Shown one piece after another: positions 1 through 64,000 of a stretch of DNA of 64,000 nt. The DNA lies in NCBI RefSeq assembly GCF_900446215.1, contig NZ_UAQZ01000012.1:310001-374000 (forward strand). The letters are read 5' to 3'. The DNA is from Burkholderia cenocepacia (lineage in GTDB: Bacteria; Pseudomonadota; Gammaproteobacteria; Burkholderiales; Burkholderiaceae). The position numbers and the translations under genes were made by a program. A model generated the notes under the pieces. It was not told where the DNA came from and did not search any database. It saw nothing but the letters and a program-made list of their open reading frames with translations. The first letter of the stretch is position 1; the number at the start of each line of letters is the position of its first letter.

Positions 1-107
1 TGACGATCAAGGACTATCAGGGCGGGCACATGGTCTATCTCGACGATACGTCGCGTCCGCAGGAGAAAGCCGATCTCGTGACCTTCTACGGCGCGGCCGC
101 GCACTGA
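1..107 (+). CDS. Peptidase S10-type serine carboxypeptidase, C-terminal fragment
   Basis: Only the last 34 codons lie in the window; they run in frame from base 3 to a TGA at 105-107. The peptide contains the motif GGHMVYLDD, which matches the region around the catalytic histidine near the C-terminus of S10 serine carboxypeptidases (G-H-M followed by a hydrophobic residue). The gene starts upstream of the window, so the signal peptide and the Ser and Asp of the triad cannot be checked. The family assignment rests on this short motif and its place about 25 residues from the C-terminus, so it is tentative. Confidence 0.6.
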   Translation, partial: TIKDYQGGHMVYLDDTSRPQEKADLVTFYGAAAH

Positions 108-191
108 TGCGATGCGTGAGGCCGGCGACAGGCGCCCCAGGTGGCGCTGCTCGCCGGCCGTCGACGACCTCATTCCAGACTGGAGCCTGAC

Positions 192-593
192 ATGAAGAAT
201 CGTTTCATCGTCGTTGCCGCGGCGCTCGCATGCGCCGGCGCCGCAACATCCCTCTCCGCGTTCGCGCAGGCGAGCGACGCCGCCGCACCGGCGCGCGCGC
301 GCCAGGCGCAGCTCGGCGACCCGTACGTGCCGCCGGCCGCGCGCCACGCGACCGCCGGCACGCAGACGACCGGCGCCGCGCTGCACGCGCAGGTGGTGCG
401 CAAGCTCGCGCGGCAGTTCAGCGCGGCCGACACGCAGAACACGGGGTCGATCACCGAGGCGCAGGCGCGCGCGGCCGGCCTCGGCTATGTCGCGAACCAT
501 TTCCGGCAGATGGATGCCGCCGGTAGCGGCCGCGTGTCGTTCGCGGACGTACAGCGCTACATGCAGGCGCGCAGCAGCACGAGCCAGCAGTAA
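192..593 (+). CDS. Periplasmic EF-hand domain protein
   Basis: A protein of 133 residues. Residues 1-25 form a signal peptide (MKNR, an Ala-rich hydrophobic core, then SAFAQA), so the product is probably periplasmic. Two EF-hand loops are visible: one at about residues 79-90 (DTQNTGSITEAQ) and one at about 103-114 (DAAGSGRVSFAD), both with the D-x-x-x-x-G-x-I/V-x layout of calcium loops; the first has Gln at a usual ligand position. The start at 192 was chosen because an upstream in-frame ATG at 141 would put about 17 polar residues before the signal peptide. It probably binds calcium in the periplasm; its partner is unknown. Nothing nearby shares its function. Confidence 0.75.
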   Translation: MKNRFIVVAAALACAGAATSLSAFAQASDAAAPARARQAQLGDPYVPPAARHATAGTQTTGAALHAQVVRKLARQFSAADTQNTGSITEAQARAAGLGYVANHFRQMDAAGSGRVSFADVQRYMQARSSTSQQ

Positions 594-613
594 GCGCGGC
601 ACGCGGCGAACAA

Positions 614-653
614 ACGGGGGCGGAACCTGCGGAACGGCGGGTTCCGCCCCCGT
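614..653 (+). terminator. GC-rich hairpin downstream of the EF-hand gene
   Basis: ACGGGGGCGGAAC (614-626) pairs perfectly with GTTCCGCCCCCGT (641-653) across a 14-base loop. No T-run follows, so it may be a 3'-end stabilising hairpin or a weak terminator rather than a classical intrinsic terminator. Confidence 0.5.
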
Positions 654-719
654 GCGCATGGCGCGGCCGGGGATACCGGGCTCGCCGTGGATTTAGCCGG
701 GATTCTCATTATCTGGGCA

Positions 720-748
720 ACGCATTCAAATATTGGAGACGAATGCGT
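720..748. promoter_or_regulatory. Inverted repeat upstream of the IclR gene, possible operator
   Basis: ACGCATTC (720-727) and GAATGCGT (741-748) are perfect 8-bp arms separated by 13 bases, about 200 bases before the IclR start. IclR proteins bind as dimers to spaced dyads and often control their own gene, so this is a candidate operator. No binding data can be derived from the sequence. Confidence 0.35.
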
Positions 749-944
749 GCGCTCCTACAATCCGAAGCACATCGACAGCTTCGGACCCACGCATCGCGCG
801 GCGCCCGTCGCACACGGAGACACCTTCCATGAAGTTCGCCGGGCGCTTTACTCGGTGCATCGACCGCCGCCACGCCGCCGCATCGGACGTAGTTCCGGCG
901 CCGCGCGGGCGGCTTCACCGATTCCGTTGAAGAAGCCCCGCCCC

Positions 945-1844
945 ATGACCAAGATGCCAGACTCCCTTGCCCTCGACGCCCGGCGCGCGATGCCGGACGA
1001 TGCGTCGCTGACCGACAGCATCGGCGCGACCAGCACGCCGCTCGACCTCGCCGCGCAGCAGGCCGGCACGCAGACGCTGCTGCGCGGCCTCGCGATTCTC
1101 GAGGCGATCGCCAACGGCGCGCGCGACATGCGCGCGATCGGCGCCGCGCTCGGCACGACGCGCAGCACGACGCACCGGCTCGTCAGCAGCCTCGTGCAGG
1201 CGCGCTATCTGCGCCAGGTGCAGGGCGGCTACCTGCTCGGCCCGAAGCTGATCGAGCTCGGCACGATCGCGCTCGAGCAGATGCCGCTCACCGCGGTGGC
1301 GCGCCCGCATCTGGAAGCGCTCGCGGAAGCGACGCTCGACACGATCCATCTCGGCGTGCGCGACGGCGACGACGTGTTGTACATCGACAAGATTCCCGGC
1401 ACGCGCGGCCTCGAGATGCGCTCGCGCGTCGGCCACCGGATGCCGCTCGCGTCGACGGGTATCGGCAAGGCGATGATGCTCGACCTCGATCCGGACCTGT
1501 GGCGCTCGCTGTTCGAGGCCGCGCGGCGCGCGCTGGCCGGCGTCAACTTCAAGCCCGACAACCGGCCCGAGACGAGCGCGTTCCTGCAGCGCATGGCCCA
1601 TTACGCGGCCGGCGGCTATACGTTCGATCTCGAGGAAAACGAGGCGTCGATCCGCTGCGTGGCCGCGCCGATCCGCGACGCGTCGGGCGCGATCGTCGCG
1701 GCGGTGTCGGTCGCGAGCACGATTCCGTACATGCCGCACGACCGCATGGACGAACTGATTCCGCTCGTGCAGCGCGAAGCGCGAGCCATTTCCGCGGAAC
1801 TGGGCTGGAGCCCGCCGCAGGGTACCCGCAGGATCAAACGATGA
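945..1844 (+). CDS. IclR-family transcriptional regulator of the sugar locus
   Basis: A regulator of 299 residues. After a variable N-terminal 40 residues, a winged helix-turn-helix (about 42-105, containing LRGLAILEAIANGARDM and the helix TTRSTTHRLVSSLV) precedes a C-terminal effector domain (to about 290) with IclR features such as DTIHLGVRDGDDVLYIDKI and LASTGIGKAMM. The ATG at 945 was taken; another at 954 is possible, and the frame is open back to 687 without a good start. Its stop overlaps the dgoK start (ATGA), so it is the first gene of the operon. By position, and by analogy with IclR regulators of galactonate and keto-deoxy sugar genes, it probably controls dgoK-dgoA and the transporter. 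Confidence 0.88.
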   Translation: MTKMPDSLALDARRAMPDDASLTDSIGATSTPLDLAAQQAGTQTLLRGLAILEAIANGARDMRAIGAALGTTRSTTHRLVSSLVQARYLRQVQGGYLLGPKLIELGTIALEQMPLTAVARPHLEALAEATLDTIHLGVRDGDDVLYIDKIPGTRGLEMRSRVGHRMPLASTGIGKAMMLDLDPDLWRSLFEAARRALAGVNFKPDNRPETSAFLQRMAHYAAGGYTFDLEENEASIRCVAAPIRDASGAIVAAVSVASTIPYMPHDRMDELIPLVQREARAISAELGWSPPQGTRRIKR

Positions 1845-2866
1845 CGACTTCGACCCGGCCCGCTCCGGATGCCAGTTCCGCCTCCCCGTCGCTGATCGCG
1901 CTCGACTGGGGCACCACGTCGCTGCGCGCGTATCTGTACGACGCGCACGGCGTGCCGATCGACACGCGCAGCCGGGCGGCCGGCGTGATGCACGTGCCGG
2001 GCGGCGGCGCGCGCGCGTTCGACGCGGTGTTCGAGGAAGCGTGCGGCGACTGGCTCGACCGTACGCCCGGCCTGCCGGTGCTCGCCGCCGGGATGGTCGG
2101 CAGCGCGCAGGGCTGGCGCGAAGCGCCGTACGTCGCGGTGCCGGCCGGCGCCGACGCGCTCGTCGCGGGGCTCATCACCGTGACGACGTCGCGCGGCGCG
2201 ACGGTCTCGATCGTGCCGGGCGTGATCGCGACGGGCGAATTGCCCGACGTGATGCGCGGCGAAGAAACGCAGATCGTCGGCGCGCTCGCGAGCGATCCCA
2301 CGCTTGGCGCCGATCGTTCAGGGGTACTGATCGGCTTGCCGGGCACGCATGCGAAATGGGCGTGGGTGAAGGACGGGATGATCGAACGCTTCCAGACCTT
2401 CATGACCGGCGAGCTGTTCGCGGTGCTGCGCGATCACACGATCCTCGGCCGCACGATGCGCCCGGGTGCGTCGCCCGACCGCGACGCGTTCGTGCGCGGC
2501 GTATCGGTCGCACGCGGCGCGCAGCACACGGGGCTGCTCGCGACGATTTTCAGCACGCGCACGCTGGGGCTGACCGACCGGCTCGCGCCCGATGCGCAGG
2601 GCGACTACCTGTCGGGCCTGCTGATCGGTCACGAGCTCAATGCGCTCGACGCGATGCTCGCGGAGCGCGGCATCGCGCTCGCCGATCAGCCGCTGCTGCT
2701 GATCGGCGACGACGGCTTGTGTTCGCGTTACGTCGACGCGCTCCAGGTATTCGGCCATGCGCATGCGCGCGTGGCCGCGCATGCGACCGAGCTGGGCCTG
2801 TGGCGGATCGCGTCGCGTGCCGGGCTCGTGCGCGCGGACGGCGAGCCCGTCTGCGCGGATCAATGA
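1841..2866 (+). CDS. dgoK: 2-dehydro-3-deoxygalactonokinase
   Basis: A protein of 341 residues that phosphorylates 2-keto-3-deoxy-D-galactonate with ATP to the 6-phosphate in the De Ley-Doudoroff route. The N-terminal motif LIALDWGTTSLRAYLYD (about residues 18-34) is the phosphate-binding start typical of DgoK and related sugar kinases; GLPGTHAKWAWV (about 165-176) and GDDGLCSRYVDAL near the C-terminus are also typical of the family. It overlaps the IclR gene by 4 bases and is followed 22 bases later by dgoA, its partner enzyme. Length and conservation look intact. Confidence 0.93.
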   Translation: MTTSTRPAPDASSASPSLIALDWGTTSLRAYLYDAHGVPIDTRSRAAGVMHVPGGGARAFDAVFEEACGDWLDRTPGLPVLAAGMVGSAQGWREAPYVAVPAGADALVAGLITVTTSRGATVSIVPGVIATGELPDVMRGEETQIVGALASDPTLGADRSGVLIGLPGTHAKWAWVKDGMIERFQTFMTGELFAVLRDHTILGRTMRPGASPDRDAFVRGVSVARGAQHTGLLATIFSTRTLGLTDRLAPDAQGDYLSGLLIGHELNALDAMLAERGIALADQPLLLIGDDGLCSRYVDALQVFGHAHARVAAHATELGLWRIASRAGLVRADGEPVCADQ

Positions 2867-2888
2867 ACTGTTTGCGGAGGAACTTTCG

Positions 2889-3566
2889 ATGTCGTCCGAC
2901 CTGACACTGCCCGCGCCGTACACGCCCCACGCCGCGCTGATGCGCGCGTTCGATGCGTGTCCGCTGATCGCGATCATGCGCGGCATCACGCCCGCCGAAG
3001 CGGCCGACCACGGCCGCGCGCTCTACGAAGCCGGCTTCCGGATCGTCGAGGTGCCGCTGAACTCGCCGGAGCCGTTCGACAGCATCGCGGAGCTGCGCCG
3101 CGCGTTGCCCGACGACATGATCGTCGGCGCGGGCACCGTGCTGCGCGCCGAGTACGTGGACCGCGTGCAGGATGCGGGCGGCGCGCTGATCGTGATGCCG
3201 CACAGCGACGCGGCCGTGATCCGCCGCGCGCGCGCGCGCGGGCTGGCGAGCGCGCCGGGCGTCGCGACGCCGACCGAAGCGTTCGCGGCGCTGACGAACG
3301 GCGCCGACGTGCTGAAGATGTTCCCGGCCGAACAGCTCGGCGTGAGCGTCGTGAAGGCCTGGCGCGCGGTGATCGACCGCGCGGTGCCGCTGATTCCGGT
3401 CGGCGGGATCGCGCCGGACAACATGCGGCCGTTCCTCGACGCCGGCGCGAACGGCTTCGGGCTTGGCTCGGCGCTGTATCGCCCGGGCCAGTCTGCCGAC
3501 ACGACCGCGGCGAACGCGCGCGCGTTCCAGGTCGGCTTGCGCGCGGCGCGCGGCGGAGCCGCATGA
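2889..3566 (+). CDS. dgoA: 2-dehydro-3-deoxy-6-phosphogalactonate aldolase
   Basis: A class I aldolase of 225 residues that splits 2-keto-3-deoxy-6-phosphogalactonate into pyruvate and glyceraldehyde 3-phosphate. It has the KDPG aldolase barrel: PLIAIMRGITP near the N-terminus, IVEVPLNSPEPFDSI with the catalytic Glu, and DVLKMFPAEQLG with the Schiff-base Lys143. A ribosome binding site (GGAGGAA) sits just before the ATG. It follows dgoK and overlaps the SDR gene by 4 bases. The similar paralogue eda at 46.4 kb serves the Entner-Doudoroff pathway; the dgoK neighbour argues for galactonate specificity here. Confidence 0.92.
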   Translation: MSSDLTLPAPYTPHAALMRAFDACPLIAIMRGITPAEAADHGRALYEAGFRIVEVPLNSPEPFDSIAELRRALPDDMIVGAGTVLRAEYVDRVQDAGGALIVMPHSDAAVIRRARARGLASAPGVATPTEAFAALTNGADVLKMFPAEQLGVSVVKAWRAVIDRAVPLIPVGGIAPDNMRPFLDAGANGFGLGSALYRPGQSADTTAANARAFQVGLRAARGGAA

Positions 3567-4345
3567 TGGGCCGCCTCGCGGGCAAGGTCGCGATGGTGAC
3601 GGGCGCGGGCCGCGGCATCGGCGCCGCGATCGCGCGCGCGTTCGTGCGCGAAGGCGCGGCCGTCGCGCTCGTCGATCTCGACTTCCCGCAGGCGCAGCAC
3701 ACGGCCGCCGCGATCGCGCACGAATGCGACGGCGCGCGCGTGCTGCCGCTGCAGGCGGACGTCGCGCGGCAGCAGGCGGTGCGCGATGCGCTCGCGCGGA
3801 CGGAAGCGACGTTCGGCCCGCTCGACGTGCTCGTGAACAACGCGGGCATCAACGTGTTCGCCGATCCGTTGACGATGACCGACGACGACTGGCGGCGCTG
3901 CTTCGCGGTCGATCTCGACGGCGTGTGGCACGGCTGCCGCGCGGCGCTGGAGGGCATGGTCGAGCGCGGTCGCGGCAGCATCGTGAACATCGCATCGACG
4001 CATGCGTTCAGGATCATCCCGGGCTGCTTCCCGTATCCGGTCGCGAAACACGGCGTGCTCGGCCTGACGCGTGCGCTCGGCATCGAATACGCGGCGCGCA
4101 ACGTGCGCGTGAACGCGATCGCGCCGGGCTACATCGAGACGCAACTGACGCGCGACTGGTGGGACGCGCAGCCCGATCCGGCCGCCGCGCGCGCGGAGAC
4201 GCTCGCGCTGCAGCCGATGAAGCGGATCGGCCGCCCGGAGGAGGTCGCGATGACGGCCGTGTTCCTGGCGTCCGACGAGGCGCCGTTCATCAACGCCGCG
4301 TGCATCACCGTCGACGGCGGGCGCGCGGCGCTGTATCACGACTGA
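3563..4345 (+). CDS. SDR-family NAD(P)-dependent dehydrogenase
   Basis: A short-chain dehydrogenase of 260 residues. The Rossmann motif TGAGRGIGAAIA is at about residues 13-24, NNAG at about 92-95, and a catalytic Ser...YPVAKHG set follows near 145-160; YPVAK replaces the usual YxxSK but keeps Tyr and Lys. It overlaps dgoA by 4 bases, so it belongs to the sugar operon. It probably oxidises a sugar or sugar acid; galactose or arabinose 1-dehydrogenase activity is possible, but a second SDR at 8146 is the better candidate for that step. Substrate is unknown. Confidence 0.85.
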   Translation: MMGRLAGKVAMVTGAGRGIGAAIARAFVREGAAVALVDLDFPQAQHTAAAIAHECDGARVLPLQADVARQQAVRDALARTEATFGPLDVLVNNAGINVFADPLTMTDDDWRRCFAVDLDGVWHGCRAALEGMVERGRGSIVNIASTHAFRIIPGCFPYPVAKHGVLGLTRALGIEYAARNVRVNAIAPGYIETQLTRDWWDAQPDPAAARAETLALQPMKRIGRPEEVAMTAVFLASDEAPFINAACITVDGGRAALYHD

Positions 4346-4456
4346 CGCAACTGACGTAACGATTCGAAAGACCGCACGTGCGACGGCCGCGCGCACGCTG
4401 CGTCGAAACCAACAAGCGGCTGCATCCTGTTCGATGAAAACAAGGAGACACTGGAG

Positions 4457-5452
4457 ATGAAACGCAGAACGTTCGTAACGCTGGCCGCTGCGGCCGCGGT
4501 GGTGATGGGCAGCCCGGTCGCGCACGCGGCCGACCCGGTCAAGATCGGCTTCCTGGTGAAGCAGCCTGAGGAGCCGTGGTTCCAGGACGAATGGAAATTC
4601 GCCGAGATCGCCGCGAAGCAGAAGGGCTTCACGCTCGTGAAGATCGGCGCGCCGTCCGGCGAGAAGGTGATGAGCGCGATCGACAACCTGTCCGCGCAGA
4701 AGGCGCAGGGCTTCATCATCTGCACGCCCGACGTGAAGCTCGGGCCGGGCATCGTCGCGAAGGCGAAGTCGCACAACCTGAAGATGATGACGGTCGACGA
4801 CCGCCTCGTCGACGGCGCGGGCAAGCCGATCGAGTCGGTGCCGCACATGGGGATTTCCGCGTACAACATCGGCAAGCAGGTCGGCGACGGCATCGCGGCC
4901 GAGATCAAGAAGCGCGGCTGGGACATGAAGGACGTCGGCGCGATCGACATCACCTACGAGCAGTTGCCGACCGCGCACGACCGCACGAGCGGCGCGACCG
5001 ACGCGCTGGTCGCCGCCGGCTTCCCGAAGGCGAACGTGATCGCGGCACCGCAGGCGAAGACCGACACCGAGAACGCGTTCAACGCGGCGAACATCGCACT
5101 CACCAAGAACCCGCAGTTCAAGCACTGGGTCGCGTACGGCCTGAACGACGAGGCCGTGCTCGGCGCGGTGCGCGCGGCCGAAGGGCGCGGCTTCAAGGCC
5201 GACAACATGATCGGCATCGGCATCGGCGGTTCCGATTCGGCATTGAACGAGTTCAAGAAGCCGCAGCCGACCGGCTTCTACGGCACCGTGATCATCAGCC
5301 CGAAGCGCCACGGCGAGGAAACCTCGGACCTGATGTACGCGTGGATCACGCAGGGCAAGGCACCGCCGCCGCTGACGCTGACGACGGGCATGCTCGCGAC
5401 GCGCGACAACGTGGCGAAGGTGCGCGAGGAGATGGGGCTCGCGTCGAAGTAA
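4457..5452 (+). CDS. araF: L-arabinose-type sugar ABC transporter, periplasmic binding protein
   Basis: A protein of 331 residues with a signal peptide (MKRRTF, hydrophobic core, cleavage near AHA-AD at about 25). The mature start [18 protein letters not shown] is close to E. coli AraF, and motifs such as [15 protein letters not shown] and [10 protein letters not shown] follow the same family through to the end. It captures L-arabinose and probably D-galactose in the periplasm for AraG and AraH. A ribosome binding site (AAGGAGA) precedes the ATG. It is followed by araG after 67 bases that contain a strong hairpin. Confidence 0.93.
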
Positions 5453-5457
5453 GCGGC

Positions 5458-5491
5458 CCGCCGGCTGCCGCGGCGATGCGGCGGCCGGCGG
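5458..5491 (+). other. Strong hairpin between araF and araG
   Basis: CCGCCGGCTGCCGC (5458-5471) pairs with GCGGCGGCCGGCGG (5478-5491) with one mismatch in 14 and a 6-base loop. No T-run follows. A structure here could stabilise the upstream araF message, so that binding protein is made in excess over permease and ATPase. This role is inferred from its position. Confidence 0.5.
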
Positions 5492-5519
5492 TCGATCGAT
5501 TCTGAAGTGGAGAGACGAC

Positions 5520-7031
5520 GTGTCAGCGGCACTGCGTTTTGACAATATCGGCAAGGTGTTTCCTGGCGTGCGCGCACTCGATGGCATTTCGTTCGACGTG
5601 CATGCGGGCGAGGTGCATGGCCTGATGGGCGAGAACGGCGCGGGCAAGTCGACGCTGCTGAAGATTCTCGGCGGCGAATATCAGCCCGATGCGGGCAGCG
5701 TGCTGGTCGACGGCCAGCCCGTGCAGTTCGCGAATGCGGCCGCGTCGATCGCGGCCGGCATCGCGGTGATTCACCAGGAATTGCAGTACGTGCCCGACCT
5801 GACGGTCGCGGAAAACCTGCTGCTCGGCCGCCTGCCGAACGCGTTCGGCTGGGTGAGGAAACGCGAGGCGAAGCGTTACGTGCGCGAGCGGCTCGCCGAG
5901 ATGGGCGTCGATCTCGATCCCGATGCGCGGCTCGGGCGGCTGTCGATCGCGCAGCGGCAGATGGTCGAGATCTGCAAGGCGCTGATGCGCAACGCGCGCG
6001 TGATCGCGCTCGACGAACCGACGAGCTCGCTGTCGCATCGCGAGACGGAAGTGCTGTTCAAGCTGGTCGACGACCTGCGTGCGCAGGGCCGCGCGCTGAT
6101 CTACATCTCGCACCGGATGGACGAGATCTACCGGCTGTGCGATGCGTGCACGATCTTTCGCGACGGCCGCAAGATCGCGTCGCACGAAGCGCTGGCCGAC
6201 GTGCCGCGCGAGCGGCTCGTCGCCGAGATGGTCGGGCGCGAGATCGCGGACATCTACCATTACGCGCCGCGCGCGCTCGGCGACGTGCGGTTTTCCGCCG
6301 AAGGCATTGACGGGCCGGCATTGCGCGAACCGGCAAGCTTCTCGGTGCGCGCGGGCGAGATCGTCGGCTTCTTCGGGCTCGTCGGCGCGGGTCGCAGCGA
6401 GCTGATGCGGCTCGTGTACGGCGCGGACCGCCGGCGCGCGGGCGTGCTGACGCTCGACGGCGCGCGCATCGACGTGAAGCGCACGGGCGACGCGATCCGC
6501 CACGGCATCGTGCTGTGCCCCGAGGACCGCAAGGAAGAAGGAATCATCGCGATCGCGTCGGTCTCGGAGAACATCAACATCAGCTGCCGCCGCCATTCGC
6601 TGCGCGCGGGTCTGTTCATCAACGGCAAGGCCGAGAGCGAAACGGCCGACCGCTTCATCCAGCGGCTGAAGATCAAGACGCCGAACCGGCGCCAGAAGAT
6701 CCGCTTCCTGTCGGGCGGCAACCAGCAGAAGGCGATCCTGTCGCGCTGGCTCGCGGAGCCCGACCTGAAGGTCGTGATCCTCGACGAGCCGACGCGCGGC
6801 ATCGACGTCGGCGCGAAGCACGAGATCTACGACGTGATCTACCGGCTCGCGGAGCGCGGCTGCGCGATCGTGATGGTGTCGTCGGAACTGCCGGAAGTGC
6901 TCGGCGTGTCCGACCGCGTCGTCGTGATGCGCGAAGGCCGGATCGCCGGCGAGCTGCCGCGCGCGCAGGCGAACGAGCACGCGGTGCTGAACCTCGCGCT
7001 GCCGCAGACGAGCGCGGCCGAGGCGGCCTGA
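5520..7031 (+). CDS. araG: L-arabinose-type sugar ABC transporter, duplicated ATPase
   Basis: A protein of 503 residues with two fused ABC domains, as in the sugar-importer ATPases AraG, MglA and RbsA. Domain one has Walker [10 protein letters not shown] (residues 37-45), signature LSIAQRQ and Walker [13 protein letters not shown]. Domain two starts with the degenerate GLVGAGRSE and has FLSGGNQQK and [12 protein letters not shown]. The start is GTG at 5520 with GGAGAG upstream. It powers uptake together with AraH. Confidence 0.93.
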
Positions 7032-7100
7032 CGCGGCATACGACATTCGAATCGAACACGCGCGGCGCGGGCCGCGCGATGCAGGAGCAGGAGACACATC

Positions 7101-8117
7101 ATGCAAGTCAACGAAAACCTGGCCAGCGCCGCCGTGAAGCCGTCGGCCGACGCGCTGGTTCCGCAGCAGAGCGACCGCCAGAAGTGGTGGCAGCATCTGA
7201 CCGAATACAGCCTGATCGCGATCTTCGCGGTGATGTTCATCACGATGTCGCTGACCGTCGATCACTTCTTCTCGATCGACAACATGCTCGGCCTCGCGCT
7301 GTCGATCTCGCAGATCGGCATGGTCGCGTGCACGATGATGTTCTGTCTCGCGTCGCGCGACTTCGACCTGTCGATCGGCTCGACCGTCGCGTTCTCGGGC
7401 GTGCTGTGCGCGATGGTGCTGAACGCGACCGACAACACGTTCGTCGCGATCGTCGCGGCGGTCGCGGCCGGCGCCGCGATCGGCTTCGTGAACGGCGCGG
7501 TGATCGCGTACCTGCGCATCAACGCGCTGATCACGACGCTCGCGACGATGGAGATCGTGCGCGGGCTCGGTTTCATCGTGTCGAAGGGGCAGGCGGTCGG
7601 CGTGTCGTCGGATACCTTCATCGCGCTCGGCGGGATGTCGATGTTCGGCGTGTCGCTGCCGATCTGGGTCACGCTGCTGTGCTTCATCGGCTTCGGCGTG
7701 CTGCTGAACCAGACCGTGTACGGCCGCAACACGCTCGCGATCGGCGGCAATCCGGAAGCGTCGCGGCTCGCGGGGATCAACGTCGAACGCACGCGCGTGT
7801 ACATCTTCCTGATCCAGGGCGCGGTCACAGCCCTCGCGGGCGTGATTCTCGCGTCGCGCATCACGTCGGGCCAGCCGAACGCCGCGCAGGGCTTCGAGCT
7901 GAACGTGATCTCCGCGTGCGTGCTCGGCGGCGTGTCGCTGATGGGCGGCCGCGCGACGATCTCGGGCGTCGTGATCGGCGTGCTGATCATGGGCACCGTC
8001 GAGAACGTGATGAACCTGCTGAACATCGACGCGTTCTACCAGTACCTCGTGCGTGGCGCGATCCTGCTCGCGGCCGTGCTGCTCGACCAGCTGAAGAACC
8101 GCGGCGTACGCGACTGA
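7101..8117 (+). CDS. araH: L-arabinose-type sugar ABC transporter, permease
   Basis: An inner-membrane permease of 338 residues. After about 35 polar residues come some eight to ten hydrophobic segments; the pattern and motifs (SRDFDLSIGSTVAFSGV, LRINALITTLATM, GVSLMGGRATISGVVIGV) are those of the AraH/RbsC/XylH permease family. A ribosome binding site (GCAGGAG) lies upstream of the ATG. It is the third gene of the araFGH transport set and is followed 28 bases later by a sugar dehydrogenase. Confidence 0.92.
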   Translation: MQVNENLASAAVKPSADALVPQQSDRQKWWQHLTEYSLIAIFAVMFITMSLTVDHFFSIDNMLGLALSISQIGMVACTMMFCLASRDFDLSIGSTVAFSGVLCAMVLNATDNTFVAIVAAVAAGAAIGFVNGAVIAYLRINALITTLATMEIVRGLGFIVSKGQAVGVSSDTFIALGGMSMFGVSLPIWVTLLCFIGFGVLLNQTVYGRNTLAIGGNPEASRLAGINVERTRVYIFLIQGAVTALAGVILASRITSGQPNAAQGFELNVISACVLGGVSLMGGRATISGVVIGVLIMGTVENVMNLLNIDAFYQYLVRGAILLAAVLLDQLKNRGVRD

Positions 8118-8145
8118 CCGACCTGTTTCCACGGAGACGATCCGC

Positions 8146-8952
8146 ATGACCATCGATACTTCCGCGCCGGACTCGCACGCCGCGAGCGACGCGCGCTTCG
8201 CGCGCTACCCGAGCCTCGAGGATCGCGCGGTGCTGATCACGGGCGGCGCGACCGGCATCGGCGCGTCGTTCGTCGAGCACTTCGCCGAACAGGGCGCGCG
8301 CGTCGCGTTCGTCGACCTCGACGCGGCGGCCGGCGCCGCGCTGGCCGAACGCCTCGCGCACGTGCGCCATGCGCCGCTGTTCCTGCCGTGCGACCTGACC
8401 GACATCGATGCGCTGCGCGGGGCGATCGACGCGATCCGCGCGCGCATCGGCGCGATCGCGGTGCTTGTGAACAATGCGGCGAACGACACGCGCCACGCGA
8501 TCGGCGACGTGACGCCCGCGTCGTTCGACGCGGGCATCGCGGTGAACCTGCGTCACCAGTTCTTCGCCGCGCAGGCGGTGATCGACGACATGAAGCGGCA
8601 GGGCGGCGGCGCGATCATCAATCTCGGCTCGATCAGCTGGATGCTGAAGAACGGCGGCTATCCCGTCTACGTGATGGCGAAGGCGGCCGTGCAGGGCCTG
8701 ACGCGCGGCCTCGCGCGCGATCTCGGCCCGTTCGGCATCCGCGTGAATTCGCTGGTGCCGGGCTGGGTGATGACCGACAAGCAGCGCCGGCTGTGGCTCG
8801 ACGATGCGGGCCGCGCGGCGATCAAGGCCGGCCAGTGCATCGACGCCGAACTATTGCCGGCCGACCTCGCCCGGATGGCGCTGTTTCTCGCGGCCGACGA
8901 CAGCCGGATGATCACCGCGCAGGACGTGATCGTCGACGGCGGCTGGGCCTGA
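8146..8952 (+). CDS. SDR dehydrogenase, probable D-galactose / L-arabinose 1-dehydrogenase
   Basis: A short-chain dehydrogenase of 268 residues: TGGATGIGASFVEHF (cofactor binding, about residues 32-46), NNAAN near 105, and Ser...YPVYVMAKAA (catalytic Tyr and Lys about 170-178). The sequence type matches sugar 1-dehydrogenases such as xylose and galactose dehydrogenases of proteobacteria. Placed after araFGH and before a mutarotase, it most likely oxidises the imported aldose to its lactone, the first step of the oxidative pathway that ends with dgoK and dgoA. From memory, a similar gene order in Paraburkholderia has been linked to galactose and arabinose growth; I could not check this. Confidence 0.82.
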   Translation: MTIDTSAPDSHAASDARFARYPSLEDRAVLITGGATGIGASFVEHFAEQGARVAFVDLDAAAGAALAERLAHVRHAPLFLPCDLTDIDALRGAIDAIRARIGAIAVLVNNAANDTRHAIGDVTPASFDAGIAVNLRHQFFAAQAVIDDMKRQGGGAIINLGSISWMLKNGGYPVYVMAKAAVQGLTRGLARDLGPFGIRVNSLVPGWVMTDKQRRLWLDDAGRAAIKAGQCIDAELLPADLARMALFLAADDSRMITAQDVIVDGGWA

Positions 8953-9002
8953 CCGTTCGCACCGACCTGCATCGTTTCTTCGACGAAGGAAAGGAGCTCA
9001 CC

Positions 9003-10064
9003 ATGACCGCCACGTCCTCGCGCGCATCGTCGTCCACCAGCCAGTCGCGCCGCGCGCGCCTGGCCGCCGCCGCCCAGCCGGTCAGCCCCGGCCCGCAGAC
9101 GGCCGTGTTCGCGCAGGGCGTCGGCGCCGCGCATGCGGCGGCCGTCACGCTGTCGAACGCGTCGCTGCGGCTCGACGTGCTGCCGCACCTCGGCGGCGGC
9201 ATCGCGCGCTTCGACTGGCGCGGCGAGAACGGCGCGCTGGTGCCGGTGTTCCGCCGTTGCGAGCACCCGGAGACGGCGACCGACCCGAACGAGCTCGCAT
9301 GCTATCCGCTGCTGCCGTATTCGAACCGGATCGGCGACGGGCGCTTCGAATGCGACGGGCGCAAGGTCGCGGTGCCGCGCAACCGTCGCGACGAGCCGCT
9401 GCCGATCCACGGCGACGGCTGGCTCGCGCCGTGGCAGGTCGACGATGCGACCGACACGTCGCTGCAACTGTCGCTCGACCGGACGGCCGGCGCGCCGTAT
9501 GCATTCCGCGCGATCCAGTCGTTCGAGCTCGACGACGCGACGCTGTCGATCGCGCTGACGATCGAGAACGCGGGACGCGCGCGGCTGCCGTTCGGGCTCG
9601 GCGTGCATCCGTTCCTGGTGCGCGATGTGGCGACCGAGCTGGCCGCGGCGGCGGGCGGCCTGTGGCTGTCGGGCGCCGATTTCCTGCCGGTGCGGCACGT
9701 CAGCGTGCCGCCGGCCTGGCAGTTCGGCGTCGCGTATCCGCTGCCGGCCACGCTCGTCAATCACGCGTTCACCGGCTGGGGCGGCCACGCGACGGTGAGC
9801 TGGCCGCGCCGGCGGCTGTCGCTGACCGTCGCGGCCGACGCCGACGCATACGTGCTCTACACGCCGCCGGGCGAGGATTTCTTCTGCTTCGAGCCGGTCG
9901 ATCATCCGATCAATGCGGTGAACCTGCCGGGCGGCGCGGCCGCGCACGGGATGACGCTGCTCGCGCCCGGCGAGCGGCTCACGCGGCGTTTCGCGTTCAC
10001 CGTCGAGCGCGCCGATGCGCGCAGCAATGCCGCGACACACGAGGGGCGCCGGCGACGCGGGTAA
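9003..10064 (+). CDS. galM: Aldose 1-epimerase (galactose mutarotase)
   Basis: A protein of 353 residues that interconverts alpha and beta anomers of hexoses and pentoses. It has the mutarotase beta-sandwich pattern: LDVLPHLGGGIARFDW, CYPLLPYSNRI, PIHGDGW with one catalytic His, LGVHPFLVR, and CFEPVDHPINAVN with the catalytic Glu. About 40 residues at the N-terminus are Ala/Ser/Arg-rich and not part of the fold; there is no clear signal peptide. A ribosome binding site (AAAGGAG) precedes the ATG. As the last gene of the sugar operon it supplies the anomer used by the 1-dehydrogenase. Confidence 0.88.
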   Translation: MTATSSRASSSTSQSRRARLAAAAQPVSPGPQTAVFAQGVGAAHAAAVTLSNASLRLDVLPHLGGGIARFDWRGENGALVPVFRRCEHPETATDPNELACYPLLPYSNRIGDGRFECDGRKVAVPRNRRDEPLPIHGDGWLAPWQVDDATDTSLQLSLDRTAGAPYAFRAIQSFELDDATLSIALTIENAGRARLPFGLGVHPFLVRDVATELAAAAGGLWLSGADFLPVRHVSVPPAWQFGVAYPLPATLVNHAFTGWGGHATVSWPRRRLSLTVAADADAYVLYTPPGEDFFCFEPVDHPINAVNLPGGAAAHGMTLLAPGERLTRRFAFTVERADARSNAATHEGRRRRG

Positions 10065-10067
10065 AAT
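10062..10067 (+). promoter_or_regulatory. Probable -10 element of pyrF
   Basis: TAAAAT starts on the stop codon of galM, 37 bases before the pyrF ATG. I see no good -35 match, so the call rests on the AT-rich hexamer in very GC-rich surroundings. Confidence 0.4.
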
Positions 10068-10103
10068 ACGCGGTCTACCAACGGTTTGCCGCGAGTACCC
10101 GCC

Positions 10104-10931
10104 ATGTCTTCCCCGCTTACTTTCATCGAATCGCTGCGCGCCGCGTGGCAACGCACGAATTCGCTGCTGTGCGTCGGCCTCGACCCCGAGCCGTCGCGCT
10201 TTCCCGTGCAGTTCGACGGCCAGCCCGACGCGATCTTCGAATTCTGCCGGCAGATCGTCGATGCGACCGCGCCGTACGCGAGCGCGTTCAAGCCGCAGAT
10301 CGCCTACTTCGCCGCGCATCGCGCGGAAGACCAGCTCGAACGTCTGATCGCGCACATCCATCTGCAGCATCCGGGCCTGCCCGTGATCCTCGACGCGAAG
10401 CGCGGCGACATCGGCAGCACGGCCGAGCAGTATGCACGCGAGGCGTTCGAGCGCTATCGCGCGGACGCCGTCACCGTGAATCCGTACATGGGCTACGACT
10501 CGGTCGAGCCGTACTTCGAGCATGAAGGCAAGGGCGTGATCGTGCTGTGCCGCACGTCGAACCCGGGCGGCTCGGACCTGCAGTTCCTCGACACGAACGG
10601 CCGGCCGCTGTACCAGGTGGTCGCCGACCTCGCGGCGAACAAATGGAACGCGAAGAACGGCCAGCTCGGCCTCGTGGTCGGCGCGACGTTCCCGAAGGAG
10701 ATCGAGATCGTGCGCGGGATCGTCGGCGACATGCCGCTCCTGATTCCCGGCATCGGCGCGCAGGGCGGCGACGTGCAGGCGACCGTCAACGCAGGCCGCA
10801 CGGCGGACGGCACCGGGATGATGATCAACTCGTCGCGCGCGATCCTGTACGCGAGCAAGGGCGAGGATTTCGCCGAAGCCGCGGCGCTCGCCGCGCAGAA
10901 GACGCGCGACACGATCAACGCGCATCGCTGA
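10104..10931 (+). CDS. pyrF: Orotidine 5'-phosphate decarboxylase
   Basis: A protein of 275 residues catalysing the last step of UMP synthesis. It belongs to the longer bacterial type of the family. The catalytic cluster is [12 protein letters not shown], with Asp97, Lys99 and Asp102 of the Asp-Lys-Asp set; [13 protein letters not shown] at the N-terminus and [11 protein letters not shown] near residue 220 bind the nucleotide. It probably has its own promoter overlapping the galM stop. Its product is cytoplasmic and essential in the absence of uracil. Confidence 0.95.
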
Positions 10932-11126
10932 TCGGCCGCACCGGTGGTCCGGGCCGGCGCCAGCGCCCGCCCGGGCAGCCGGCGCCGGCGTGCTCCCGCG
11001 CGCGAGCCCGCCGCTTCCCTCCCGTTTTTCCGCTCCTCTGCCGGCCCGGCGCGCGCTGGCGCACGCGGACAACTTCCCGTCGCTTCCGCACCGCATCCCC
11101 GCGCACCAATCGCGCGATGCTGCGGC

Positions 11127-11159
11127 TTGTCATCGATCCGTCACGAAAACGTCAAGAAA
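11127..11159 (+). promoter_or_regulatory. Triple 11-bp direct repeat resembling a PHO box
   Basis: TTGTCATCGAT, CCGTCACGAAA and ACGTCAAGAAA are three consecutive 11-base units, each with GTCA at positions 3-6. PhoB sites are direct repeats of a TGTCA-type heptamer with 11-bp period, so the layout fits. The last unit ends only 12 bases before the ATG of the phosphatase, closer than a normal PhoB-activated promoter allows, so this is tentative. Confidence 0.35.
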
Positions 11160-11171
11160 GGGAGCGACGCC

Positions 11172-12230
11172 ATGCCCAAGCTGTCCCGCCGTCTTCTGAG
11201 CGCGTTCGCCGCGTCGCTGTGCATGACGTTCGCCCATGCGGCGGATCTGTCGCACTGGCCGGCCGACGGCGCGAAGGCGCTGAACGCGATGATCGCCGCG
11301 CACGCGAACCGCGGCGACTACGCGGTGTTCGACGCCGACAACACGACCTACCGCTACGACCTCGAGGAATCGCTGCTGCCGTACCTCGAAAATCGCGGCG
11401 TGCTGACGCGCGACGCGCTCGACCCGTCGCTGAAGCTGATCCCGTTCAAGGATTCCGCCGACTACAAGGAGTCGCTGACGAGCTACTACTACCGGCTGTG
11501 CGAGATCGACGATCTGGTCTGCTATCCGTGGATCGCGCAGGCGTTCGCCGGCCAGTCGCTCGCCGACCTGAAGCGCCACGTCGACGCGATGCTCGCCGAC
11601 GGCAAGCCGATCCCGATCCGCTATTGGCAGGGTGACAAGGTGGTCGACGGCACGGTCAATCCGCCGCGCTTCTTCCGCGGGATGCAGGAGCTGTACAACG
11701 CGCTGCGCGAGAACGGCATCGAGGTCTACGTGATGACGGCCGCGCACGAGGAGCTCGCGCGGCTCGTGCTGGCCGACCCGAAGTACGGCTACAACGTGAA
11801 GCCGCAGAACGTGATCGGCGTGACGACGCTGCTGCGCAATCCGGCGACCGGCGCGCTGACGACGTCGCGGCTGCAGATCAAGGCCGGCAAGTACGACGAG
11901 GCCGCGAACCGCGCGCTGGTGATCACGCCGTTCCTGATGAACCCGATGACGTGGTACGAAGGCAAGCTCGGTTCGATCGTCGGCTGGATCGACCAGTGGA
12001 AGAAGCCGGTGCTCGTCGCGGGCGACACGCCGACGTCCGACGGCTACATGCTGCTGAACGCGACCGACGTCGCGCGCGGCGGCGTGCGCGTGTGGGTCAA
12101 CAAGAAGGACAAGCAGATGGTGCAGATCCGCGCGTGGTCGGACGAATCGGCCGCGAAGCAGAAGTCGCTCGGCCTGCCGGTGACGGCGGACAAGAACTGG
12201 ATCGTCGTGAAGCCCGACGCGATTCAATAA
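11172..12230 (+). CDS. Exported HAD-superfamily phosphatase
   Basis: A protein of 352 residues with a signal peptide (MPKLSRRLLS, hydrophobic core, cleavage near AHA-AD at about 24). The HAD nucleophile motif is FDADNTTY, with Asp54 and Asp56; a Thr in VMTAAHEE at about residue 192 fits motif II, and VAGDTPTSDGYM at about 285 fits the metal-binding motif. It resembles periplasmic phosphorylcholine phosphatases of pseudomonads, so a phosphomonoester such as phosphocholine is a plausible substrate. It stands alone, 240 bases after pyrF. The sequence upstream contains a PHO-box-like repeat. Confidence 0.78.
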   Translation: MPKLSRRLLSAFAASLCMTFAHAADLSHWPADGAKALNAMIAAHANRGDYAVFDADNTTYRYDLEESLLPYLENRGVLTRDALDPSLKLIPFKDSADYKESLTSYYYRLCEIDDLVCYPWIAQAFAGQSLADLKRHVDAMLADGKPIPIRYWQGDKVVDGTVNPPRFFRGMQELYNALRENGIEVYVMTAAHEELARLVLADPKYGYNVKPQNVIGVTTLLRNPATGALTTSRLQIKAGKYDEAANRALVITPFLMNPMTWYEGKLGSIVGWIDQWKKPVLVAGDTPTSDGYMLLNATDVARGGVRVWVNKKDKQMVQIRAWSDESAAKQKSLGLPVTADKNWIVVKPDAIQ

Positions 12231-12262
12231 CCGAACAGGGGCGCGGCACGCGCCCGGGCCGG

Positions 12263-12763
12263 TCAGCCTTCGCGCTCGTCGAGCAGCTTCAGCAGCCCGC
12301 GCAGTGCATGCGCGGCTGCCTGCGTGCGGATCTGTTCGCGATCGCCCTTGAACACGAGCGTCTCGACATCGGTATGCAGCCGGTTGCTCCAGCCGAACGA
12401 CACGGTGCCGACCGGCTTCTTCTCGCTGCCGCCGGCCGGGCCCGCGATGCCGGTGACGGACAGCGCGACCTGCGCGCGGCTGTTGCGCAGCGCGCCTTCG
12501 GCCATCGCGCGCGCGACGGGCTCGCTGACCGCGCCGTGCTTGTCGATCAGGTCGGCGGGCACGCCGATCATCTCGATCTTGGCCTGGTTCGAATAGGTGA
12601 CGAAGCCGCGCTCGAACCACTGGCTGCTGCCGGAAATGTCGGTGATCGCCGTGGCGATCATCCCGCCGGTGCAGGATTCGGCGGTGGCGAGCGTGAGGTG
12701 CTCGTCACGTAGCTTGTTGCCTGCGCGGATCGCAAGCTGATGGACGACGGAATCGGTTGGCAT
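12263..12763 (-). CDS. pncC: CinA C-terminal domain protein, NMN amidohydrolase
   Basis: A protein of 166 residues, a stand-alone CinA C-terminal domain. It has the family motif ATAESCTGGMIATAITD at about residues 27-43 and AGPAGGSEKKPVGTVSFGW near 110-130. Such proteins hydrolyse nicotinamide mononucleotide to nicotinic acid mononucleotide in pyridine-nucleotide recycling. It is the last gene of a leftward operon after thiL and pgpA, with 31 bases between it and pgpA. Confidence 0.88.
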   Translation of the reverse strand: MPTDSVVHQLAIRAGNKLRDEHLTLATAESCTGGMIATAITDISGSSQWFERGFVTYSNQAKIEMIGVPADLIDKHGAVSEPVARAMAEGALRNSRAQVALSVTGIAGPAGGSEKKPVGTVSFGWSNRLHTDVETLVFKGDREQIRTQAAAHALRGLLKLLDEREG

Positions 12764-12794
12764 GCGCGTCGGGAAACGGGAGTCGGGAAATCGG

Positions 12795-13340
12795 TCAGCC
12801 GCCGACGGAGCGCCACAGCGCGATCACGAGCAGCGTCATGAACGCGGCGACCAGGTCGTCGACCATGATGCCGAGCCCGCCTTTCAGGCGGCGGTCGAAG
12901 TAGCGGATCGGCGGCGGCTTGAGCATGTCGAAGAAGCGGAACGCGACGAACGCCCACAGCTGACCGACGAAGGTCGCGGGCGTGACGAACAGCATCACGA
13001 GCCAGATCGCGACGATCTCGTCCCAGACGACGGCGCCCGGATCGGCCACGCCGGCCTTCCTCGCGGTGAAACCGGTGACCCACGTGCCGGCCATGAAGCC
13101 GACGGCGATCAGCACCCACCATTCGGGCACCGTCAGGTAGCGGTTGAGCACGACGAACGTGAGCCAGCCGAACAGCGAGCCGAACGTGCCGGGCATGATC
13201 GGCGCGAGGCCGCTGCCGAAGCCGAGCGACACGAGATGCGCGGGGTGCGACAGCATGAAGCGGGCCGTCACGCGGGTCGGCGCGGGTGGCGCGGCGCCGG
13301 GCTCGGCCGCGGCGCGCGCGGGCGTCGGATCAGTCTGCAT
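12795..13340 (-). CDS. pgpA: Phosphatidylglycerophosphatase A
   Basis: A membrane protein of 181 residues that removes the phosphate from phosphatidylglycerol phosphate. About 25 Pro/Ala-rich residues precede the conserved domain, which shows LVSLGFGSGLAPIMPGTFGS, the acidic motif WDEIVAIW and, near the end, KGGLGIMVDDLVAAF, with hydrophobic segments between. It overlaps the end of thiL by 11 bases, a gene order common in proteobacteria. Confidence 0.9.
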   Translation of the reverse strand: MQTDPTPARAAAEPGAAPPAPTRVTARFMLSHPAHLVSLGFGSGLAPIMPGTFGSLFGWLTFVVLNRYLTVPEWWVLIAVGFMAGTWVTGFTARKAGVADPGAVVWDEIVAIWLVMLFVTPATFVGQLWAFVAFRFFDMLKPPPIRYFDRRLKGGLGIMVDDLVAAFMTLLVIALWRSVGG

Positions 13341-14328
13341 GGAAGTGGTCGAAGCCGTGCAACGTGAGAGCGAGGGGCGCGCCGGCGGCGTCGCGCCACG
13401 CGATGGCGGGGTGCGCCGACGGCGCGGACAACGCGCGTATTGTACCGATTCGCGTGACCGGCACGCCGACCGCGGCGCCCGCCGCTTCGACCGCCGCGCG
13501 GGCTGCCACCGGCGCGGTGAAGCACAGTTCGTAGTCGTCGCCGCCCGCCAGCGTGCAGCGGCGCTGCACGTCGGCCGGCAGCGTCGCGAGCGCGGCCGAG
13601 CGTGGCACCGCGTCGGCGTCGATCTCGGCGCGTACGTTCGAGCGCGTCAGAATGTGCTGGAGATCGCCGGCCAAGCCGTCCGACAGGTCGAGCGCCGCGT
13701 GCGCGACGCCCGCGAGCGCGAGGCCGAGCGCGACGCGCGGCTCGGGCCGCTCGAGCGCGTGCCGGAACGCGGCGGCTTCGTCCGCGCCGGCCGTCCACTC
13801 GCCGCGGGCGACGCCGAGGCCCGCGCGCGCGTCGCCGAGCGTGCCGGATACCCACACGTCGTCGCCGTCGCGCGCGGCATCGCGCCGCAGCGCCGCGTCC
13901 GGCGCGACTTCGCCGAACACGGTCACGCACAGGTTCAGCGGCCCGCTCGTCGTGTCGCCGCCGATCAGCTCGCAGCCGTATCGCTCGGCCAGCGCGAACA
14001 GCCCGTTGCTGAAGGCCTCGAGCCACGCCGCATCGGCGCGCGGCAGCGCGCATGCGAGCGTGAACGCGCGCGGCTCAGCGCCCATCGCGGCGAGATCCGA
14101 CAGGTTGACCGCGAGCGTCTTGTGACCGAGCGCGTCGGGCGCGACGTCGGGGAAGAAATGTCGGCCTTCCACCAGCATGTCCGTCGAAATGGCCAGCAAT
14201 TTCCCGGATCGGGGCGCAATCAGTGCGCAATCGTCGCCGATGCCGAGCGTCGACGCGCGCGCGCCCTGCGCGGCGCGGCGCGTGAAGAAGCGTTCGATCA
14301 GCGAAAACTCGGAGAGGGCGGCTGGCAC
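13330..14328 (-). CDS. thiL: Thiamine-monophosphate kinase
   Basis: A protein of 332 residues that phosphorylates thiamine monophosphate to thiamine diphosphate. N-terminal LSEFSLIERFF, then LGIGDDCALI with the metal-binding Asp pair, STDMLVEGRHF, GHKTLAVNLSDLAAMGAEP and DLSDGLAGDL are all family motifs in the expected order. It is first in the leftward thiL-pgpA-pncC operon and divergent from maeB, with 176 bases between the starts. Thiamine diphosphate is the cofactor of the transketolase encoded at 20.8 kb, but no direct link is implied. Confidence 0.93.
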   Translation of the reverse strand: MPAALSEFSLIERFFTRRAAQGARASTLGIGDDCALIAPRSGKLLAISTDMLVEGRHFFPDVAPDALGHKTLAVNLSDLAAMGAEPRAFTLACALPRADAAWLEAFSNGLFALAERYGCELIGGDTTSGPLNLCVTVFGEVAPDAALRRDAARDGDDVWVSGTLGDARAGLGVARGEWTAGADEAAAFRHALERPEPRVALGLALAGVAHAALDLSDGLAGDLQHILTRSNVRAEIDADAVPRSAALATLPADVQRRCTLAGGDDYELCFTAPVAARAAVEAAGAAVGVPVTRIGTIRALSAPSAHPAIAWRDAAGAPLALTLHGFDHFHAD

Positions 14329-14504
14329 GGCGGGCGATCCGAAACGGTGAAAGGAACGGCATTGTACGAGGCGAGTGGCGGCGCTCCTGCACTATCCAGT
14401 ACATTTTTGTCGCGGCTGTTGCACCCGAATCGCCGGTCTGGCGGCCGATGATTGGCGCTACAATGCCGTCGAACAGTTATTCTAATCCGCCCGTCACGAG
14501 ACAC

Positions 14505-16805
<2,301 letters not shown>

Positions 16806-16859
16806 GCCAGAACGAACGCGCCACCCGGTCGAACCGGCGTGGCGCGCCCGGGAAAATTG

Positions 16860-17018
16860 TAAACAAAAGCAAAAAGAGGCGTGCCCGCAACGGGCACGCC
16901 ACCGGGCAGGGCGCACACGCGCTTCCCGCAAAGCAACAGCAGCATCTCTCCACTCCAGGCAGCGAGCGAGGCAAGGAGGCAGTTCTTGCCCACCGAGAGG
17001 TGCCGCACGCATTCTATC
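16860..17018 (-). ncRNA. Candidate small RNA transcribed toward maeB
   Basis: On the minus strand, TTTACC (17052-17047) and TATCTT (17030-17025) are spaced by 16 bases and could drive transcription starting near 17018. About 120 bases later a perfect 10-bp hairpin, GGCGTGCCCG-TTG-CGGGCACGCC, is followed by TCTTTTTGCTTTTG, a good intrinsic terminator, yet no leftward protein gene ends there. The transcript would be about 150 nt and contains the pyrimidine-rich stretch CUGCCUCCUUGCCUC, which could pair with Shine-Dalgarno sequences. Burkholderia small RNAs with carbon-metabolism roles are known (ncS27, for example), but I could not verify identity with any of them. Confidence 0.55.
16866..16900 (-). 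terminator. Intrinsic terminator for leftward transcription
   Basis: Read on the minus strand, the 10-bp stem 16900-16891 / 16887-16878 with a 3-base loop is followed by TCTTTTTGCTTTTG. It faces the end of maeB and has no leftward protein gene to serve. Confidence 0.7.
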
Positions 17019-17030
17019 TTATGTAAGATA
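17015..17030. promoter_or_regulatory. 16-bp palindrome over the small-RNA promoter
   Basis: TATCTTA-TG-TAAGATA has perfect 7-bp arms. It overlaps the proposed -10 element of the leftward small RNA and lies about 150 bases upstream of the RNase gene. ATCTTAT...ATAAGAT-type palindromes are typical of GntR-family operators, but the regulator cannot be named from the sequence. Confidence 0.5.
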
Positions 17031-17181
17031 AATGTAGTGCGATTTCGGTAAAAAATGCGGAATTCGCGGCATCGCGAGGCTTTCCATTCCCAAACGGACA
17101 TTGATTCGCGCGGCCAATAACGCTACGCTAACGCCTTTGTTGGTCGTCAACTACTTGATTTAACAGCGGGAACCCTGGTTC

Positions 17182-17613
17182 ATGGCACGCAAGTGGCTCC
17201 GCAACGGCGCGCTCGCGTCCGTCTTCGCGATGTTCGCGATGGGTATCGTCGGCACGCCGACGGGCAGTCTGGTTTCCGCCGCTTACGCACGGGAGGCCGT
17301 TCCGGCCGACGTGGCTGCCAGCGGGCTCGATACGATCCCGACTGCCAGTCTTCCGCGCGAGGCCGTGACCACGCTAAGCCTGATCGCCGCCGGCGGCCCC
17401 TATCCGTACGAGAAAGACGGCGTCGTATTCGGCAATCGCGAGCGGATCCTGCCGAAGGCGAAGCGCGGCTACTACCATGAGTACACGGTGCCGACGCCGC
17501 GTGCGCGCAATCGCGGCGCGCGCCGGATCGTCTGTGGCGGTCCGTTGCGCCGGATCGACAACTGTTATTACACGGGCGACCACTACAACAGTTTTAAACG
17601 TATTGTTGAATGA
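17182..17613 (+). CDS. Exported guanyl-specific ribonuclease (barnase/RNase Sa family)
   Basis: A protein of 143 residues with an N-terminal hydrophobic signal (residues 1-36, ending SAAYA). The mature part has GGPYPYEKDGVVFGNRE, then YYHEYTVPTP with the catalytic Glu100, RGARRIV with the phosphate-binding Arg, and YYTGDHYNSF with catalytic His134; this matches microbial RNase Sa closely. Two cysteines (118 and 128) could form a disulfide after export. A barstar-like inhibitor gene follows 16 bases later, which would protect the cell from any enzyme left inside. Confidence 0.88.
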   Translation: MARKWLRNGALASVFAMFAMGIVGTPTGSLVSAAYAREAVPADVAASGLDTIPTASLPREAVTTLSLIAAGGPYPYEKDGVVFGNRERILPKAKRGYYHEYTVPTPRARNRGARRIVCGGPLRRIDNCYYTGDHYNSFKRIVE

Positions 17614-17629
17614 CTTCGGGACGAATGGC

Positions 17630-18193
17630 ATGAGCGACTCCATCTACGCGCACGATACGGCGGCGGCGGAACTGTTCGCGGCCGGCGACGGCAATCTGTT
17701 TCAGCGTGTGATTCAGCTGCACGCGGCGGCGCAGGCCGGCGGCACGCCGGAGCAACAGGAAGCCGAGCCCGGGCTTTCATCGAACGAGGAGCCTATGAGC
17801 CTTTTCACGACCGTGCGACCCAATCTCGTGCAGTCGATCCGCGCGTTCCGCGTGCAGGATCTCGCCGACGAAGCCGGTCGGCTCGGCCAGCATTTCCTGT
17901 ACGCGTATTGCGGCGCCGCGCAGTCGAAGCAGGAAGTGATGGAAACGATCGCGACCTCGTTCCTGTTTCCGAAGCATTTCGGGAAGAACTATGACGCGCT
18001 GTACGACTGCCTGACCGACCTCGTTGCGAAGGCCGGCGCGCAGCCCGGCTTCGTGATCGTCCTCGAAGGGCTGCCGATCGCGCAGAAATTCGACAAGGAA
18101 GGGCGCGAAACGCTGCTCGACGTGTTTCGCGAGGCGGCCGAATTCTGGGCCGAGCGCAAGGTCGCGTTCCGCGTGTTCTACTCGTTCGCGTAA
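17630..18193 (+). CDS. Barstar-family ribonuclease inhibitor with N-terminal extension
   Basis: A protein of 187 residues. The C-terminal 120 residues are a barstar domain with the signature FGKNYDALYDCLTDL and an ending ERKVAFRVFYSFA. The preceding 55-65 residues are Ala/Gly/Gln-rich and not part of the usual 90-residue barstar. An internal in-frame ATG at 17795 (MSLFTTVRPN) could give a shorter form. It follows the RNase gene directly and probably binds and blocks that enzyme in the cytoplasm. Confidence 0.85.
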   Translation: MSDSIYAHDTAAAELFAAGDGNLFQRVIQLHAAAQAGGTPEQQEAEPGLSSNEEPMSLFTTVRPNLVQSIRAFRVQDLADEAGRLGQHFLYAYCGAAQSKQEVMETIATSFLFPKHFGKNYDALYDCLTDLVAKAGAQPGFVIVLEGLPIAQKFDKEGRETLLDVFREAAEFWAERKVAFRVFYSFA

Positions 18194-18233
18194 GCGCATC
18201 GGTCCGCGTGGCCGATTCGCCGAACGACCCGTC

Positions 18234-18260
18234 AAAAGCCCGCTTCGAGCGGGCTTTTTT
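18234..18260. terminator. Bidirectional intrinsic terminator between barstar and rsmE
   Basis: AAAAGCCCGC and GCGGGCTTTTTT form an 8-bp stem with a short TTCGA loop, flanked by A-run and T-run, so it can stop transcription from both the barstar side and the rsmE side. Confidence 0.85.
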
Positions 18261-18347
18261 GCGTCTGCGATTCGCGTCCGGCTGCAGGGCGTGGCGCGCG
18301 AAGCACGGTGTGGGGCGAGCCGTTGAACGCGGCGCGCCGACGCGTTT

Positions 18348-19136
18348 TTACCACCCGCCCCAGCGCGCCGCCAACGCCGCGAGCACGGCCGCGCCGGCCG
18401 TCTCGGTACGCAGCACGCGCGGCCCGAGCGACAGCGCGGTGAACCCGCGTGCGCGAGCTGCATTTTCCTCGTCGGGCGACAGCCCGCCTTCGGGTCCGAT
18501 CAGCAGCGTGACGGCGGCCGCGGGCGGCGCGTCGGGCAGCGACGCGAACGGGATGCTCGCGCGCGGCGACAGCAGCAGCCGCAGTTCGCCGTCGGCCGGC
18601 GCGGCCGGCAGCGCGTCGAGCCATGCACTGAAGCCGATGACCGGCGCGACGTCGGGCACGCGGTTGCGGCCGCATTGCTCGCACGACGCGCGCACGACGC
18701 CGCGCCAGTGCGCGACGCGCTTGTCCGCGCGTTCGCCGGACAGCTTCACGACGCCACGCGCGGTCGACAGCGGCACGACCGCTGCGACGCCGAGCTCGAC
18801 GGCCTTCTCGATCACCCAGTCCATCTTGTCGCCGCCGGCGATCCCCTGCGCGAGCGTCACGCGATAGGGCGGCTCGGCCTCGGCGGGCTCGAACGAATCG
18901 ACCTGCACGAGCGCGCTGCGCTTGTCGACCTCGACGAGCCGCGCGCGGTACTGGCCGCCCGTGCCGTCGAACAGCGCGAGCACGTCGCCGGGCTGCAGGC
19001 GCAGCACTTGCACGTGGCGCGCGACGTCGGCCGGCAACGCGAGCGTGGCGTCGGCGCGCAGCGCGGCGTCGACGAAAAAGCGCGGCACGGCCGCGGTGGT
19101 GGTGGCTTCGGTCATGCGTGTGGCGGTTTCGGTCAT
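18348..19136 (-). CDS. rsmE: 16S rRNA m3U1498 methyltransferase
   Basis: A protein of 262 residues that methylates N3 of U1498 in 16S rRNA using SAM. An N-terminal RNA-binding part (PRFFVDAAL...HVQVLRLQPGD) is followed by the knotted SPOUT domain with MDWVIEKAVELGV, LLIGPEGGLSPDEE and SLGPRVLRTETA. The start at 19136 overlaps the stop of the VOC gene (ATGA); a second ATG at 19115 lies closer to the family's usual start. Confidence 0.92.
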   Translation of the reverse strand: MTETATRMTEATTTAAVPRFFVDAALRADATLALPADVARHVQVLRLQPGDVLALFDGTGGQYRARLVEVDKRSALVQVDSFEPAEAEPPYRVTLAQGIAGGDKMDWVIEKAVELGVAAVVPLSTARGVVKLSGERADKRVAHWRGVVRASCEQCGRNRVPDVAPVIGFSAWLDALPAAPADGELRLLLSPRASIPFASLPDAPPAAAVTLLIGPEGGLSPDEENAARARGFTALSLGPRVLRTETAGAAVLAALAARWGGW

Positions 19137-19549
19137 GCGTCGAGACGGCACCCGAGCGCCCAGCGGTAGCCGTCGAGATCCTCGATCTGCGCGAACCGGT
19201 CGCCCCAGAACTGATCCTGCGGCGCGCTCAGCGATTTCGCGCCCGCGTCGAGCGCGCGCTGCCAGGTGGCGTCGACGTCGTCGACATACAGATAGAACGA
19301 TTGCGGCGCGGTGGCGTTCGCGTGCTTCGGCGTGAGCGCGGGCGAGCCGAACGCGCCTTCGGGCGCGAACATCACGATCAGCTGGCCGCGATAGGCCATC
19401 TCGACGTGCATGATCGCGCCGTCCTCGTCGTGCACGTCGCGCACCGTGAAGCCGAATGCGGCCTGGAAGAACTCGATGGCCGCGCGCGCGTTGCGCACGG
19501 CCAGGTAGGGCGTCAACCAAGGCACGTTGGCCGGACGTGGATCGGTCAT
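19133..19549 (-). CDS. VOC (glyoxalase/bleomycin resistance-like) family protein
   Basis: A protein of 138 residues with one pair of beta-alpha-beta-beta-beta units: WLTPYLAVRNARAAIEFFQ at the N-terminus and FYLYVDDVDATWQRALDAG in the middle, followed by WGDRFAQIEDLDGYRWAL. This is the PhnB-like type, which lacks an obvious full set of metal ligands. AGGAGA precedes the ATG at 19549; the frame stays open upstream only as an overlap with speE. It overlaps rsmE by 4 bases. Function unknown. Confidence 0.85.
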   Translation of the reverse strand: MTDPRPANVPWLTPYLAVRNARAAIEFFQAAFGFTVRDVHDEDGAIMHVEMAYRGQLIVMFAPEGAFGSPALTPKHANATAPQSFYLYVDDVDATWQRALDAGAKSLSAPQDQFWGDRFAQIEDLDGYRWALGCRLDA

Positions 19550-19637
19550 GAAAATCTCCTGTTGCACAGTGTCGGCGCTTCTCGCGCCTGCGCCGGTCTC
19601 ATGCTGGAACAACGGAACGTTGCGGCCGTCCGGATGT

Positions 19638-20495
19638 TCAGCGGCGAACGCCCAGTGTATCGCGCAGCGCGCGCGGCAGGGCAAAGAGGGACGCATGCAG
19701 TCGCGCATCGTAGTAGCGCAGGCCGTGGACGCGGCGGGCCGCGAGCCGTTCGTCGACATCGTGCGCGAACAGCGCGGCCGCATCGAGCGTGTCGCTCGCG
19801 ATCGCCATCAGCCACTGCGAGCCGTACAGCGGCACGTGCGCGGACAGCGGATCGACGACCGCGAAGCTCGCGCGCAGGTCGTCGAGCAGCGCCGCGATGC
19901 GCGCGGCGTGGAACACCGGCGAGCCGAGATGCATCGAGATCGCGCCGCAGCGCGTGAGGATCCGCTTGAGCCGCGCGTAGAACGCGCGCGTATAGAGGCC
20001 GGCCGCCGGCGAATCGGGCGGCGTGAGGTCGAACACGACGAGATCGAAATGTTCGATCGTCGCCTCGACGAAATGCGCGGCGTCGCCGATCACGACCTCG
20101 ACGCGCGGGTCGTCGAGCGCACCCTGGTGCACGTCGTCGAGATAGCGGCGCGCCATCCCGACCACCTCGTCGTCGAGTTCGGCGATCACGATCCGTTCGA
20201 TGCACGCGTGCTTGAGCAACTGACGCGCGGCGCCGCCGTCGCCGCCGCCGAGCACGAGCGCCTTCTTCGGCGACGGATGCGCGAGCGCGGCCGGGTGCGT
20301 CATGCACTCGTGATACACGTACTCGTCGCCGACCGACGTCATCGGCCGGCCGTCCAGCGTGAACAGCCGGCCGAGCTGCGGGGTTTCCCAGACTTCGATC
20401 TGCTGGTGCGGGGACGCGACGTGCGCGAGCCGCCGCGCATTCGGGAAGCCGTAGGTGGCGTCGGGCGTAGGGTGAAAGAGAAGGGTGGTGCTCAC
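19638..20495 (-). CDS. speE: Spermidine synthase-like polyamine aminopropyltransferase
   Basis: A protein of 285 residues that transfers an aminopropyl group from decarboxylated SAM to putrescine or a related amine. GDEYVYHECMTHPAALAH, LVLGGGDGGAARQLLKH (GGGDGG at 83-88) and AELDDEVV match SpeE. The active-site motif, normally DxTDP, reads DLTPP (Asp156 to Pro160): the first Asp is kept but the second is Pro, which may change amine specificity. The GTG at 20495 was chosen because the family fold begins right after it; the open frame upstream has no family residues. Confidence 0.85.
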   Translation of the reverse strand: MSTTLLFHPTPDATYGFPNARRLAHVASPHQQIEVWETPQLGRLFTLDGRPMTSVGDEYVYHECMTHPAALAHPSPKKALVLGGGDGGAARQLLKHACIERIVIAELDDEVVGMARRYLDDVHQGALDDPRVEVVIGDAAHFVEATIEHFDLVVFDLTPPDSPAAGLYTRAFYARLKRILTRCGAISMHLGSPVFHAARIAALLDDLRASFAVVDPLSAHVPLYGSQWLMAIASDTLDAAALFAHDVDERLAARRVHGLRYYDARLHASLFALPRALRDTLGVRR

Positions 20496-20531
20496 GGGCG
20501 GGCCGCTGGGGCGGGCAGTTCCGACGCCTGA

Positions 20532-20560
20532 ATTATAGGAGGCGGGCGGTTTGGTGGAAA
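20532..20560 (-). promoter_or_regulatory. Promoter of speE
   Basis: On the minus strand TTTCCA (20560-20555) and a perfect TATAAT (20537-20532) are separated by 17 bases, 37 bases before the GTG start of speE. Confidence 0.65.
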
Positions 20561-20609
20561 ACCGTGCCGGAACACGATGCGCCGACAAGGGAAATGTCAG
20601 CCCATCTGT

Positions 20610-20615
20610 TAAAAT
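20610..20615 (+). promoter_or_regulatory. Possible -10 element of tkt
   Basis: TAAAAT stands out in GC-rich surroundings 140 bases before the tkt ATG. No clear -35 is visible at the right spacing. Confidence 0.35.
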
Positions 20616-20755
20616 GACGAGCTTTGCAGCCCCGTCCGTTGGCTCCGTCCGCTTCGCGTCCGTCAGGCGCCGCACCGCGCGCCGGGAACGATTGACGCTC
20701 GAGCTTCCGGATGCCGCCGTGCCCCCGTTTCCTCGACTCGTTCTCCGGACTCGAC

Positions 20756-22783
20756 ATGACGACTTCGTCTCCCGCCTCCACCACCCTGATGGCCAACGCG
20801 ATCCGTGCGCTCGCGATGGACGCCGTCCAGCAAGCGAACTCCGGCCACCCCGGCATGCCGATGGGCATGGCCGAAATCGGCGTCGCGCTGTGGTCGCGCC
20901 ATCTGAAGCACAACCCGACGAACCCGCACTGGGCCGACCGCGACCGTTTCGTGCTGTCGAACGGCCATGGCTCGATGCTGCTGTACTCGCTGCTGCACCT
21001 GACCGGCTACGACCTGCCGATCGAGGAGCTGAAGAATTTCCGCCAGCTGCACTCGAAGACGCCGGGCCACCCGGAATACGGGATCACGCCGGGCGTCGAG
21101 ACGACCACCGGCCCGCTCGGCCAGGGTCTCGCGAACGCGGTCGGCATGGCGCTCGGCGAAGCGCTGATGGCCGACGAGTTCAACCGTGACGGCGCGAAGA
21201 TCGTCGATCACCACACGTACGTGTTCCTCGGCGACGGCTGTCTGATGGAAGGTATCTCGCACGAGGCCTGCTCGCTCGCGGGCACGCTGAAGCTGAACAA
21301 GCTGATCGCGCTGTACGACGACAACGGCATCTCGATCGACGGCGACGTCGTCAACTGGTTCCACGACGACACGCCGAAGCGCTTCGAAGCGTACGGCTGG
21401 AACGTGATCCCGAACGTGAACGGCCACGACGTCGACGCGGTCGACGCGGCCATCGCGAAGGCGAAGCTGTCGGACAAGCCGACGCTGATCTGCTGCAAGA
21501 CGGTGATCGGCAAGGGCGCGGCGACCAAGGCCGGCGGCCACGACGTGCACGGCGCGGCGCTCGGCGCGGAAGAAATCGCGAAGACGCGCGAAGCGCTCGG
21601 CTGGAAGTGGGAGCCGTTCGTGATTCCGCAGGAAGTCTATGCGGCCTGGGACGCGAAGGAAGCCGGCAAGCGCGCCGAGTCCGAATGGGACGCGACGTTC
21701 GCCGCTTATCGCGCGAAGTTCCCGGCGGAAGCCGCCGAATTCGAGCGCCGGATGGCGAACAAGCTGCCGGCCGACTGGGCCGAGAAGGCGGCAGCGATCA
21801 TCGCCGGCGCGAACGAGCGCGCCGAGACGGTCGCGACCCGCAAGGCGTCGCAGCAGGCGATCGAAGGGCTGGCCGCCGCGCTGCCCGAACTGCTCGGCGG
21901 CTCGGCCGACCTGACCGGCTCGAACCTGACCAACTGGAAGGCGTCGAAGGCGGTGCGCGCGAATCCGGAAGGCGCGGGCGTGCTGCTCGGCAACCACATC
22001 AACTACGGCGTGCGCGAATTCGGCATGAGCGCCGCGATCAACGGCCTCGCGCTGCATGGCGGCCACAAGCCGTTCGGCGGCACGTTCCTGACGTTCTCCG
22101 ACTACAGCCGCAACGCGCTGCGCGTGGCCGCGCTGATGAAGGTGCCGTCGATCTTCGTGTTCACGCACGATTCGATCGGCCTCGGCGAAGACGGCCCGAC
22201 GCACCAGTCGATCGAGCACGTGTCGAGCCTGCGCCTGATTCCGAACCACGACGTCTGGCGTCCGGCCGACACGGTCGAGACGGCCGTCGCCTGGACTCAC
22301 GCGGTCGCCGCGGATCGTCCGTCGAGCCTGATCTTCAGCCGCCAGAACCTCGCGTTCAACCCGCGTACCGATGCGCAGATCGCCAACATCGAGAAGGGCG
22401 GCTACGTGCTGAAGGACTGGGACGAAGAAATCGTCGCGCGCAAGATCATCCTGATCGCGACGGGCTCGGAAGTCGAACTCGCGATGAAGGCCGTCGAGCC
22501 GCTCGCGCAGCAGGGCATCGCGGCCCGCGTCGTGTCGATGCCGTCGACCAACGTGTTCGACCGCCAGGACGCCGAGTACCGCGAACGCGTGCTGCCGCAC
22601 GGCGTGCGCCGCGTCGCGATCGAAGCGGGCGTGACGAGCTTCTGGCACAAGTACGTCGGCCTCGAAGGCGGCGTCGTCGGGATCGACACGTTCGGCGAAT
22701 CGGCGCCGGCCGGCGTGCTGTTCAAGTACTTCGGCTTCACCGTCGAGCACGTCGTCGAGACCGCGAAGGCCGTGCTGGCCTAA
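20756..22783 (+). CDS. tkt: Transketolase
   Basis: A thiamine diphosphate enzyme of 675 residues of the pentose phosphate pathway and Calvin cycle. [19 protein letters not shown] at the N-terminus, [16 protein letters not shown], and [18 protein letters not shown] with the TPP and metal motif (GDG...) are present, as are the pyrimidine-domain motifs [18 protein letters not shown] and [17 protein letters not shown]. It is followed by gapA after 87 bases, a usual Burkholderia arrangement that places triose and pentose phosphate steps together. Confidence 0.96.
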
Positions 22784-22870
22784 AAGCATACGCGACGCGC
22801 GCCACCCCTCGCGCGCGTCGCACCGTGAAGCTGCACGAAACGAATTTTTTCAGCCATCAGGAGATAGACC

Positions 22871-23881
22871 ATGACGATTCGCGTCGCAATCAACGGCTAC
22901 GGCCGTATCGGCCGCAACACGCTGCGCGCGTTCTATGAAAACGGCAAGAAGCACGATCTCGAGATCGTCGCGATCAACGACCTGGGCGATGCGAAGACCA
23001 ACGCGCACCTGACCCAGTACGACACCGCGCACGGCAAGTTCCCGGGCGAAGTGTCGGTCGACGGCGACTACCTCGTCGTGAACGGCGACAAGATCCGCGT
23101 GCTCGCGAACCGCAACCCGGCCGAACTGCCGTGGGGCGAGCTGGGCGTCGACGTCGTGATGGAATGCACGGGCTTCTTCACGACGAAGGAAAAGGCGAGC
23201 GCGCACCTGAAGGGCGGCGCGAAGAAGGTGATCATCTCGGCGCCGGGCGGCAAGGACGTCGACGCGACGATCGTCTACGGCGTGAACCACGACGTGCTGA
23301 AGGCCGAGCACACGGTCATCTCGAACGCATCGTGCACGACGAACTGCCTCGCGCCGCTCGTCAAGCCGCTGAACGACAAGATCGGCCTCGAAACCGGCCT
23401 GATGACGACGATCCACGCGTACACGAATGACCAGGTGCTGACGGACGTCTATCACGAAGACCTGCGCCGCGCGCGTTCGGCCACGCACAGCCAGATCCCG
23501 ACGAAGACGGGCGCGGCATCGGCCGTCGGCCTCGTGCTGCCGGAACTGAACGGCAAGCTCGACGGTTACGCGATCCGCGTCCCGACGATCAACGTGTCGA
23601 TCGTCGACCTGTCGTTCATCGCGAAGCGCGACACGACGGTCGAGGAAGTCAACGCGATCATGAAGGAAGCATCGGAAGGCGCGCTGAAGGGCATCCTCGG
23701 CTACAACGACGCACCGCTGGTGTCGATCGACTTCAACCACAACCCGGCTTCGTCGACGTTCGACGCGACGCTGACCAAGGTGTCGGGCCGCCTCGTGAAG
23801 GTGTCGAGCTGGTACGACAACGAGTGGGGTTTCTCGAACCGCATGCTGGATACGGCTGTCGCGTTCGCGAACGCGAAGTAA
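22871..23881 (+). CDS. gapA: Glyceraldehyde-3-phosphate dehydrogenase
   Basis: A protein of 336 residues. The NAD-binding start is [18 protein letters not shown]; the active site is [13 protein letters not shown] with catalytic Cys155; [15 protein letters not shown] near the C-terminus is also a family signature. AGGAGA precedes the ATG. It takes the glyceraldehyde 3-phosphate made by the DgoA and Eda aldolases and by transketolase. A strong terminator follows. Confidence 0.96.
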
Positions 23882-23929
23882 TCCCGCACGTCGCGCGGCC
23901 GTCGCAACGCGGCCGGCGTGGCGAACGAG

Positions 23930-23960
23930 CCCGGCCCGGGGTTTCCCGGCCGGGTTTTTT
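23930..23960 (+). terminator. Intrinsic terminator of gapA
   Basis: CCCGGCC (23930-23936) pairs with GGCCGGG (23948-23954), the loop can extend the stem, and TTTTTT follows at 23955-23960. It ends the tkt-gapA transcript right at the stop of the convergent LysR gene. Confidence 0.85.
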
Positions 23961-24849
23961 ATTGCCCGGCGTTCGCCGTCACGTGCTCGATCGCATCGAC
24001 GAACGCGCGCTTCAGCGGGCTGTCGAGATCGGTCCACGCGAGGCCGATGCCGCTGCGATGCCCGGCCAGGTCGAGCGGCCGCGCGAGCACGTTCGGCGGC
24101 AGCGCGCTGGCCGCTTCCGCCGGGATCAGCCCGATCCCCATTCCCGCCGCGACGAGCGCGAGCATCGTCGTGAATTCGCCGAACTCCTGCGCAATGTCGA
24201 GCGTCGTGCCCGCGCGGCTCAGCGCGAGCAGCATGTCGTCGTGAAAGCCGGGCGCGTAGCGGCGCGCGAGCACGAACACGGGCTGGCCGCGCAGTGCGGC
24301 TGCCGAAACCGTGTGGTGCGCGGCGAGCGGATGGTCGAGCGGCAGCGCGACGACGAACCCTTCCTCGAGCACCACGCGCGTGTCGATGCCCGCATACGCA
24401 GCCGGCAGCCGGATCATCCCGAAGTCGATCCGGCGGTCGCGCAGCGCGGCGACCTGGTCGGGCGTCGGCATGTCCTTCAATTCGAGCGTGATCAGCGGGT
24501 AGCGCTCGCGCATCGTGCGCAGCACGGCCGGCAGCAGCGCCGGCAACACCGACGACACGAACGCGATCCGCAGCGTGCCGATTTCGCCGCGGCTCGACAG
24601 CCGCGCGATCTGTTCCGCGCGCGCGGCCTGCTGCAGCGTCGCCCGCGCTTCCGGCAGGAACACGCGTCCGGTGTCGCTCAACTCGACCTTGTGCCGGTCG
24701 CGCTCGAACAGGCGCGCGCCGAGTTCCGCCTCGAGCGCCTTGATCTGCATGCTCAGCGCGGGCTGCACGATGAACAGGCGCTGCGCGGCGCGCCCGAAAT
24801 GCAGCTCTTCCGCGAGCGTGACGAAGGCGCGCAATTGCTTGAGTTCCAT
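23959..24849 (-). CDS. LysR-family regulator, divergent from idnO-idnD
   Basis: A regulator of 296 residues. The helix-turn-helix lies at residues 1-65 (MELKQLRAFVTLAEELHFGR, then VQPALSMQIKALEAELGARLF), followed by an effector domain from about 90 on (GTLRIAFVSSVLPALLP). It is divergent from idnO with 150 bases between starts; that gap contains a dyad with T-N11-A. LysR genes often control the divergent operon, so it probably regulates idonate/ketogluconate use. Its own target is inferred only from position. Confidence 0.87.
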   Translation of the reverse strand: MELKQLRAFVTLAEELHFGRAAQRLFIVQPALSMQIKALEAELGARLFERDRHKVELSDTGRVFLPEARATLQQAARAEQIARLSSRGEIGTLRIAFVSSVLPALLPAVLRTMRERYPLITLELKDMPTPDQVAALRDRRIDFGMIRLPAAYAGIDTRVVLEEGFVVALPLDHPLAAHHTVSAAALRGQPVFVLARRYAPGFHDDMLLALSRAGTTLDIAQEFGEFTTMLALVAAGMGIGLIPAEAASALPPNVLARPLDLAGHRSGIGLAWTDLDSPLKRAFVDAIEHVTANAGQ

Positions 24850-24869
24850 GGGTGGCGGGTACGACGCGA

Positions 24870-24894
24870 CGGTAATCAGTTTTCATGATAACCG
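24870..24894. promoter_or_regulatory. Candidate LysR operator between the regulator and idnO
   Basis: CGGTAATC (24870-24877) and GATAACCG (24887-24894) are inverted with one mismatch in eight and 9 bases between them; T24876 and A24888 form a T-N11-A core as expected for LysR sites. Confidence 0.5.
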
Positions 24895-24999
24895 GATCAA
24901 AAAAGACCATTGGCGCGGGCCGGGCCGGCGGCCGAAGATATCGTGAACACGAGACCGGGCGCGACGGGCGGCCGGCTCGACTGGCACGAGGAGACATCC

Positions 25000-25773
25000 A
25001 TGACCCATGCGCTTGACCGGTTCCGCCTCGACGGCCGCCGCGCGCTGATTACCGGTTCCGGCCGCGGGATCGGACTGACGCTCGCCCGCGGGCTCGCGGA
25101 AGCCGGCGCGGCGATCGTCATCAACGATCGCAATGAAGAGAAGGCCGCGACGCTCGCGCGCCGGTTTCGCGACGAAGGCTTCGCGGCCGACCATGCGGTG
25201 TTCGACGTGGCCGAGCACGCGCAGGTCCGTGCGGCGATCGACGAGTTCGAGGCGCGCGTCGGCGCGATCGACATCCTCGTGAACAACGCGGGCATCCAGC
25301 GCCGCGCGCCGCTCGACGCTTTCGAGCCGGACGACTGGCATGCGCTGATGCGCGTGAATCTCGACGGCGTGTTCAACGTCGCGCAGGCCGTCGCGCGGCA
25401 CATGATCGCGCGTGGCCACGGCAAGATCATCAACATCTGCTCGGTGCAGAGCGAGCTCGCGCGGCCCACGATCGCGCCGTATGCGGCGACCAAGGGCGCG
25501 GTGCGGATGCTGACCAAAGGGATGTGCGCCGACTGGGCGCGCTACGGCATCCAGGCGAACGGCCTCGCACCCGGCTATTTCGAAACCGAACTGAATCGCG
25601 CGCTGGTCGACGACGCGGCGTTTTCTGACTGGCTGTGCAAGCGTACGCCCGCCGGCCGCTGGGGGCAGGTCGACGAGCTGTGCGGCGCGGCGATCTTCCT
25701 CGCGTCGGCCGCGTCCGATTTCGTGAACGGCCAGACGCTGTTCGTCGACGGCGGGCTGACCAGTGCCGTCTAA
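25000..25773 (+). CDS. idnO: 5-keto-D-gluconate 5-reductase (gluconate 5-dehydrogenase)
   Basis: A short-chain dehydrogenase of 257 residues. TGSGRGIGLTLARGL binds the cofactor; NNAGIQRR, INICSVQSELARPTIAPYAA and LCKRTPAGRWGQ are close to E. coli IdnO, so the match is specific rather than just SDR-level. It reduces 5-ketogluconate to gluconate, which then enters via GntK and the Entner-Doudoroff enzymes encoded at 44-49 kb. GAGGAGA precedes the ATG at 25000. It is followed 13 bases later by idnD. Confidence 0.9.
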   Translation: MTHALDRFRLDGRRALITGSGRGIGLTLARGLAEAGAAIVINDRNEEKAATLARRFRDEGFAADHAVFDVAEHAQVRAAIDEFEARVGAIDILVNNAGIQRRAPLDAFEPDDWHALMRVNLDGVFNVAQAVARHMIARGHGKIINICSVQSELARPTIAPYAATKGAVRMLTKGMCADWARYGIQANGLAPGYFETELNRALVDDAAFSDWLCKRTPAGRWGQVDELCGAAIFLASAASDFVNGQTLFVDGGLTSAV

Positions 25774-25786
25774 CCAGGAGCGCGTC

Positions 25787-26845
25787 ATGCGGTTGCGTTG
25801 CATGTGTGTGGTGATCCACGGGCCGAACGACCTGCGGGTCGAGGAGCAGGACGCGGGCGAGATCGGCCCGGGCCAGGTGCGTGTCGACGTCGCGATGGGC
25901 GGCATCTGCGGCTCGGACCTGCATTACTTCCGGCATGGCGGCTTCGGCGCGATCCGGTTGCAGCAGCCGATGGTGCTCGGCCACGAAGTCGCGGGCACGG
26001 TCGCGGCAGTGGCGCCGGACGTGACGTCGGTGAAGGTCGGCGATCGCGTCGCGGTCAATCCGAGCCGGCCGTGCGGTGTGTGCCGCTACTGTCTCGAAGG
26101 GCTGCCGAACCAGTGTCTCGACATGCGCTTCTACGGCAGCGCGATGCGGATGCCGCACGTGCAGGGCGCGTTTCGCAACGCGCTCGTGTGCGACGCGGTG
26201 CAGTGCGTGAAGGTCGCCGATCACGTGCCGCTGTCGCTCGCGGCGCTCGCCGAGCCGTTCGCGGTCGGGCTGCATGCGGTGTCGCGGGCAGGCCCGCTGA
26301 TCGGCAAGCGCGTGCTCGTATCGGGGTGCGGGCCGATCGGCGTGCTGGCGGTCGCGGCGGCGCGCGTGCACGGCGCGGCGGAGATCGTCGCGACCGACGT
26401 CGTCGACGCGCCGCTGGAAATCGCGAGCGCGCTCGGCGCGGACCGCACGATCAATGCGGCAGCCGATGCCGGCTGGGTCGAGCGCTACGGCGCCGGCAAG
26501 GGCACGTTCGACGTGATGATCGAGTGTTCGGGCAATGCGCGCGCGCTGCGCGACGGGCTGGACGTGATGCGCCCGCGCGGCATCGTCGTGCAGCTCGGGC
26601 TCGGCGGCGACGTGAGCCTGCCGCAGAACGTCGTGGTCGCGAAGGAGCTGTCGATCTGCGGCTCGTTCCGCTTCCACGCGGAATTCGCGCTGGCGGTGCA
26701 GTTGATCAACGCGGGGCGCGTCGACCTGCGGCCGGCCGTCACGCGCGTGTTCCCGATGCGCGACGCGAACCTCGAATTCGAACTGGCAGGCGACCGCCAG
26801 CGGGCGATGAAGGTGCTGATCGATTTCGCGAACGAGGCCGCGTGA
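25787..26845 (+). CDS. idnD: L-idonate 5-dehydrogenase
   Basis: A zinc-dependent medium-chain alcohol dehydrogenase of 352 residues. GGICGSDLHYF holds the catalytic Cys, GHEV the catalytic His/Glu, and CGVCRYCLEGLPNQC the four cysteines of the structural zinc; the Rossmann motif is VSGCGPIGVLA. MRFYGSAMRMPHV and GSFRFHAEFALAV follow E. coli IdnD. It oxidises L-idonate to 5-ketogluconate for IdnO. CAGGAG precedes the ATG at 25787; an ATG at 25763 lies inside the end of idnO and is less likely. Confidence 0.9.
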   Translation: MRLRCMCVVIHGPNDLRVEEQDAGEIGPGQVRVDVAMGGICGSDLHYFRHGGFGAIRLQQPMVLGHEVAGTVAAVAPDVTSVKVGDRVAVNPSRPCGVCRYCLEGLPNQCLDMRFYGSAMRMPHVQGAFRNALVCDAVQCVKVADHVPLSLAALAEPFAVGLHAVSRAGPLIGKRVLVSGCGPIGVLAVAAARVHGAAEIVATDVVDAPLEIASALGADRTINAAADAGWVERYGAGKGTFDVMIECSGNARALRDGLDVMRPRGIVVQLGLGGDVSLPQNVVVAKELSICGSFRFHAEFALAVQLINAGRVDLRPAVTRVFPMRDANLEFELAGDRQRAMKVLIDFANEAA

Positions 26846-26888
26846 CGGTGCGGCGCTGGCGCGTCGAGACGGCAGCGACGCCCCTGGC

Positions 26889-26926
26889 AAAAAGGCACGC
26901 CCGCGATGCGCGGCGCGTGCCTTTTT
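26889..26926. terminator. Bidirectional terminator between idnD and the MFS gene
   Basis: GGCACGC (26894-26900) pairs with GCGTGCC (26915-26921), flanked by AAAAA on the left and TTTTT on the right; inner CGCG bases extend the structure. Confidence 0.8.
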
Positions 26927-26970
26927 CGTCGTGCGGCGCAAACGAATCGCCGGATTGCCGCTCTACCGCC

Positions 26971-28170
26971 TCATTGCGTGACCTGCCGCGAACCGACGCG
27001 TTGCGACGCGAGCCACAGCGCGATCAGCACACCCGATAGCGCGGCACCCGCGATACATACGCCGCGCCAGCCGTCGAGGCCGTACGCGACGCTCGCCGCG
27101 AACGAGCCGAGCGCGCCGCCGATGAAGTAGCTCGTCAGGTAGATCGTCGTCACGCGGCTGCGCGCATGGCCGGCCAGCGCATAGATCACGCTCTGGTTCG
27201 AGATGTGCATGCCCTGCACGCCGACGTCGAGCAGCAGGATGCCGGCGATCAGCGCCGCGAGCGAATGCGCGCCGGTCGCGATCAGGGCGAACGCGCCGAG
27301 CACGGCCGCCGCGAACAGGCCGGTGGCGGCATTGCCGTGGCCGCGATCGACCAGCCGGCCGGCCGACGTCGCCGCGAGCGCACCGACTGCGCCGACGATG
27401 CCGAACAGGCCGATCTGTCCTTCGGAATAGCTGTACGGCGGCTGGCTCAGCAGGAACGTGAGACCCGTCCACAGCAGGCTGAAGCACGCGAACACGAGCG
27501 CGCCGTAGGTCGAGCGCAGCGCGATCAGCGGCTGCGCGCGCACCAGCGCGACGAGCGACTTCATCAGCGCCGCATAGTCGAGCCGCGCGTCGCGCCGATC
27601 CTTCGGCAGCTTCACGGCGAGCACTGCGGTCAGCGCGAGCACCAGCACCGCGGCGATGCCGTACACCGCGCGCCAGCCGAACCCGTCGGCGATCGCGCCG
27701 GCCGCGACGCGCGCGAGCAGGATGCCGAGCAGGAGTCCGCTCATCACGGTGCCGACCGCGCGGCCGCGCGAGCGCGCATCGGCGAGCGACGCCGCGAACG
27801 GCACGAGCAGCTGCGTCGAACAGGTGACGAAGCCGACCGCGACGTTCGCGACGACGAACATCGTGAAGTTGGTGCTGAACGTGACCGCGACCAGCGCGAC
27901 GACGTTCAGCATCAGCAACCGCACGATCAGCGTATGGCGATTGACCGCATCGCCGAGCGGCACGATCAGCAGCAGGCTGGCCGCATAGCCGAGCTGCGTC
28001 AGCGTGACGAGATAGCCGAGCTCGGTCGGCGCGCGCCCGAAGCTGTGCGCGATCGCGGCGAGCAGCGGCTGCGCGTAGTAGATGTTGCCGATGACGATGC
28101 CGCACGCGCACGCGAACAGCAGCGTCATGCCGCGGGTGAGGGGAGGGTGGTTGTCGTGATGCGGTTCCAT
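26971..28170 (-). CDS. MFS transporter
   Basis: An inner-membrane protein of 399 residues with about 12 hydrophobic segments. FACACGIVIGNIYYAQPLL starts TM1; DARSRGRAVGTVMSGLLLG after TM4-TM5 and GHARSRVTTIYLTSYF in the second half are typical of drug-exporter-like MFS proteins. The ATG at 28170 was chosen; the frame stays open upstream without membrane features. It is divergent from a LysR gene (309 bases apart) and probably under its control. Substrate unknown. Confidence 0.85.
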   Translation of the reverse strand: MEPHHDNHPPLTRGMTLLFACACGIVIGNIYYAQPLLAAIAHSFGRAPTELGYLVTLTQLGYAASLLLIVPLGDAVNRHTLIVRLLMLNVVALVAVTFSTNFTMFVVANVAVGFVTCSTQLLVPFAASLADARSRGRAVGTVMSGLLLGILLARVAAGAIADGFGWRAVYGIAAVLVLALTAVLAVKLPKDRRDARLDYAALMKSLVALVRAQPLIALRSTYGALVFACFSLLWTGLTFLLSQPPYSYSEGQIGLFGIVGAVGALAATSAGRLVDRGHGNAATGLFAAAVLGAFALIATGAHSLAALIAGILLLDVGVQGMHISNQSVIYALAGHARSRVTTIYLTSYFIGGALGSFAASVAYGLDGWRGVCIAGAALSGVLIALWLASQRVGSRQVTQ

Positions 28171-28479
28171 TATCGCGAAAAACGGCGGCGCCGGCCGGCG
28201 GCACGGGGCCGTGGGCTGCGCGGGGTGACGGAAATCGGGGCCGGCGTCGACGGATCGGCGGTGAGCCGATGCGCGCCGGGCGGATCGCGGCCGGGCCCGG
28301 ATCGGGCGGCCGGCGGATCGTCGTGCGGCGGGCGGCAGGGCAGGCCCGGGCGTGCCGCTCCGGTGCGCCGGCAGCGGCGGTGCGTGGAAGCGGATGTGCG
28401 TATGATGCGGGAATCGACCCATAGCGTCCAAGACTGGATCGTTATGGTCTCTATTGGCAAAACCAATACGTTGGCCGCG
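28171..28479. other. Divergent intergenic region, MFS / LysR
   Basis: These 309 bases hold no protein gene. The left two-thirds are very GC-rich; the right end holds a dyad ATTGG-N5-CCAAT just before the LysR start. Promoters for both genes probably lie in the less GC-rich part after 28390. Confidence 0.55.
28453..28467. promoter_or_regulatory. Candidate LysR operator, ATTGG-N5-CCAAT
   Basis: Perfect 5-bp arms spaced by 5 bases, 12 bases before the LysR ATG; T28454 and A28466 make a T-N11-A core. It would suit autoregulation. Confidence 0.45.
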
Positions 28480-29370
28480 ATGCTTCTCCGCCACATCCGC
28501 TATTTCCTGGCCGTCGCCGAGCAGCGCAGTTTCACGCGCGCGGCCGACGCGCTGCACGTGTCGCAGCCGACGCTGTCGCAGCAGGTCCGCCAGCTCGAGG
28601 AAACGCTCGGCGTGCAGCTGTTCGACCGCTCGGGCCGCACGGTGCGGCTCACCGAATTCGGCGAGGTCTATGCGCGCCATGCGCGCGCGGCGCTGCACGA
28701 GCTCGATACCGGGCAGCGCGCGCTGCACGATGTCGCGGATCTCGGCCGCGGTTCGCTGCGGCTCGCGATGATGCCGACTTTCGCGGCCTACCTGAGCGGC
28801 TCGCTGATCGACGCGTTCCATGCCGACCATCCGAACGTCGCGCTGACGATCGACGCGATGCCGCAGGAACGCATCGAGGCGCTGCTCGCCGACGACCGGC
28901 TCGACGCCGGTTTCGCGTTCATGCCGCCGCGCGCGCCGGACATCGACGCGCTGCCGCTGTGGGACGAGCCGCTCGCGCTGGTGACGGGCCGCACGCATCG
29001 GCTCGCGCGCCATCGCCGCGCGCTCACGCCGGCCGAACTCGGCGGCGAGCCGCTGGTGCTGCTGAGCCGTGCGTTCGCGACGCGCGAGCGGATCGACCGG
29101 TATTTCGTCGAGCACGACGCGCGACCGTTGATCGCGATCGAGACGAATACGGTCAGCGCGGTGCTGGAGCTCGTGCGGCGCGGCCGGCTCGCGACGGTGC
29201 TGCCCGACGCGGTCGCGCGCGAGAGCGGCGACCTGTGCGCGCTGGAGATCGATCCGCCGCTGCCGACGCGCACGGCCGCGCTGCTCACGCGCAAGGGCGC
29301 ATACCGCAGCGTCGCGGCCCGCGCGTTCATCGACTGCGTGCGCGCGTATCGCGATCGGTCGGAACGGTGA
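28480..29370 (+). CDS. LysR-family regulator, CynR-like
   Basis: A regulator of 296 residues. Residues 1-65 are the helix-turn-helix (LLRHIRYFLAVAEQRSFTRA, HVSQPTLSQQVRQLEETLGV), close to CynR of the cyanate operon in this part. The effector domain starts near 90 (GSLRLAMMPTFAAYLSG). No cyanase or carbonic anhydrase gene is near, so cyanate control is not supported; the divergent MFS gene is the likely target. An earlier ATG at 28445 is less likely. Confidence 0.86.
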   Translation: MLLRHIRYFLAVAEQRSFTRAADALHVSQPTLSQQVRQLEETLGVQLFDRSGRTVRLTEFGEVYARHARAALHELDTGQRALHDVADLGRGSLRLAMMPTFAAYLSGSLIDAFHADHPNVALTIDAMPQERIEALLADDRLDAGFAFMPPRAPDIDALPLWDEPLALVTGRTHRLARHRRALTPAELGGEPLVLLSRAFATRERIDRYFVEHDARPLIAIETNTVSAVLELVRRGRLATVLPDAVARESGDLCALEIDPPLPTRTAALLTRKGAYRSVAARAFIDCVRAYRDRSER

Positions 29371-29400
29371 CCGGACCGGCCGGGCGGCGGCGCGGGGGGA

Positions 29401-30093
29401 TTACGCGCCGGGCGTCGGGAAGAAGATGCCCGCGCGCTGCGCGGCGTTCGCGATGTGCGTTTCGATCGCGGTGCCGGCGGCCGCCGCATCGCGCGCGATC
29501 AGCGCGTCGACGATCGCGCGGTGCTCGTGCCACGTCGACAGCAGCAGCTCGCGCCGGTAGAACGGCATGCGCTGGCTTTCCTTCATGATGTCCGCGCTGC
29601 TGCGCAGGATGGACTCGATCGCCGCGTTGCCGGCCAGATGGATGATCCGCATGTGGAAGTCGAAATCGAGCCGCGACGCCTCGTCGAGCGCGCTTTCGGT
29701 CAGCGCGACGTGCAGGTCGGCGAGGTTGTCCTCGAACCACGCGATGTCGGCATCGCTGACCACGTGCGCGGCCATTCGCGCGGCGAACCCTTCGAGCGCA
29801 TAGCGCATCTGGTAGGTATCGGGCGGCGACGACTGCTCGGCGAATTGCCACGGATGCGCGGCCGACGCCTGCGCGCTTTCGACGTACACGCCCTTGCCCG
29901 CGCGGATGCGCAGCATCCCGAGCGCCTCGAGCGTCGACAGCGCCTCGCGCAGCGACGCGCGGCTGATCTCCAGCTCCTCGGAGAGCTGGCGCTGGGCCGG
30001 CAGCAGGCTGCCGACCGGATACACGCCTGCCTCGATCCGGTCGCGGATCGTCGCGATGGCGGCGTCGGTCACGGTATGCGGAACATTTTTCAT
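29401..30093 (-). CDS. FadR-subfamily GntR regulator of the dctA-allantoicase genes
   Basis: A regulator of 230 residues. Winged helix-turn-helix at about 5-72 (LLPAQRQLSEELEISRASLRE), then an all-helical FCD ligand-binding domain with metal-binding residues in DFDFHMRIIHLAGN and, later, a His near WHEHRAIV and HIANA. The ATG at 30093 is followed by the usual FadR-type N-terminus. It is divergent from dctA, and both sides carry a GGTCTKACC palindrome, so it most likely represses itself and dctA-alc-allA. The ligand could be a ureide intermediate or a dicarboxylate. Confidence 0.87.
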   Translation of the reverse strand: MKNVPHTVTDAAIATIRDRIEAGVYPVGSLLPAQRQLSEELEISRASLREALSTLEALGMLRIRAGKGVYVESAQASAAHPWQFAEQSSPPDTYQMRYALEGFAARMAAHVVSDADIAWFEDNLADLHVALTESALDEASRLDFDFHMRIIHLAGNAAIESILRSSADIMKESQRMPFYRRELLLSTWHEHRAIVDALIARDAAAAGTAIETHIANAAQRAGIFFPTPGA

Positions 30094-30106
30094 GATGTGA
30101 ACGATG

Positions 30107-30121
30107 GCCGGTCTGACCGGC
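30107..30121. promoter_or_regulatory. Operator near the FadR-type regulator start
   Basis: GCCGGT-CTG-ACCGGC has perfect 6-bp arms, 14 bases upstream of the regulator's ATG. The core GGTCTGACC matches that of the dctA site except for one central base. Confidence 0.6.
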
Positions 30122-30237
30122 ATTGTAATCCGCACGCGGGCGGCGCACGACCGCCCTACGGGAAAGCCACGATCTGCCCCTTTCCGATGCGCCGGCGGGG
30201 CGTGCACAGGGGCGGGAAATCCCTATTTTGTCCGTCC

Positions 30238-30266
30238 TTGACGCCACTATATCGGCTTCCTACTAT
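30238..30266 (+). promoter_or_regulatory. Promoter of dctA
   Basis: TTGACG (30238-30243) and TACTAT (30261-30266) are spaced by 17 bases, about 70 bases before the GTG start of dctA. Confidence 0.6.
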
Positions 30267-30279
30267 CCACCATAACATC

Positions 30280-30294
30280 ACTGGTCTTACCAGT
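30280..30294. promoter_or_regulatory. Operator downstream of the dctA promoter
   Basis: ACTGGT-CTT-ACCAGT has perfect 6-bp arms. It begins just after the expected transcription start, a position suited to repression, and shares GGTCTKACC with the site beside the regulator gene. Confidence 0.65.
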
Positions 30295-30335
30295 ATGAAC
30301 AGACGAAACTGCAACCGTTGGATCGGGAGAGCGCC

Positions 30336-31655
30336 GTGTCGAAATTCCTCAATTCGCTGTTTGGCCGGGTAGTCGTCGCATTGATCCTGGGGGTCGCGCT
30401 AGGCGCGTTCTTCCCGCATTTCGCCGAGTCGCTGCGACCGCTCGGCGACGGCTTCCTGAAGCTCATCAAGATGGTCATCGGCCCGATCGTGTTCTGCGTC
30501 GTGGTCAGCGGGATGGCCAATGCGGGCGACCTGAAGAAGGTCGGCCGGGTCGGCCTGAAAGCCGTCGTCTACTTCGAGGTGATGACGACGCTCGCGCTCG
30601 GCATCGGGCTCGTGCTCGCGTGGCTCACGCGCCCGGGCGTCGGGATGAACATCGACCTGCGCTCGCTCGACGCGGCGTCGCTGTCGACGTACGCGAAGAA
30701 CGCCGAAAGCCTGAAGGACACGGCCGGCTACCTGATGAAGATCATCCCCGAGACCGCGATCGACGCGTTCGCGAAGGGCGACATCCTGCAGATCCTCGTG
30801 TTCGCGGTGCTGTTCGGCTCCGCGCTGTCGCTGCTCGGCGACAAGGCGCAACGCGTCAATTCGCTGATCGAGGAACTGTCGCACGTGTTCTTCCGGATCA
30901 TCGGCTTCATCATCAAGCTCGCGCCGCTCGGCGTGCTCGGCGCGATCGCGTTCACGACCGGCAAGTACGGCGTCGCGTCGCTCAAGCAGCTCGGCTACCT
31001 GGTCGCGGTGTTCTACCTGAGCTGCTTCGTGTTCGTCACGGTCGTGCTCGGTGCGGTGATGCGGCTCGCGGGCTTCTCGGTGTTCAAGCTGATCCGCTAC
31101 CTGCGCGAGGAACTGTCGATCGTGCTCGGCACGGCATCGTCGGACGCGGTGCTGCCGCAGGTGATGAGCAAGCTCGAATACATGGGCATCAAGGATTCGA
31201 CCGTCGGCCTCGTGATCCCGACCGGCTATTCGTTCAACCTCGACGGCTTCTCGATCTACCTGACGCTCGCCGTGCTGTTCATCGCACAGGCCACCAACAC
31301 GCCGCTGTCCACGCACGACCTGATCGTCGTGCTGCTCGTGTCGCTCGTCACGTCGAAGGGCGCGCACGGCATCCCCGGCTCGGCGATCGTGATCCTCGCG
31401 GCGACGCTGTCGGCGATTCCCGCGATTCCGGTGCTCGGCCTCGTGCTGATCCTGCCGGTCGACTGGTTCGTCGGCATCGCCCGCGCGCTGACCAACCTGA
31501 TCGGCAACTGCGTCGCGACGGTCGTCGTCGCGGTGTGGGAGAACGACATCGACCGCGCCCGCGCGAAACGCGTGCTGAACCGCGAGCTGCGCTACGTGGC
31601 CGACGCGCCGGGCAGCGCCGCACCGGTCGCCGGCGACCAGGCCCACGCGCTCTGA
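30336..31655 (+). CDS. dctA: C4-dicarboxylate transporter (DAACS family)
   Basis: An inner-membrane cation/dicarboxylate symporter of 439 residues with about eight hydrophobic segments and two re-entrant parts. KMVIGPIVFCVVVSGMA, TASSDAVLPQVMSKLE, PTGYSFNLDG and SKGAHGIPGSAIVIL are DctA motifs. The start is the GTG at 30336 with GGGAG upstream; a TTG further up is less likely. It lies before alc and allA and behind a FadR-type operator, so here it may serve uptake linked to ureide use as well as succinate or malate. Confidence 0.92.
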   Translation: MSKFLNSLFGRVVVALILGVALGAFFPHFAESLRPLGDGFLKLIKMVIGPIVFCVVVSGMANAGDLKKVGRVGLKAVVYFEVMTTLALGIGLVLAWLTRPGVGMNIDLRSLDAASLSTYAKNAESLKDTAGYLMKIIPETAIDAFAKGDILQILVFAVLFGSALSLLGDKAQRVNSLIEELSHVFFRIIGFIIKLAPLGVLGAIAFTTGKYGVASLKQLGYLVAVFYLSCFVFVTVVLGAVMRLAGFSVFKLIRYLREELSIVLGTASSDAVLPQVMSKLEYMGIKDSTVGLVIPTGYSFNLDGFSIYLTLAVLFIAQATNTPLSTHDLIVVLLVSLVTSKGAHGIPGSAIVILAATLSAIPAIPVLGLVLILPVDWFVGIARALTNLIGNCVATVVVAVWENDIDRARAKRVLNRELRYVADAPGSAAPVAGDQAHAL

Positions 31656-31759
31656 ACGCGACTCCCGCGCGGCGCGGCGCCCCTGGCCGCCCCGCGCGAC
31701 CGAACTTCATGCGACCGGTGCGATGACGTGCCGGCGCTTCTCAACATGATGGAGACGAC

Positions 31760-32767
31760 ATGGCAGCCCCCATTCTCGATCCGAACGCGCCGGCTTTCAC
31801 GCGGCGCTACATGAACCTCGCCGACCCGCGCCTCGGGGCGCAGGCGCTGTTCGCCAGCGACGAATTCTTCGCGCCGAAGGAGCGCATGCTGAATCCGGAG
31901 CCGGCCGTGTTCATTCCCGGCAAGTACGACGACCACGGCAAGTGGATGGACGGCTGGGAAACGCGCCGCAAGCGCACGACCGGCCATGATTTCTGCGTGG
32001 TGCGCCTCGCGCGCCCGGGCGTGATCTTCGGCGTCGATCTCGATACGAGCCACTTCACCGGCAACTTTCCGCCGGCCGCGTCGATCGAGGCCTGCGCGGT
32101 GGACGGCGACACGCCGCCCGACGACGCCGAGTGGCGCACCATCGTCCCCGCGACGACGCTGCAGGGCAACTCGCATCACTACGTGAGCGTCGACGATGCG
32201 CGGCCGGTCACGCACCTGCGCGTGAACCTGTATCCGGACGGCGGGCTCGCGCGGCTGCGCGTGTACGGCCAGCCGCAGCGCGACTGGCGTCACGTGCCGG
32301 CCGGCGAGCTGGTCGATCTCGCGGCGATCGAGAACGGCGGTTATCTGGTGGCCGCGAACAACCAGCACTTCGGCCCGGCCTCGCAGATGCTGATGCCGGG
32401 GCGCGGCGTGAACATGGGCGACGGCTGGGAAACGCGGCGCCGCCGCGAGCCCGGCAACGACTGGGCGATCGTCGCGCTCGCGCGGCCGGGCATCCTCCGG
32501 CGCGTCGAGGTCGACACGGCGTTCTTCAAGGGCAATTTCCCCGATCGCTGCTCGCTGCAGGCCGCGCACGTCACGGGCGGCACCGACGATTCGCTCGTCA
32601 CGCAGGCGATGTTCTGGGCCGAACTGCTCGGCGAGCAGAAGCTGCAGATGGATCACGTGCACACGTTCGACCAGCTCGCGGCGCTCGGCCCCGTCACGCA
32701 CGTGCGGTTCAACATCTTCCCGGACGGCGGCGTGTCGCGCCTGCGTCTGTGGGGCGAGCCGGCTTGA
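31760..32767 (+). CDS. alc: Allantoicase
   Basis: A protein of 335 residues that hydrolyses allantoate to ureidoglycolate and urea. It consists of two tandem allantoicase repeats, each with DGWETRRKR or DGWETRRRR, then [14 protein letters not shown] or [14 protein letters not shown] and a TGNFPP or KGNFPD motif; the repeats span about residues 20-170 and 185-330. GGAGA precedes the ATG. It is followed 14 bases later by allA, the next enzyme in the pathway. Confidence 0.94.
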
Positions 32768-32781
32768 AGGAGGGCAGCGGC

Positions 32782-33315
32782 ATGAGCGGAACCCCGATCC
32801 TGCGCGTCGAGCGCCTGACCCGCGAAGCGTTCGCGCCGTTCGGCGACGTGATCGCGCTCGAAGGCGCGCGGCATTTCCCGATCAACGGCGGCACGACCGA
32901 GCGCTTTCACGATCTCGCGACGATCGACGTCTGCGCGGACGGCGGCCGGCCGCTCGTCAGCGTGTTTCGCGCGCAGCCGCGCGCGGTGCCGGTCGCGATC
33001 ACGCTGATGGAGCGTCATCCTCACGGCAGCCAGGCGTTCATCCCGCTCGCGGCGGTGTCGCGCTACGCGATCGTCGTCGCGCCGGCCGGCGAATTCCGGC
33101 CCGACGCGATGCGCGCGTTCCTGGCCGAGGGCTGGCAGGGCGTCAATTATGCGAAGGGCGTCTGGCACCATCCGCTGCTCGCGCTCGACGCGGTCAGCGA
33201 TTTCGTGATCGTCGATCGCGGCGGGCCGCAGCCGAATTGCGACGAGATCCCGCTGGAATGCGCGTGGGCGCTCGAGTTCGAGCCGGCCTGCGCGGGCGCC
33301 GAAGGGCTTTCGTAA
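32782..33315 (+). CDS. allA: Ureidoglycolate lyase
   Basis: A protein of 177 residues that splits ureidoglycolate to glyoxylate and urea. FAPFGDVIALEGARHFPINGG at the N-terminus, SVFRAQPRAVP, LMERHPHGSQAFIPL and YAKGVWHHPLLAL are family motifs of AllA. GAAGGAG lies before the ATG. The gene is one transcription unit with alc and probably dctA. The glyoxylate produced would need a further pathway not encoded in this window. Confidence 0.92.
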   Translation: MSGTPILRVERLTREAFAPFGDVIALEGARHFPINGGTTERFHDLATIDVCADGGRPLVSVFRAQPRAVPVAITLMERHPHGSQAFIPLAAVSRYAIVVAPAGEFRPDAMRAFLAEGWQGVNYAKGVWHHPLLALDAVSDFVIVDRGGPQPNCDEIPLECAWALEFEPACAGAEGLS

Positions 33316-33409
33316 GCCTTCCGGGCGCGCGGCACCATTCCCCGAAAAAGCGGACGGCCCGGGCGGCGAGATGCCGGCCGGGCCGTCTTGCGTGCGCGGG
33401 TGGCGCGCT

Positions 33410-33838
33410 TCAGTGCTTGCGGTGCGGGCAGTTCTCGGTCGTGCACGAACCGTACATCGCGAGCGAGTGCTCCTGGAGCCGGAAGCCGCGTTCCTTCGCG
33501 ATCGCCTGCTGGCGGCTCTCGATCTCGGCGTCGAAGAATTCCTCGACGCGGCCGCAATCGAGGCACACGAGGTGGTCGTGGTGCGAACCTTCGTTCAGTT
33601 CGAACACCGCCTTGCCGGACTCGAAGTTGCTGCGCGACAGCAGGCCGGCCTGCTCGAACTGCGTGAGCACGCGATAGACGGTGGCGAGCCCGATGTCGAG
33701 CTGCTCGTTGAGCAGGTTGCGGTAGACGTCTTCGGCCGTCAGGTGGCGCACGGGGCTCTGCTGGAAGATCTCGAGAATCTTGAGGCGCGGTAGGGTGGCC
33801 TTTAGCCCGATATTCTTGAGATCCGTCGGATTGGTCAT
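33410..33838 (-). CDS. fur: Ferric uptake regulator
   Basis: A metal-dependent repressor of 142 residues. Winged helix at the N-terminus ([26 protein letters not shown]), then the metal-binding HHDH at 86-89, CLDC with Cys92 and Cys95, and CTTENC with Cys132 and Cys137. Length and motifs agree with Fur rather than Zur or PerR. It is divergent from bamE, the common arrangement in beta-proteobacteria. Confidence 0.95.
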
Positions 33839-33979
33839 GGCTAGGCATCCCTAGAGTACAATGCAGGGCTTCAATGTTACCGGCTTTTCGCCGTTCCAGA
33901 TATACGCGCGGCCTGCACGCGGGCCAGCACGGTGAAGGAAATGATCCCAGAATCGCTTTCGCACTTTCAGAGGAGTCGC

Positions 33980-34777
33980 ATGCGGAGTGCCATCATCGCT
34001 GCCGCCGCCGTTGTCGCGCTGGCGGGTTGTTCGTCGTACGACAGCGTGACGCAGCGCATTGCGCAGAGCATCACGCCGTATCGGATCACCGTCGTGCAGG
34101 GCAACTTCGTGTCGCAGGAGAAAGCCGCACAGTTGCAGGCCGGCATGACGCGCGAGCAGGTCCGCGCGCTGCTCGGCACACCGCTGCTGGCGGACATGTT
34201 CCACGCGGATCGCTGGGATTATCTCTTCTACTTCAAGCGCGGCTCGACGTCGATCGTCCAGCAGCGCGACCTCGTGGTCAACTTCTCGGGCGATCGCGTC
34301 ACGAGCTGGACCGGCGCCGACAACCTGCCGTCCGAGCTCGACCTGCTGGCCGACATCGACGGCGACCGCGGCGGCAAGAAGGCGAAGGCCGCTGCCGCGG
34401 CGAAGAAGGCTTCCGAAGCCGCGGCCGCCGCGAGCGCCGCGCAGGCTGCCGCTGCGGCGAGCCCGGCCACCGTGCCGGCATCCGGCGCGGCGGTCGACCA
34501 GGATGCGAACGCCCAGGCGGCGCGCGCGGCGAACCGCGCGACCAACCAGGTGTCGGGCCAGGGTTCGGGTTCGCGCCGGTTCACGCCGGCCGCGCAGGCC
34601 TCGGGCGGCGCGCCGGTGCCGGGCGGCCAGCCGCCGGGCGCCGCGCCGGCGATCCAGCCGCAGTTCCAGTTCCACCGTCCGCCGCCGCCGAACGTGTCGA
34701 ACGAGGCGTCGCCGCCCGTCGGCCCGCAAGGCTCGGACAACCTGCAGAACCAGCCGCTCACCGCACCGGCGCAGTAA
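33980..34777 (+). CDS. bamE: Outer membrane protein assembly factor BamE with long C-terminal extension
   Basis: A lipoprotein of 265 residues. The signal peptide ends in the lipobox LAGC (Cys17). The SmpA/OmlA domain covers about 30-120 (GNFVSQEKAAQLQAGMTREQVRALLGTP, WDYLFYFKRG), as in BamE, which is normally about 110 residues. The remaining 140 residues are Ala/Lys- then Pro/Gly/Gln-rich and probably disordered. An ATG at 33932 is in frame, but AGGAG just before 33980 and the signal peptide fix the start. It is divergent from fur. A GGGCGGC-ATGC-GCCGCCC hairpin follows the stop. Confidence 0.92.
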   Translation: MRSAIIAAAAVVALAGCSSYDSVTQRIAQSITPYRITVVQGNFVSQEKAAQLQAGMTREQVRALLGTPLLADMFHADRWDYLFYFKRGSTSIVQQRDLVVNFSGDRVTSWTGADNLPSELDLLADIDGDRGGKKAKAAAAAKKASEAAAAASAAQAAAAASPATVPASGAAVDQDANAQAARAANRATNQVSGQGSGSRRFTPAAQASGGAPVPGGQPPGAAPAIQPQFQFHRPPPPNVSNEASPPVGPQGSDNLQNQPLTAPAQ

Positions 34778-34842
34778 GCGGCCGGCGTGCGGAAACGGGG
34801 CGGCATGCGCCGCCCGCCTTTAGACCTGTCGTGTAGAAAGCC

Positions 34843-35640
34843 ATGAAGATTGCGATTGCCGGCGCATCGGGCCGAATGGGCCGGATGCTGATCGAAGCCG
34901 TTCTCAACGATGCCGACGCGCAGCTCGTCGGCGCGCTCGACCGCGCCGGTTCGCCGTTCCTCGGCCAGGACGCCGGTGCGTTCCTCGGCAAGGACACCGG
35001 GATCAAGCTGACCGACGATCTCGACGCCGTGTTCGCGCAGGCCGAGTACCTGATCGATTTCACGCGTCCGGAAGGCACGATGGCCCATATCGCGGCCGCG
35101 CTGCGCCACGACGTGAAGCTCGTGATCGGCACGACCGGCTTCACCGCCGAGCAGAAGGCCGAGCTGCAAGCCGCGGCGGGCAAGATCGGCATCGTGTTCG
35201 CGGCGAACATGAGCGTCGGCGTGAACGTCACGCTGAAGTTGCTCGAATTCGCGGCGAAGCATTTCTCGCACGGCTACGACATCGAGATCATCGAAGCGCA
35301 TCACCGCCACAAGGTCGACGCGCCGTCGGGCACCGCGCTGATGATGGGCGAAGCCGTCGCCGGCGCGCTCGGCCGCTCGCTCGACGACTGCGCGGTGTAC
35401 GGCCGCCACGGCGTGACGGGCGAGCGCGATCCGTCGTCGATCGGCTTTGCCGCGGTGCGCGGCGGCGACATCGTCGGCGATCACACCGTGCTGTTCGCCG
35501 GGATCGGCGAGCGCATCGAGATCACGCACAAGTCGTCGAGCCGCGTGTCGTACGCGCAGGGCGCGTTGCGTGCGGTCCGCTTCCTGTCGGCGCGCGGCGC
35601 CGGCTTGTTCGACATGCAGGACGTGCTCGGCCTGCGCTGA
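34843..35640 (+). CDS. dapB: 4-hydroxy-tetrahydrodipicolinate reductase
   Basis: A protein of 265 residues in the lysine and diaminopimelate pathway. The cofactor motif is [15 protein letters not shown] at the N-terminus; DFTRPEGT and IGTTGF follow; the substrate site is [16 protein letters not shown] with the catalytic His and Lys. It follows bamE after 65 bases and precedes the ExbB-like gene by 18 bases. Confidence 0.95.
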
Positions 35641-35658
35641 CACCGCGAGGAAACTCCG

Positions 35659-36327
35659 ATGGCGATTCCCACCGGCGTTGTCCACTACCTCGAAAGCGGC
35701 GATGCGATCACGCACGCCGTCTCCTATGTGCTGCTGGCGATGTCCGTCGCCAGCTGGTGCTTCCTCTTCATGAAAGCCTGGCTGCTGATCCGCGCGAAGC
35801 GGCAGGGGCCGCGCGCGCTCGCCGCGTTCTGGCGCGCGCCGTCGCTCGACGCGGGCATCGCCGCGCTGGCCGGCGCCGATCGCGAGCGCGTGTTCGTGCC
35901 GCTCGCCGAAGCCGCGCGCGATGCGGCCGACGACCACGACCCGGCCGCGCTGGCCGCGCGTGTCGAGCGCAGCGAACGCGTGCTGCGCGCGTTGCGTCAC
36001 GCGATGCTGCGCTCGCAGCGGCGTCTCGAATTCGGCCAGGTGCTGCTCGCGTCGATTGGCAGCACCGCGCCGTTCGTCGGGCTGCTCGGCACCGTGTGGG
36101 GCATCTATCACGCGCTCGGCAGCATCGCCGCGAGCGGGCAGGCGCAGATCGAGAACGTCGCGGGGCCGGTTGGCGAGGCGCTGATCATGACCGCGTTCGG
36201 GCTGGTCGTCGCGATTCCCGCAGTGCTCGCGTACAACATCCTCGGCCGGCTCGTCCGGCAGCTCGCCGAGGAACTCGACGGCTTCGCGCGCGATCTGCAC
36301 GTCTTCGTGTGCGCGCAGGGCGCCTGA
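35659..36327 (+). CDS. MotA/TolQ/ExbB-family proton channel protein
   Basis: An inner-membrane protein of 222 residues. One hydrophobic segment near 17-38 and two near 125-150 and 170-195 give the three-span ExbB/TolQ topology; GSTAPFVGLLGTVWGIYHAL and GEALIMTAFGLVVAIPAVLAYN are the channel motifs. It is followed 24 bases later by an ExbD/TolR-type partner. Whether it serves TonB or another periplasmic process cannot be told; no tonB, tolA or pal is near. Confidence 0.88.
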   Translation: MAIPTGVVHYLESGDAITHAVSYVLLAMSVASWCFLFMKAWLLIRAKRQGPRALAAFWRAPSLDAGIAALAGADRERVFVPLAEAARDAADDHDPAALAARVERSERVLRALRHAMLRSQRRLEFGQVLLASIGSTAPFVGLLGTVWGIYHALGSIAASGQAQIENVAGPVGEALIMTAFGLVVAIPAVLAYNILGRLVRQLAEELDGFARDLHVFVCAQGA

Positions 36328-36351
36328 CGCGCCGGTTCCGGAGGAACGACC

Positions 36352-36810
36352 ATGGCATTCGGCGGGCTCGAGCACCACAAGACGTCCGCGCCGATGGCGG
36401 AAATCAACATGACGCCGCTGATCGACGTGATGCTCGTGCTGCTCGTCATCTTCATCATCACCGCGCCGCTGATGACGCACGCGATCCGGCTCGACCTGCC
36501 GAAGGTCGCGGCGAGTGTCGCGCGCGACACGCCGCAATCCGTCACCCTGTCGATCGACGACGCGGGCAAGCTCTACTGGGACGACGCGCCCGTGGCGCTC
36601 GACGCGCTGCCGGCGCGGTTCAAGGCCGCCGCCGCGGGCGCCGCGCCGCCCGAACTGCGGCTGCGTGCGTCGCGCGCGACGCGCTACGACGTGATCGCGC
36701 AGGTGATGGGCGCCGCGCAGGCCGCGGGCCTCACGCGGATCGGCTTCGTGACCGACGTGCCGCCGGCCGGGAGCGCGGCCGCGCCGGCCGCCGCCGGCGC
36801 GAAACCCTGA
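36352..36810 (+). CDS. ExbD/TolR-family protein
   Basis: A protein of 152 residues with one transmembrane segment at about 22-42 (IDVMLVLLVIFIITAPLM, with the conserved Asp) preceded by the cytoplasmic AEINMTPL motif. The rest is a periplasmic domain of the ExbD/TolR type with a Pro/Ala tail. It forms a proton-driven complex with the preceding ExbB-like protein. Confidence 0.88.
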   Translation: MAFGGLEHHKTSAPMAEINMTPLIDVMLVLLVIFIITAPLMTHAIRLDLPKVAASVARDTPQSVTLSIDDAGKLYWDDAPVALDALPARFKAAAAGAAPPELRLRASRATRYDVIAQVMGAAQAAGLTRIGFVTDVPPAGSAAAPAAAGAKP

Positions 36811-36819
36811 TACGCCTGA

Positions 36820-39669
<2,850 letters not shown>

Positions 39670-39707
39670 CGGCCGCCGGCCGTCGGACGTACCCAGAAGG
39701 AGCGAAG

Positions 39708-40259
39708 GTGATCCGCAGATCGTTTTTGATGCTCGTCGGCAGCGCGGTCGCGCTGTCGGCATGCGGCTTCCAGTTGCGCGGCCAGCAGGACTACGCGTTC
39801 AAGCACCTGTTCGTGGCCGGTGCGCCGGCGCCCGTCGAGGCGCGGCTCACGCGCCTCGTCCAGGCCGGCAGCGACACGAAGATCGTCAAGTCGGCGGACG
39901 ACGCCGACGCCGTGCTGCGCATGTGGGAGTCGCGTGGCCAGAACACGCTGACGCTCAACAAGTACGGCTCCGCGCAGGAATACGCGCTGTTCTACACGCT
40001 GAACTACACGCTGACGAGCAAGGACGGCACCGTGCTGATCCCGCCGAGCGCGATCGCGCTGAACCGCGCGATGACGTACAGCGACCAGTACACGAACGCG
40101 AAGGCGCAGGAAGCCGACATCCTGTACGGCGACATGCAGAACGACGCGGTCGACCAGCTGATGCGGCGCCTCGCGATCGTCCACTCGCTGACGCCGGCGC
40201 CGGAGGACGTGGTGCCGGGCGTGGCGCCGCGCGCGCCGCTGCCGCCGCCGCCGCTCTGA
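39708..40259 (+). CDS. lptE: LPS assembly lipoprotein LptE
   Basis: A protein of 183 residues. The signal peptide ends in the lipobox LSAC (Cys19), followed by GFQLRG, the hallmark start of LptE. It forms the outer-membrane plug for LptD in lipopolysaccharide export. The start is the GTG at 39708 with AAGGAG upstream. The C-terminus is Pro-rich. It lies between leuS and holA as expected. Confidence 0.93.
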   Translation: MIRRSFLMLVGSAVALSACGFQLRGQQDYAFKHLFVAGAPAPVEARLTRLVQAGSDTKIVKSADDADAVLRMWESRGQNTLTLNKYGSAQEYALFYTLNYTLTSKDGTVLIPPSAIALNRAMTYSDQYTNAKAQEADILYGDMQNDAVDQLMRRLAIVHSLTPAPEDVVPGVAPRAPLPPPPL

Positions 40260-40277
40260 TCGCGGGCGCACGCAGCG

Positions 40278-41372
40278 ATGCAATTGCGACTTGATGCGCT
40301 GGAGCCGCACCTCGCGAAGGGGTTGGCCGGGCTTTATACCGTCTACGGCGACGAGCCGCTGCTCGCGCAGGAAGCGTGCGACCGCATTCGTGCGGCCGCA
40401 CGCGCGGCCGGCTTCACCGAGCGGTCGGTGCATACGGTCGAGCGCGGCTTCGACTGGAGCGTGCTGCTCGGCGCGACCCAGGCGATGTCGCTGTTCGGCG
40501 AGCGCCAGCTGATCGAACTGCGCATTCCGTCGGGCAAGCCCGGCAAGGAAGGCGCCGACGCGCTGAAGACGCTCGCGGCCACGCCCAACCCCGACGCGCT
40601 GATGCTCGTCACGTTGCCGCGCCTCGACGCGGCCACGCAGAAATCCGCATGGTTTACCGCGCTGCAGAACGGCGGCGTCGCGCTGAAGATCGATCCGGTC
40701 GACCGTGCGCAACTGCCGAACTGGATCGGCCAGCGACTCGCGATGCAGGGCCAGCGCGCCGCGCCCGGCGAGGACGGGCGGCGCGCGCTGCAGTTCATCG
40801 CGGAGCGCGTCGAGGGCAACCTGCTCGCCGCGCACCAGGAAATCCAGAAGCTCGGGCTGCTGTATCCGCAGGGCGCGCTGTCGTTCGAGCAGGTGCACGA
40901 CGCGGTGCTGAACGTCGCGCGCTACGACGTGTTCAAGCTGAACGAAGCGATGCTCGCCGGCGACGCCGCGCGGCTCGCGCGGATGATCGACGGGCTGAAA
41001 GGCGAGGGCGAGGCGATCGTGCTCGTGATGTGGGCCGTCGTCGAGGAGTTGCGCACGCTGCTGCGGATCAAGCGCGGCACGACGGCCGGCAAGCCGCTCG
41101 CGACGCTGCTGCGCGAGAACCGTGTGTGGGGGCCGCGCGAGCGGCTGATCGCGCCCGCGCTGAACCGCGTGTCGGAGGCGGTGCTCGAAAAGGCGCTCGC
41201 GTTCGCCGCGAAGCTCGATCGGCAGGTCAAGGGGCTGACGGCCGTCACGCCGGGCCGCCGCACGCAGGACGAACCGCCGCCCGATCCGTGGGACGGGCTG
41301 TTCCAGCTCGCGATGACGGTCGCGGGCGCCCGCGGCGAGCGACCGCCGACCGCGGGTCGCGTGCGACGCTAA
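40278..41372 (+). CDS. holA: DNA polymerase III subunit delta
   Basis: A clamp-loader subunit of 364 residues. [19 protein letters not shown] at about 18-36, [19 protein letters not shown] near 75 and [19 protein letters not shown] near 175 match HolA; the C-terminal helical part has [19 protein letters not shown]. The order leuS-lptE-holA supports the call. It ends 209 bases before proA. Confidence 0.93.
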
Positions 41373-41491
41373 GTCCCGTTCGTGCCTTCAGCGCGCGCTG
41401 CGCAACCCGCTTACAATGCTTCGATAGCTGGCGCGGCATATCGGCCGCTGCCCTGCACGGACGGTTGTCCCGCGAATCGTCACTCCCGGAC

Positions 41492-41529
41492 GGCCGTCCC
41501 GGGTGGCCGTCCCCGGGTGGCCGTCCCCC
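41492..41529. repeat. Short GC-rich tandem repeat before proA
   Basis: GGCCGTCCCGGGT (41492-41504), GGCCGTCCCCGGGT (41505-41518) and GGCCGTCCCCC (from 41519) are near-identical consecutive units of 13-14 bases in the proA leader. Confidence 0.7.
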
Positions 41530-41581
41530 GCTTCCCCACGAATTCATGCCGCTCCGCGCGGCTCGCTTCTCGAGTCACACG

Positions 41582-42853
41582 ATGGATATCGATCAGTACA
41601 TGACCGACCTGGGCCGTCGCGCCCGGCACGCTTCCCGCGCGATGGCGCGCGCCAGCACGGCCGCGAAGAACGCGGCCCTCGACGCCGTGGCCCGCGCGAT
41701 CGAGCGCGACGCGCAGGCGCTGAAGGAGGCGAACGCACGCGACGTCGCCCGCGCCCGTGAAAAGGGGCTCGATGCGGCGTTCGTCGATCGCCTGACGCTG
41801 TCGGACAAGGCGCTGAAGACGATGGTCGAAGGGCTGCGCCAGGTTGCGTCGCTCGCCGATCCGATCGGTGAGATCGGCAACCTCAAGTTCCGCCCGAGTG
41901 GGATCCAGGTCGGCCAGATGCGCGTGCCGCTCGGCGTGATCGGCATCATCTACGAGTCGCGCCCGAACGTGACGATCGACGCGGCCGCGCTGTGCCTGAA
42001 GTCCGGCAACGCGACGATCCTGCGCGGCGGCTCCGAAGCGCTCGAATCGAATGCGGCGCTCGCGAAGCTGATCGGCGAAGGGCTCGAGGCGGCAGGCCTC
42101 CCGCAGGACGCGGTGCAGGTCGTCGCGACGGCCGATCGCGCGGCGGTTGGCAAGCTGATCACGATGACCGAATACGTCGACGTGATCGTGCCGCGCGGCG
42201 GCAAGAGCCTGATCGAACGGCTGATCAATGAGGCCCGCGTGCCGATGATCAAGCACCTCGACGGCATCTGCCACGTGTACGTCGACGATCGCGCCGATCT
42301 CGACAAGGCGCTGACCGTCTGCGACAACGCGAAGACGCACCGCTACGGCACCTGCAACACGATGGAGACGCTGCTCGTGTCGAGCGGCATCGCCGCGAAG
42401 CTGCTGCCGCCGCTCGGCAAGCTGTATCGCGACAAGCAGGTCGAACTGCGCGTCGATGCGACCGCGCGCGCGGTGCTCGCCGACGCGGGCGTCGGCCCGC
42501 TCGTCGACGCGACGGAAGCAGACTGGCACACCGAGTATCTGGCGCCGGTGCTCGCGATCAAGGTCGTCGACGGCCTCGACGCCGCGATCGAGCACATCAA
42601 CCATTACGGCTCGCATCACACGGACGCGATCGTCACCGAGGATCACGACCGTGCGATGCGTTTTCTGCGCGAAGTCGATTCGGCGAGCGTGATGGTCAAC
42701 GCGTCGACGCGCTTCGCGGACGGTTTCGAATTCGGCCTCGGCGCGGAAATCGGCATCTCGAACGACAAGCTGCACGCGCGCGGCCCGGTCGGCCTGGAAG
42801 GGCTCACGTCGCTGAAGTACGTGGTGCTCGGGCACGGCGAAGGCCGTCAGTAA
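41582..42853 (+). CDS. proA: Gamma-glutamyl phosphate reductase
   Basis: A protein of 423 residues in proline synthesis that reduces gamma-glutamyl phosphate with NADPH. The aldehyde dehydrogenase-like fold shows [31 protein letters not shown] and the catalytic Cys258 in [11 protein letters not shown]. The start [11 protein letters not shown] fits the family; an in-frame ATG at 41546 would add 12 residues. TACAAT at 41412-41417 is a possible -10. It is followed 23 bases later by hemJ. Confidence 0.95.
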
Positions 42854-42876
42854 GTCAACAGCGAGGCGCACAACCG

Positions 42877-43299
42877 ATGGCAATGCTCTGGGTCAAGACG
42901 TTCCATGTCGTTCTGATCGCCGCGTGGTTCGCGGGGCTGTTCTACCTGCCGCGCATCTACGTGAACCTGGCCATGGAGACCGATCCGGCCGCGGTGCGGC
43001 GCCTGCTGCTGATGGCGCGCAAGCTGTTCCGTTTCATGACGATGATCGCGGTGCCGGCGCTCGCGTGCGGGCTGTGGTTGTGGCTCGTGATCGGCATCGG
43101 CCAGGGGCAGGGCTGGATCCACGCGAAGGTGACCGTGGTGCTGCTGCTGATCGTCTACCACGCGTATTGCGGGCACCTGCTGCGGGTGTTCGAGCGCGGC
43201 GAGAACACCCGCACCGACAAGTGGTATCGCGTGTTCAACGAGCTGCCGGTGCTCGGCATGCTCGCGGCGGTCGCGCTGGTGGTGATCAAGCCGTTCTGA
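42877..43299 (+). CDS. hemJ: Protoporphyrinogen IX oxidase HemJ (CopD-like)
   Basis: A membrane protein of 140 residues with four hydrophobic segments. WVKTFHVVLIAAWFAGLFYLP contains the conserved His10 and WIHAKVTVVLLL the conserved Lys84 of HemJ. FYLPRIYVN and KLFRFMTMIA are also family-typical. It oxidises protoporphyrinogen in haem synthesis. It shares an operon with proA; no other haem gene is near. Confidence 0.87.
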   Translation: MAMLWVKTFHVVLIAAWFAGLFYLPRIYVNLAMETDPAAVRRLLLMARKLFRFMTMIAVPALACGLWLWLVIGIGQGQGWIHAKVTVVLLLIVYHAYCGHLLRVFERGENTRTDKWYRVFNELPVLGMLAAVALVVIKPF

Positions 43300-43352
43300 G
43301 CGGCGCGGCCGGCGGCGGCGCGGCCGGCGGTACGTCACCGCCGAATCGTGCG

Positions 43353-43378
43353 CAACGGCGCCCCTCGGGGCGCCGTTG
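43353..43378. terminator. Bidirectional terminator between hemJ and hexR
   Basis: CAACGGCGCCCC-TC-GGGGCGCCGTTG is a perfect 12-bp stem, followed by TTCGTTT. The T-run is weak, but the position between convergent genes fits. Confidence 0.7.
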
Positions 43379-43407
43379 TTCGTTTACGCGCGGCGTCGCC
43401 GCGACCG

Positions 43408-44256
43408 CTACTCCTTCGTCGGGTCGTCGATCCGGCGCCGCGTGATCGCTTCCTTCGCGCGGCCGACGCGCTCCATCAGCGCGGGGCCGCGCGACAGCGC
43501 GACGCCGACCGCGAGGATGTCGCCGATCGCGAGATGCGACATCCGCGACGTCATCGGCGAGAACACGTCGGTTTCCTCGGCGACGTTCGACGCGAGGCTG
43601 ACCGTCGCGAGCTTCGCGAGCGGCGAATGGCTTTGCGTGATCGCGACGACTTTCGCGCCGCACGCGAGCGCGGAGCGCGCGGCGTCGACGATGTCGCGCG
43701 TGCGGCCGGTGTTCGAGATCGCGACGACGACGTCGTGCGGCCCGAGCAGCGCCGACGACATCGAGAACGTGTGCGGATCCGAATACGCGACGCTCGGCAC
43801 GCCGAGCCGGAAGAACTTGTGCTGGATGTCCTGCGCGGCGATGCCCGAGCCGCCGGCGCCATAGAACTCGATCCGCGACGCGTTCGACAGCAGCGCGATC
43901 GCGTCGGCGACGCTGCCCGCCGACAGGCTGTTGCGCACCTCGATCAGCGCGCCGATCGTGCGGTCGAACACCTTGCCGATGATGCCCGGCGCGGGTTCGT
44001 CGGGCTCGACGTCGCGGTACACCGACGACACGCCTGGCGCGACGCTCTGCGCGAGCCGGATCTTGAATTCGCGAAAGCCGCTGCAGCCGAGCGCCTGGCA
44101 GAAGCGCGCGATCGTCGGCTGGCTGACGCCGGCGCGGGTCGACAGCTCGGTCATCGCGAGGTCGAGCACTTCGCGCGGCGCGGCGAGGATGTAGTCGGCG
44201 AGCTTGCGCTCGGACGGGCGCAGCTCGGGGCGGATCGCTTCAATGCGGGGCAGCAT
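43408..44256 (-). CDS. hexR: RpiR-family regulator HexR
   Basis: A regulator of 282 residues. Helix-turn-helix at about 1-75 (MLPRIEAIRPELRPSERKLA, RAGVSQPTIARFCQALG), then a SIS sugar-phosphate-binding domain (FYGAGGSGIAAQDIQHKFFR, VVVAISNTGRTRDIVDAA). HexR represses Entner-Doudoroff genes and is released by KDPG. It is divergent from edd, and two TGTAG-type palindromes lie in the gap, which supports the name. Confidence 0.92.
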   Translation of the reverse strand: MLPRIEAIRPELRPSERKLADYILAAPREVLDLAMTELSTRAGVSQPTIARFCQALGCSGFREFKIRLAQSVAPGVSSVYRDVEPDEPAPGIIGKVFDRTIGALIEVRNSLSAGSVADAIALLSNASRIEFYGAGGSGIAAQDIQHKFFRLGVPSVAYSDPHTFSMSSALLGPHDVVVAISNTGRTRDIVDAARSALACGAKVVAITQSHSPLAKLATVSLASNVAEETDVFSPMTSRMSHLAIGDILAVGVALSRGPALMERVGRAKEAITRRRIDDPTKE

Positions 44257-44308
44257 GGGACGGCACGTGGAAATCGGGTTCGGATGCGGGAGTGTATCGC
44301 AATCGAAT

Positions 44309-44323
44309 TGTAGAAAATCTACA
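44309..44323. promoter_or_regulatory. HexR operator near hexR
   Basis: TGTAGA-AAA-TCTACA is a perfect 6-bp-arm palindrome, 53 bases before the hexR start. Its form agrees with HexR sites of proteobacteria and with the second site in front of edd. Confidence 0.7.
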
Positions 44324-44442
44324 TAAAAATACTAGCGATATTGCAGAAGTTTCGGCTTGGGTCGAGTAAGGTGGATTAGGGTTTTCACTGATTAAAGCCT
44401 TGCTGGTGGCGGGAATAACGGTTGCGAGGGCGCGAAACCACA

Positions 44443-44471
44443 TTGCGTGCTTGTAGTTTTTCTACTAGACT
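44443..44471 (+). promoter_or_regulatory. edd promoter with HexR operator in the spacer
   Basis: TTGCGT (44443-44448) and TAGACT (44466-44471) are 17 bases apart. TGTAGTTTTTCTACT (44452-44466), resembling the hexR-side site, fills the spacer, so HexR bound there would block RNA polymerase. Confidence 0.65.
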
Positions 44472-44550
44472 GCCTTCGTTCGATCGACGAAGCTCGACCG
44501 TCCCCACGATTCCAACCGCCGGTGTCGGCCGGCATACAGGAGCGCCCAGC

Positions 44551-46407
44551 ATGACGTCGCTGCACCCCACTCTGGCGAAGGTCACCGAACGCGTGATCGC
44601 CCGCAGCCAATCGACCCGTTCCGCCTATCTGCAGCGCATCGACGGCGCGCAAGGCAAGTTCCCGGCACGCGGCGCGCTGTCGTGCGCGAATCTCGCGCAC
44701 GGCTTCGCGGGCCTCGAGGGTAACGACAAGTTCGCGATCAAGGCGATCCGCGAGCCGAACATCGGCATCGTGTCCTCGTACAACGAGATGCTGTCCGCGC
44801 ATGCGCCGTACAAGGACTTCCCCGACATCATCAAGGCCGCCGCGCGCGAGAACGGCGGGGTCGCGCAGTTCGCGGGCGGCGTGCCGGCGATGTGCGACGG
44901 CGTCACGCAGGGCAACCCGGGGATGGAGCTGTCGCTGTTTTCGCGCGAGGCGATCGCGATGGGCACGGCGATCGCGCTCACGCACAACATGTTCGACGCG
45001 GCGCTCTGCCTCGGCATCTGCGACAAGATCGTGCCGGGCCTCCTGATCGGCGCGCTGCAGTTCGGCCACCTGCCGACGATCTTCGTGCCGGCCGGCCCGA
45101 TGACGAGCGGCCTGTCGAACGACGACAAGGCGAAGATCCGCCAGCAGTTCGCGACCGGCCAGGTCGGCCGCGACGCGCTGCTCGAAGCCGAATCGGCCGC
45201 CTATCACGGCCACGGCACCTGCACGTTCTACGGCACCGCGAACAGCAACCAGATGCTGATGGAGCTGATGGGGCTGCACCTGCCGGGCTCGGCCTTCGTT
45301 CACCCGCACACGCCGCTGCGCACCGCGCTGACGGCCGAGGCCGCGCGCCGCGTACTCGACCTGACCGTCGAGCGCGGCCACTACACGCCGATCGGCCATG
45401 TGATCGACGAAAAGGCGATCGTCAACGGGATCGTCGCGCTGCTCGCGACGGGCGGCTCGACCAATCACACGCTGCACCTCGTCGCGATCGCGCGCGCGGC
45501 CGGCATCCTGATCGACTGGAACGACTTCGACGAGCTGTCGGCGGTCGTGCCGCTGCTCGCGAAGATCTACCCGAACGGCAAGGCCGACGTGAACCATTTC
45601 CACGCGGCGGGCGGTGTCGCGTTCCTGGTACGCAACCTGCTCGAAGGCGGGTTGCTGCACGAGGACGTGACGACGGTCGCCGGCAAGGGGCTGGCGCACT
45701 ACACGAAGGAGCCGAAGCTGATCGACGGCAAGCTGACGTGGGTCGATGGCGCGGCCGAGAGCCACGACACGAAGGTGCTGCGCGGCATTCGCGAGCCGTT
45801 CCAGCCGGACGGCGGCCTGCGCCTGATGCAGGGCCGGCTCGGTCGCGGCGTGATCAAGATTTCGGCGGTCGCGCCCGAGCACCGCAAGGTGACGGCGCCC
45901 GCGATCGTGTTCGACTCGCAGGAAGCCGTGCAGGAAGCGTTCGATCGCGGCGAGTTGAAGCGCGATTTCGTCGCGGTGGTGCGCTTCCAGGGCGCGCGCG
46001 CCAACGGCATGCCCGAGCTGCACCGTTTGACGCCGCTGCTCGGCGTGTTGCAGGATCAGGGCTTTCACGTCGCGCTGGTCACCGACGGCCGCATGTCGGG
46101 CGCGTCGGGCAAGGTGCCGGCCGTGATCCACGTGTCGCCGGAAGCGTTGCTGGCCGGCCCGATCGGCAAGGTGAAGACGGGCGACGTGCTCGTGATCGAC
46201 GCGGAAGCCGGCGTGCTCGACATCGAGGTCGACGACGCCGAGTGGCACGCACGCCCGGTCGCGCAGCCGCGCCACCAGGCCGAGAACGAAGTCGGTTTCG
46301 GGCGCGAACTGTTCGGCGTGTTCCGCGCGGCCGCGGCGCCGGCCGAGCAGGGCGCATCGGTTTTCGGGACGCTGGTCGGCGAAACCGCCGTCAGCGTCGC
46401 CGCATGA
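44551..46407 (+). CDS. edd: 6-phosphogluconate dehydratase
   Basis: An iron-sulfur dehydratase of 618 residues of the IlvD/Edd family, which converts 6-phosphogluconate to [43 protein letters not shown] and [20 protein letters not shown] carry the cluster-binding cysteines and active-site residues. ACAGGAG lies 8 bases before the ATG. It is under HexR control and precedes eda by 19 bases. Confidence 0.95.
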
Positions 46408-46426
46408 ATTTCAAGGAGCCAATTCA

Positions 46427-47053
46427 ATGAAGACGATTGCTGAAATCGTGAAGCTGGGCCCGGTCATTCCGGTGCTCGCATTCGACTCGGTCGAGCAGGG
46501 CGAAAACGTGTCGCGTGCATTGCACGCGGGCGGCGTGAAGGTGCTCGAGATCACGCTGCGCACGCCGGCCGGGCTGGAAGCGATCCAGCGCGCGAGCCAG
46601 CTCGCGGACGACATCGTCGTCGGCGTCGGCACGATCACGAAGCCCGAGCACTGCGCGCAGGCGAAGCGCGCGGGCGCCACGTTCGGCGTGTCGCCGGGCC
46701 TGACGAAGGAGCTGCACCTCGCGTCGCTCGACGCGGGCCTGCCGCTGCTGCCGGGCGTGATGACGCCGAGCGACATCATCCAGGCGCTCGAATTCGGCTA
46801 CGACATCGTGAAGTTCTTCCCCGCGCAGCAGGCGGGCGGCGTGCCGATGCTGCAGGCGTTCCACGGTCCGTTCCCGGCGCTGAAGTTCTGCCCGACGGGC
46901 GGCATCACGGTCGATACCGCGCCGAACTTCCTGAAACTGCCGAACGTCGTGTGCGTCGGCGGCTCATGGCTCACGCCGAAGGCCGCGCTCGCCGCGCAGG
47001 ACTGGGCCGAAGTCACGCGCCTCGCGCAAGCGGCGAGCCAGCTGCCCCGTTAA
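46427..47053 (+). CDS. eda: KDPG / 2-keto-4-hydroxyglutarate aldolase
   Basis: A class I aldolase of 208 residues that splits KDPG into pyruvate and glyceraldehyde 3-phosphate. [17 protein letters not shown] has the catalytic Glu, and [16 protein letters not shown] the Schiff-base Lys129; [17 protein letters not shown] binds the phosphate. CAAGGAG precedes the ATG. It shares an operon with edd. A terminator-like structure follows. Confidence 0.96.
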
Positions 47054-47077
47054 TACTTGTATGAAATGAAGAATCAG

Positions 47078-47121
47078 CCCTCGGAAAGCGAGCGTTAGTG
47101 CTTGTTTTACCGAGGGTTTTT
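47078..47121 (+). terminator. Terminator of edd-eda
   Basis: CCCTCGG (47078-47084) pairs with CCGAGGG (47110-47116), with AAGC...GCTT pairing inside the 25-base loop, then TTTTT. Confidence 0.7.
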
Positions 47122-47124
47122 GCT

Positions 47125-47142
47125 GATGGAACCGGTTCTATC
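47125..47142. promoter_or_regulatory. LacI-type palindrome upstream of gntP
   Basis: GATGGAACC-GGTTCTATC is an 18-bp dyad with one mismatch and a central CG, the form of LacI-family operators (GntR of E. coli belongs to this family). No LacI-family gene is in the window. Confidence 0.5.
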
Positions 47143-47272
47143 CGCGGATCGCAAAGATAAGTAAAATTCAGCGTCCTGACGGGGTGGGTACCCCCCGTGT
47201 TTCGGAGACCTGCATAGCCGGGCATACTCGCAACGACTCGCCCGGTTCGAACAATTCTAGGAGGAGTGCCAC

Positions 47273-48634
47273 ATGGGGGCCGTCCAAGGCAGCATGCTGC
47301 TCGTATTCACGCTGATCGCGATTGCCGCGCTGATCCTGATGATCGCGCGCTACAAGATCTACCCGTTCCTGGTGCTGATCATCGTCTCGCTCGGCCTCGG
47401 TCTCGTCGTCGGCATGCCGATGGACAAGATCGTCAAGTCGTTCGAAACGGGCACCGGCGGCACGCTCGGCCACATTGCGATCGTCGTCGGCCTCGGCACG
47501 ATGCTCGGCAAGATGATGGCCGAATCGGGCGGCGCCGAACGGATCGCGACCACGCTGATCGACTGGTTCGGTGAAAAGAACATCCACTGGGCGATGATGT
47601 TCGTCGCGATCATCGTCGGCCTGCCGGTGTTCTTCGAAGTCGGCTTCGTGCTGCTGATCCCGATCGCGTTCAACGTCGCGAAGCGCACCGGCAAGTCGCT
47701 GCTCGTCGTCGGCCTGCCGATGGTGGCCGGCCTGTCGGTCGTGCACGGGCTGATCCCGCCGCACCCGGCCGCGCTGCTGGCCGTCCAGCAATACGGCGCC
47801 GATATCGGCAAGACGATCGCCTTCGGTCTCGTCGTCGGCGTGCCGACCGCGATCATCGCGGGCCCGCTGTTCGCGCTGACGATCTCGAAGTTCGTGAAGC
47901 TGCCGGAAAACAACCCGCTCGCGTCGCAATTCGTCGATTCGAACGCGGATGGCCGCAAGCGCGAACTGCCGAGCTTCGGCATCACGCTGTTCACGATCCT
48001 GCTGCCCGTCGTGCTGATGCTCGTCGGCAGCTGGGCCGACCTGGTGTTCGCACCGAAGTCGCTGCCGAACAACCTGCTGCGCTTTGCCGGCAACTCGGAC
48101 GTCGCGCTGCTGATCGCCGTGCTCGTGAGCTTCTTCACGTTCGGCAAGCTGCAGGGCTTCAACCGCGACCAGATCCAGAAGTTCTGCGGCGAGTGCCTGG
48201 CGCCGATCGCCGGGATCACGCTGATCGTCGGCGCGGGCGGCGGCTTCGGCGGTGTCCTGCGCGACAGCGGGATCTCGCAGCAGATCGTCGAGACCGCCAA
48301 GCATGCGCACCTGTCGCCGCTGCTGCTCGGCTGGTTCGTCGCGGCGCTGATGCGTCTCGCGACGGGTTCGGCGACGGTCGCGATGACGACGGCCTGCGGT
48401 ATCGTCGCGCCGATCGCGGCGGCGTCGGGCGCGTCGGTCAGCCCGGAGCTGCTGGTGCTCGCGACGGGCTCGGGCTCGCTGATCTTCTCGCACGTGAACG
48501 ACGGCGGGTTCTGGCTGATCAAGGAATACTTCGGGATGACGGTGGGTCAGACGTTCAAGACCTGGTCGCTGCTTGAAACCATCATCTCGGTGCTCGGTCT
48601 CAGTTTCACGTTGCTGCTGAGCATGGTTCTGTAA
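47273..48634 (+). CDS. gntP: Gluconate:H+ symporter
   Basis: An inner-membrane protein of 453 residues with about 12-14 hydrophobic segments. IARYKIYPFLVLIIVSLGLG, TLGHIAIVVGLGTMLGKMMAESGG, LIPPHPAALLAVQQY and RLATGSATVAMTTACGIV are signatures of the GntP family. AGGAG precedes the ATG. It brings in gluconate for GntK, encoded 13 bases downstream. A LacI-type palindrome upstream suggests separate control from edd-eda. Confidence 0.94.
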   Translation: MGAVQGSMLLVFTLIAIAALILMIARYKIYPFLVLIIVSLGLGLVVGMPMDKIVKSFETGTGGTLGHIAIVVGLGTMLGKMMAESGGAERIATTLIDWFGEKNIHWAMMFVAIIVGLPVFFEVGFVLLIPIAFNVAKRTGKSLLVVGLPMVAGLSVVHGLIPPHPAALLAVQQYGADIGKTIAFGLVVGVPTAIIAGPLFALTISKFVKLPENNPLASQFVDSNADGRKRELPSFGITLFTILLPVVLMLVGSWADLVFAPKSLPNNLLRFAGNSDVALLIAVLVSFFTFGKLQGFNRDQIQKFCGECLAPIAGITLIVGAGGGFGGVLRDSGISQQIVETAKHAHLSPLLLGWFVAALMRLATGSATVAMTTACGIVAPIAAASGASVSPELLVLATGSGSLIFSHVNDGGFWLIKEYFGMTVGQTFKTWSLLETIISVLGLSFTLLLSMVL

Positions 48635-48647
48635 CAAGGGGTAGTCA

Positions 48648-49151
48648 ATGATTCTGATCGCAATGGGCGTGTCGGGCGCCGGCAAGTCGCTGATCGGCGA
48701 AATGCTGGCGGAACGCCTGTCGTGCAGCTATACCGATGGCGACGCGTTTCACAGCGCGGCGAACAAGGAAAAGATGCACCACGGTATTCCGCTGACCGAT
48801 GAAGACCGCTGGCCGTGGCTGCGCACGATTCGCGCGGCCATCGAGGAAAAGCAGCGCGCGGGCGAGACGGCCGTGTTCACGTGCTCGTCGCTGAAGCGGT
48901 CGTACCGCGACGTGCTGCGCGGCGCCGACACCGACGTGCGGTTCGTGTATCTGAAGGGTTCGTTCGAAGTGTTGCAGGAGCGCCTGAAGAGCCGCACCGG
49001 CCATTTCTTCGATCCGTCGCTGCTGAAGAGCCAGCTGGACACGCTCGAGGAGCCGGGCCCGGACGAGGCGATCGAGGTCAGCATCGAGCTGACGCCCGAG
49101 CAGATCGTCGATCAGGTCATGCTGAAGATCGGTCTCGCGCAGCAGCACTGA
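48648..49151 (+). CDS. gntK: Gluconokinase
   Basis: A protein of 167 residues that phosphorylates gluconate to 6-phosphogluconate. The P-loop GVSGAGKS is at 7-14; CSYTDGDAFHSAANKEKMHHG and CSSLKRSYRDVLRG are typical of thermoresistant gluconokinases. It follows gntP by 13 bases and feeds Edd. A strong terminator follows. Confidence 0.95.
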   Translation: MILIAMGVSGAGKSLIGEMLAERLSCSYTDGDAFHSAANKEKMHHGIPLTDEDRWPWLRTIRAAIEEKQRAGETAVFTCSSLKRSYRDVLRGADTDVRFVYLKGSFEVLQERLKSRTGHFFDPSLLKSQLDTLEEPGPDEAIEVSIELTPEQIVDQVMLKIGLAQQH

Positions 49152-49176
49152 GCGCGGTCCGCGGCCATCGTCATGG

Positions 49177-49205
49177 AAAAGGCGCCTTCGGGCGCCTTTT
49201 TCGTT
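49177..49205. terminator. Bidirectional terminator between gntK and the TetR gene
   Basis: AAAAGGCGCC-TTCG-GGCGCCTTTTT: a 6-bp GC stem with flanking A- and T-runs that extend it, between convergent genes. Confidence 0.85.
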
Positions 49206-49222
49206 TGCGATGCGCGGGCCGG

Positions 49223-49870
49223 TCAGGCCGTGCGCGCGCGTTGCGCGATCCCGTCGAGCAGCACGTCGAGCATCGTGTCGTGCACGACGGCCGGATCGAG
49301 CTGCGCATAGAGCGGGGCGGCCGACTTGACGAGCGGATGCCCGGCGTCGGACAGCGCGTGCATTTCCGCGAGTTCGACGTCGTTCGCGGCACGCGTGAGG
49401 CCGCCCGTTTCGGCGGCGGCGAGGCCGATCACGCTCGCGTACCAGCCGACGCATACCGCCGGCAGCGCCGCACGCGGGATGCCGGCGTCGGTCAGCGCGC
49501 GATGCACGGCCTCGATGTGCGCGAGATCGGCCGGCCCCGTACTCATGTGCCGCTGCAGCAGCGCGAACGCGGCCGGGTAGCGCAACGCGAGTGCGCGGTA
49601 CTGACGCGCGAGGTCGCGCAGCCGTTCGCGCCACGGCAGGGAAGGATCGACCGGCACGAGCGAGCGCGACAGCGCATTCGCGATCGCGCGGCTCAGGCCT
49701 TCCTTCGACTTGAAGTGATACAGCACGCTCATCGGGTCGCAGCCGACCGACTGCGCGAGCTTGCGCACGCTGAACGCGGCTTCGCCGACGTCTTCGAGCA
49801 GCGCGAGCGCGGCCGCGACGATCGCGTCCTTGTCGAGGCCGCGCGGCCCCTGGGCAGGTTTGTCTTTCAT
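49223..49870 (-). CDS. TetR-family regulator, divergent from the amine oxidase gene
   Basis: A regulator of 215 residues. The N-terminal helix-turn-helix (DKDAIVAAALALLEDVGEAAF, VRKLAQSVGCDPMSVLYHFKS) is TetR-like; the C-terminal helical domain resembles the TetR class with a tetracycline-repressor-type C-terminus. The ATG at 49870 (MKDKPAQGP) is preferred; another at 49894 adds eight residues. Two palindromes in the divergent promoter region are probable operators. Confidence 0.85.
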   Translation of the reverse strand: MKDKPAQGPRGLDKDAIVAAALALLEDVGEAAFSVRKLAQSVGCDPMSVLYHFKSKEGLSRAIANALSRSLVPVDPSLPWRERLRDLARQYRALALRYPAAFALLQRHMSTGPADLAHIEAVHRALTDAGIPRAALPAVCVGWYASVIGLAAAETGGLTRAANDVELAEMHALSDAGHPLVKSAAPLYAQLDPAVVHDTMLDVLLDGIAQRARTA

Positions 49871-49910
49871 CGAGACGGGCTGGCAGGCCGGCACGGCGCC
49901 AGTTGTAAAC

Positions 49911-49940
49911 TTGACGAAAGCTTATTCTACACTGTAGAAT
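49911..49940 (+). promoter_or_regulatory. Promoter of the amine oxidase gene
   Basis: TTGACG (49911-49916) and TAGAAT (49935-49940) are 18 bases apart; the -10 lies inside a TetR-type palindrome. Confidence 0.6.
49924..49940. promoter_or_regulatory. TetR-type operator 1
   Basis: ATTCTACA-C-TGTAGAAT: perfect 8-bp arms around one central base. It covers the -10 of the rightward promoter. Confidence 0.7.
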
Positions 49941-49941
49941 T

Positions 49942-49960
49942 ATTTCTGCGGTGTAGAAAT
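49942..49960. promoter_or_regulatory. TetR-type operator 2, imperfect
   Basis: ATTTCT-N7-AGAAAT, immediately after operator 1; the right half TGTAGAAAT repeats the half-site of operator 1, the left half is degenerate. Confidence 0.5.
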
Positions 49961-50146
49961 TGGGTGTCCCGGCACCTTTCAATACGTGCTTTCGCACAGT
50001 CCGGGATCCAGGCGGCACGAGCGTGCCCGCCGTCAACACGGGCCATCGCGCCCCCTTTCTCGTTGACACCCATGTGGAACCGGCTGCCCCACCCGCGAAG
50101 CCAGCAGGCTCATCGACAGGCGGCCCAAGACCATGCAAGTGCAATC

Positions 50147-51568
50147 ATGACGTCCAACAGCAAACCCCTGATCCAGGGAGAAGCGCGTTTCGAGCAAACG
50201 CAACTGAACATCGAAAAAGACAACTGGAACTGGTGCGATCCGGCCCGCTACGACGGCGAGCATCCGGCGAACTGGTACGAAGCGTCGCTGTCGCGCCATG
50301 AAAACAGCGCGCCGCTCGCGCATGACATCGTGTGCGACGTGCTCGTGATCGGCGCGGGCTTGCTCGGCGCGTCGGCCGCGCTGCATCTCGCGCAAGCGGG
50401 CGTCGACACGATCCTCGTCGACAAGCATCACGTCGGCTCGGCCGCGTCGGGCCGCAACGGCGGCCAGCTGACGCCCGGCCTCGCGCGCTGGGAAGCCGCC
50501 GACATGATCGACCACCTGGCGCACGACGACGCGAAGCGGCTGTGGCGCTTCGCGTCGGCCGAGTCGATGGACCTGATCGACGAGATCGGCGCGCGTTACG
50601 CGCTCGATCTCGACCGCAAGCGCGGCCACGTGACGGCGGCGGTTCACCCCGGCCACATGAGCGCGCTGCTCGACGGCGCGGATGCGCGCCGTCATCTCGG
50701 CGATGCGGGCGTGACGCTCGTCGGCCGCCATCAGCTGCACGACGAATACGTGCGCTCGGGGCTGTACCACGGCGCGGCGATCGACGCGATCGGCGGGCAG
50801 ATCCATCCGCTCGCGCTGGTGCGCGGCCTCGTGCACGGCTTCCAGCTGAACGGCGGCGCGCTGTACGAGGGCACCGAAGTGCTCGAGCTCGACGAGACGC
50901 CCGCGGGCGTCGTCGCGACGACGCCGGGCGGCACGATCACCGCGCGCCGCGGCGTCGTGCTCGCGCTGCACAACACGACGTTCCGGCTGCTGGACGACGG
51001 CGCGGCGACCACCGTGCCGTTCTTCACGTACGTGAGCGTGACGGCGCCGCTCGACGTCGACGTCGCGACGCTGATGCCGGCCGGGATGCCGGTGTACGAC
51101 ACGCAGTTCCAGATCGACTACTACCGGCCGGTACGCGGCAACCGGCTGCTGTTCGGCGGGCAGGGCACCGGCACCTGCTGGGCGCAGCCCGACGTCAACG
51201 CGTATCTGCTGACGCGGCTGAACACGGTGTTTCCGCAGCACGACGGCCGCTTCGCGCTCGACTACTGCTGGAGCGGCGTCAGCGACTTCACGCTGAACGG
51301 CGCCACCGACAGCCGCAAGACCGACGGCCGCGTGCCGATGTACATGGTGCAGGGCTGGAGCGGGCACGGCGTCGCGCAGACGGTGCGGATCGGCAAGGCG
51401 ATCTGCGACGATTTCGTCGGTCGCAACGACGATTTCTCGATGCTCACGGGCATCGACCATCGCGCGATTCCGCTTGGCCGGCAGTTGTCGCCGATCGCGA
51501 TTCCGGCCGCGAAGGCGGCGATGAGCGTGATGAGCGCGCTCAACCCGGGGCGGATGATTTCGTTCTGA
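50147..51568 (+). CDS. FAD-dependent amine oxidoreductase, PuuB-like
   Basis: A DAO-family flavoprotein of 473 residues. The dinucleotide motif is DVLVIGAGLLGASAALHLA at about 65-83; GSAASGRNGGQLTPGLARWE and GWSGHGVAQTVRIGKAICDD are close to gamma-glutamylputrescine oxidase (PuuB/OrdL). The substrate is probably a gamma-glutamylated or secondary amine, but no other puu gene is near. It is divergent from a TetR regulator whose operators overlap its promoter. A terminator follows. Confidence 0.85.
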   Translation: MTSNSKPLIQGEARFEQTQLNIEKDNWNWCDPARYDGEHPANWYEASLSRHENSAPLAHDIVCDVLVIGAGLLGASAALHLAQAGVDTILVDKHHVGSAASGRNGGQLTPGLARWEAADMIDHLAHDDAKRLWRFASAESMDLIDEIGARYALDLDRKRGHVTAAVHPGHMSALLDGADARRHLGDAGVTLVGRHQLHDEYVRSGLYHGAAIDAIGGQIHPLALVRGLVHGFQLNGGALYEGTEVLELDETPAGVVATTPGGTITARRGVVLALHNTTFRLLDDGAATTVPFFTYVSVTAPLDVDVATLMPAGMPVYDTQFQIDYYRPVRGNRLLFGGQGTGTCWAQPDVNAYLLTRLNTVFPQHDGRFALDYCWSGVSDFTLNGATDSRKTDGRVPMYMVQGWSGHGVAQTVRIGKAICDDFVGRNDDFSMLTGIDHRAIPLGRQLSPIAIPAAKAAMSVMSALNPGRMISF

Positions 51569-51581
51569 TCGTCCGACAAGC

Positions 51582-51618
51582 AAAAAGCCCGATGCGATTG
51601 CTCGCATCGGGCTTTTTT
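51582..51618. terminator. Bidirectional terminator between the oxidase and purB
   Basis: GCCCGATGCGA pairs with TCGCATCGGGC over a 4-base loop, flanked by AAAAA and TTTTTT; a very clear intrinsic terminator for both sides. Confidence 0.92.
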
Positions 51619-51634
51619 CGTCAGGCGGCGGCGC

Positions 51635-54430
<2,796 letters not shown>

Positions 54431-54527
54431 TCATGCAAGAAACGCATAATCGAATAAACAAACGGCATTGGATAAAAAAAACCGGTTTTTCGACAATGTG
54501 CGCAATCCGTTGAACGTTGGAGCATCC

Positions 54528-55814
54528 ATGTCTTCGCAACAGCAGTCCATCCCGTCCTACCTGCACGCCGACGATCTCGGCCCGTGGGGCAACTACCTTC
54601 AGCAGGTCGATCGCGTCGCGCCGTACCTCGGTTCGCTGTCGCGCTGGCTCGAAACGCTGAAGCGCCCGAAGCGCATCCTGATCGTCGACTGCCCGATCGA
54701 GCTCGACAACGGCACCGTCGCGCACTTCGAAGGCTATCGCGTGCAGCACAACGTGTCGCGCGGCCCGGGCAAGGGCGGCGTGCGCTACCACCAGGACGTG
54801 ACGCTGTCGGAAGTGATGGCGCTGTCGGCATGGATGTCGGTGAAGAACGCGGCCGTGAACGTGCCGTACGGCGGTGCGAAGGGCGGCATCCGCGTCGACC
54901 CGCGCAAGCTGTCGCGTGGTGAGCTCGAGCGCGTGACGCGCCGCTACACCAGCGAAATCGGCATCATCATCGGGCCGAACACCGACATTCCGGCACCGGA
55001 CGTCAACACCAACGAACAGGTGATGGCGTGGATGATGGACACGTACTCGATGAACCAGGGCCAGACGTCGACCGGCGTCGTGACCGGCAAGCCGATCTCG
55101 CTCGGCGGTTCGCTCGGCCGCAAGGAAGCCACGGGCCGCGGCGTGTTCGTCGTCGGCTCGGAAGCGGCGAAGAAGAAGGGCCTCGAGATCGAAGGCGCGC
55201 GCATCGCGGTGCAGGGCTTCGGCAACGTCGGCGGCATCGCGGCGAAGCTGTTCCAGGAAGCGGGTGCGAAGGTGATCGCGGTGCAGGATCACACGGGCAC
55301 GATCTACCAGCCGGCCGGCCTCGATTCGAACAAGCTGCTCGACCACGTCGCACGCACGGGCGGCGTCGCGGGCTTCGAAGGCGCCGAGCCGATGCCGAAC
55401 GACGAGTTCTGGACGGTCGAGACCGACATCCTGATCCCGGCGGCACTGGAAAACCAGATCACCGAGAAGAACGCAGCGAAGATCCGCACGAAGATCATCG
55501 TCGAAGGCGCGAACGGCCCGACGACGACGGCGGCGGACGACATCCTGAGCGCGAACGGCGTGCTGGTGATCCCCGACGTGATCGCGAACGCGGGCGGCGT
55601 GACCGTGTCGTACTTCGAGTGGGTGCAGGATTTCTCGAGCTTCTTCTGGACGGAAGACGAGATCAACCATCGTCTCGAGCGCGTGATGCGCGAAGCGTTC
55701 GCCGGCGTGTGGGCGGTCGCGGAAGAGCACAAGGTGACGGTGCGTACGGCGGCGTTCATCGTCGCGTGCAAGCGCATCCTGATGGCGCGCGAAATGCGCG
55801 GCCTCTACCCCTGA
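54528..55814 (+). CDS. gdhA: Glutamate dehydrogenase
   Basis: A Glu/Leu/Phe/Val dehydrogenase of 428 residues that converts glutamate to 2-oxoglutarate and ammonia. [34 protein letters not shown] with the catalytic Lys, and [16 protein letters not shown] for the cofactor are present. The length is that of the hexameric NAD-linked or dual-cofactor type. The ATG at 54528 fits the family; the frame is open from a TTG at 54468. It precedes the glutamate importer genes, suggesting a catabolic role. Confidence 0.94.
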
Positions 55815-55853
55815 TCGGGCGTCCCTGACCGGGCGTCCCTAACCGGGCGTCCC
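55812..55853 (+). repeat. Three 14-bp tandem repeats starting at the gdhA stop codon
   Basis: TGATCGGGCGTCCC, TGACCGGGCGTCCC and TAACCGGGCGTCCC follow each other directly. The first three bases of each unit are a stop triplet; with a 14-base period these stops fall in all three forward frames. Confidence 0.9.
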
Positions 55854-55912
55854 TGATCGTCGACTATGATCGATTCATGACGCAATCCACCCGATTGCGG
55901 ATATGAACCCTC

Positions 55913-55942
55913 GCGGGCGGTGCCGGATCCGGCATCGCCCGC
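55913..55942. other. 30-bp near-perfect palindrome between gdhA and gltI
   Basis: GCGGGCGGTGCCGGA and TCCGGCATCGCCCGC match as inverted arms with one mismatch and no spacer. It could be a transcript-end hairpin for gdhA or a binding site for control of gltIJKL; no T-run follows. Confidence 0.55.
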
Positions 55943-56075
55943 GCGCGCATTCGGAGCGCCCGAAGTCTGGAGGAAGGCTTCGCACAGGGCGATTCGTAGT
56001 GCGGTAAACAACCAGTACTTTCAAAAATATTACTTTGATACACTGGCGCGGGTTTTAGCCAAGGAGATGACCAAA

Positions 56076-56969
56076 ATGAAATTCCACAAGGCAGTCCTGA
56101 CGGTCGCGGCGCTTTGCGCGTTCGCAAGCGGCGCGCATGCTCAGGAGACGGGCACGCTGAAGAAGATCAAGGACACGGGCGTGATCGCGCTGGGCCACCG
56201 CGAATCGTCGATTCCGTTCTCCTATTACGACCAGAACCAGCAGGTGGTCGGCTATTCGCGCGAGTTCCAGCTGAAGGTGGTCGACGCGGTGAAGAAGAAG
56301 CTGAACCTGCCGAACCTGCAGGTGAAGAACATCCCCGTCACGTCGCAGAACCGTATTCCGCTGGTGCAGAACGGCACGGTCGACATCGAGTGCGGCTCGA
56401 CGACCAACAACCTCGAGCGCCAGCAGCAGGCTGCGTTCTCCGACACGATCTTCGTGATCGGCACGCGCCTGATGACGAAGAAGGATTCGGGCGTCAAGGA
56501 TTTCGCCGACCTGAAGGGCAAGACGGTCGTGACGACGGCCGGCACGACGTCGGAGCGCCTGCTGCGCAAGATGAACAACGACAAGCAGCTCGGCATGAAC
56601 ATCATCAGCGCGAAGGATCACGGCGATTCGTTCAACACGCTGGAATCGGGCCGCGCGGTCGCATTCATGATGGATGACGCGCTGCTCGCGGGCGAGCGCG
56701 CGAAGGCGAAGCAGCCGGGCGAATGGGTGATCGTCGGCACGCCGCAATCGGAAGAGGCTTACGGCTGCATGATGCGCAAGGGCGACGCCGACTTCAAGAA
56801 GGTCGTCGACGACGCGATCTCGCAAGTCGAGAAGTCGGGCGAAGCCGCGAAGATCTACGCGAAGTGGTTCGAGAACCCGATCCCGCCGAAGGGGCTGAAC
56901 CTGAACTTCCCGCTGTCCGATTCGATGAAGAAGCTGTACGCGAACCCGAACGACAAGGCGCTCGACTGA
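56076..56969 (+). CDS. gltI: Glutamate/aspartate ABC transporter, periplasmic binding protein
   Basis: A protein of 297 residues with a signal peptide ending near AHAQ (about 23). LKKIKDTGVIALGHRESSIPFSYY starts the mature domain, and VDIECGSTTNNLERQQQAAFSD is close to GltI of E. coli. It binds glutamate and aspartate. AAGGAG (56061-56066) favours the ATG at 56076 over the in-frame ATG at 56067, which touches it. A terminator-like hairpin separates it from gltJ. An AT-rich segment at 56001-56045 probably contains the promoter. Confidence 0.94.
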   Translation: MKFHKAVLTVAALCAFASGAHAQETGTLKKIKDTGVIALGHRESSIPFSYYDQNQQVVGYSREFQLKVVDAVKKKLNLPNLQVKNIPVTSQNRIPLVQNGTVDIECGSTTNNLERQQQAAFSDTIFVIGTRLMTKKDSGVKDFADLKGKTVVTTAGTTSERLLRKMNNDKQLGMNIISAKDHGDSFNTLESGRAVAFMMDDALLAGERAKAKQPGEWVIVGTPQSEEAYGCMMRKGDADFKKVVDDAISQVEKSGEAAKIYAKWFENPIPPKGLNLNFPLSDSMKKLYANPNDKALD

Positions 56970-57003
56970 CCACACGGCCGTTGATGCAGAAATGACGCTA
57001 CTG

Positions 57004-57038
57004 AAACGGAAGAGGCGCTGCTTCTTCCGTTTCTTTTT
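57004..57038 (+). terminator. Attenuating hairpin between gltI and gltJ
   Basis: AAACGGAAGA (57004-57013) pairs perfectly with TCTTCCGTTT (57023-57032), followed by CTTTTT. It has the form of an intrinsic terminator inside the operon and would lower permease and ATPase expression relative to the binding protein. Confidence 0.7.
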
Positions 57039-57053
57039 GCTGGAGTCTTGCCC

Positions 57054-57794
57054 ATGTCTTACCACTGGAACTGGGGCATCTTTCTGAGCCCCGTGTCGAC
57101 CGGCGAGCCGACGACTTATTTCGGATGGCTGATGTCCGGCTTCTGGGTGACGATCGAAGTGTCGCTCGTCGCCTGGGTCATCGCGCTGATCGTCGGGTCG
57201 CTGTTCGGCGTGCTGCGCACCGTGCCGAACAAATGGCTGTCCGCGATCGGTACCGTGTACGTGTCGATCTTCCGGAACATTCCGCTGATCGTGCAGTTCT
57301 TCGTCTGGTATCTCGTGATACCCGAGTTGCTGCCTGCGTCGATCGGCACCTGGATCAAGCAGTTGCCGCCGACCACGCAGTTCTTTACCGCGTCGATCGT
57401 CTGTCTCGGCCTGTTCACGGGCGCGCGCGTGTGCGAACAGGTGCGTTCGGGGATCAACGCGCTGCCGAAGGGCCAGCGCGCGGCCGGCCTCGCGATGGGT
57501 TTCACGCAATGGCAGACGTATCGCTACGTGCTGCTGCCCGTGGCATACCGGATCATCGTGCCGCCGCTCACGTCGGAATTCCTGAACATCTTCAAGAATT
57601 CCGCCGTCGCGTCGACGATCGGTCTGCTCGACCTGTCCGCGCAGGCGCGCCAGCTCGTCGACTACACCGCGCAGACCTACGAGTCGTTCATCGCGGTCAC
57701 GCTCGCCTACGTGCTGATCAACCTCGTCGTGATGGCGTTCATGCGCTGGATCGAAGGCCGTACGCGGCTGCCCGGCTATATCGGAGGCAAGTGA
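57054..57794 (+). CDS. gltJ: Glutamate/aspartate ABC transporter, permease
   Basis: An inner-membrane permease of 246 residues with about five hydrophobic segments. The polar-amino-acid permease loop reads [20 protein letters not shown], with the EAA-type helix-turn-helix, followed by [29 protein letters not shown] at the start is typical of GltJ. The ATG at 57054 was taken (the frame is open from a TTG at 57048). Its stop shares one base with the gltK start (TGATG). Confidence 0.93.
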
Positions 57795-58471
57795 TGCATC
57801 AGTTCGACTGGAGTAGTATTCCCGGCGCGCTGCCGACGCTGTGGTCGGGGGCGGTCGTCACGTTCAAGATCACGCTGATCGCGATCGTGGTCGGGATCGT
57901 CTGGGGCACGCTGCTGGCGCTGCTGCGGCTGTCCGGCGTCAAGCCGCTCGCATGGTTCGCGAAGGCGTACGTGACGGTGTTCCGCTCGATCCCGCTCGTG
58001 ATGGTGCTGCTGTGGTTCTTCCTGATCGTGCCGCAGGTGCTGCAGGGCGTGCTCGGGCTGTCGCCGACGATCGACATCCGCCTTGCCTCGGCGATGGTCG
58101 CGTTCTCGTTGTTCGAAGCCGCGTATTATTCCGAGATCATCCGCGCCGGCATCCAGGCGGTGCCGCGCGGGCAGGTGAATGCCGCGTTCGCGCTCGGCAT
58201 GAACTACGCGCAGGCGATGCGCCTCGTGATCCTGCCGCAGGCGTTCCGCGCGATGGTGCCGCTGCTACTCACGCAGGCGATCGTCCTGTTCCAGGATACG
58301 TCGCTCGTGTACGTGATCAGTCTCGCGGACTTCTTCCGCACGGCCGCCAACATCGGCGATCGCGACGGCACGACCGTCGAGATGGTCCTGTTCGCCGGCG
58401 CATGCTATTTCGTGATTTGCTCGTTGGCGTCTGCTCTCGTCAAGGGTCTCCAGAAAAAGGTCACAAGATGA
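57794..58471 (+). CDS. gltK: Glutamate/aspartate ABC transporter, permease
   Basis: The second permease, 225 residues, with about five hydrophobic segments and the conserved loop [20 protein letters not shown] followed by [19 protein letters not shown]. It pairs with GltJ. Its stop overlaps the gltL start (ATGA), so translation of the ATPase gene is coupled to it. Confidence 0.93.
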
Positions 58472-59191
58472 TTTCCATCAAGAACGTTTCGAAGTGGTAC
58501 GGCCAGTTTCAGGTCCTCACCGAATGCACGACCGAGGTCAAGAAAGGCGAGGTGGTCGTCGTGTGCGGGCCGTCGGGCTCGGGCAAGTCGACGCTGATCA
58601 AGACCGTGAACGGCCTGGAGCCGTTCCAGCAGGGCGAGATCCTCGTGAACGGCCAGTCGGTCGGCGACAAGAAGACGAACCTGTCGAAGCTGCGCTCGAA
58701 GGTCGGGATGGTGTTCCAGCATTTCGAGCTGTTCCCGCACCTGTCGATCACCGAGAACCTGACGCTCGCGCAGATCAAGGTGCTCGGCCGCGGCAAGGAC
58801 GAAGCGGCGGAGAAGGGCATGAAGCTGCTCGATCGCGTCGGCCTGAAGGCGCATGCGCACAAGTATCCGGGCCAGTTGTCGGGCGGCCAGCAGCAGCGTG
58901 TCGCGATCGCGCGCGCTGTCGATGGACCCGATCGCGATGCTGTTCGACGAGCCGACGTCCGCGCTCGATCCCGAGATGATCAACGAAGTGCTCGACGTGA
59001 TGGTCGAACTCGCGCAGGAAGGGATGACGATGATGGTCGTCACGCACGAGATGGGCTTCGCGAAGAAGGTCGCGCATCGCGTGATCTTCATGGACAAGGG
59101 CGCGATCGTCGAGGACGACCGCAAGGATGATTTCTTCTCGAATCCGAAATCGGAACGCGCGAAGGACTTCCTCGCGAAGATCCTGCACTGA
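58468..59191 (+). pseudogene. gltL: Glutamate/aspartate ABC transporter ATPase, frameshifted
   Basis: The first 150 codons are normal: Walker A GPSGSGKST at about 34-42, the Q-loop VFQHFELFPH, and signature [14 protein letters not shown]. In a CGCGCGCGC run at 58908-58916 two bases appear to be missing relative to the family sequence ARALSMDP; the frame then reads VDGPDRDA and ends at 59130 (220 codons). Walker [15 protein letters not shown], and the switch [11 protein letters not shown] continue in another frame to the stop at 59189-59191. With two bases restored the protein would be 241 residues, the family length. It is either a real mutation that inactivates the importer or a sequencing/assembly error; everything after the shift is well conserved, so the break is recent or artificial. 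Confidence 0.88.
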
Positions 59192-59225
59192 TGAGCGTTC
59201 GCGCGTTTTGGCGCGCGACCATGCG

Positions 59226-59261
59226 AAAACCGCCCGGCAGGCAGCCGGGCGGTTTTTTTTC
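59226..59261. terminator. Bidirectional terminator between gltL and the autotransporter
   Basis: ACCGCCCGGC pairs with GCCGGGCGGT over a 5-base loop, flanked by AAAA and TTTTTTTT; it serves both convergent genes. Confidence 0.9.
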
Positions 59262-59276
59262 GTCCGCCGCCGGGCG

Positions 59277-62200
59277 TTACCAGCTGTACCGGTAGCCGAC
59301 CTGCCCGACGATCCCGCGCCGGTAGTCACCGCCGATGTTGCGCGCGATCTTCGCGTTCGCGTACAGCTCGCCCGACTTGCCGAAGCCGGCGGTCACGCCG
59401 ACGCCGAGCTCGTACCAGGTGCGCCCGAGATGCGTGGCGAACGGCGTGCCGCCGACGACGGTCTGCCCCGGCGACAGGAAGTCGTGCAGCACGTCGGCCG
59501 TGAAGTACGGCGTCGCGGCGCCGCCGCCCGCGTCCGACTGGAGGTTCGGCCGGAAGATGCGCACGCCGACGCGGCCGCGCAGCGCATTCGTCGTCGTGCC
59601 CGATACGGCCGACACGTTGTCGTTGAACCCGTTCAGCTTCAGGTATTGATACATCAGCTGCGCCTGCGGCTCGATCGCAACGGGGAACGTGCCGATCGCG
59701 AACGGCTTGCCGACTTCCTGCGACAGCGCGACGCCGAAGCCGTTCTGCGACGCTTCGTTGCCGTAGCTGTCGCGATAGCGGTTGCCGTAGTGCGTGACCT
59801 GCCCGACGCTGTCGAAGTAGGTGCCGTCGGACAGGTAGCGGGTCCAGTAGCCGCCGACGCTCTGTGCATGCATCTCGACCGAGCCCGTCGACGTCGACAG
59901 GTTCGGCGAGCCGGCGCGCGCCATGTCGCTGAAGCTCGCGTTCGACACGCCGATGCTGGCCGTCACGCCCGCATGCGTGCTGCCGGCGCCGCCCGGTGCC
60001 TGGTCGAGCGTCCAGTCCTTGCCGAACTGCGCGAAGAACGTGCGTTCGTCGGCCGAGAAGCGACCCGCGTTCGCATCGAGACTCTGGCCGCCGATGCGCC
60101 CCCACACGCCGTCGCGATTGCCGGGCTGTTGCTTCTCGACGTTGTAGAGGTCGCCGACGCGCTCGTGCAGCCTGCCGAGCGTCGAGAAGCCGTAGTCGGC
60201 GTTCAGCAGCGGCGTCATCGCGTAGCCGGAGACGCCCGGACGATACGCGAGCGCGCCGCCGTTGCCGTTGCCATTCCCGTTGCTGCCGCCGTCGCCGCCG
60301 CCGGACGGGTGGATCGGGTCGACCGGGTCGGTCGGGTCGAGCTGCGAACGCAGGTACCAGCCGTTCGCATCGCCTTGCCCGCCGCGATAGAGCCGGTATT
60401 CGTACGCGCCGGCCTGTACCGGGCCGGCGAGATGGAACGCCGACGCGGTGGTCGTGCCGCCGTTGGCCGTGACGACCACGGCAATCCCGTCGCCGGTCGT
60501 CTGCGCGCCGGCGCCGGCCGTGTTGGCGATCTTCAGGCCGGTCGTGCCGGTCGCCGCGCCGCCGTTCACGATCAGCCGGTCGGTCGGCGATGCGTCGGCG
60601 CCGAGATACGTGTTCAGCGCGATCGTGCCGCCGTTGCCGACGTAGCCGCCGGTCGTCAGCGTCTTGTAGCTGCCCGTCAGCGTCGGCGAGCCGGTCGGCG
60701 CGGCGAACGCGACGAGGCCCGCGTTGGTCAGGCTGCTCAGCACCGAGCTGCCCGTCATGCGCCACGTGCTCGTGCCGTCGACGGTCAGCGCGACCGGGTC
60801 GATCTTGCCGGTCAGCGTGGTGCCGTTCGCGAGGAACACGTTGCCGGTGCTCGACGCGTCCGACACGATGTCGCCCGCGAGGTTGACCGCCGATGCGCTG
60901 AACGTGACGTTGCTGCCGTTCGCGAGATTCAGCAGCGTGCCGTTGCCGGCCGTCACGACCGTGCCGTTGCGCACCGCGATGTCGGCCGTGCCGCCGCGCG
61001 CGGCGAAGGCCGGCCCGGTGGCGGACGTCACGCTGCCGCCGTCGATGAGCACCGAGCTGGTCGCGCCGTTCGCGAGCGTGTCCGACGTCAGCACGCCGGC
61101 CGTCGCGCCCGTGAGCGCCGTGCCGGTCAACGCGAGCACGCCGCCGCTGTTCGCGGTGGCGCCGCTGCCGGCCGCGCTGGCGAGCGACGAACCCGTATCG
61201 GCGATGCGGCCGCCGTTTTGCGCGACGATGCCGTCGGCCGCGTTGCCCGACGCGGTGACTTTCGCGCCCGACAGCAGGGCTGTCGCGCCACCGTCCATGA
61301 TGATCGCATGCGCGTTCGCGCCGGTCGTCGCGATGGTCGTCCCGTTGGCCGTGAGCGTGGAGTCGGCGCCTGACACGGACACGCCGCGCGCATCGGCCCC
61401 CGCCGTGCGGACGACCGTGGCCGCATCGGTCGCGATACGCGCGCCGGCGCCGGTCGATGTGAGGCCGTCGGCGCCGTTGCCGGTCGTGGCGACCTGCGTG
61501 CCGGACAGCGCGATCGTTGCATTCGCACCGAGGTTGCGGACCCCGCTGCCCGAGCCGCCGACCGCGATCGACGTCGCGCCGGCCGCGATGCCGCCGCCCG
61601 TGACGGTCGAGTCGATCAGCACGCCGTCGGCGTTGCCGTTCGCGATGACGGTGCCGGCGCCCGACAACGCGACCGATGCGCCGGCCCCCGTCAGACGCAC
61701 GCCCGCGACACCGTCGTCGGCTTCGATCGAACCCGCATTGGCGAGCGTGGCCGACGCACCCTGCACGAGCGCGCCGGTGCCGTTGGTCACGCGGATCGTC
61801 GACGCGTTGTTCACCGTGCCGAGCGTGCCGGCCACGACGCCCGTCGAGCCGGCGCCGGTCAGCAGCACCGTGCTGCGGTTCTCGAGCGTGCCGAGATTCT
61901 GCGCGATGAAGCCGGTCACGCCGGCGGTCGACGACGTGACGGCCGCGTGGTTGGTCAGCGTCGTCGCGACCGGCGCGCCGGCATTCGCGCCGGCGAGGTC
62001 GTGCGCCTGCCCGTCGACGACGCCCGCCGTCGCGCCGGCCGCGTTCAGGTTGATCGTCGCGCCGGCGTCGATCGTGCCCTTCGCGCCGCCTTCGACCGCG
62101 ATCGCGATGCCGTTCGCGCCGTTGACGTCGTAGACCGCGTTGCCGGTCGACAGCGTGGTGCCGGCGTCGGTTGCGAGTACGCCGCGCGAGCGCTGGCCGT

Positions 62201-64000
62201 TGACGTCGGTCGTCAGCACGCCGGCCGTGGATGCACCCGTGTAGGCCGCGCCACCCGCGACGCGGAACAGCGTCGAATCGTCGGTGTCGACGCTCAGGTG
62301 CTGCGCGGCGACGTTGATTTTCGAGCCCGCGCCGTAGGCGTAGAAGCCGATCTGGTTGGTGCCGGACATGAAGGCCGGCACGGCGTTCGCGCCGACGTCG
62401 ATCGTCGCGCCCGAACGCGCATGCACGCCGATCGCGCCCGCGCCCGTCAGGTTCAGCGCGCCGTCGAGCGTGGCCTTCGCGAGCGGCCCCTCGGCCCAGA
62501 CGCCATAGTTGCGCGTGCCCGACGCAGGATCGAGGCCACCCGCCACGTTGATCGTGCCGGTCGACGTCGCGGCCGTCGCGTTCGTGCCGGTGCCGACGAC
62601 CATGATGCCGATGCCGTTCACGCCATTCAGCGTGATCGTGCCCGTGTTGGTCACGGTCGCGGCGGTGTTGGCCGCCAGCATGCCGACGTTGGCGAGCGGC
62701 GTGCCGGCCGCGGCGCCGTTGACGACGATCGCGCCCGCGTTGGTCAGCGTGCCGGAAGTCGAGCCGATGCTCGCCAGCGCGGCGCCGTTCTGGGTCTGCG
62801 TGCCGATCACGATCGTGCCGAGATTGCTCGCGGTGCCCGACGCGCCGAGCAGGATGCCGTACGCGTGCGCGGCGAGCGCGACGTCGTTCGTGGCTTCGGG
62901 CGCGGCGACGTCGTACTGCGCGGCGCGGCCGAGATAGATCGTGCCGCCGGCTTCGTTCGTGAAGCTGCCGCCGGCGACGAGGCCGCCGATCACCTGGCTG
63001 TCCAGCGTCGTCGCGTTGACGCCGACGTTGATCGTGCCGGCGTTCGACGCGTGCGCGCCGTCCGTCGCGGCCACCGCGTAGTTCTGCAGGTCGAGCCGGT
63101 TGCGGGTGAGATCCCACGCGCCGACGTTCATCACGCCGTTGTTGACGAACGTGGTGCCCGCGCCGTTCGCATACACGCCGCTGCCTTCGACATACGTGCC
63201 GAGCCCGAAGTTGTCGGGCCGGGCGGTGCCCGTGTCGACGTTGTCGCCGGCCGTGTAGCCGGATGAGATCGTGCCGTTGTTGACGCCGCTCGCGCCGCTC
63301 AGCAGGCGCACCAGCGTGAAGTCGCCCGACAGGCGCCCGTCGTTGACGAAGTGCGCACCGTTCTCCGCGACGACCGCCGCGCTCGCGTCGATCGTGTTGG
63401 AGCCGCGGAAGTCGATCTGGCCGTCCTCGCCGATGTGCAGCGTCGCGTTTGCGCCCGTGCCGTGCATCGCGGACGGGTAGTTCCGGGGCAGCGCGTTCTT
63501 GTCGCCGGGCGACACGTTGTTCGCATACTCGAAGGTCTGCGGGGAGAGCGTCACGGCCTGGCCGAATGCGTTGTCGTAGGCGGTCTGCGAGCCGAGCGCG
63601 CCGTTGCGGACCGAACGCACGAGAAAGTCGTTGTACGCGGCGAGCGACGCGGCATCGGTGACGGTCCACGTGCTGCCGTCGAACGCGGTGAAGGTGCCCG
63701 CGTAGGTCGGCACGTCGAGCTGGATGCTGCCGACGGGGCCGCCGCTCGCGAGATAGTCGCCGGTGATGAACCAGATCTGGTTGCGCGAATTCCAGTTGAT
63801 GACGCTCGGGACCGAGCCGGTGCCGTCCGCGTAGGTGAGATCGCTCTGCTTGGCCGCGATCGTCATCACGTTGCCGGTCGCCGCGGGCGCGTTCGCCGCG
63901 TTGCCGATCGAGACGTCGAGCGTGCCGCCCGAGCTTGCGACCGTGCCGATCCGCGTGTTCACGTACTGGTCGCCGTTCACGTCGTGGTACACCTGCACGA
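59277..64000 (-). CDS. Large autotransporter, C-terminal part
   Basis: The last 1,573 residues of a type V secreted protein; the start lies beyond the window. The passenger (about 63,998 down to 60,310) is a long series of Gly/Thr/Ala/Asn-rich strands of the kind TLTNAGAIVVNGAAAG, as expected for a beta-helix. A Gly/Asn linker with SNGNGNGNGG (about 60,255-60,300) leads to the C-terminal beta-barrel (about 60,130-59,280; GVWGRIGGQSLDAN, GFGKSGELYANAKIARN), which ends in YRYSW with the terminal aromatic residue needed for outer-membrane insertion. It is probably a surface adhesin or similar; no catalytic motif is seen in the visible part. Confidence 0.9.
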   Translation of the reverse strand, partial: VQVYHDVNGDQYVNTRIGTVASSGGTLDVSIGNAANAPAATGNVMTIAAKQSDLTYADGTGSVPSVINWNSRNQIWFITGDYLASGGPVGSIQLDVPTYAGTFTAFDGSTWTVTDAASLAAYNDFLVRSVRNGALGSQTAYDNAFGQAVTLSPQTFEYANNVSPGDKNALPRNYPSAMHGTGANATLHIGEDGQIDFRGSNTIDASAAVVAENGAHFVNDGRLSGDFTLVRLLSGASGVNNGTISSGYTAGDNVDTGTARPDNFGLGTYVEGSGVYANGAGTTFVNNGVMNVGAWDLTRNRLDLQNYAVAATDGAHASNAGTINVGVNATTLDSQVIGGLVAGGSFTNEAGGTIYLGRAAQYDVAAPEATNDVALAAHAYGILLGASGTASNLGTIVIGTQTQNGAALASIGSTSGTLTNAGAIVVNGAAAGTPLANVGMLAANTAATVTNTGTITLNGVNGIGIMVVGTGTNATAATSTGTINVAGGLDPASGTRNYGVWAEGPLAKATLDGALNLTGAGAIGVHARSGATIDVGANAVPAFMSGTNQIGFYAYGAGSKINVAAQHLSVDTDDSTLFRVAGGAAYTGASTAGVLTTDVNGQRSRGVLATDAGTTLSTGNAVYDVNGANGIAIAVEGGAKGTIDAGATINLNAAGATAGVVDGQAHDLAGANAGAPVATTLTNHAAVTSSTAGVTGFIAQNLGTLENRSTVLLTGAGSTGVVAGTLGTVNNASTIRVTNGTGALVQGASATLANAGSIEADDGVAGVRLTGAGASVALSGAGTVIANGNADGVLIDSTVTGGGIAAGATSIAVGGSGSGVRNLGANATIALSGTQVATTGNGADGLTSTGAGARIATDAATVVRTAGADARGVSVSGADSTLTANGTTIATTGANAHAIIMDGGATALLSGAKVTASGNAADGIVAQNGGRIADTGSSLASAAGSGATANSGGVLALTGTALTGATAGVLTSDTLANGATSSVLIDGGSVTSATGPAFAARGGTADIAVRNGTVVTAGNGTLLNLANGSNVTFSASAVNLAGDIVSDASSTGNVFLANGTTLTGKIDPVALTVDGTSTWRMTGSSVLSSLTNAGLVAFAAPTGSPTLTGSYKTLTTGGYVGNGGTIALNTYLGADASPTDRLIVNGGAATGTTGLKIANTAGAGAQTTGDGIAVVVTANGGTTTASAFHLAGPVQAGAYEYRLYRGGQGDANGWYLRSQLDPTDPVDPIHPSGGGDGGSNGNGNGNGGALAYRPGVSGYAMTPLLNADYGFSTLGRLHERVGDLYNVEKQQPGNRDGVWGRIGGQSLDANAGRFSADERTFFAQFGKDWTLDQAPGGAGSTHAGVTASIGVSNASFSDMARAGSPNLSTSTGSVEMHAQSVGGYWTRYLSDGTYFDSVGQVTHYGNRYRDSYGNEASQNGFGVALSQEVGKPFAIGTFPVAIEPQAQLMYQYLKLNGFNDNVSAVSGTTTNALRGRVGVRIFRPNLQSDAGGGAATPYFTADVLHDFLSPGQTVVGGTPFATHLGRTWYELGVGVTAGFGKSGELYANAKIARNIGGDYRRGIVGQVGYRYSW

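Follow-up and report, generated by a model that had tools for sequence, protein, structure and literature searches.

A conserved structured small RNA gene beside maeB in Burkholderia, most likely encoding a trans-acting anti-Shine-Dalgarno RNA under a nearly private operator

The intergenic region between maeB and a barnase-like RNase gene

The window analysed here is a stretch of 64,000 nucleotides from Burkholderia cenocepacia (assembly GCF_900446215.1, contig NZ_UAQZ01000012.1, positions 310,001 to 374,000 of the forward strand), and all positions are counted from its first letter. The region between maeB and a barnase-like RNase gene contains a conserved structured small RNA gene on the minus strand, and comprises the following features.

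14448 to 16805, plus strand: maeB (malic enzyme), neighbour, beside the RNA in 60/60 fetched loci
16868 to 17004, minus strand: small RNA gene of about 135 nt with predicted ends, based on conservation, structure covariation and a covariance model match at 16871-17010
16868 to 16900, minus strand: intrinsic terminator, stem 16900-16878 plus T-rich tail
16963 to 16985, minus strand: hairpin GGCAAG...CUUGCC with GCCUCC at the loop and the loop's 3' edge (the seed); GCCTCC in 60/60 loci, six of seven helix pairs changed on both sides
17011 to 17016, minus strand: candidate -10 element TAGAAT (genus consensus TAAAAT), from column counts over 60 loci
17013 to 17032, no strand assigned: operator-like palindrome, consensus TTTATC-N8-GATAAA (one mismatch in the source genome), from conservation and genome scans
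17182 to 17613, plus strand: barnase-like RNase gene (Pfam Ribonuclease PF00545, E 3.6e-25), neighbour, divergent from the RNA, in 60/60 fetched loci

The open reading frame at 14448..16805, which we take to be maeB by recognition, agrees in length with BCAL3395 of B. cenocepacia J2315. According to the portions of the sources available, J2315 has at least two malic-enzyme genes, BCAL3395 (PMC3596321) and BCAL0205 (PMC3862766), the former lying at complement 3719319..3721676 (PMC4603805). BCAL3395 is taken as the orthologue, judged by length and start position: its 2358 bases equal the length of the window frame, which also has an ATG at the place of the re-annotated start of BCAL3395, 57 bases in. 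In J2315 the small RNA would accordingly be expected on the plus strand of chromosome 1, at about 3,719,120-3,719,255.

The two neighbours flank the RNA region in all the fetched Burkholderia loci, and the RNA aligns in every one of them; this set of 60 leaves out one genome (G031), although it was matched by blastn. With a 231-base query, blastn found a match in 51 of 61 Burkholderia genomes, and the neighbouring RNase gene is present in all ten genomes without one. A plasmid collection searched with the small RNA region gave no match, while a contig pattern scan returned at least 119 stretches, 27 of them titled Burkholderia and the other 92 taken as chance. The long minus-strand open reading frames of the region run antisense through maeB and are taken as mechanical. 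The description of the RNA as antisense in an earlier reading made from the sequence alone (the sequence-only reading) is correct by position only, as the minus-strand terminator stops about 60 bp before the maeB stop at 16805, and a test for cis-antisense overlap found none between the maeB coding region and the RNA, whose predicted 3' end lies at about 16868.

The leftward intrinsic terminator proposed in that reading is borne out by a stem of 10 bp (16900-16878), nine of them G-C pairs, followed by a T-rich tail. Other evidence from the single sequence is weak: a sigma-70 scan of the region yielded zero promoters at the scan threshold, terminator-like sites (3) are not above the shuffle mean (2.4), and the fold z-score of the region is -2.61. 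The case for an RNA gene thus rests on comparison.

Comparison also moves the promoter. The hexamer TATCTT, proposed as the -10 of a promoter TTTACC-N16-TATCTT, varies over the 60 loci, whereas a TAAAAT hexamer at the downstream edge of the palindrome is nearly invariant (column counts T60 A60 A59 A54 A59 T60) and is the best -10 candidate, reading TAGAAT at 17016-17011 in the source genome. Transcription would accordingly be expected to start near 17004, giving an RNA of about 135 nt instead of the 150 nt suggested before. The palindrome said to lie on top of the -10 does exist, but it sits in the promoter spacer and only touches the -10. No clear -35 was found at the small RNA promoter, which would fit a regulated promoter without proving one.

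Conservation, structure and distribution of the RNA

The sequence-only reading had made its small RNA depend on conservation better than that of random intergenic DNA, and this holds: the mean pairwise column identity over 50 loci is 0.87 for the RNA (16871-17004), against 0.64 and 0.66 for the spacers at 17048-17080 and 16806-16860, respectively. The single elements reach 0.96 (terminator), 0.88 (seed hairpin), 0.85 (palindrome) and 0.99 (-10) in the same loci, and over all 60 loci the identity is 0.775 for the RNA versus 0.56 and 0.55 for the spacers. The minus-strand RNA gene is backed by strong comparative evidence. The non-coding leader of the RNase gene (17081-17181) has an identity of 0.96 in the 50 loci and 0.92 in the 60, above the small RNA in both, so that intergenic conservation here is not unique to the RNA; a structure search of this leader gave no convincing RNA structure.

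A small protein encoded in the RNA region, for which a GGAG-like sequence upstream of an ATG (GAGTGGAGAGATG) could speak, is highly improbable, as the frame is not conserved: it meets a stop after five codons in 8 of 50 loci and none within 200 codons in some others. This test covers one candidate ATG over 50 loci, L051 having no such ATG and L037 being matched only by GTG. The small protein was rejected on this ground, in agreement with the earlier description of about 120 bases without a protein.

The structure itself covaries. RNAalifold predicts 25 pairs from the 60 sequences, 11 of which have at least one change on both sides. Covariation was assessed in 44 sequences, comprising 31 of the 60 loci and 13 of the 14 best matches from other genera (L323 left out), in which 98.3% of the cells of the seed hairpin and terminator are paired and 9 of 16 pairs are changed on both sides. 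None of 500 shuffles reaches these values or the covariation score and a single one attains the number of pair types, while slid versions of the two structures pair in 40-55% of cells. The stem between the 5' region and GAGAGAUGC is paired in 431 of 450 cells over 50 loci (slid versions, 34-55%). The conservation of stem-loops across Burkholderia, suggested at the outset as a check, is thus seen in the covarying seed hairpin and terminator.

The seed is constant in sequence, with GCCTCC in 60/60 loci, TGCCTCC in 59/60 and CTGCCTCC in 56/60, and its loop bases are 68-100% unpaired in the ensemble. The stretch CUGCCUCCUUGCCUC, which the sequence-only reading had pointed out as able to pair with Shine-Dalgarno regions, is present, and conservation together with covariation backs that ability. 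The RNA thereby possesses the conserved, exposed, CU-rich seed complementary to GGAGG that marks the anti-Shine-Dalgarno class of sRNAs, and the GCCUCC loop is, from its sequence and predicted fold, a plausible anti-Shine-Dalgarno seed.

In the wider family, a covariance model search (E <= 0.01, under stricter filters that lose weak matches) had matches in 41 of 160 genomes, representing 5 of 25 genera; the source genome has one match. Among the 25 first matches outside Burkholderia, 22 (L318-L331, L334-L341) are flanked by maeB and the RNase gene. The remaining three (L342, L344, L346) and the extra matches L343 and L345 have neither neighbour and were treated as false. TGCCTCC is found in the 14 best relatives, which belong to two genera, while eight weaker syntenic matches (seven from one genus, one from another) keep a terminator but lack this sequence; in these the element is remodelled or only partly homologous, which weighs against the small RNA explanation. 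Two further copies (L332, L333) occur in one genome (G029), apart from maeB and the RNase gene; their seed is altered to CTGCCTCTC, the stretch shown lacks the palindrome, and the genes nearby are presumably LysR-like, as read by recognition.

The tight synteny with maeB, in 60/60 fetched genus loci and 22/25 first matches in other genera, could mean that the conserved block is mainly a structured 3' end or an antisense element serving the maeB mRNA, not a trans-acting RNA. We consider this improbable: the orientation of the terminator with its T tail, the -10 element and the palindrome all fit leftward transcription, the RNA stops before maeB, the conserved loop is CU-rich on the leftward strand, and the two G029 copies sit apart from both neighbours.

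The promoter palindrome and its possible regulator

The sequence-only reading had taken the palindrome to be the site of a regulator; the palindrome is confirmed as exact, and its conservation and the joint changes of its arms support such a site. The source genome (8.04 Mb) contains one exact copy of the palindrome TATCTTATGTAAGATA, at 17015-17030. Of the 60 loci, 51 have TATC-N8-GATA in its usual position, and the full consensus is exact in 47. In the nine loci without it, four have single changes and five are broken (L053, L055-L058), these last having a copy just upstream that is exact in L053 and L058 and degenerate in L055, L056 and L057. Among the 14 best relatives in other genera, the palindrome or a paired-arm variant was found by script in ten and by eye in L323, while L319, L329 and L331 have degenerate forms only. 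In L318 and in three of the eight weaker matches (L335-L337) the two arms have changed together to TTTAGC/GCTAAA, which fits recognition by a symmetric dimer, and some relatives (L323, L324, L327) have two sites at a distance of 21-22 bp. TTTATC-N8-GATAAA is a conserved operator-like site.

A scan of ten genomes found nine exact copies of the consensus; eight are at the small RNA promoter, in seven genomes (G102 having two), and the ninth is at another place in G072, a distribution that suggests a nearly private regulator. Allowing up to one mismatch raises the count to 58 forward sites, compared with 18 for the reversed pattern; 49 of the 58 carry one mismatch, two of them at the small RNA promoter (G000, G072) and 47 elsewhere, across the ten genomes. 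The exact site thus appears nearly private, but a regulator with a looser taste could have more sites; these 47 copies, and the nine loci without the palindrome at its usual place, weigh against the small RNA explanation. The scan was also used in search of the regulator, and gave scattered one-mismatch sites. A recurrent group among them, TCTATC-N8-GATAAA, flanks one gene and precedes another in three genomes (L072, L357, L359), genes that by recognition we take to be TetR-like and OsmC-like, respectively, and is apparently a separate operator.

The form of the palindrome had suggested control by a GntR-family metabolic regulator. The source genome has palindromic sites of the type TGTCTTATATAAGACA (L062, L063, L065, L067) upstream of mdh and a divergent GntR/UTRA gene, and of icd, aceA and acnB; the GntR/UTRA gene adjoins an sdhC-like gene (mdh, sdhC, icd, aceA and acnB being our assignments by recognition from the translations). 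Within this genome these are the closest palindromic kin of the small RNA palindrome, with CTTAYATAAG in common, and a literature search gave no recognised paper on that operator. Sites of the TGTCTTATATAAGACA type (up to two mismatches) number 2-5 per genome in 61/61 genomes, among the matches listed, whereas the reversed pattern occurs, among the matches listed, zero times in 56 genomes and once in five; all 18 genomes examined for the regulator gene have it.

Membership of the small RNA in a regulon of this GntR/UTRA (HutC-type) regulator with mdh, sdh, icd, aceA and acnB is attractive in the source genome alone, yet it was rejected on the genus-wide comparison and we regard it as unlikely. 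The TCA-cycle sites keep their sequence in all 61 genomes, among the matches listed, including G005 and G050, whose small RNA site is disrupted or has the sequence TATCTCGACCAGGATA. The invariant positions are not the same in the two kinds of site, and TGTCTTATATAAGACA is not conserved at the small RNA gene. With a distinct consensus maintained for each kind in the same genomes, one regulator for both is unlikely, and the proposed GntR-family control is not supported.

Relation to known sRNAs, candidate targets and proposed function

No Rfam family matches the region at the gathering score. The double-hairpin RNAs of RF02278, also termed 'toxic' RNAs, which include Burkholderia ncS03, ncS05, ncS27 and ncS62 and which B. 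pertussis S17 resembles at its 5' end, are similar according to the available text of PMC5688073 and PMC11722255 in being short intergenic RNAs with an intrinsic terminator and with CU-rich unpaired stretches reported or predicted over ribosome-binding sites. However, the RF02278 model gave no match even at E up to 10, which places the RNA outside that family as modelled, and the four Burkholderia members are 57-92 nt long (PMC5688073, as available) against about 135 nt here. The Neisseria siblings NmsR / NgncR_162 and NgncR_163, compared by description from the available part of PMC9973317, likewise have three stem-loops and a stem-loop sequence obstructing the ribosome-binding sites of many metabolic mRNAs; they are sibling sRNAs, whereas the maeB-side RNA is single-copy in its own genome and its targets are putative.

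There is a considerable, if minority, chance that the RNA is an already recorded but uncharacterised transcript, for instance one of the 41 short intergenic transcripts reported in J2315, 15 of which are tabulated in the available text (PMC5688073), or another supplementary entry. It is absent from the main-text lists of 15 sRNAs (PMC5688073) and 34 sRNAs (PMC10987360) in their available portions, supplementary lists lying outside this scope, and from Tables 3 and 4 of the transcription start site paper as far as these are shown (PMC4603805). The main texts of PMC5688073 and PMC4603805, so far as available, gave nothing for ncS28, ncS29 or coordinates beginning 37191 or 37192, and a term search of the accessible parts of PMC10175445 and PMC5719362 was without match. 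The 40 RNAs of B. thailandensis (PMC4035088) and nine of B. pseudomallei (PMC3521395) are listed in the portions available, but exclusion by place covers J2315 only.

The idea that the RNA tunes central carbon genes found no convincing target set. The pattern GGAGGCAG-N(1-10)-ATG occurs 26, 19, 13 and 42 times in G000, G042, G005 and G050, against 9, 5, 8 and 8 for the reversed pattern, an excess that may simply reflect ordinary ribosome-binding sites. When the distinct sites were compared between the four genomes (22/22 in G000, 19/19 in G042, 13/13 in G005 and 36/39 in G050), two clear ortholog pairs emerged, an enoyl-CoA hydratase-type gene (G000/G005) and a LuxR-type-domain gene (G042/G050), the other matches being weak; a domain scan of the G000 and G042 members gave enoyl-CoA hydratase/isomerase-type and a LuxR-type domain, respectively. 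The start of the former, GGAGGCAGGCAGATGGC, is exact in at least 41 of 61 genomes, with gene identity taken from G000 and G005 only. It is not a convincing target, as little can be concluded from a conserved ribosome-binding site in front of a conserved gene, and 8.7% of 2000 random GGAGG leaders pair with the RNA as well or better. The GGAGGCAG ribosome-binding site also occurs at two related genes of G050 (L233, L291; 34% identical), presumably PPK2-like as read by recognition.

Sequence comparison supports the RNA gene and its structure, together with the invariant seed and the operator-like site; transcription, repression rather than activation, translational blocking and the targets are inferred. 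In this view, the promoter with its conserved TAAAAT-type -10 would drive leftward transcription of an independent small RNA of about 135 nt, ending at the intrinsic terminator short of maeB. Within the promoter spacer, TTTATC-N8-GATAAA is probably recognised by a dimeric DNA-binding protein that would keep the RNA repressed until a signal releases it. A hairpin loop of the RNA would then expose UGCCUC, whose most likely partners in trans are Shine-Dalgarno regions of the GGAGG type in several mRNAs; the pairing may block ribosome binding, a mechanism proposed because of the anatomy of the RNA and of published RNAs acting in that way. This explanation as a whole, combining an independent sRNA, an operator-bound repressor and anti-Shine-Dalgarno pairing in trans, is judged probable. 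A bolder version is put forward tentatively: a new Burkholderiaceae sRNA family might possess a private switch, in which a regulator reads TTTATC-N8-GATAAA (with arms that co-change to TTTAGC/GCTAAA in relatives and, in some species, a tandem arrangement spaced by 21-22 bp) essentially only at one promoter per genome, and in which the whole output would be one translation-reprogramming RNA.

The comparison corrects a tempting assignment of the small RNA promoter to the TCA-cycle GntR regulon. A structured RNA at one locus in every aligned Burkholderia genome and in related genera probably serves the group as a core regulator, although Rfam has no family for it. The invariant seed and the nearly private operator open two questions to direct test: which mRNAs the RNA would act on, and which protein would control it.
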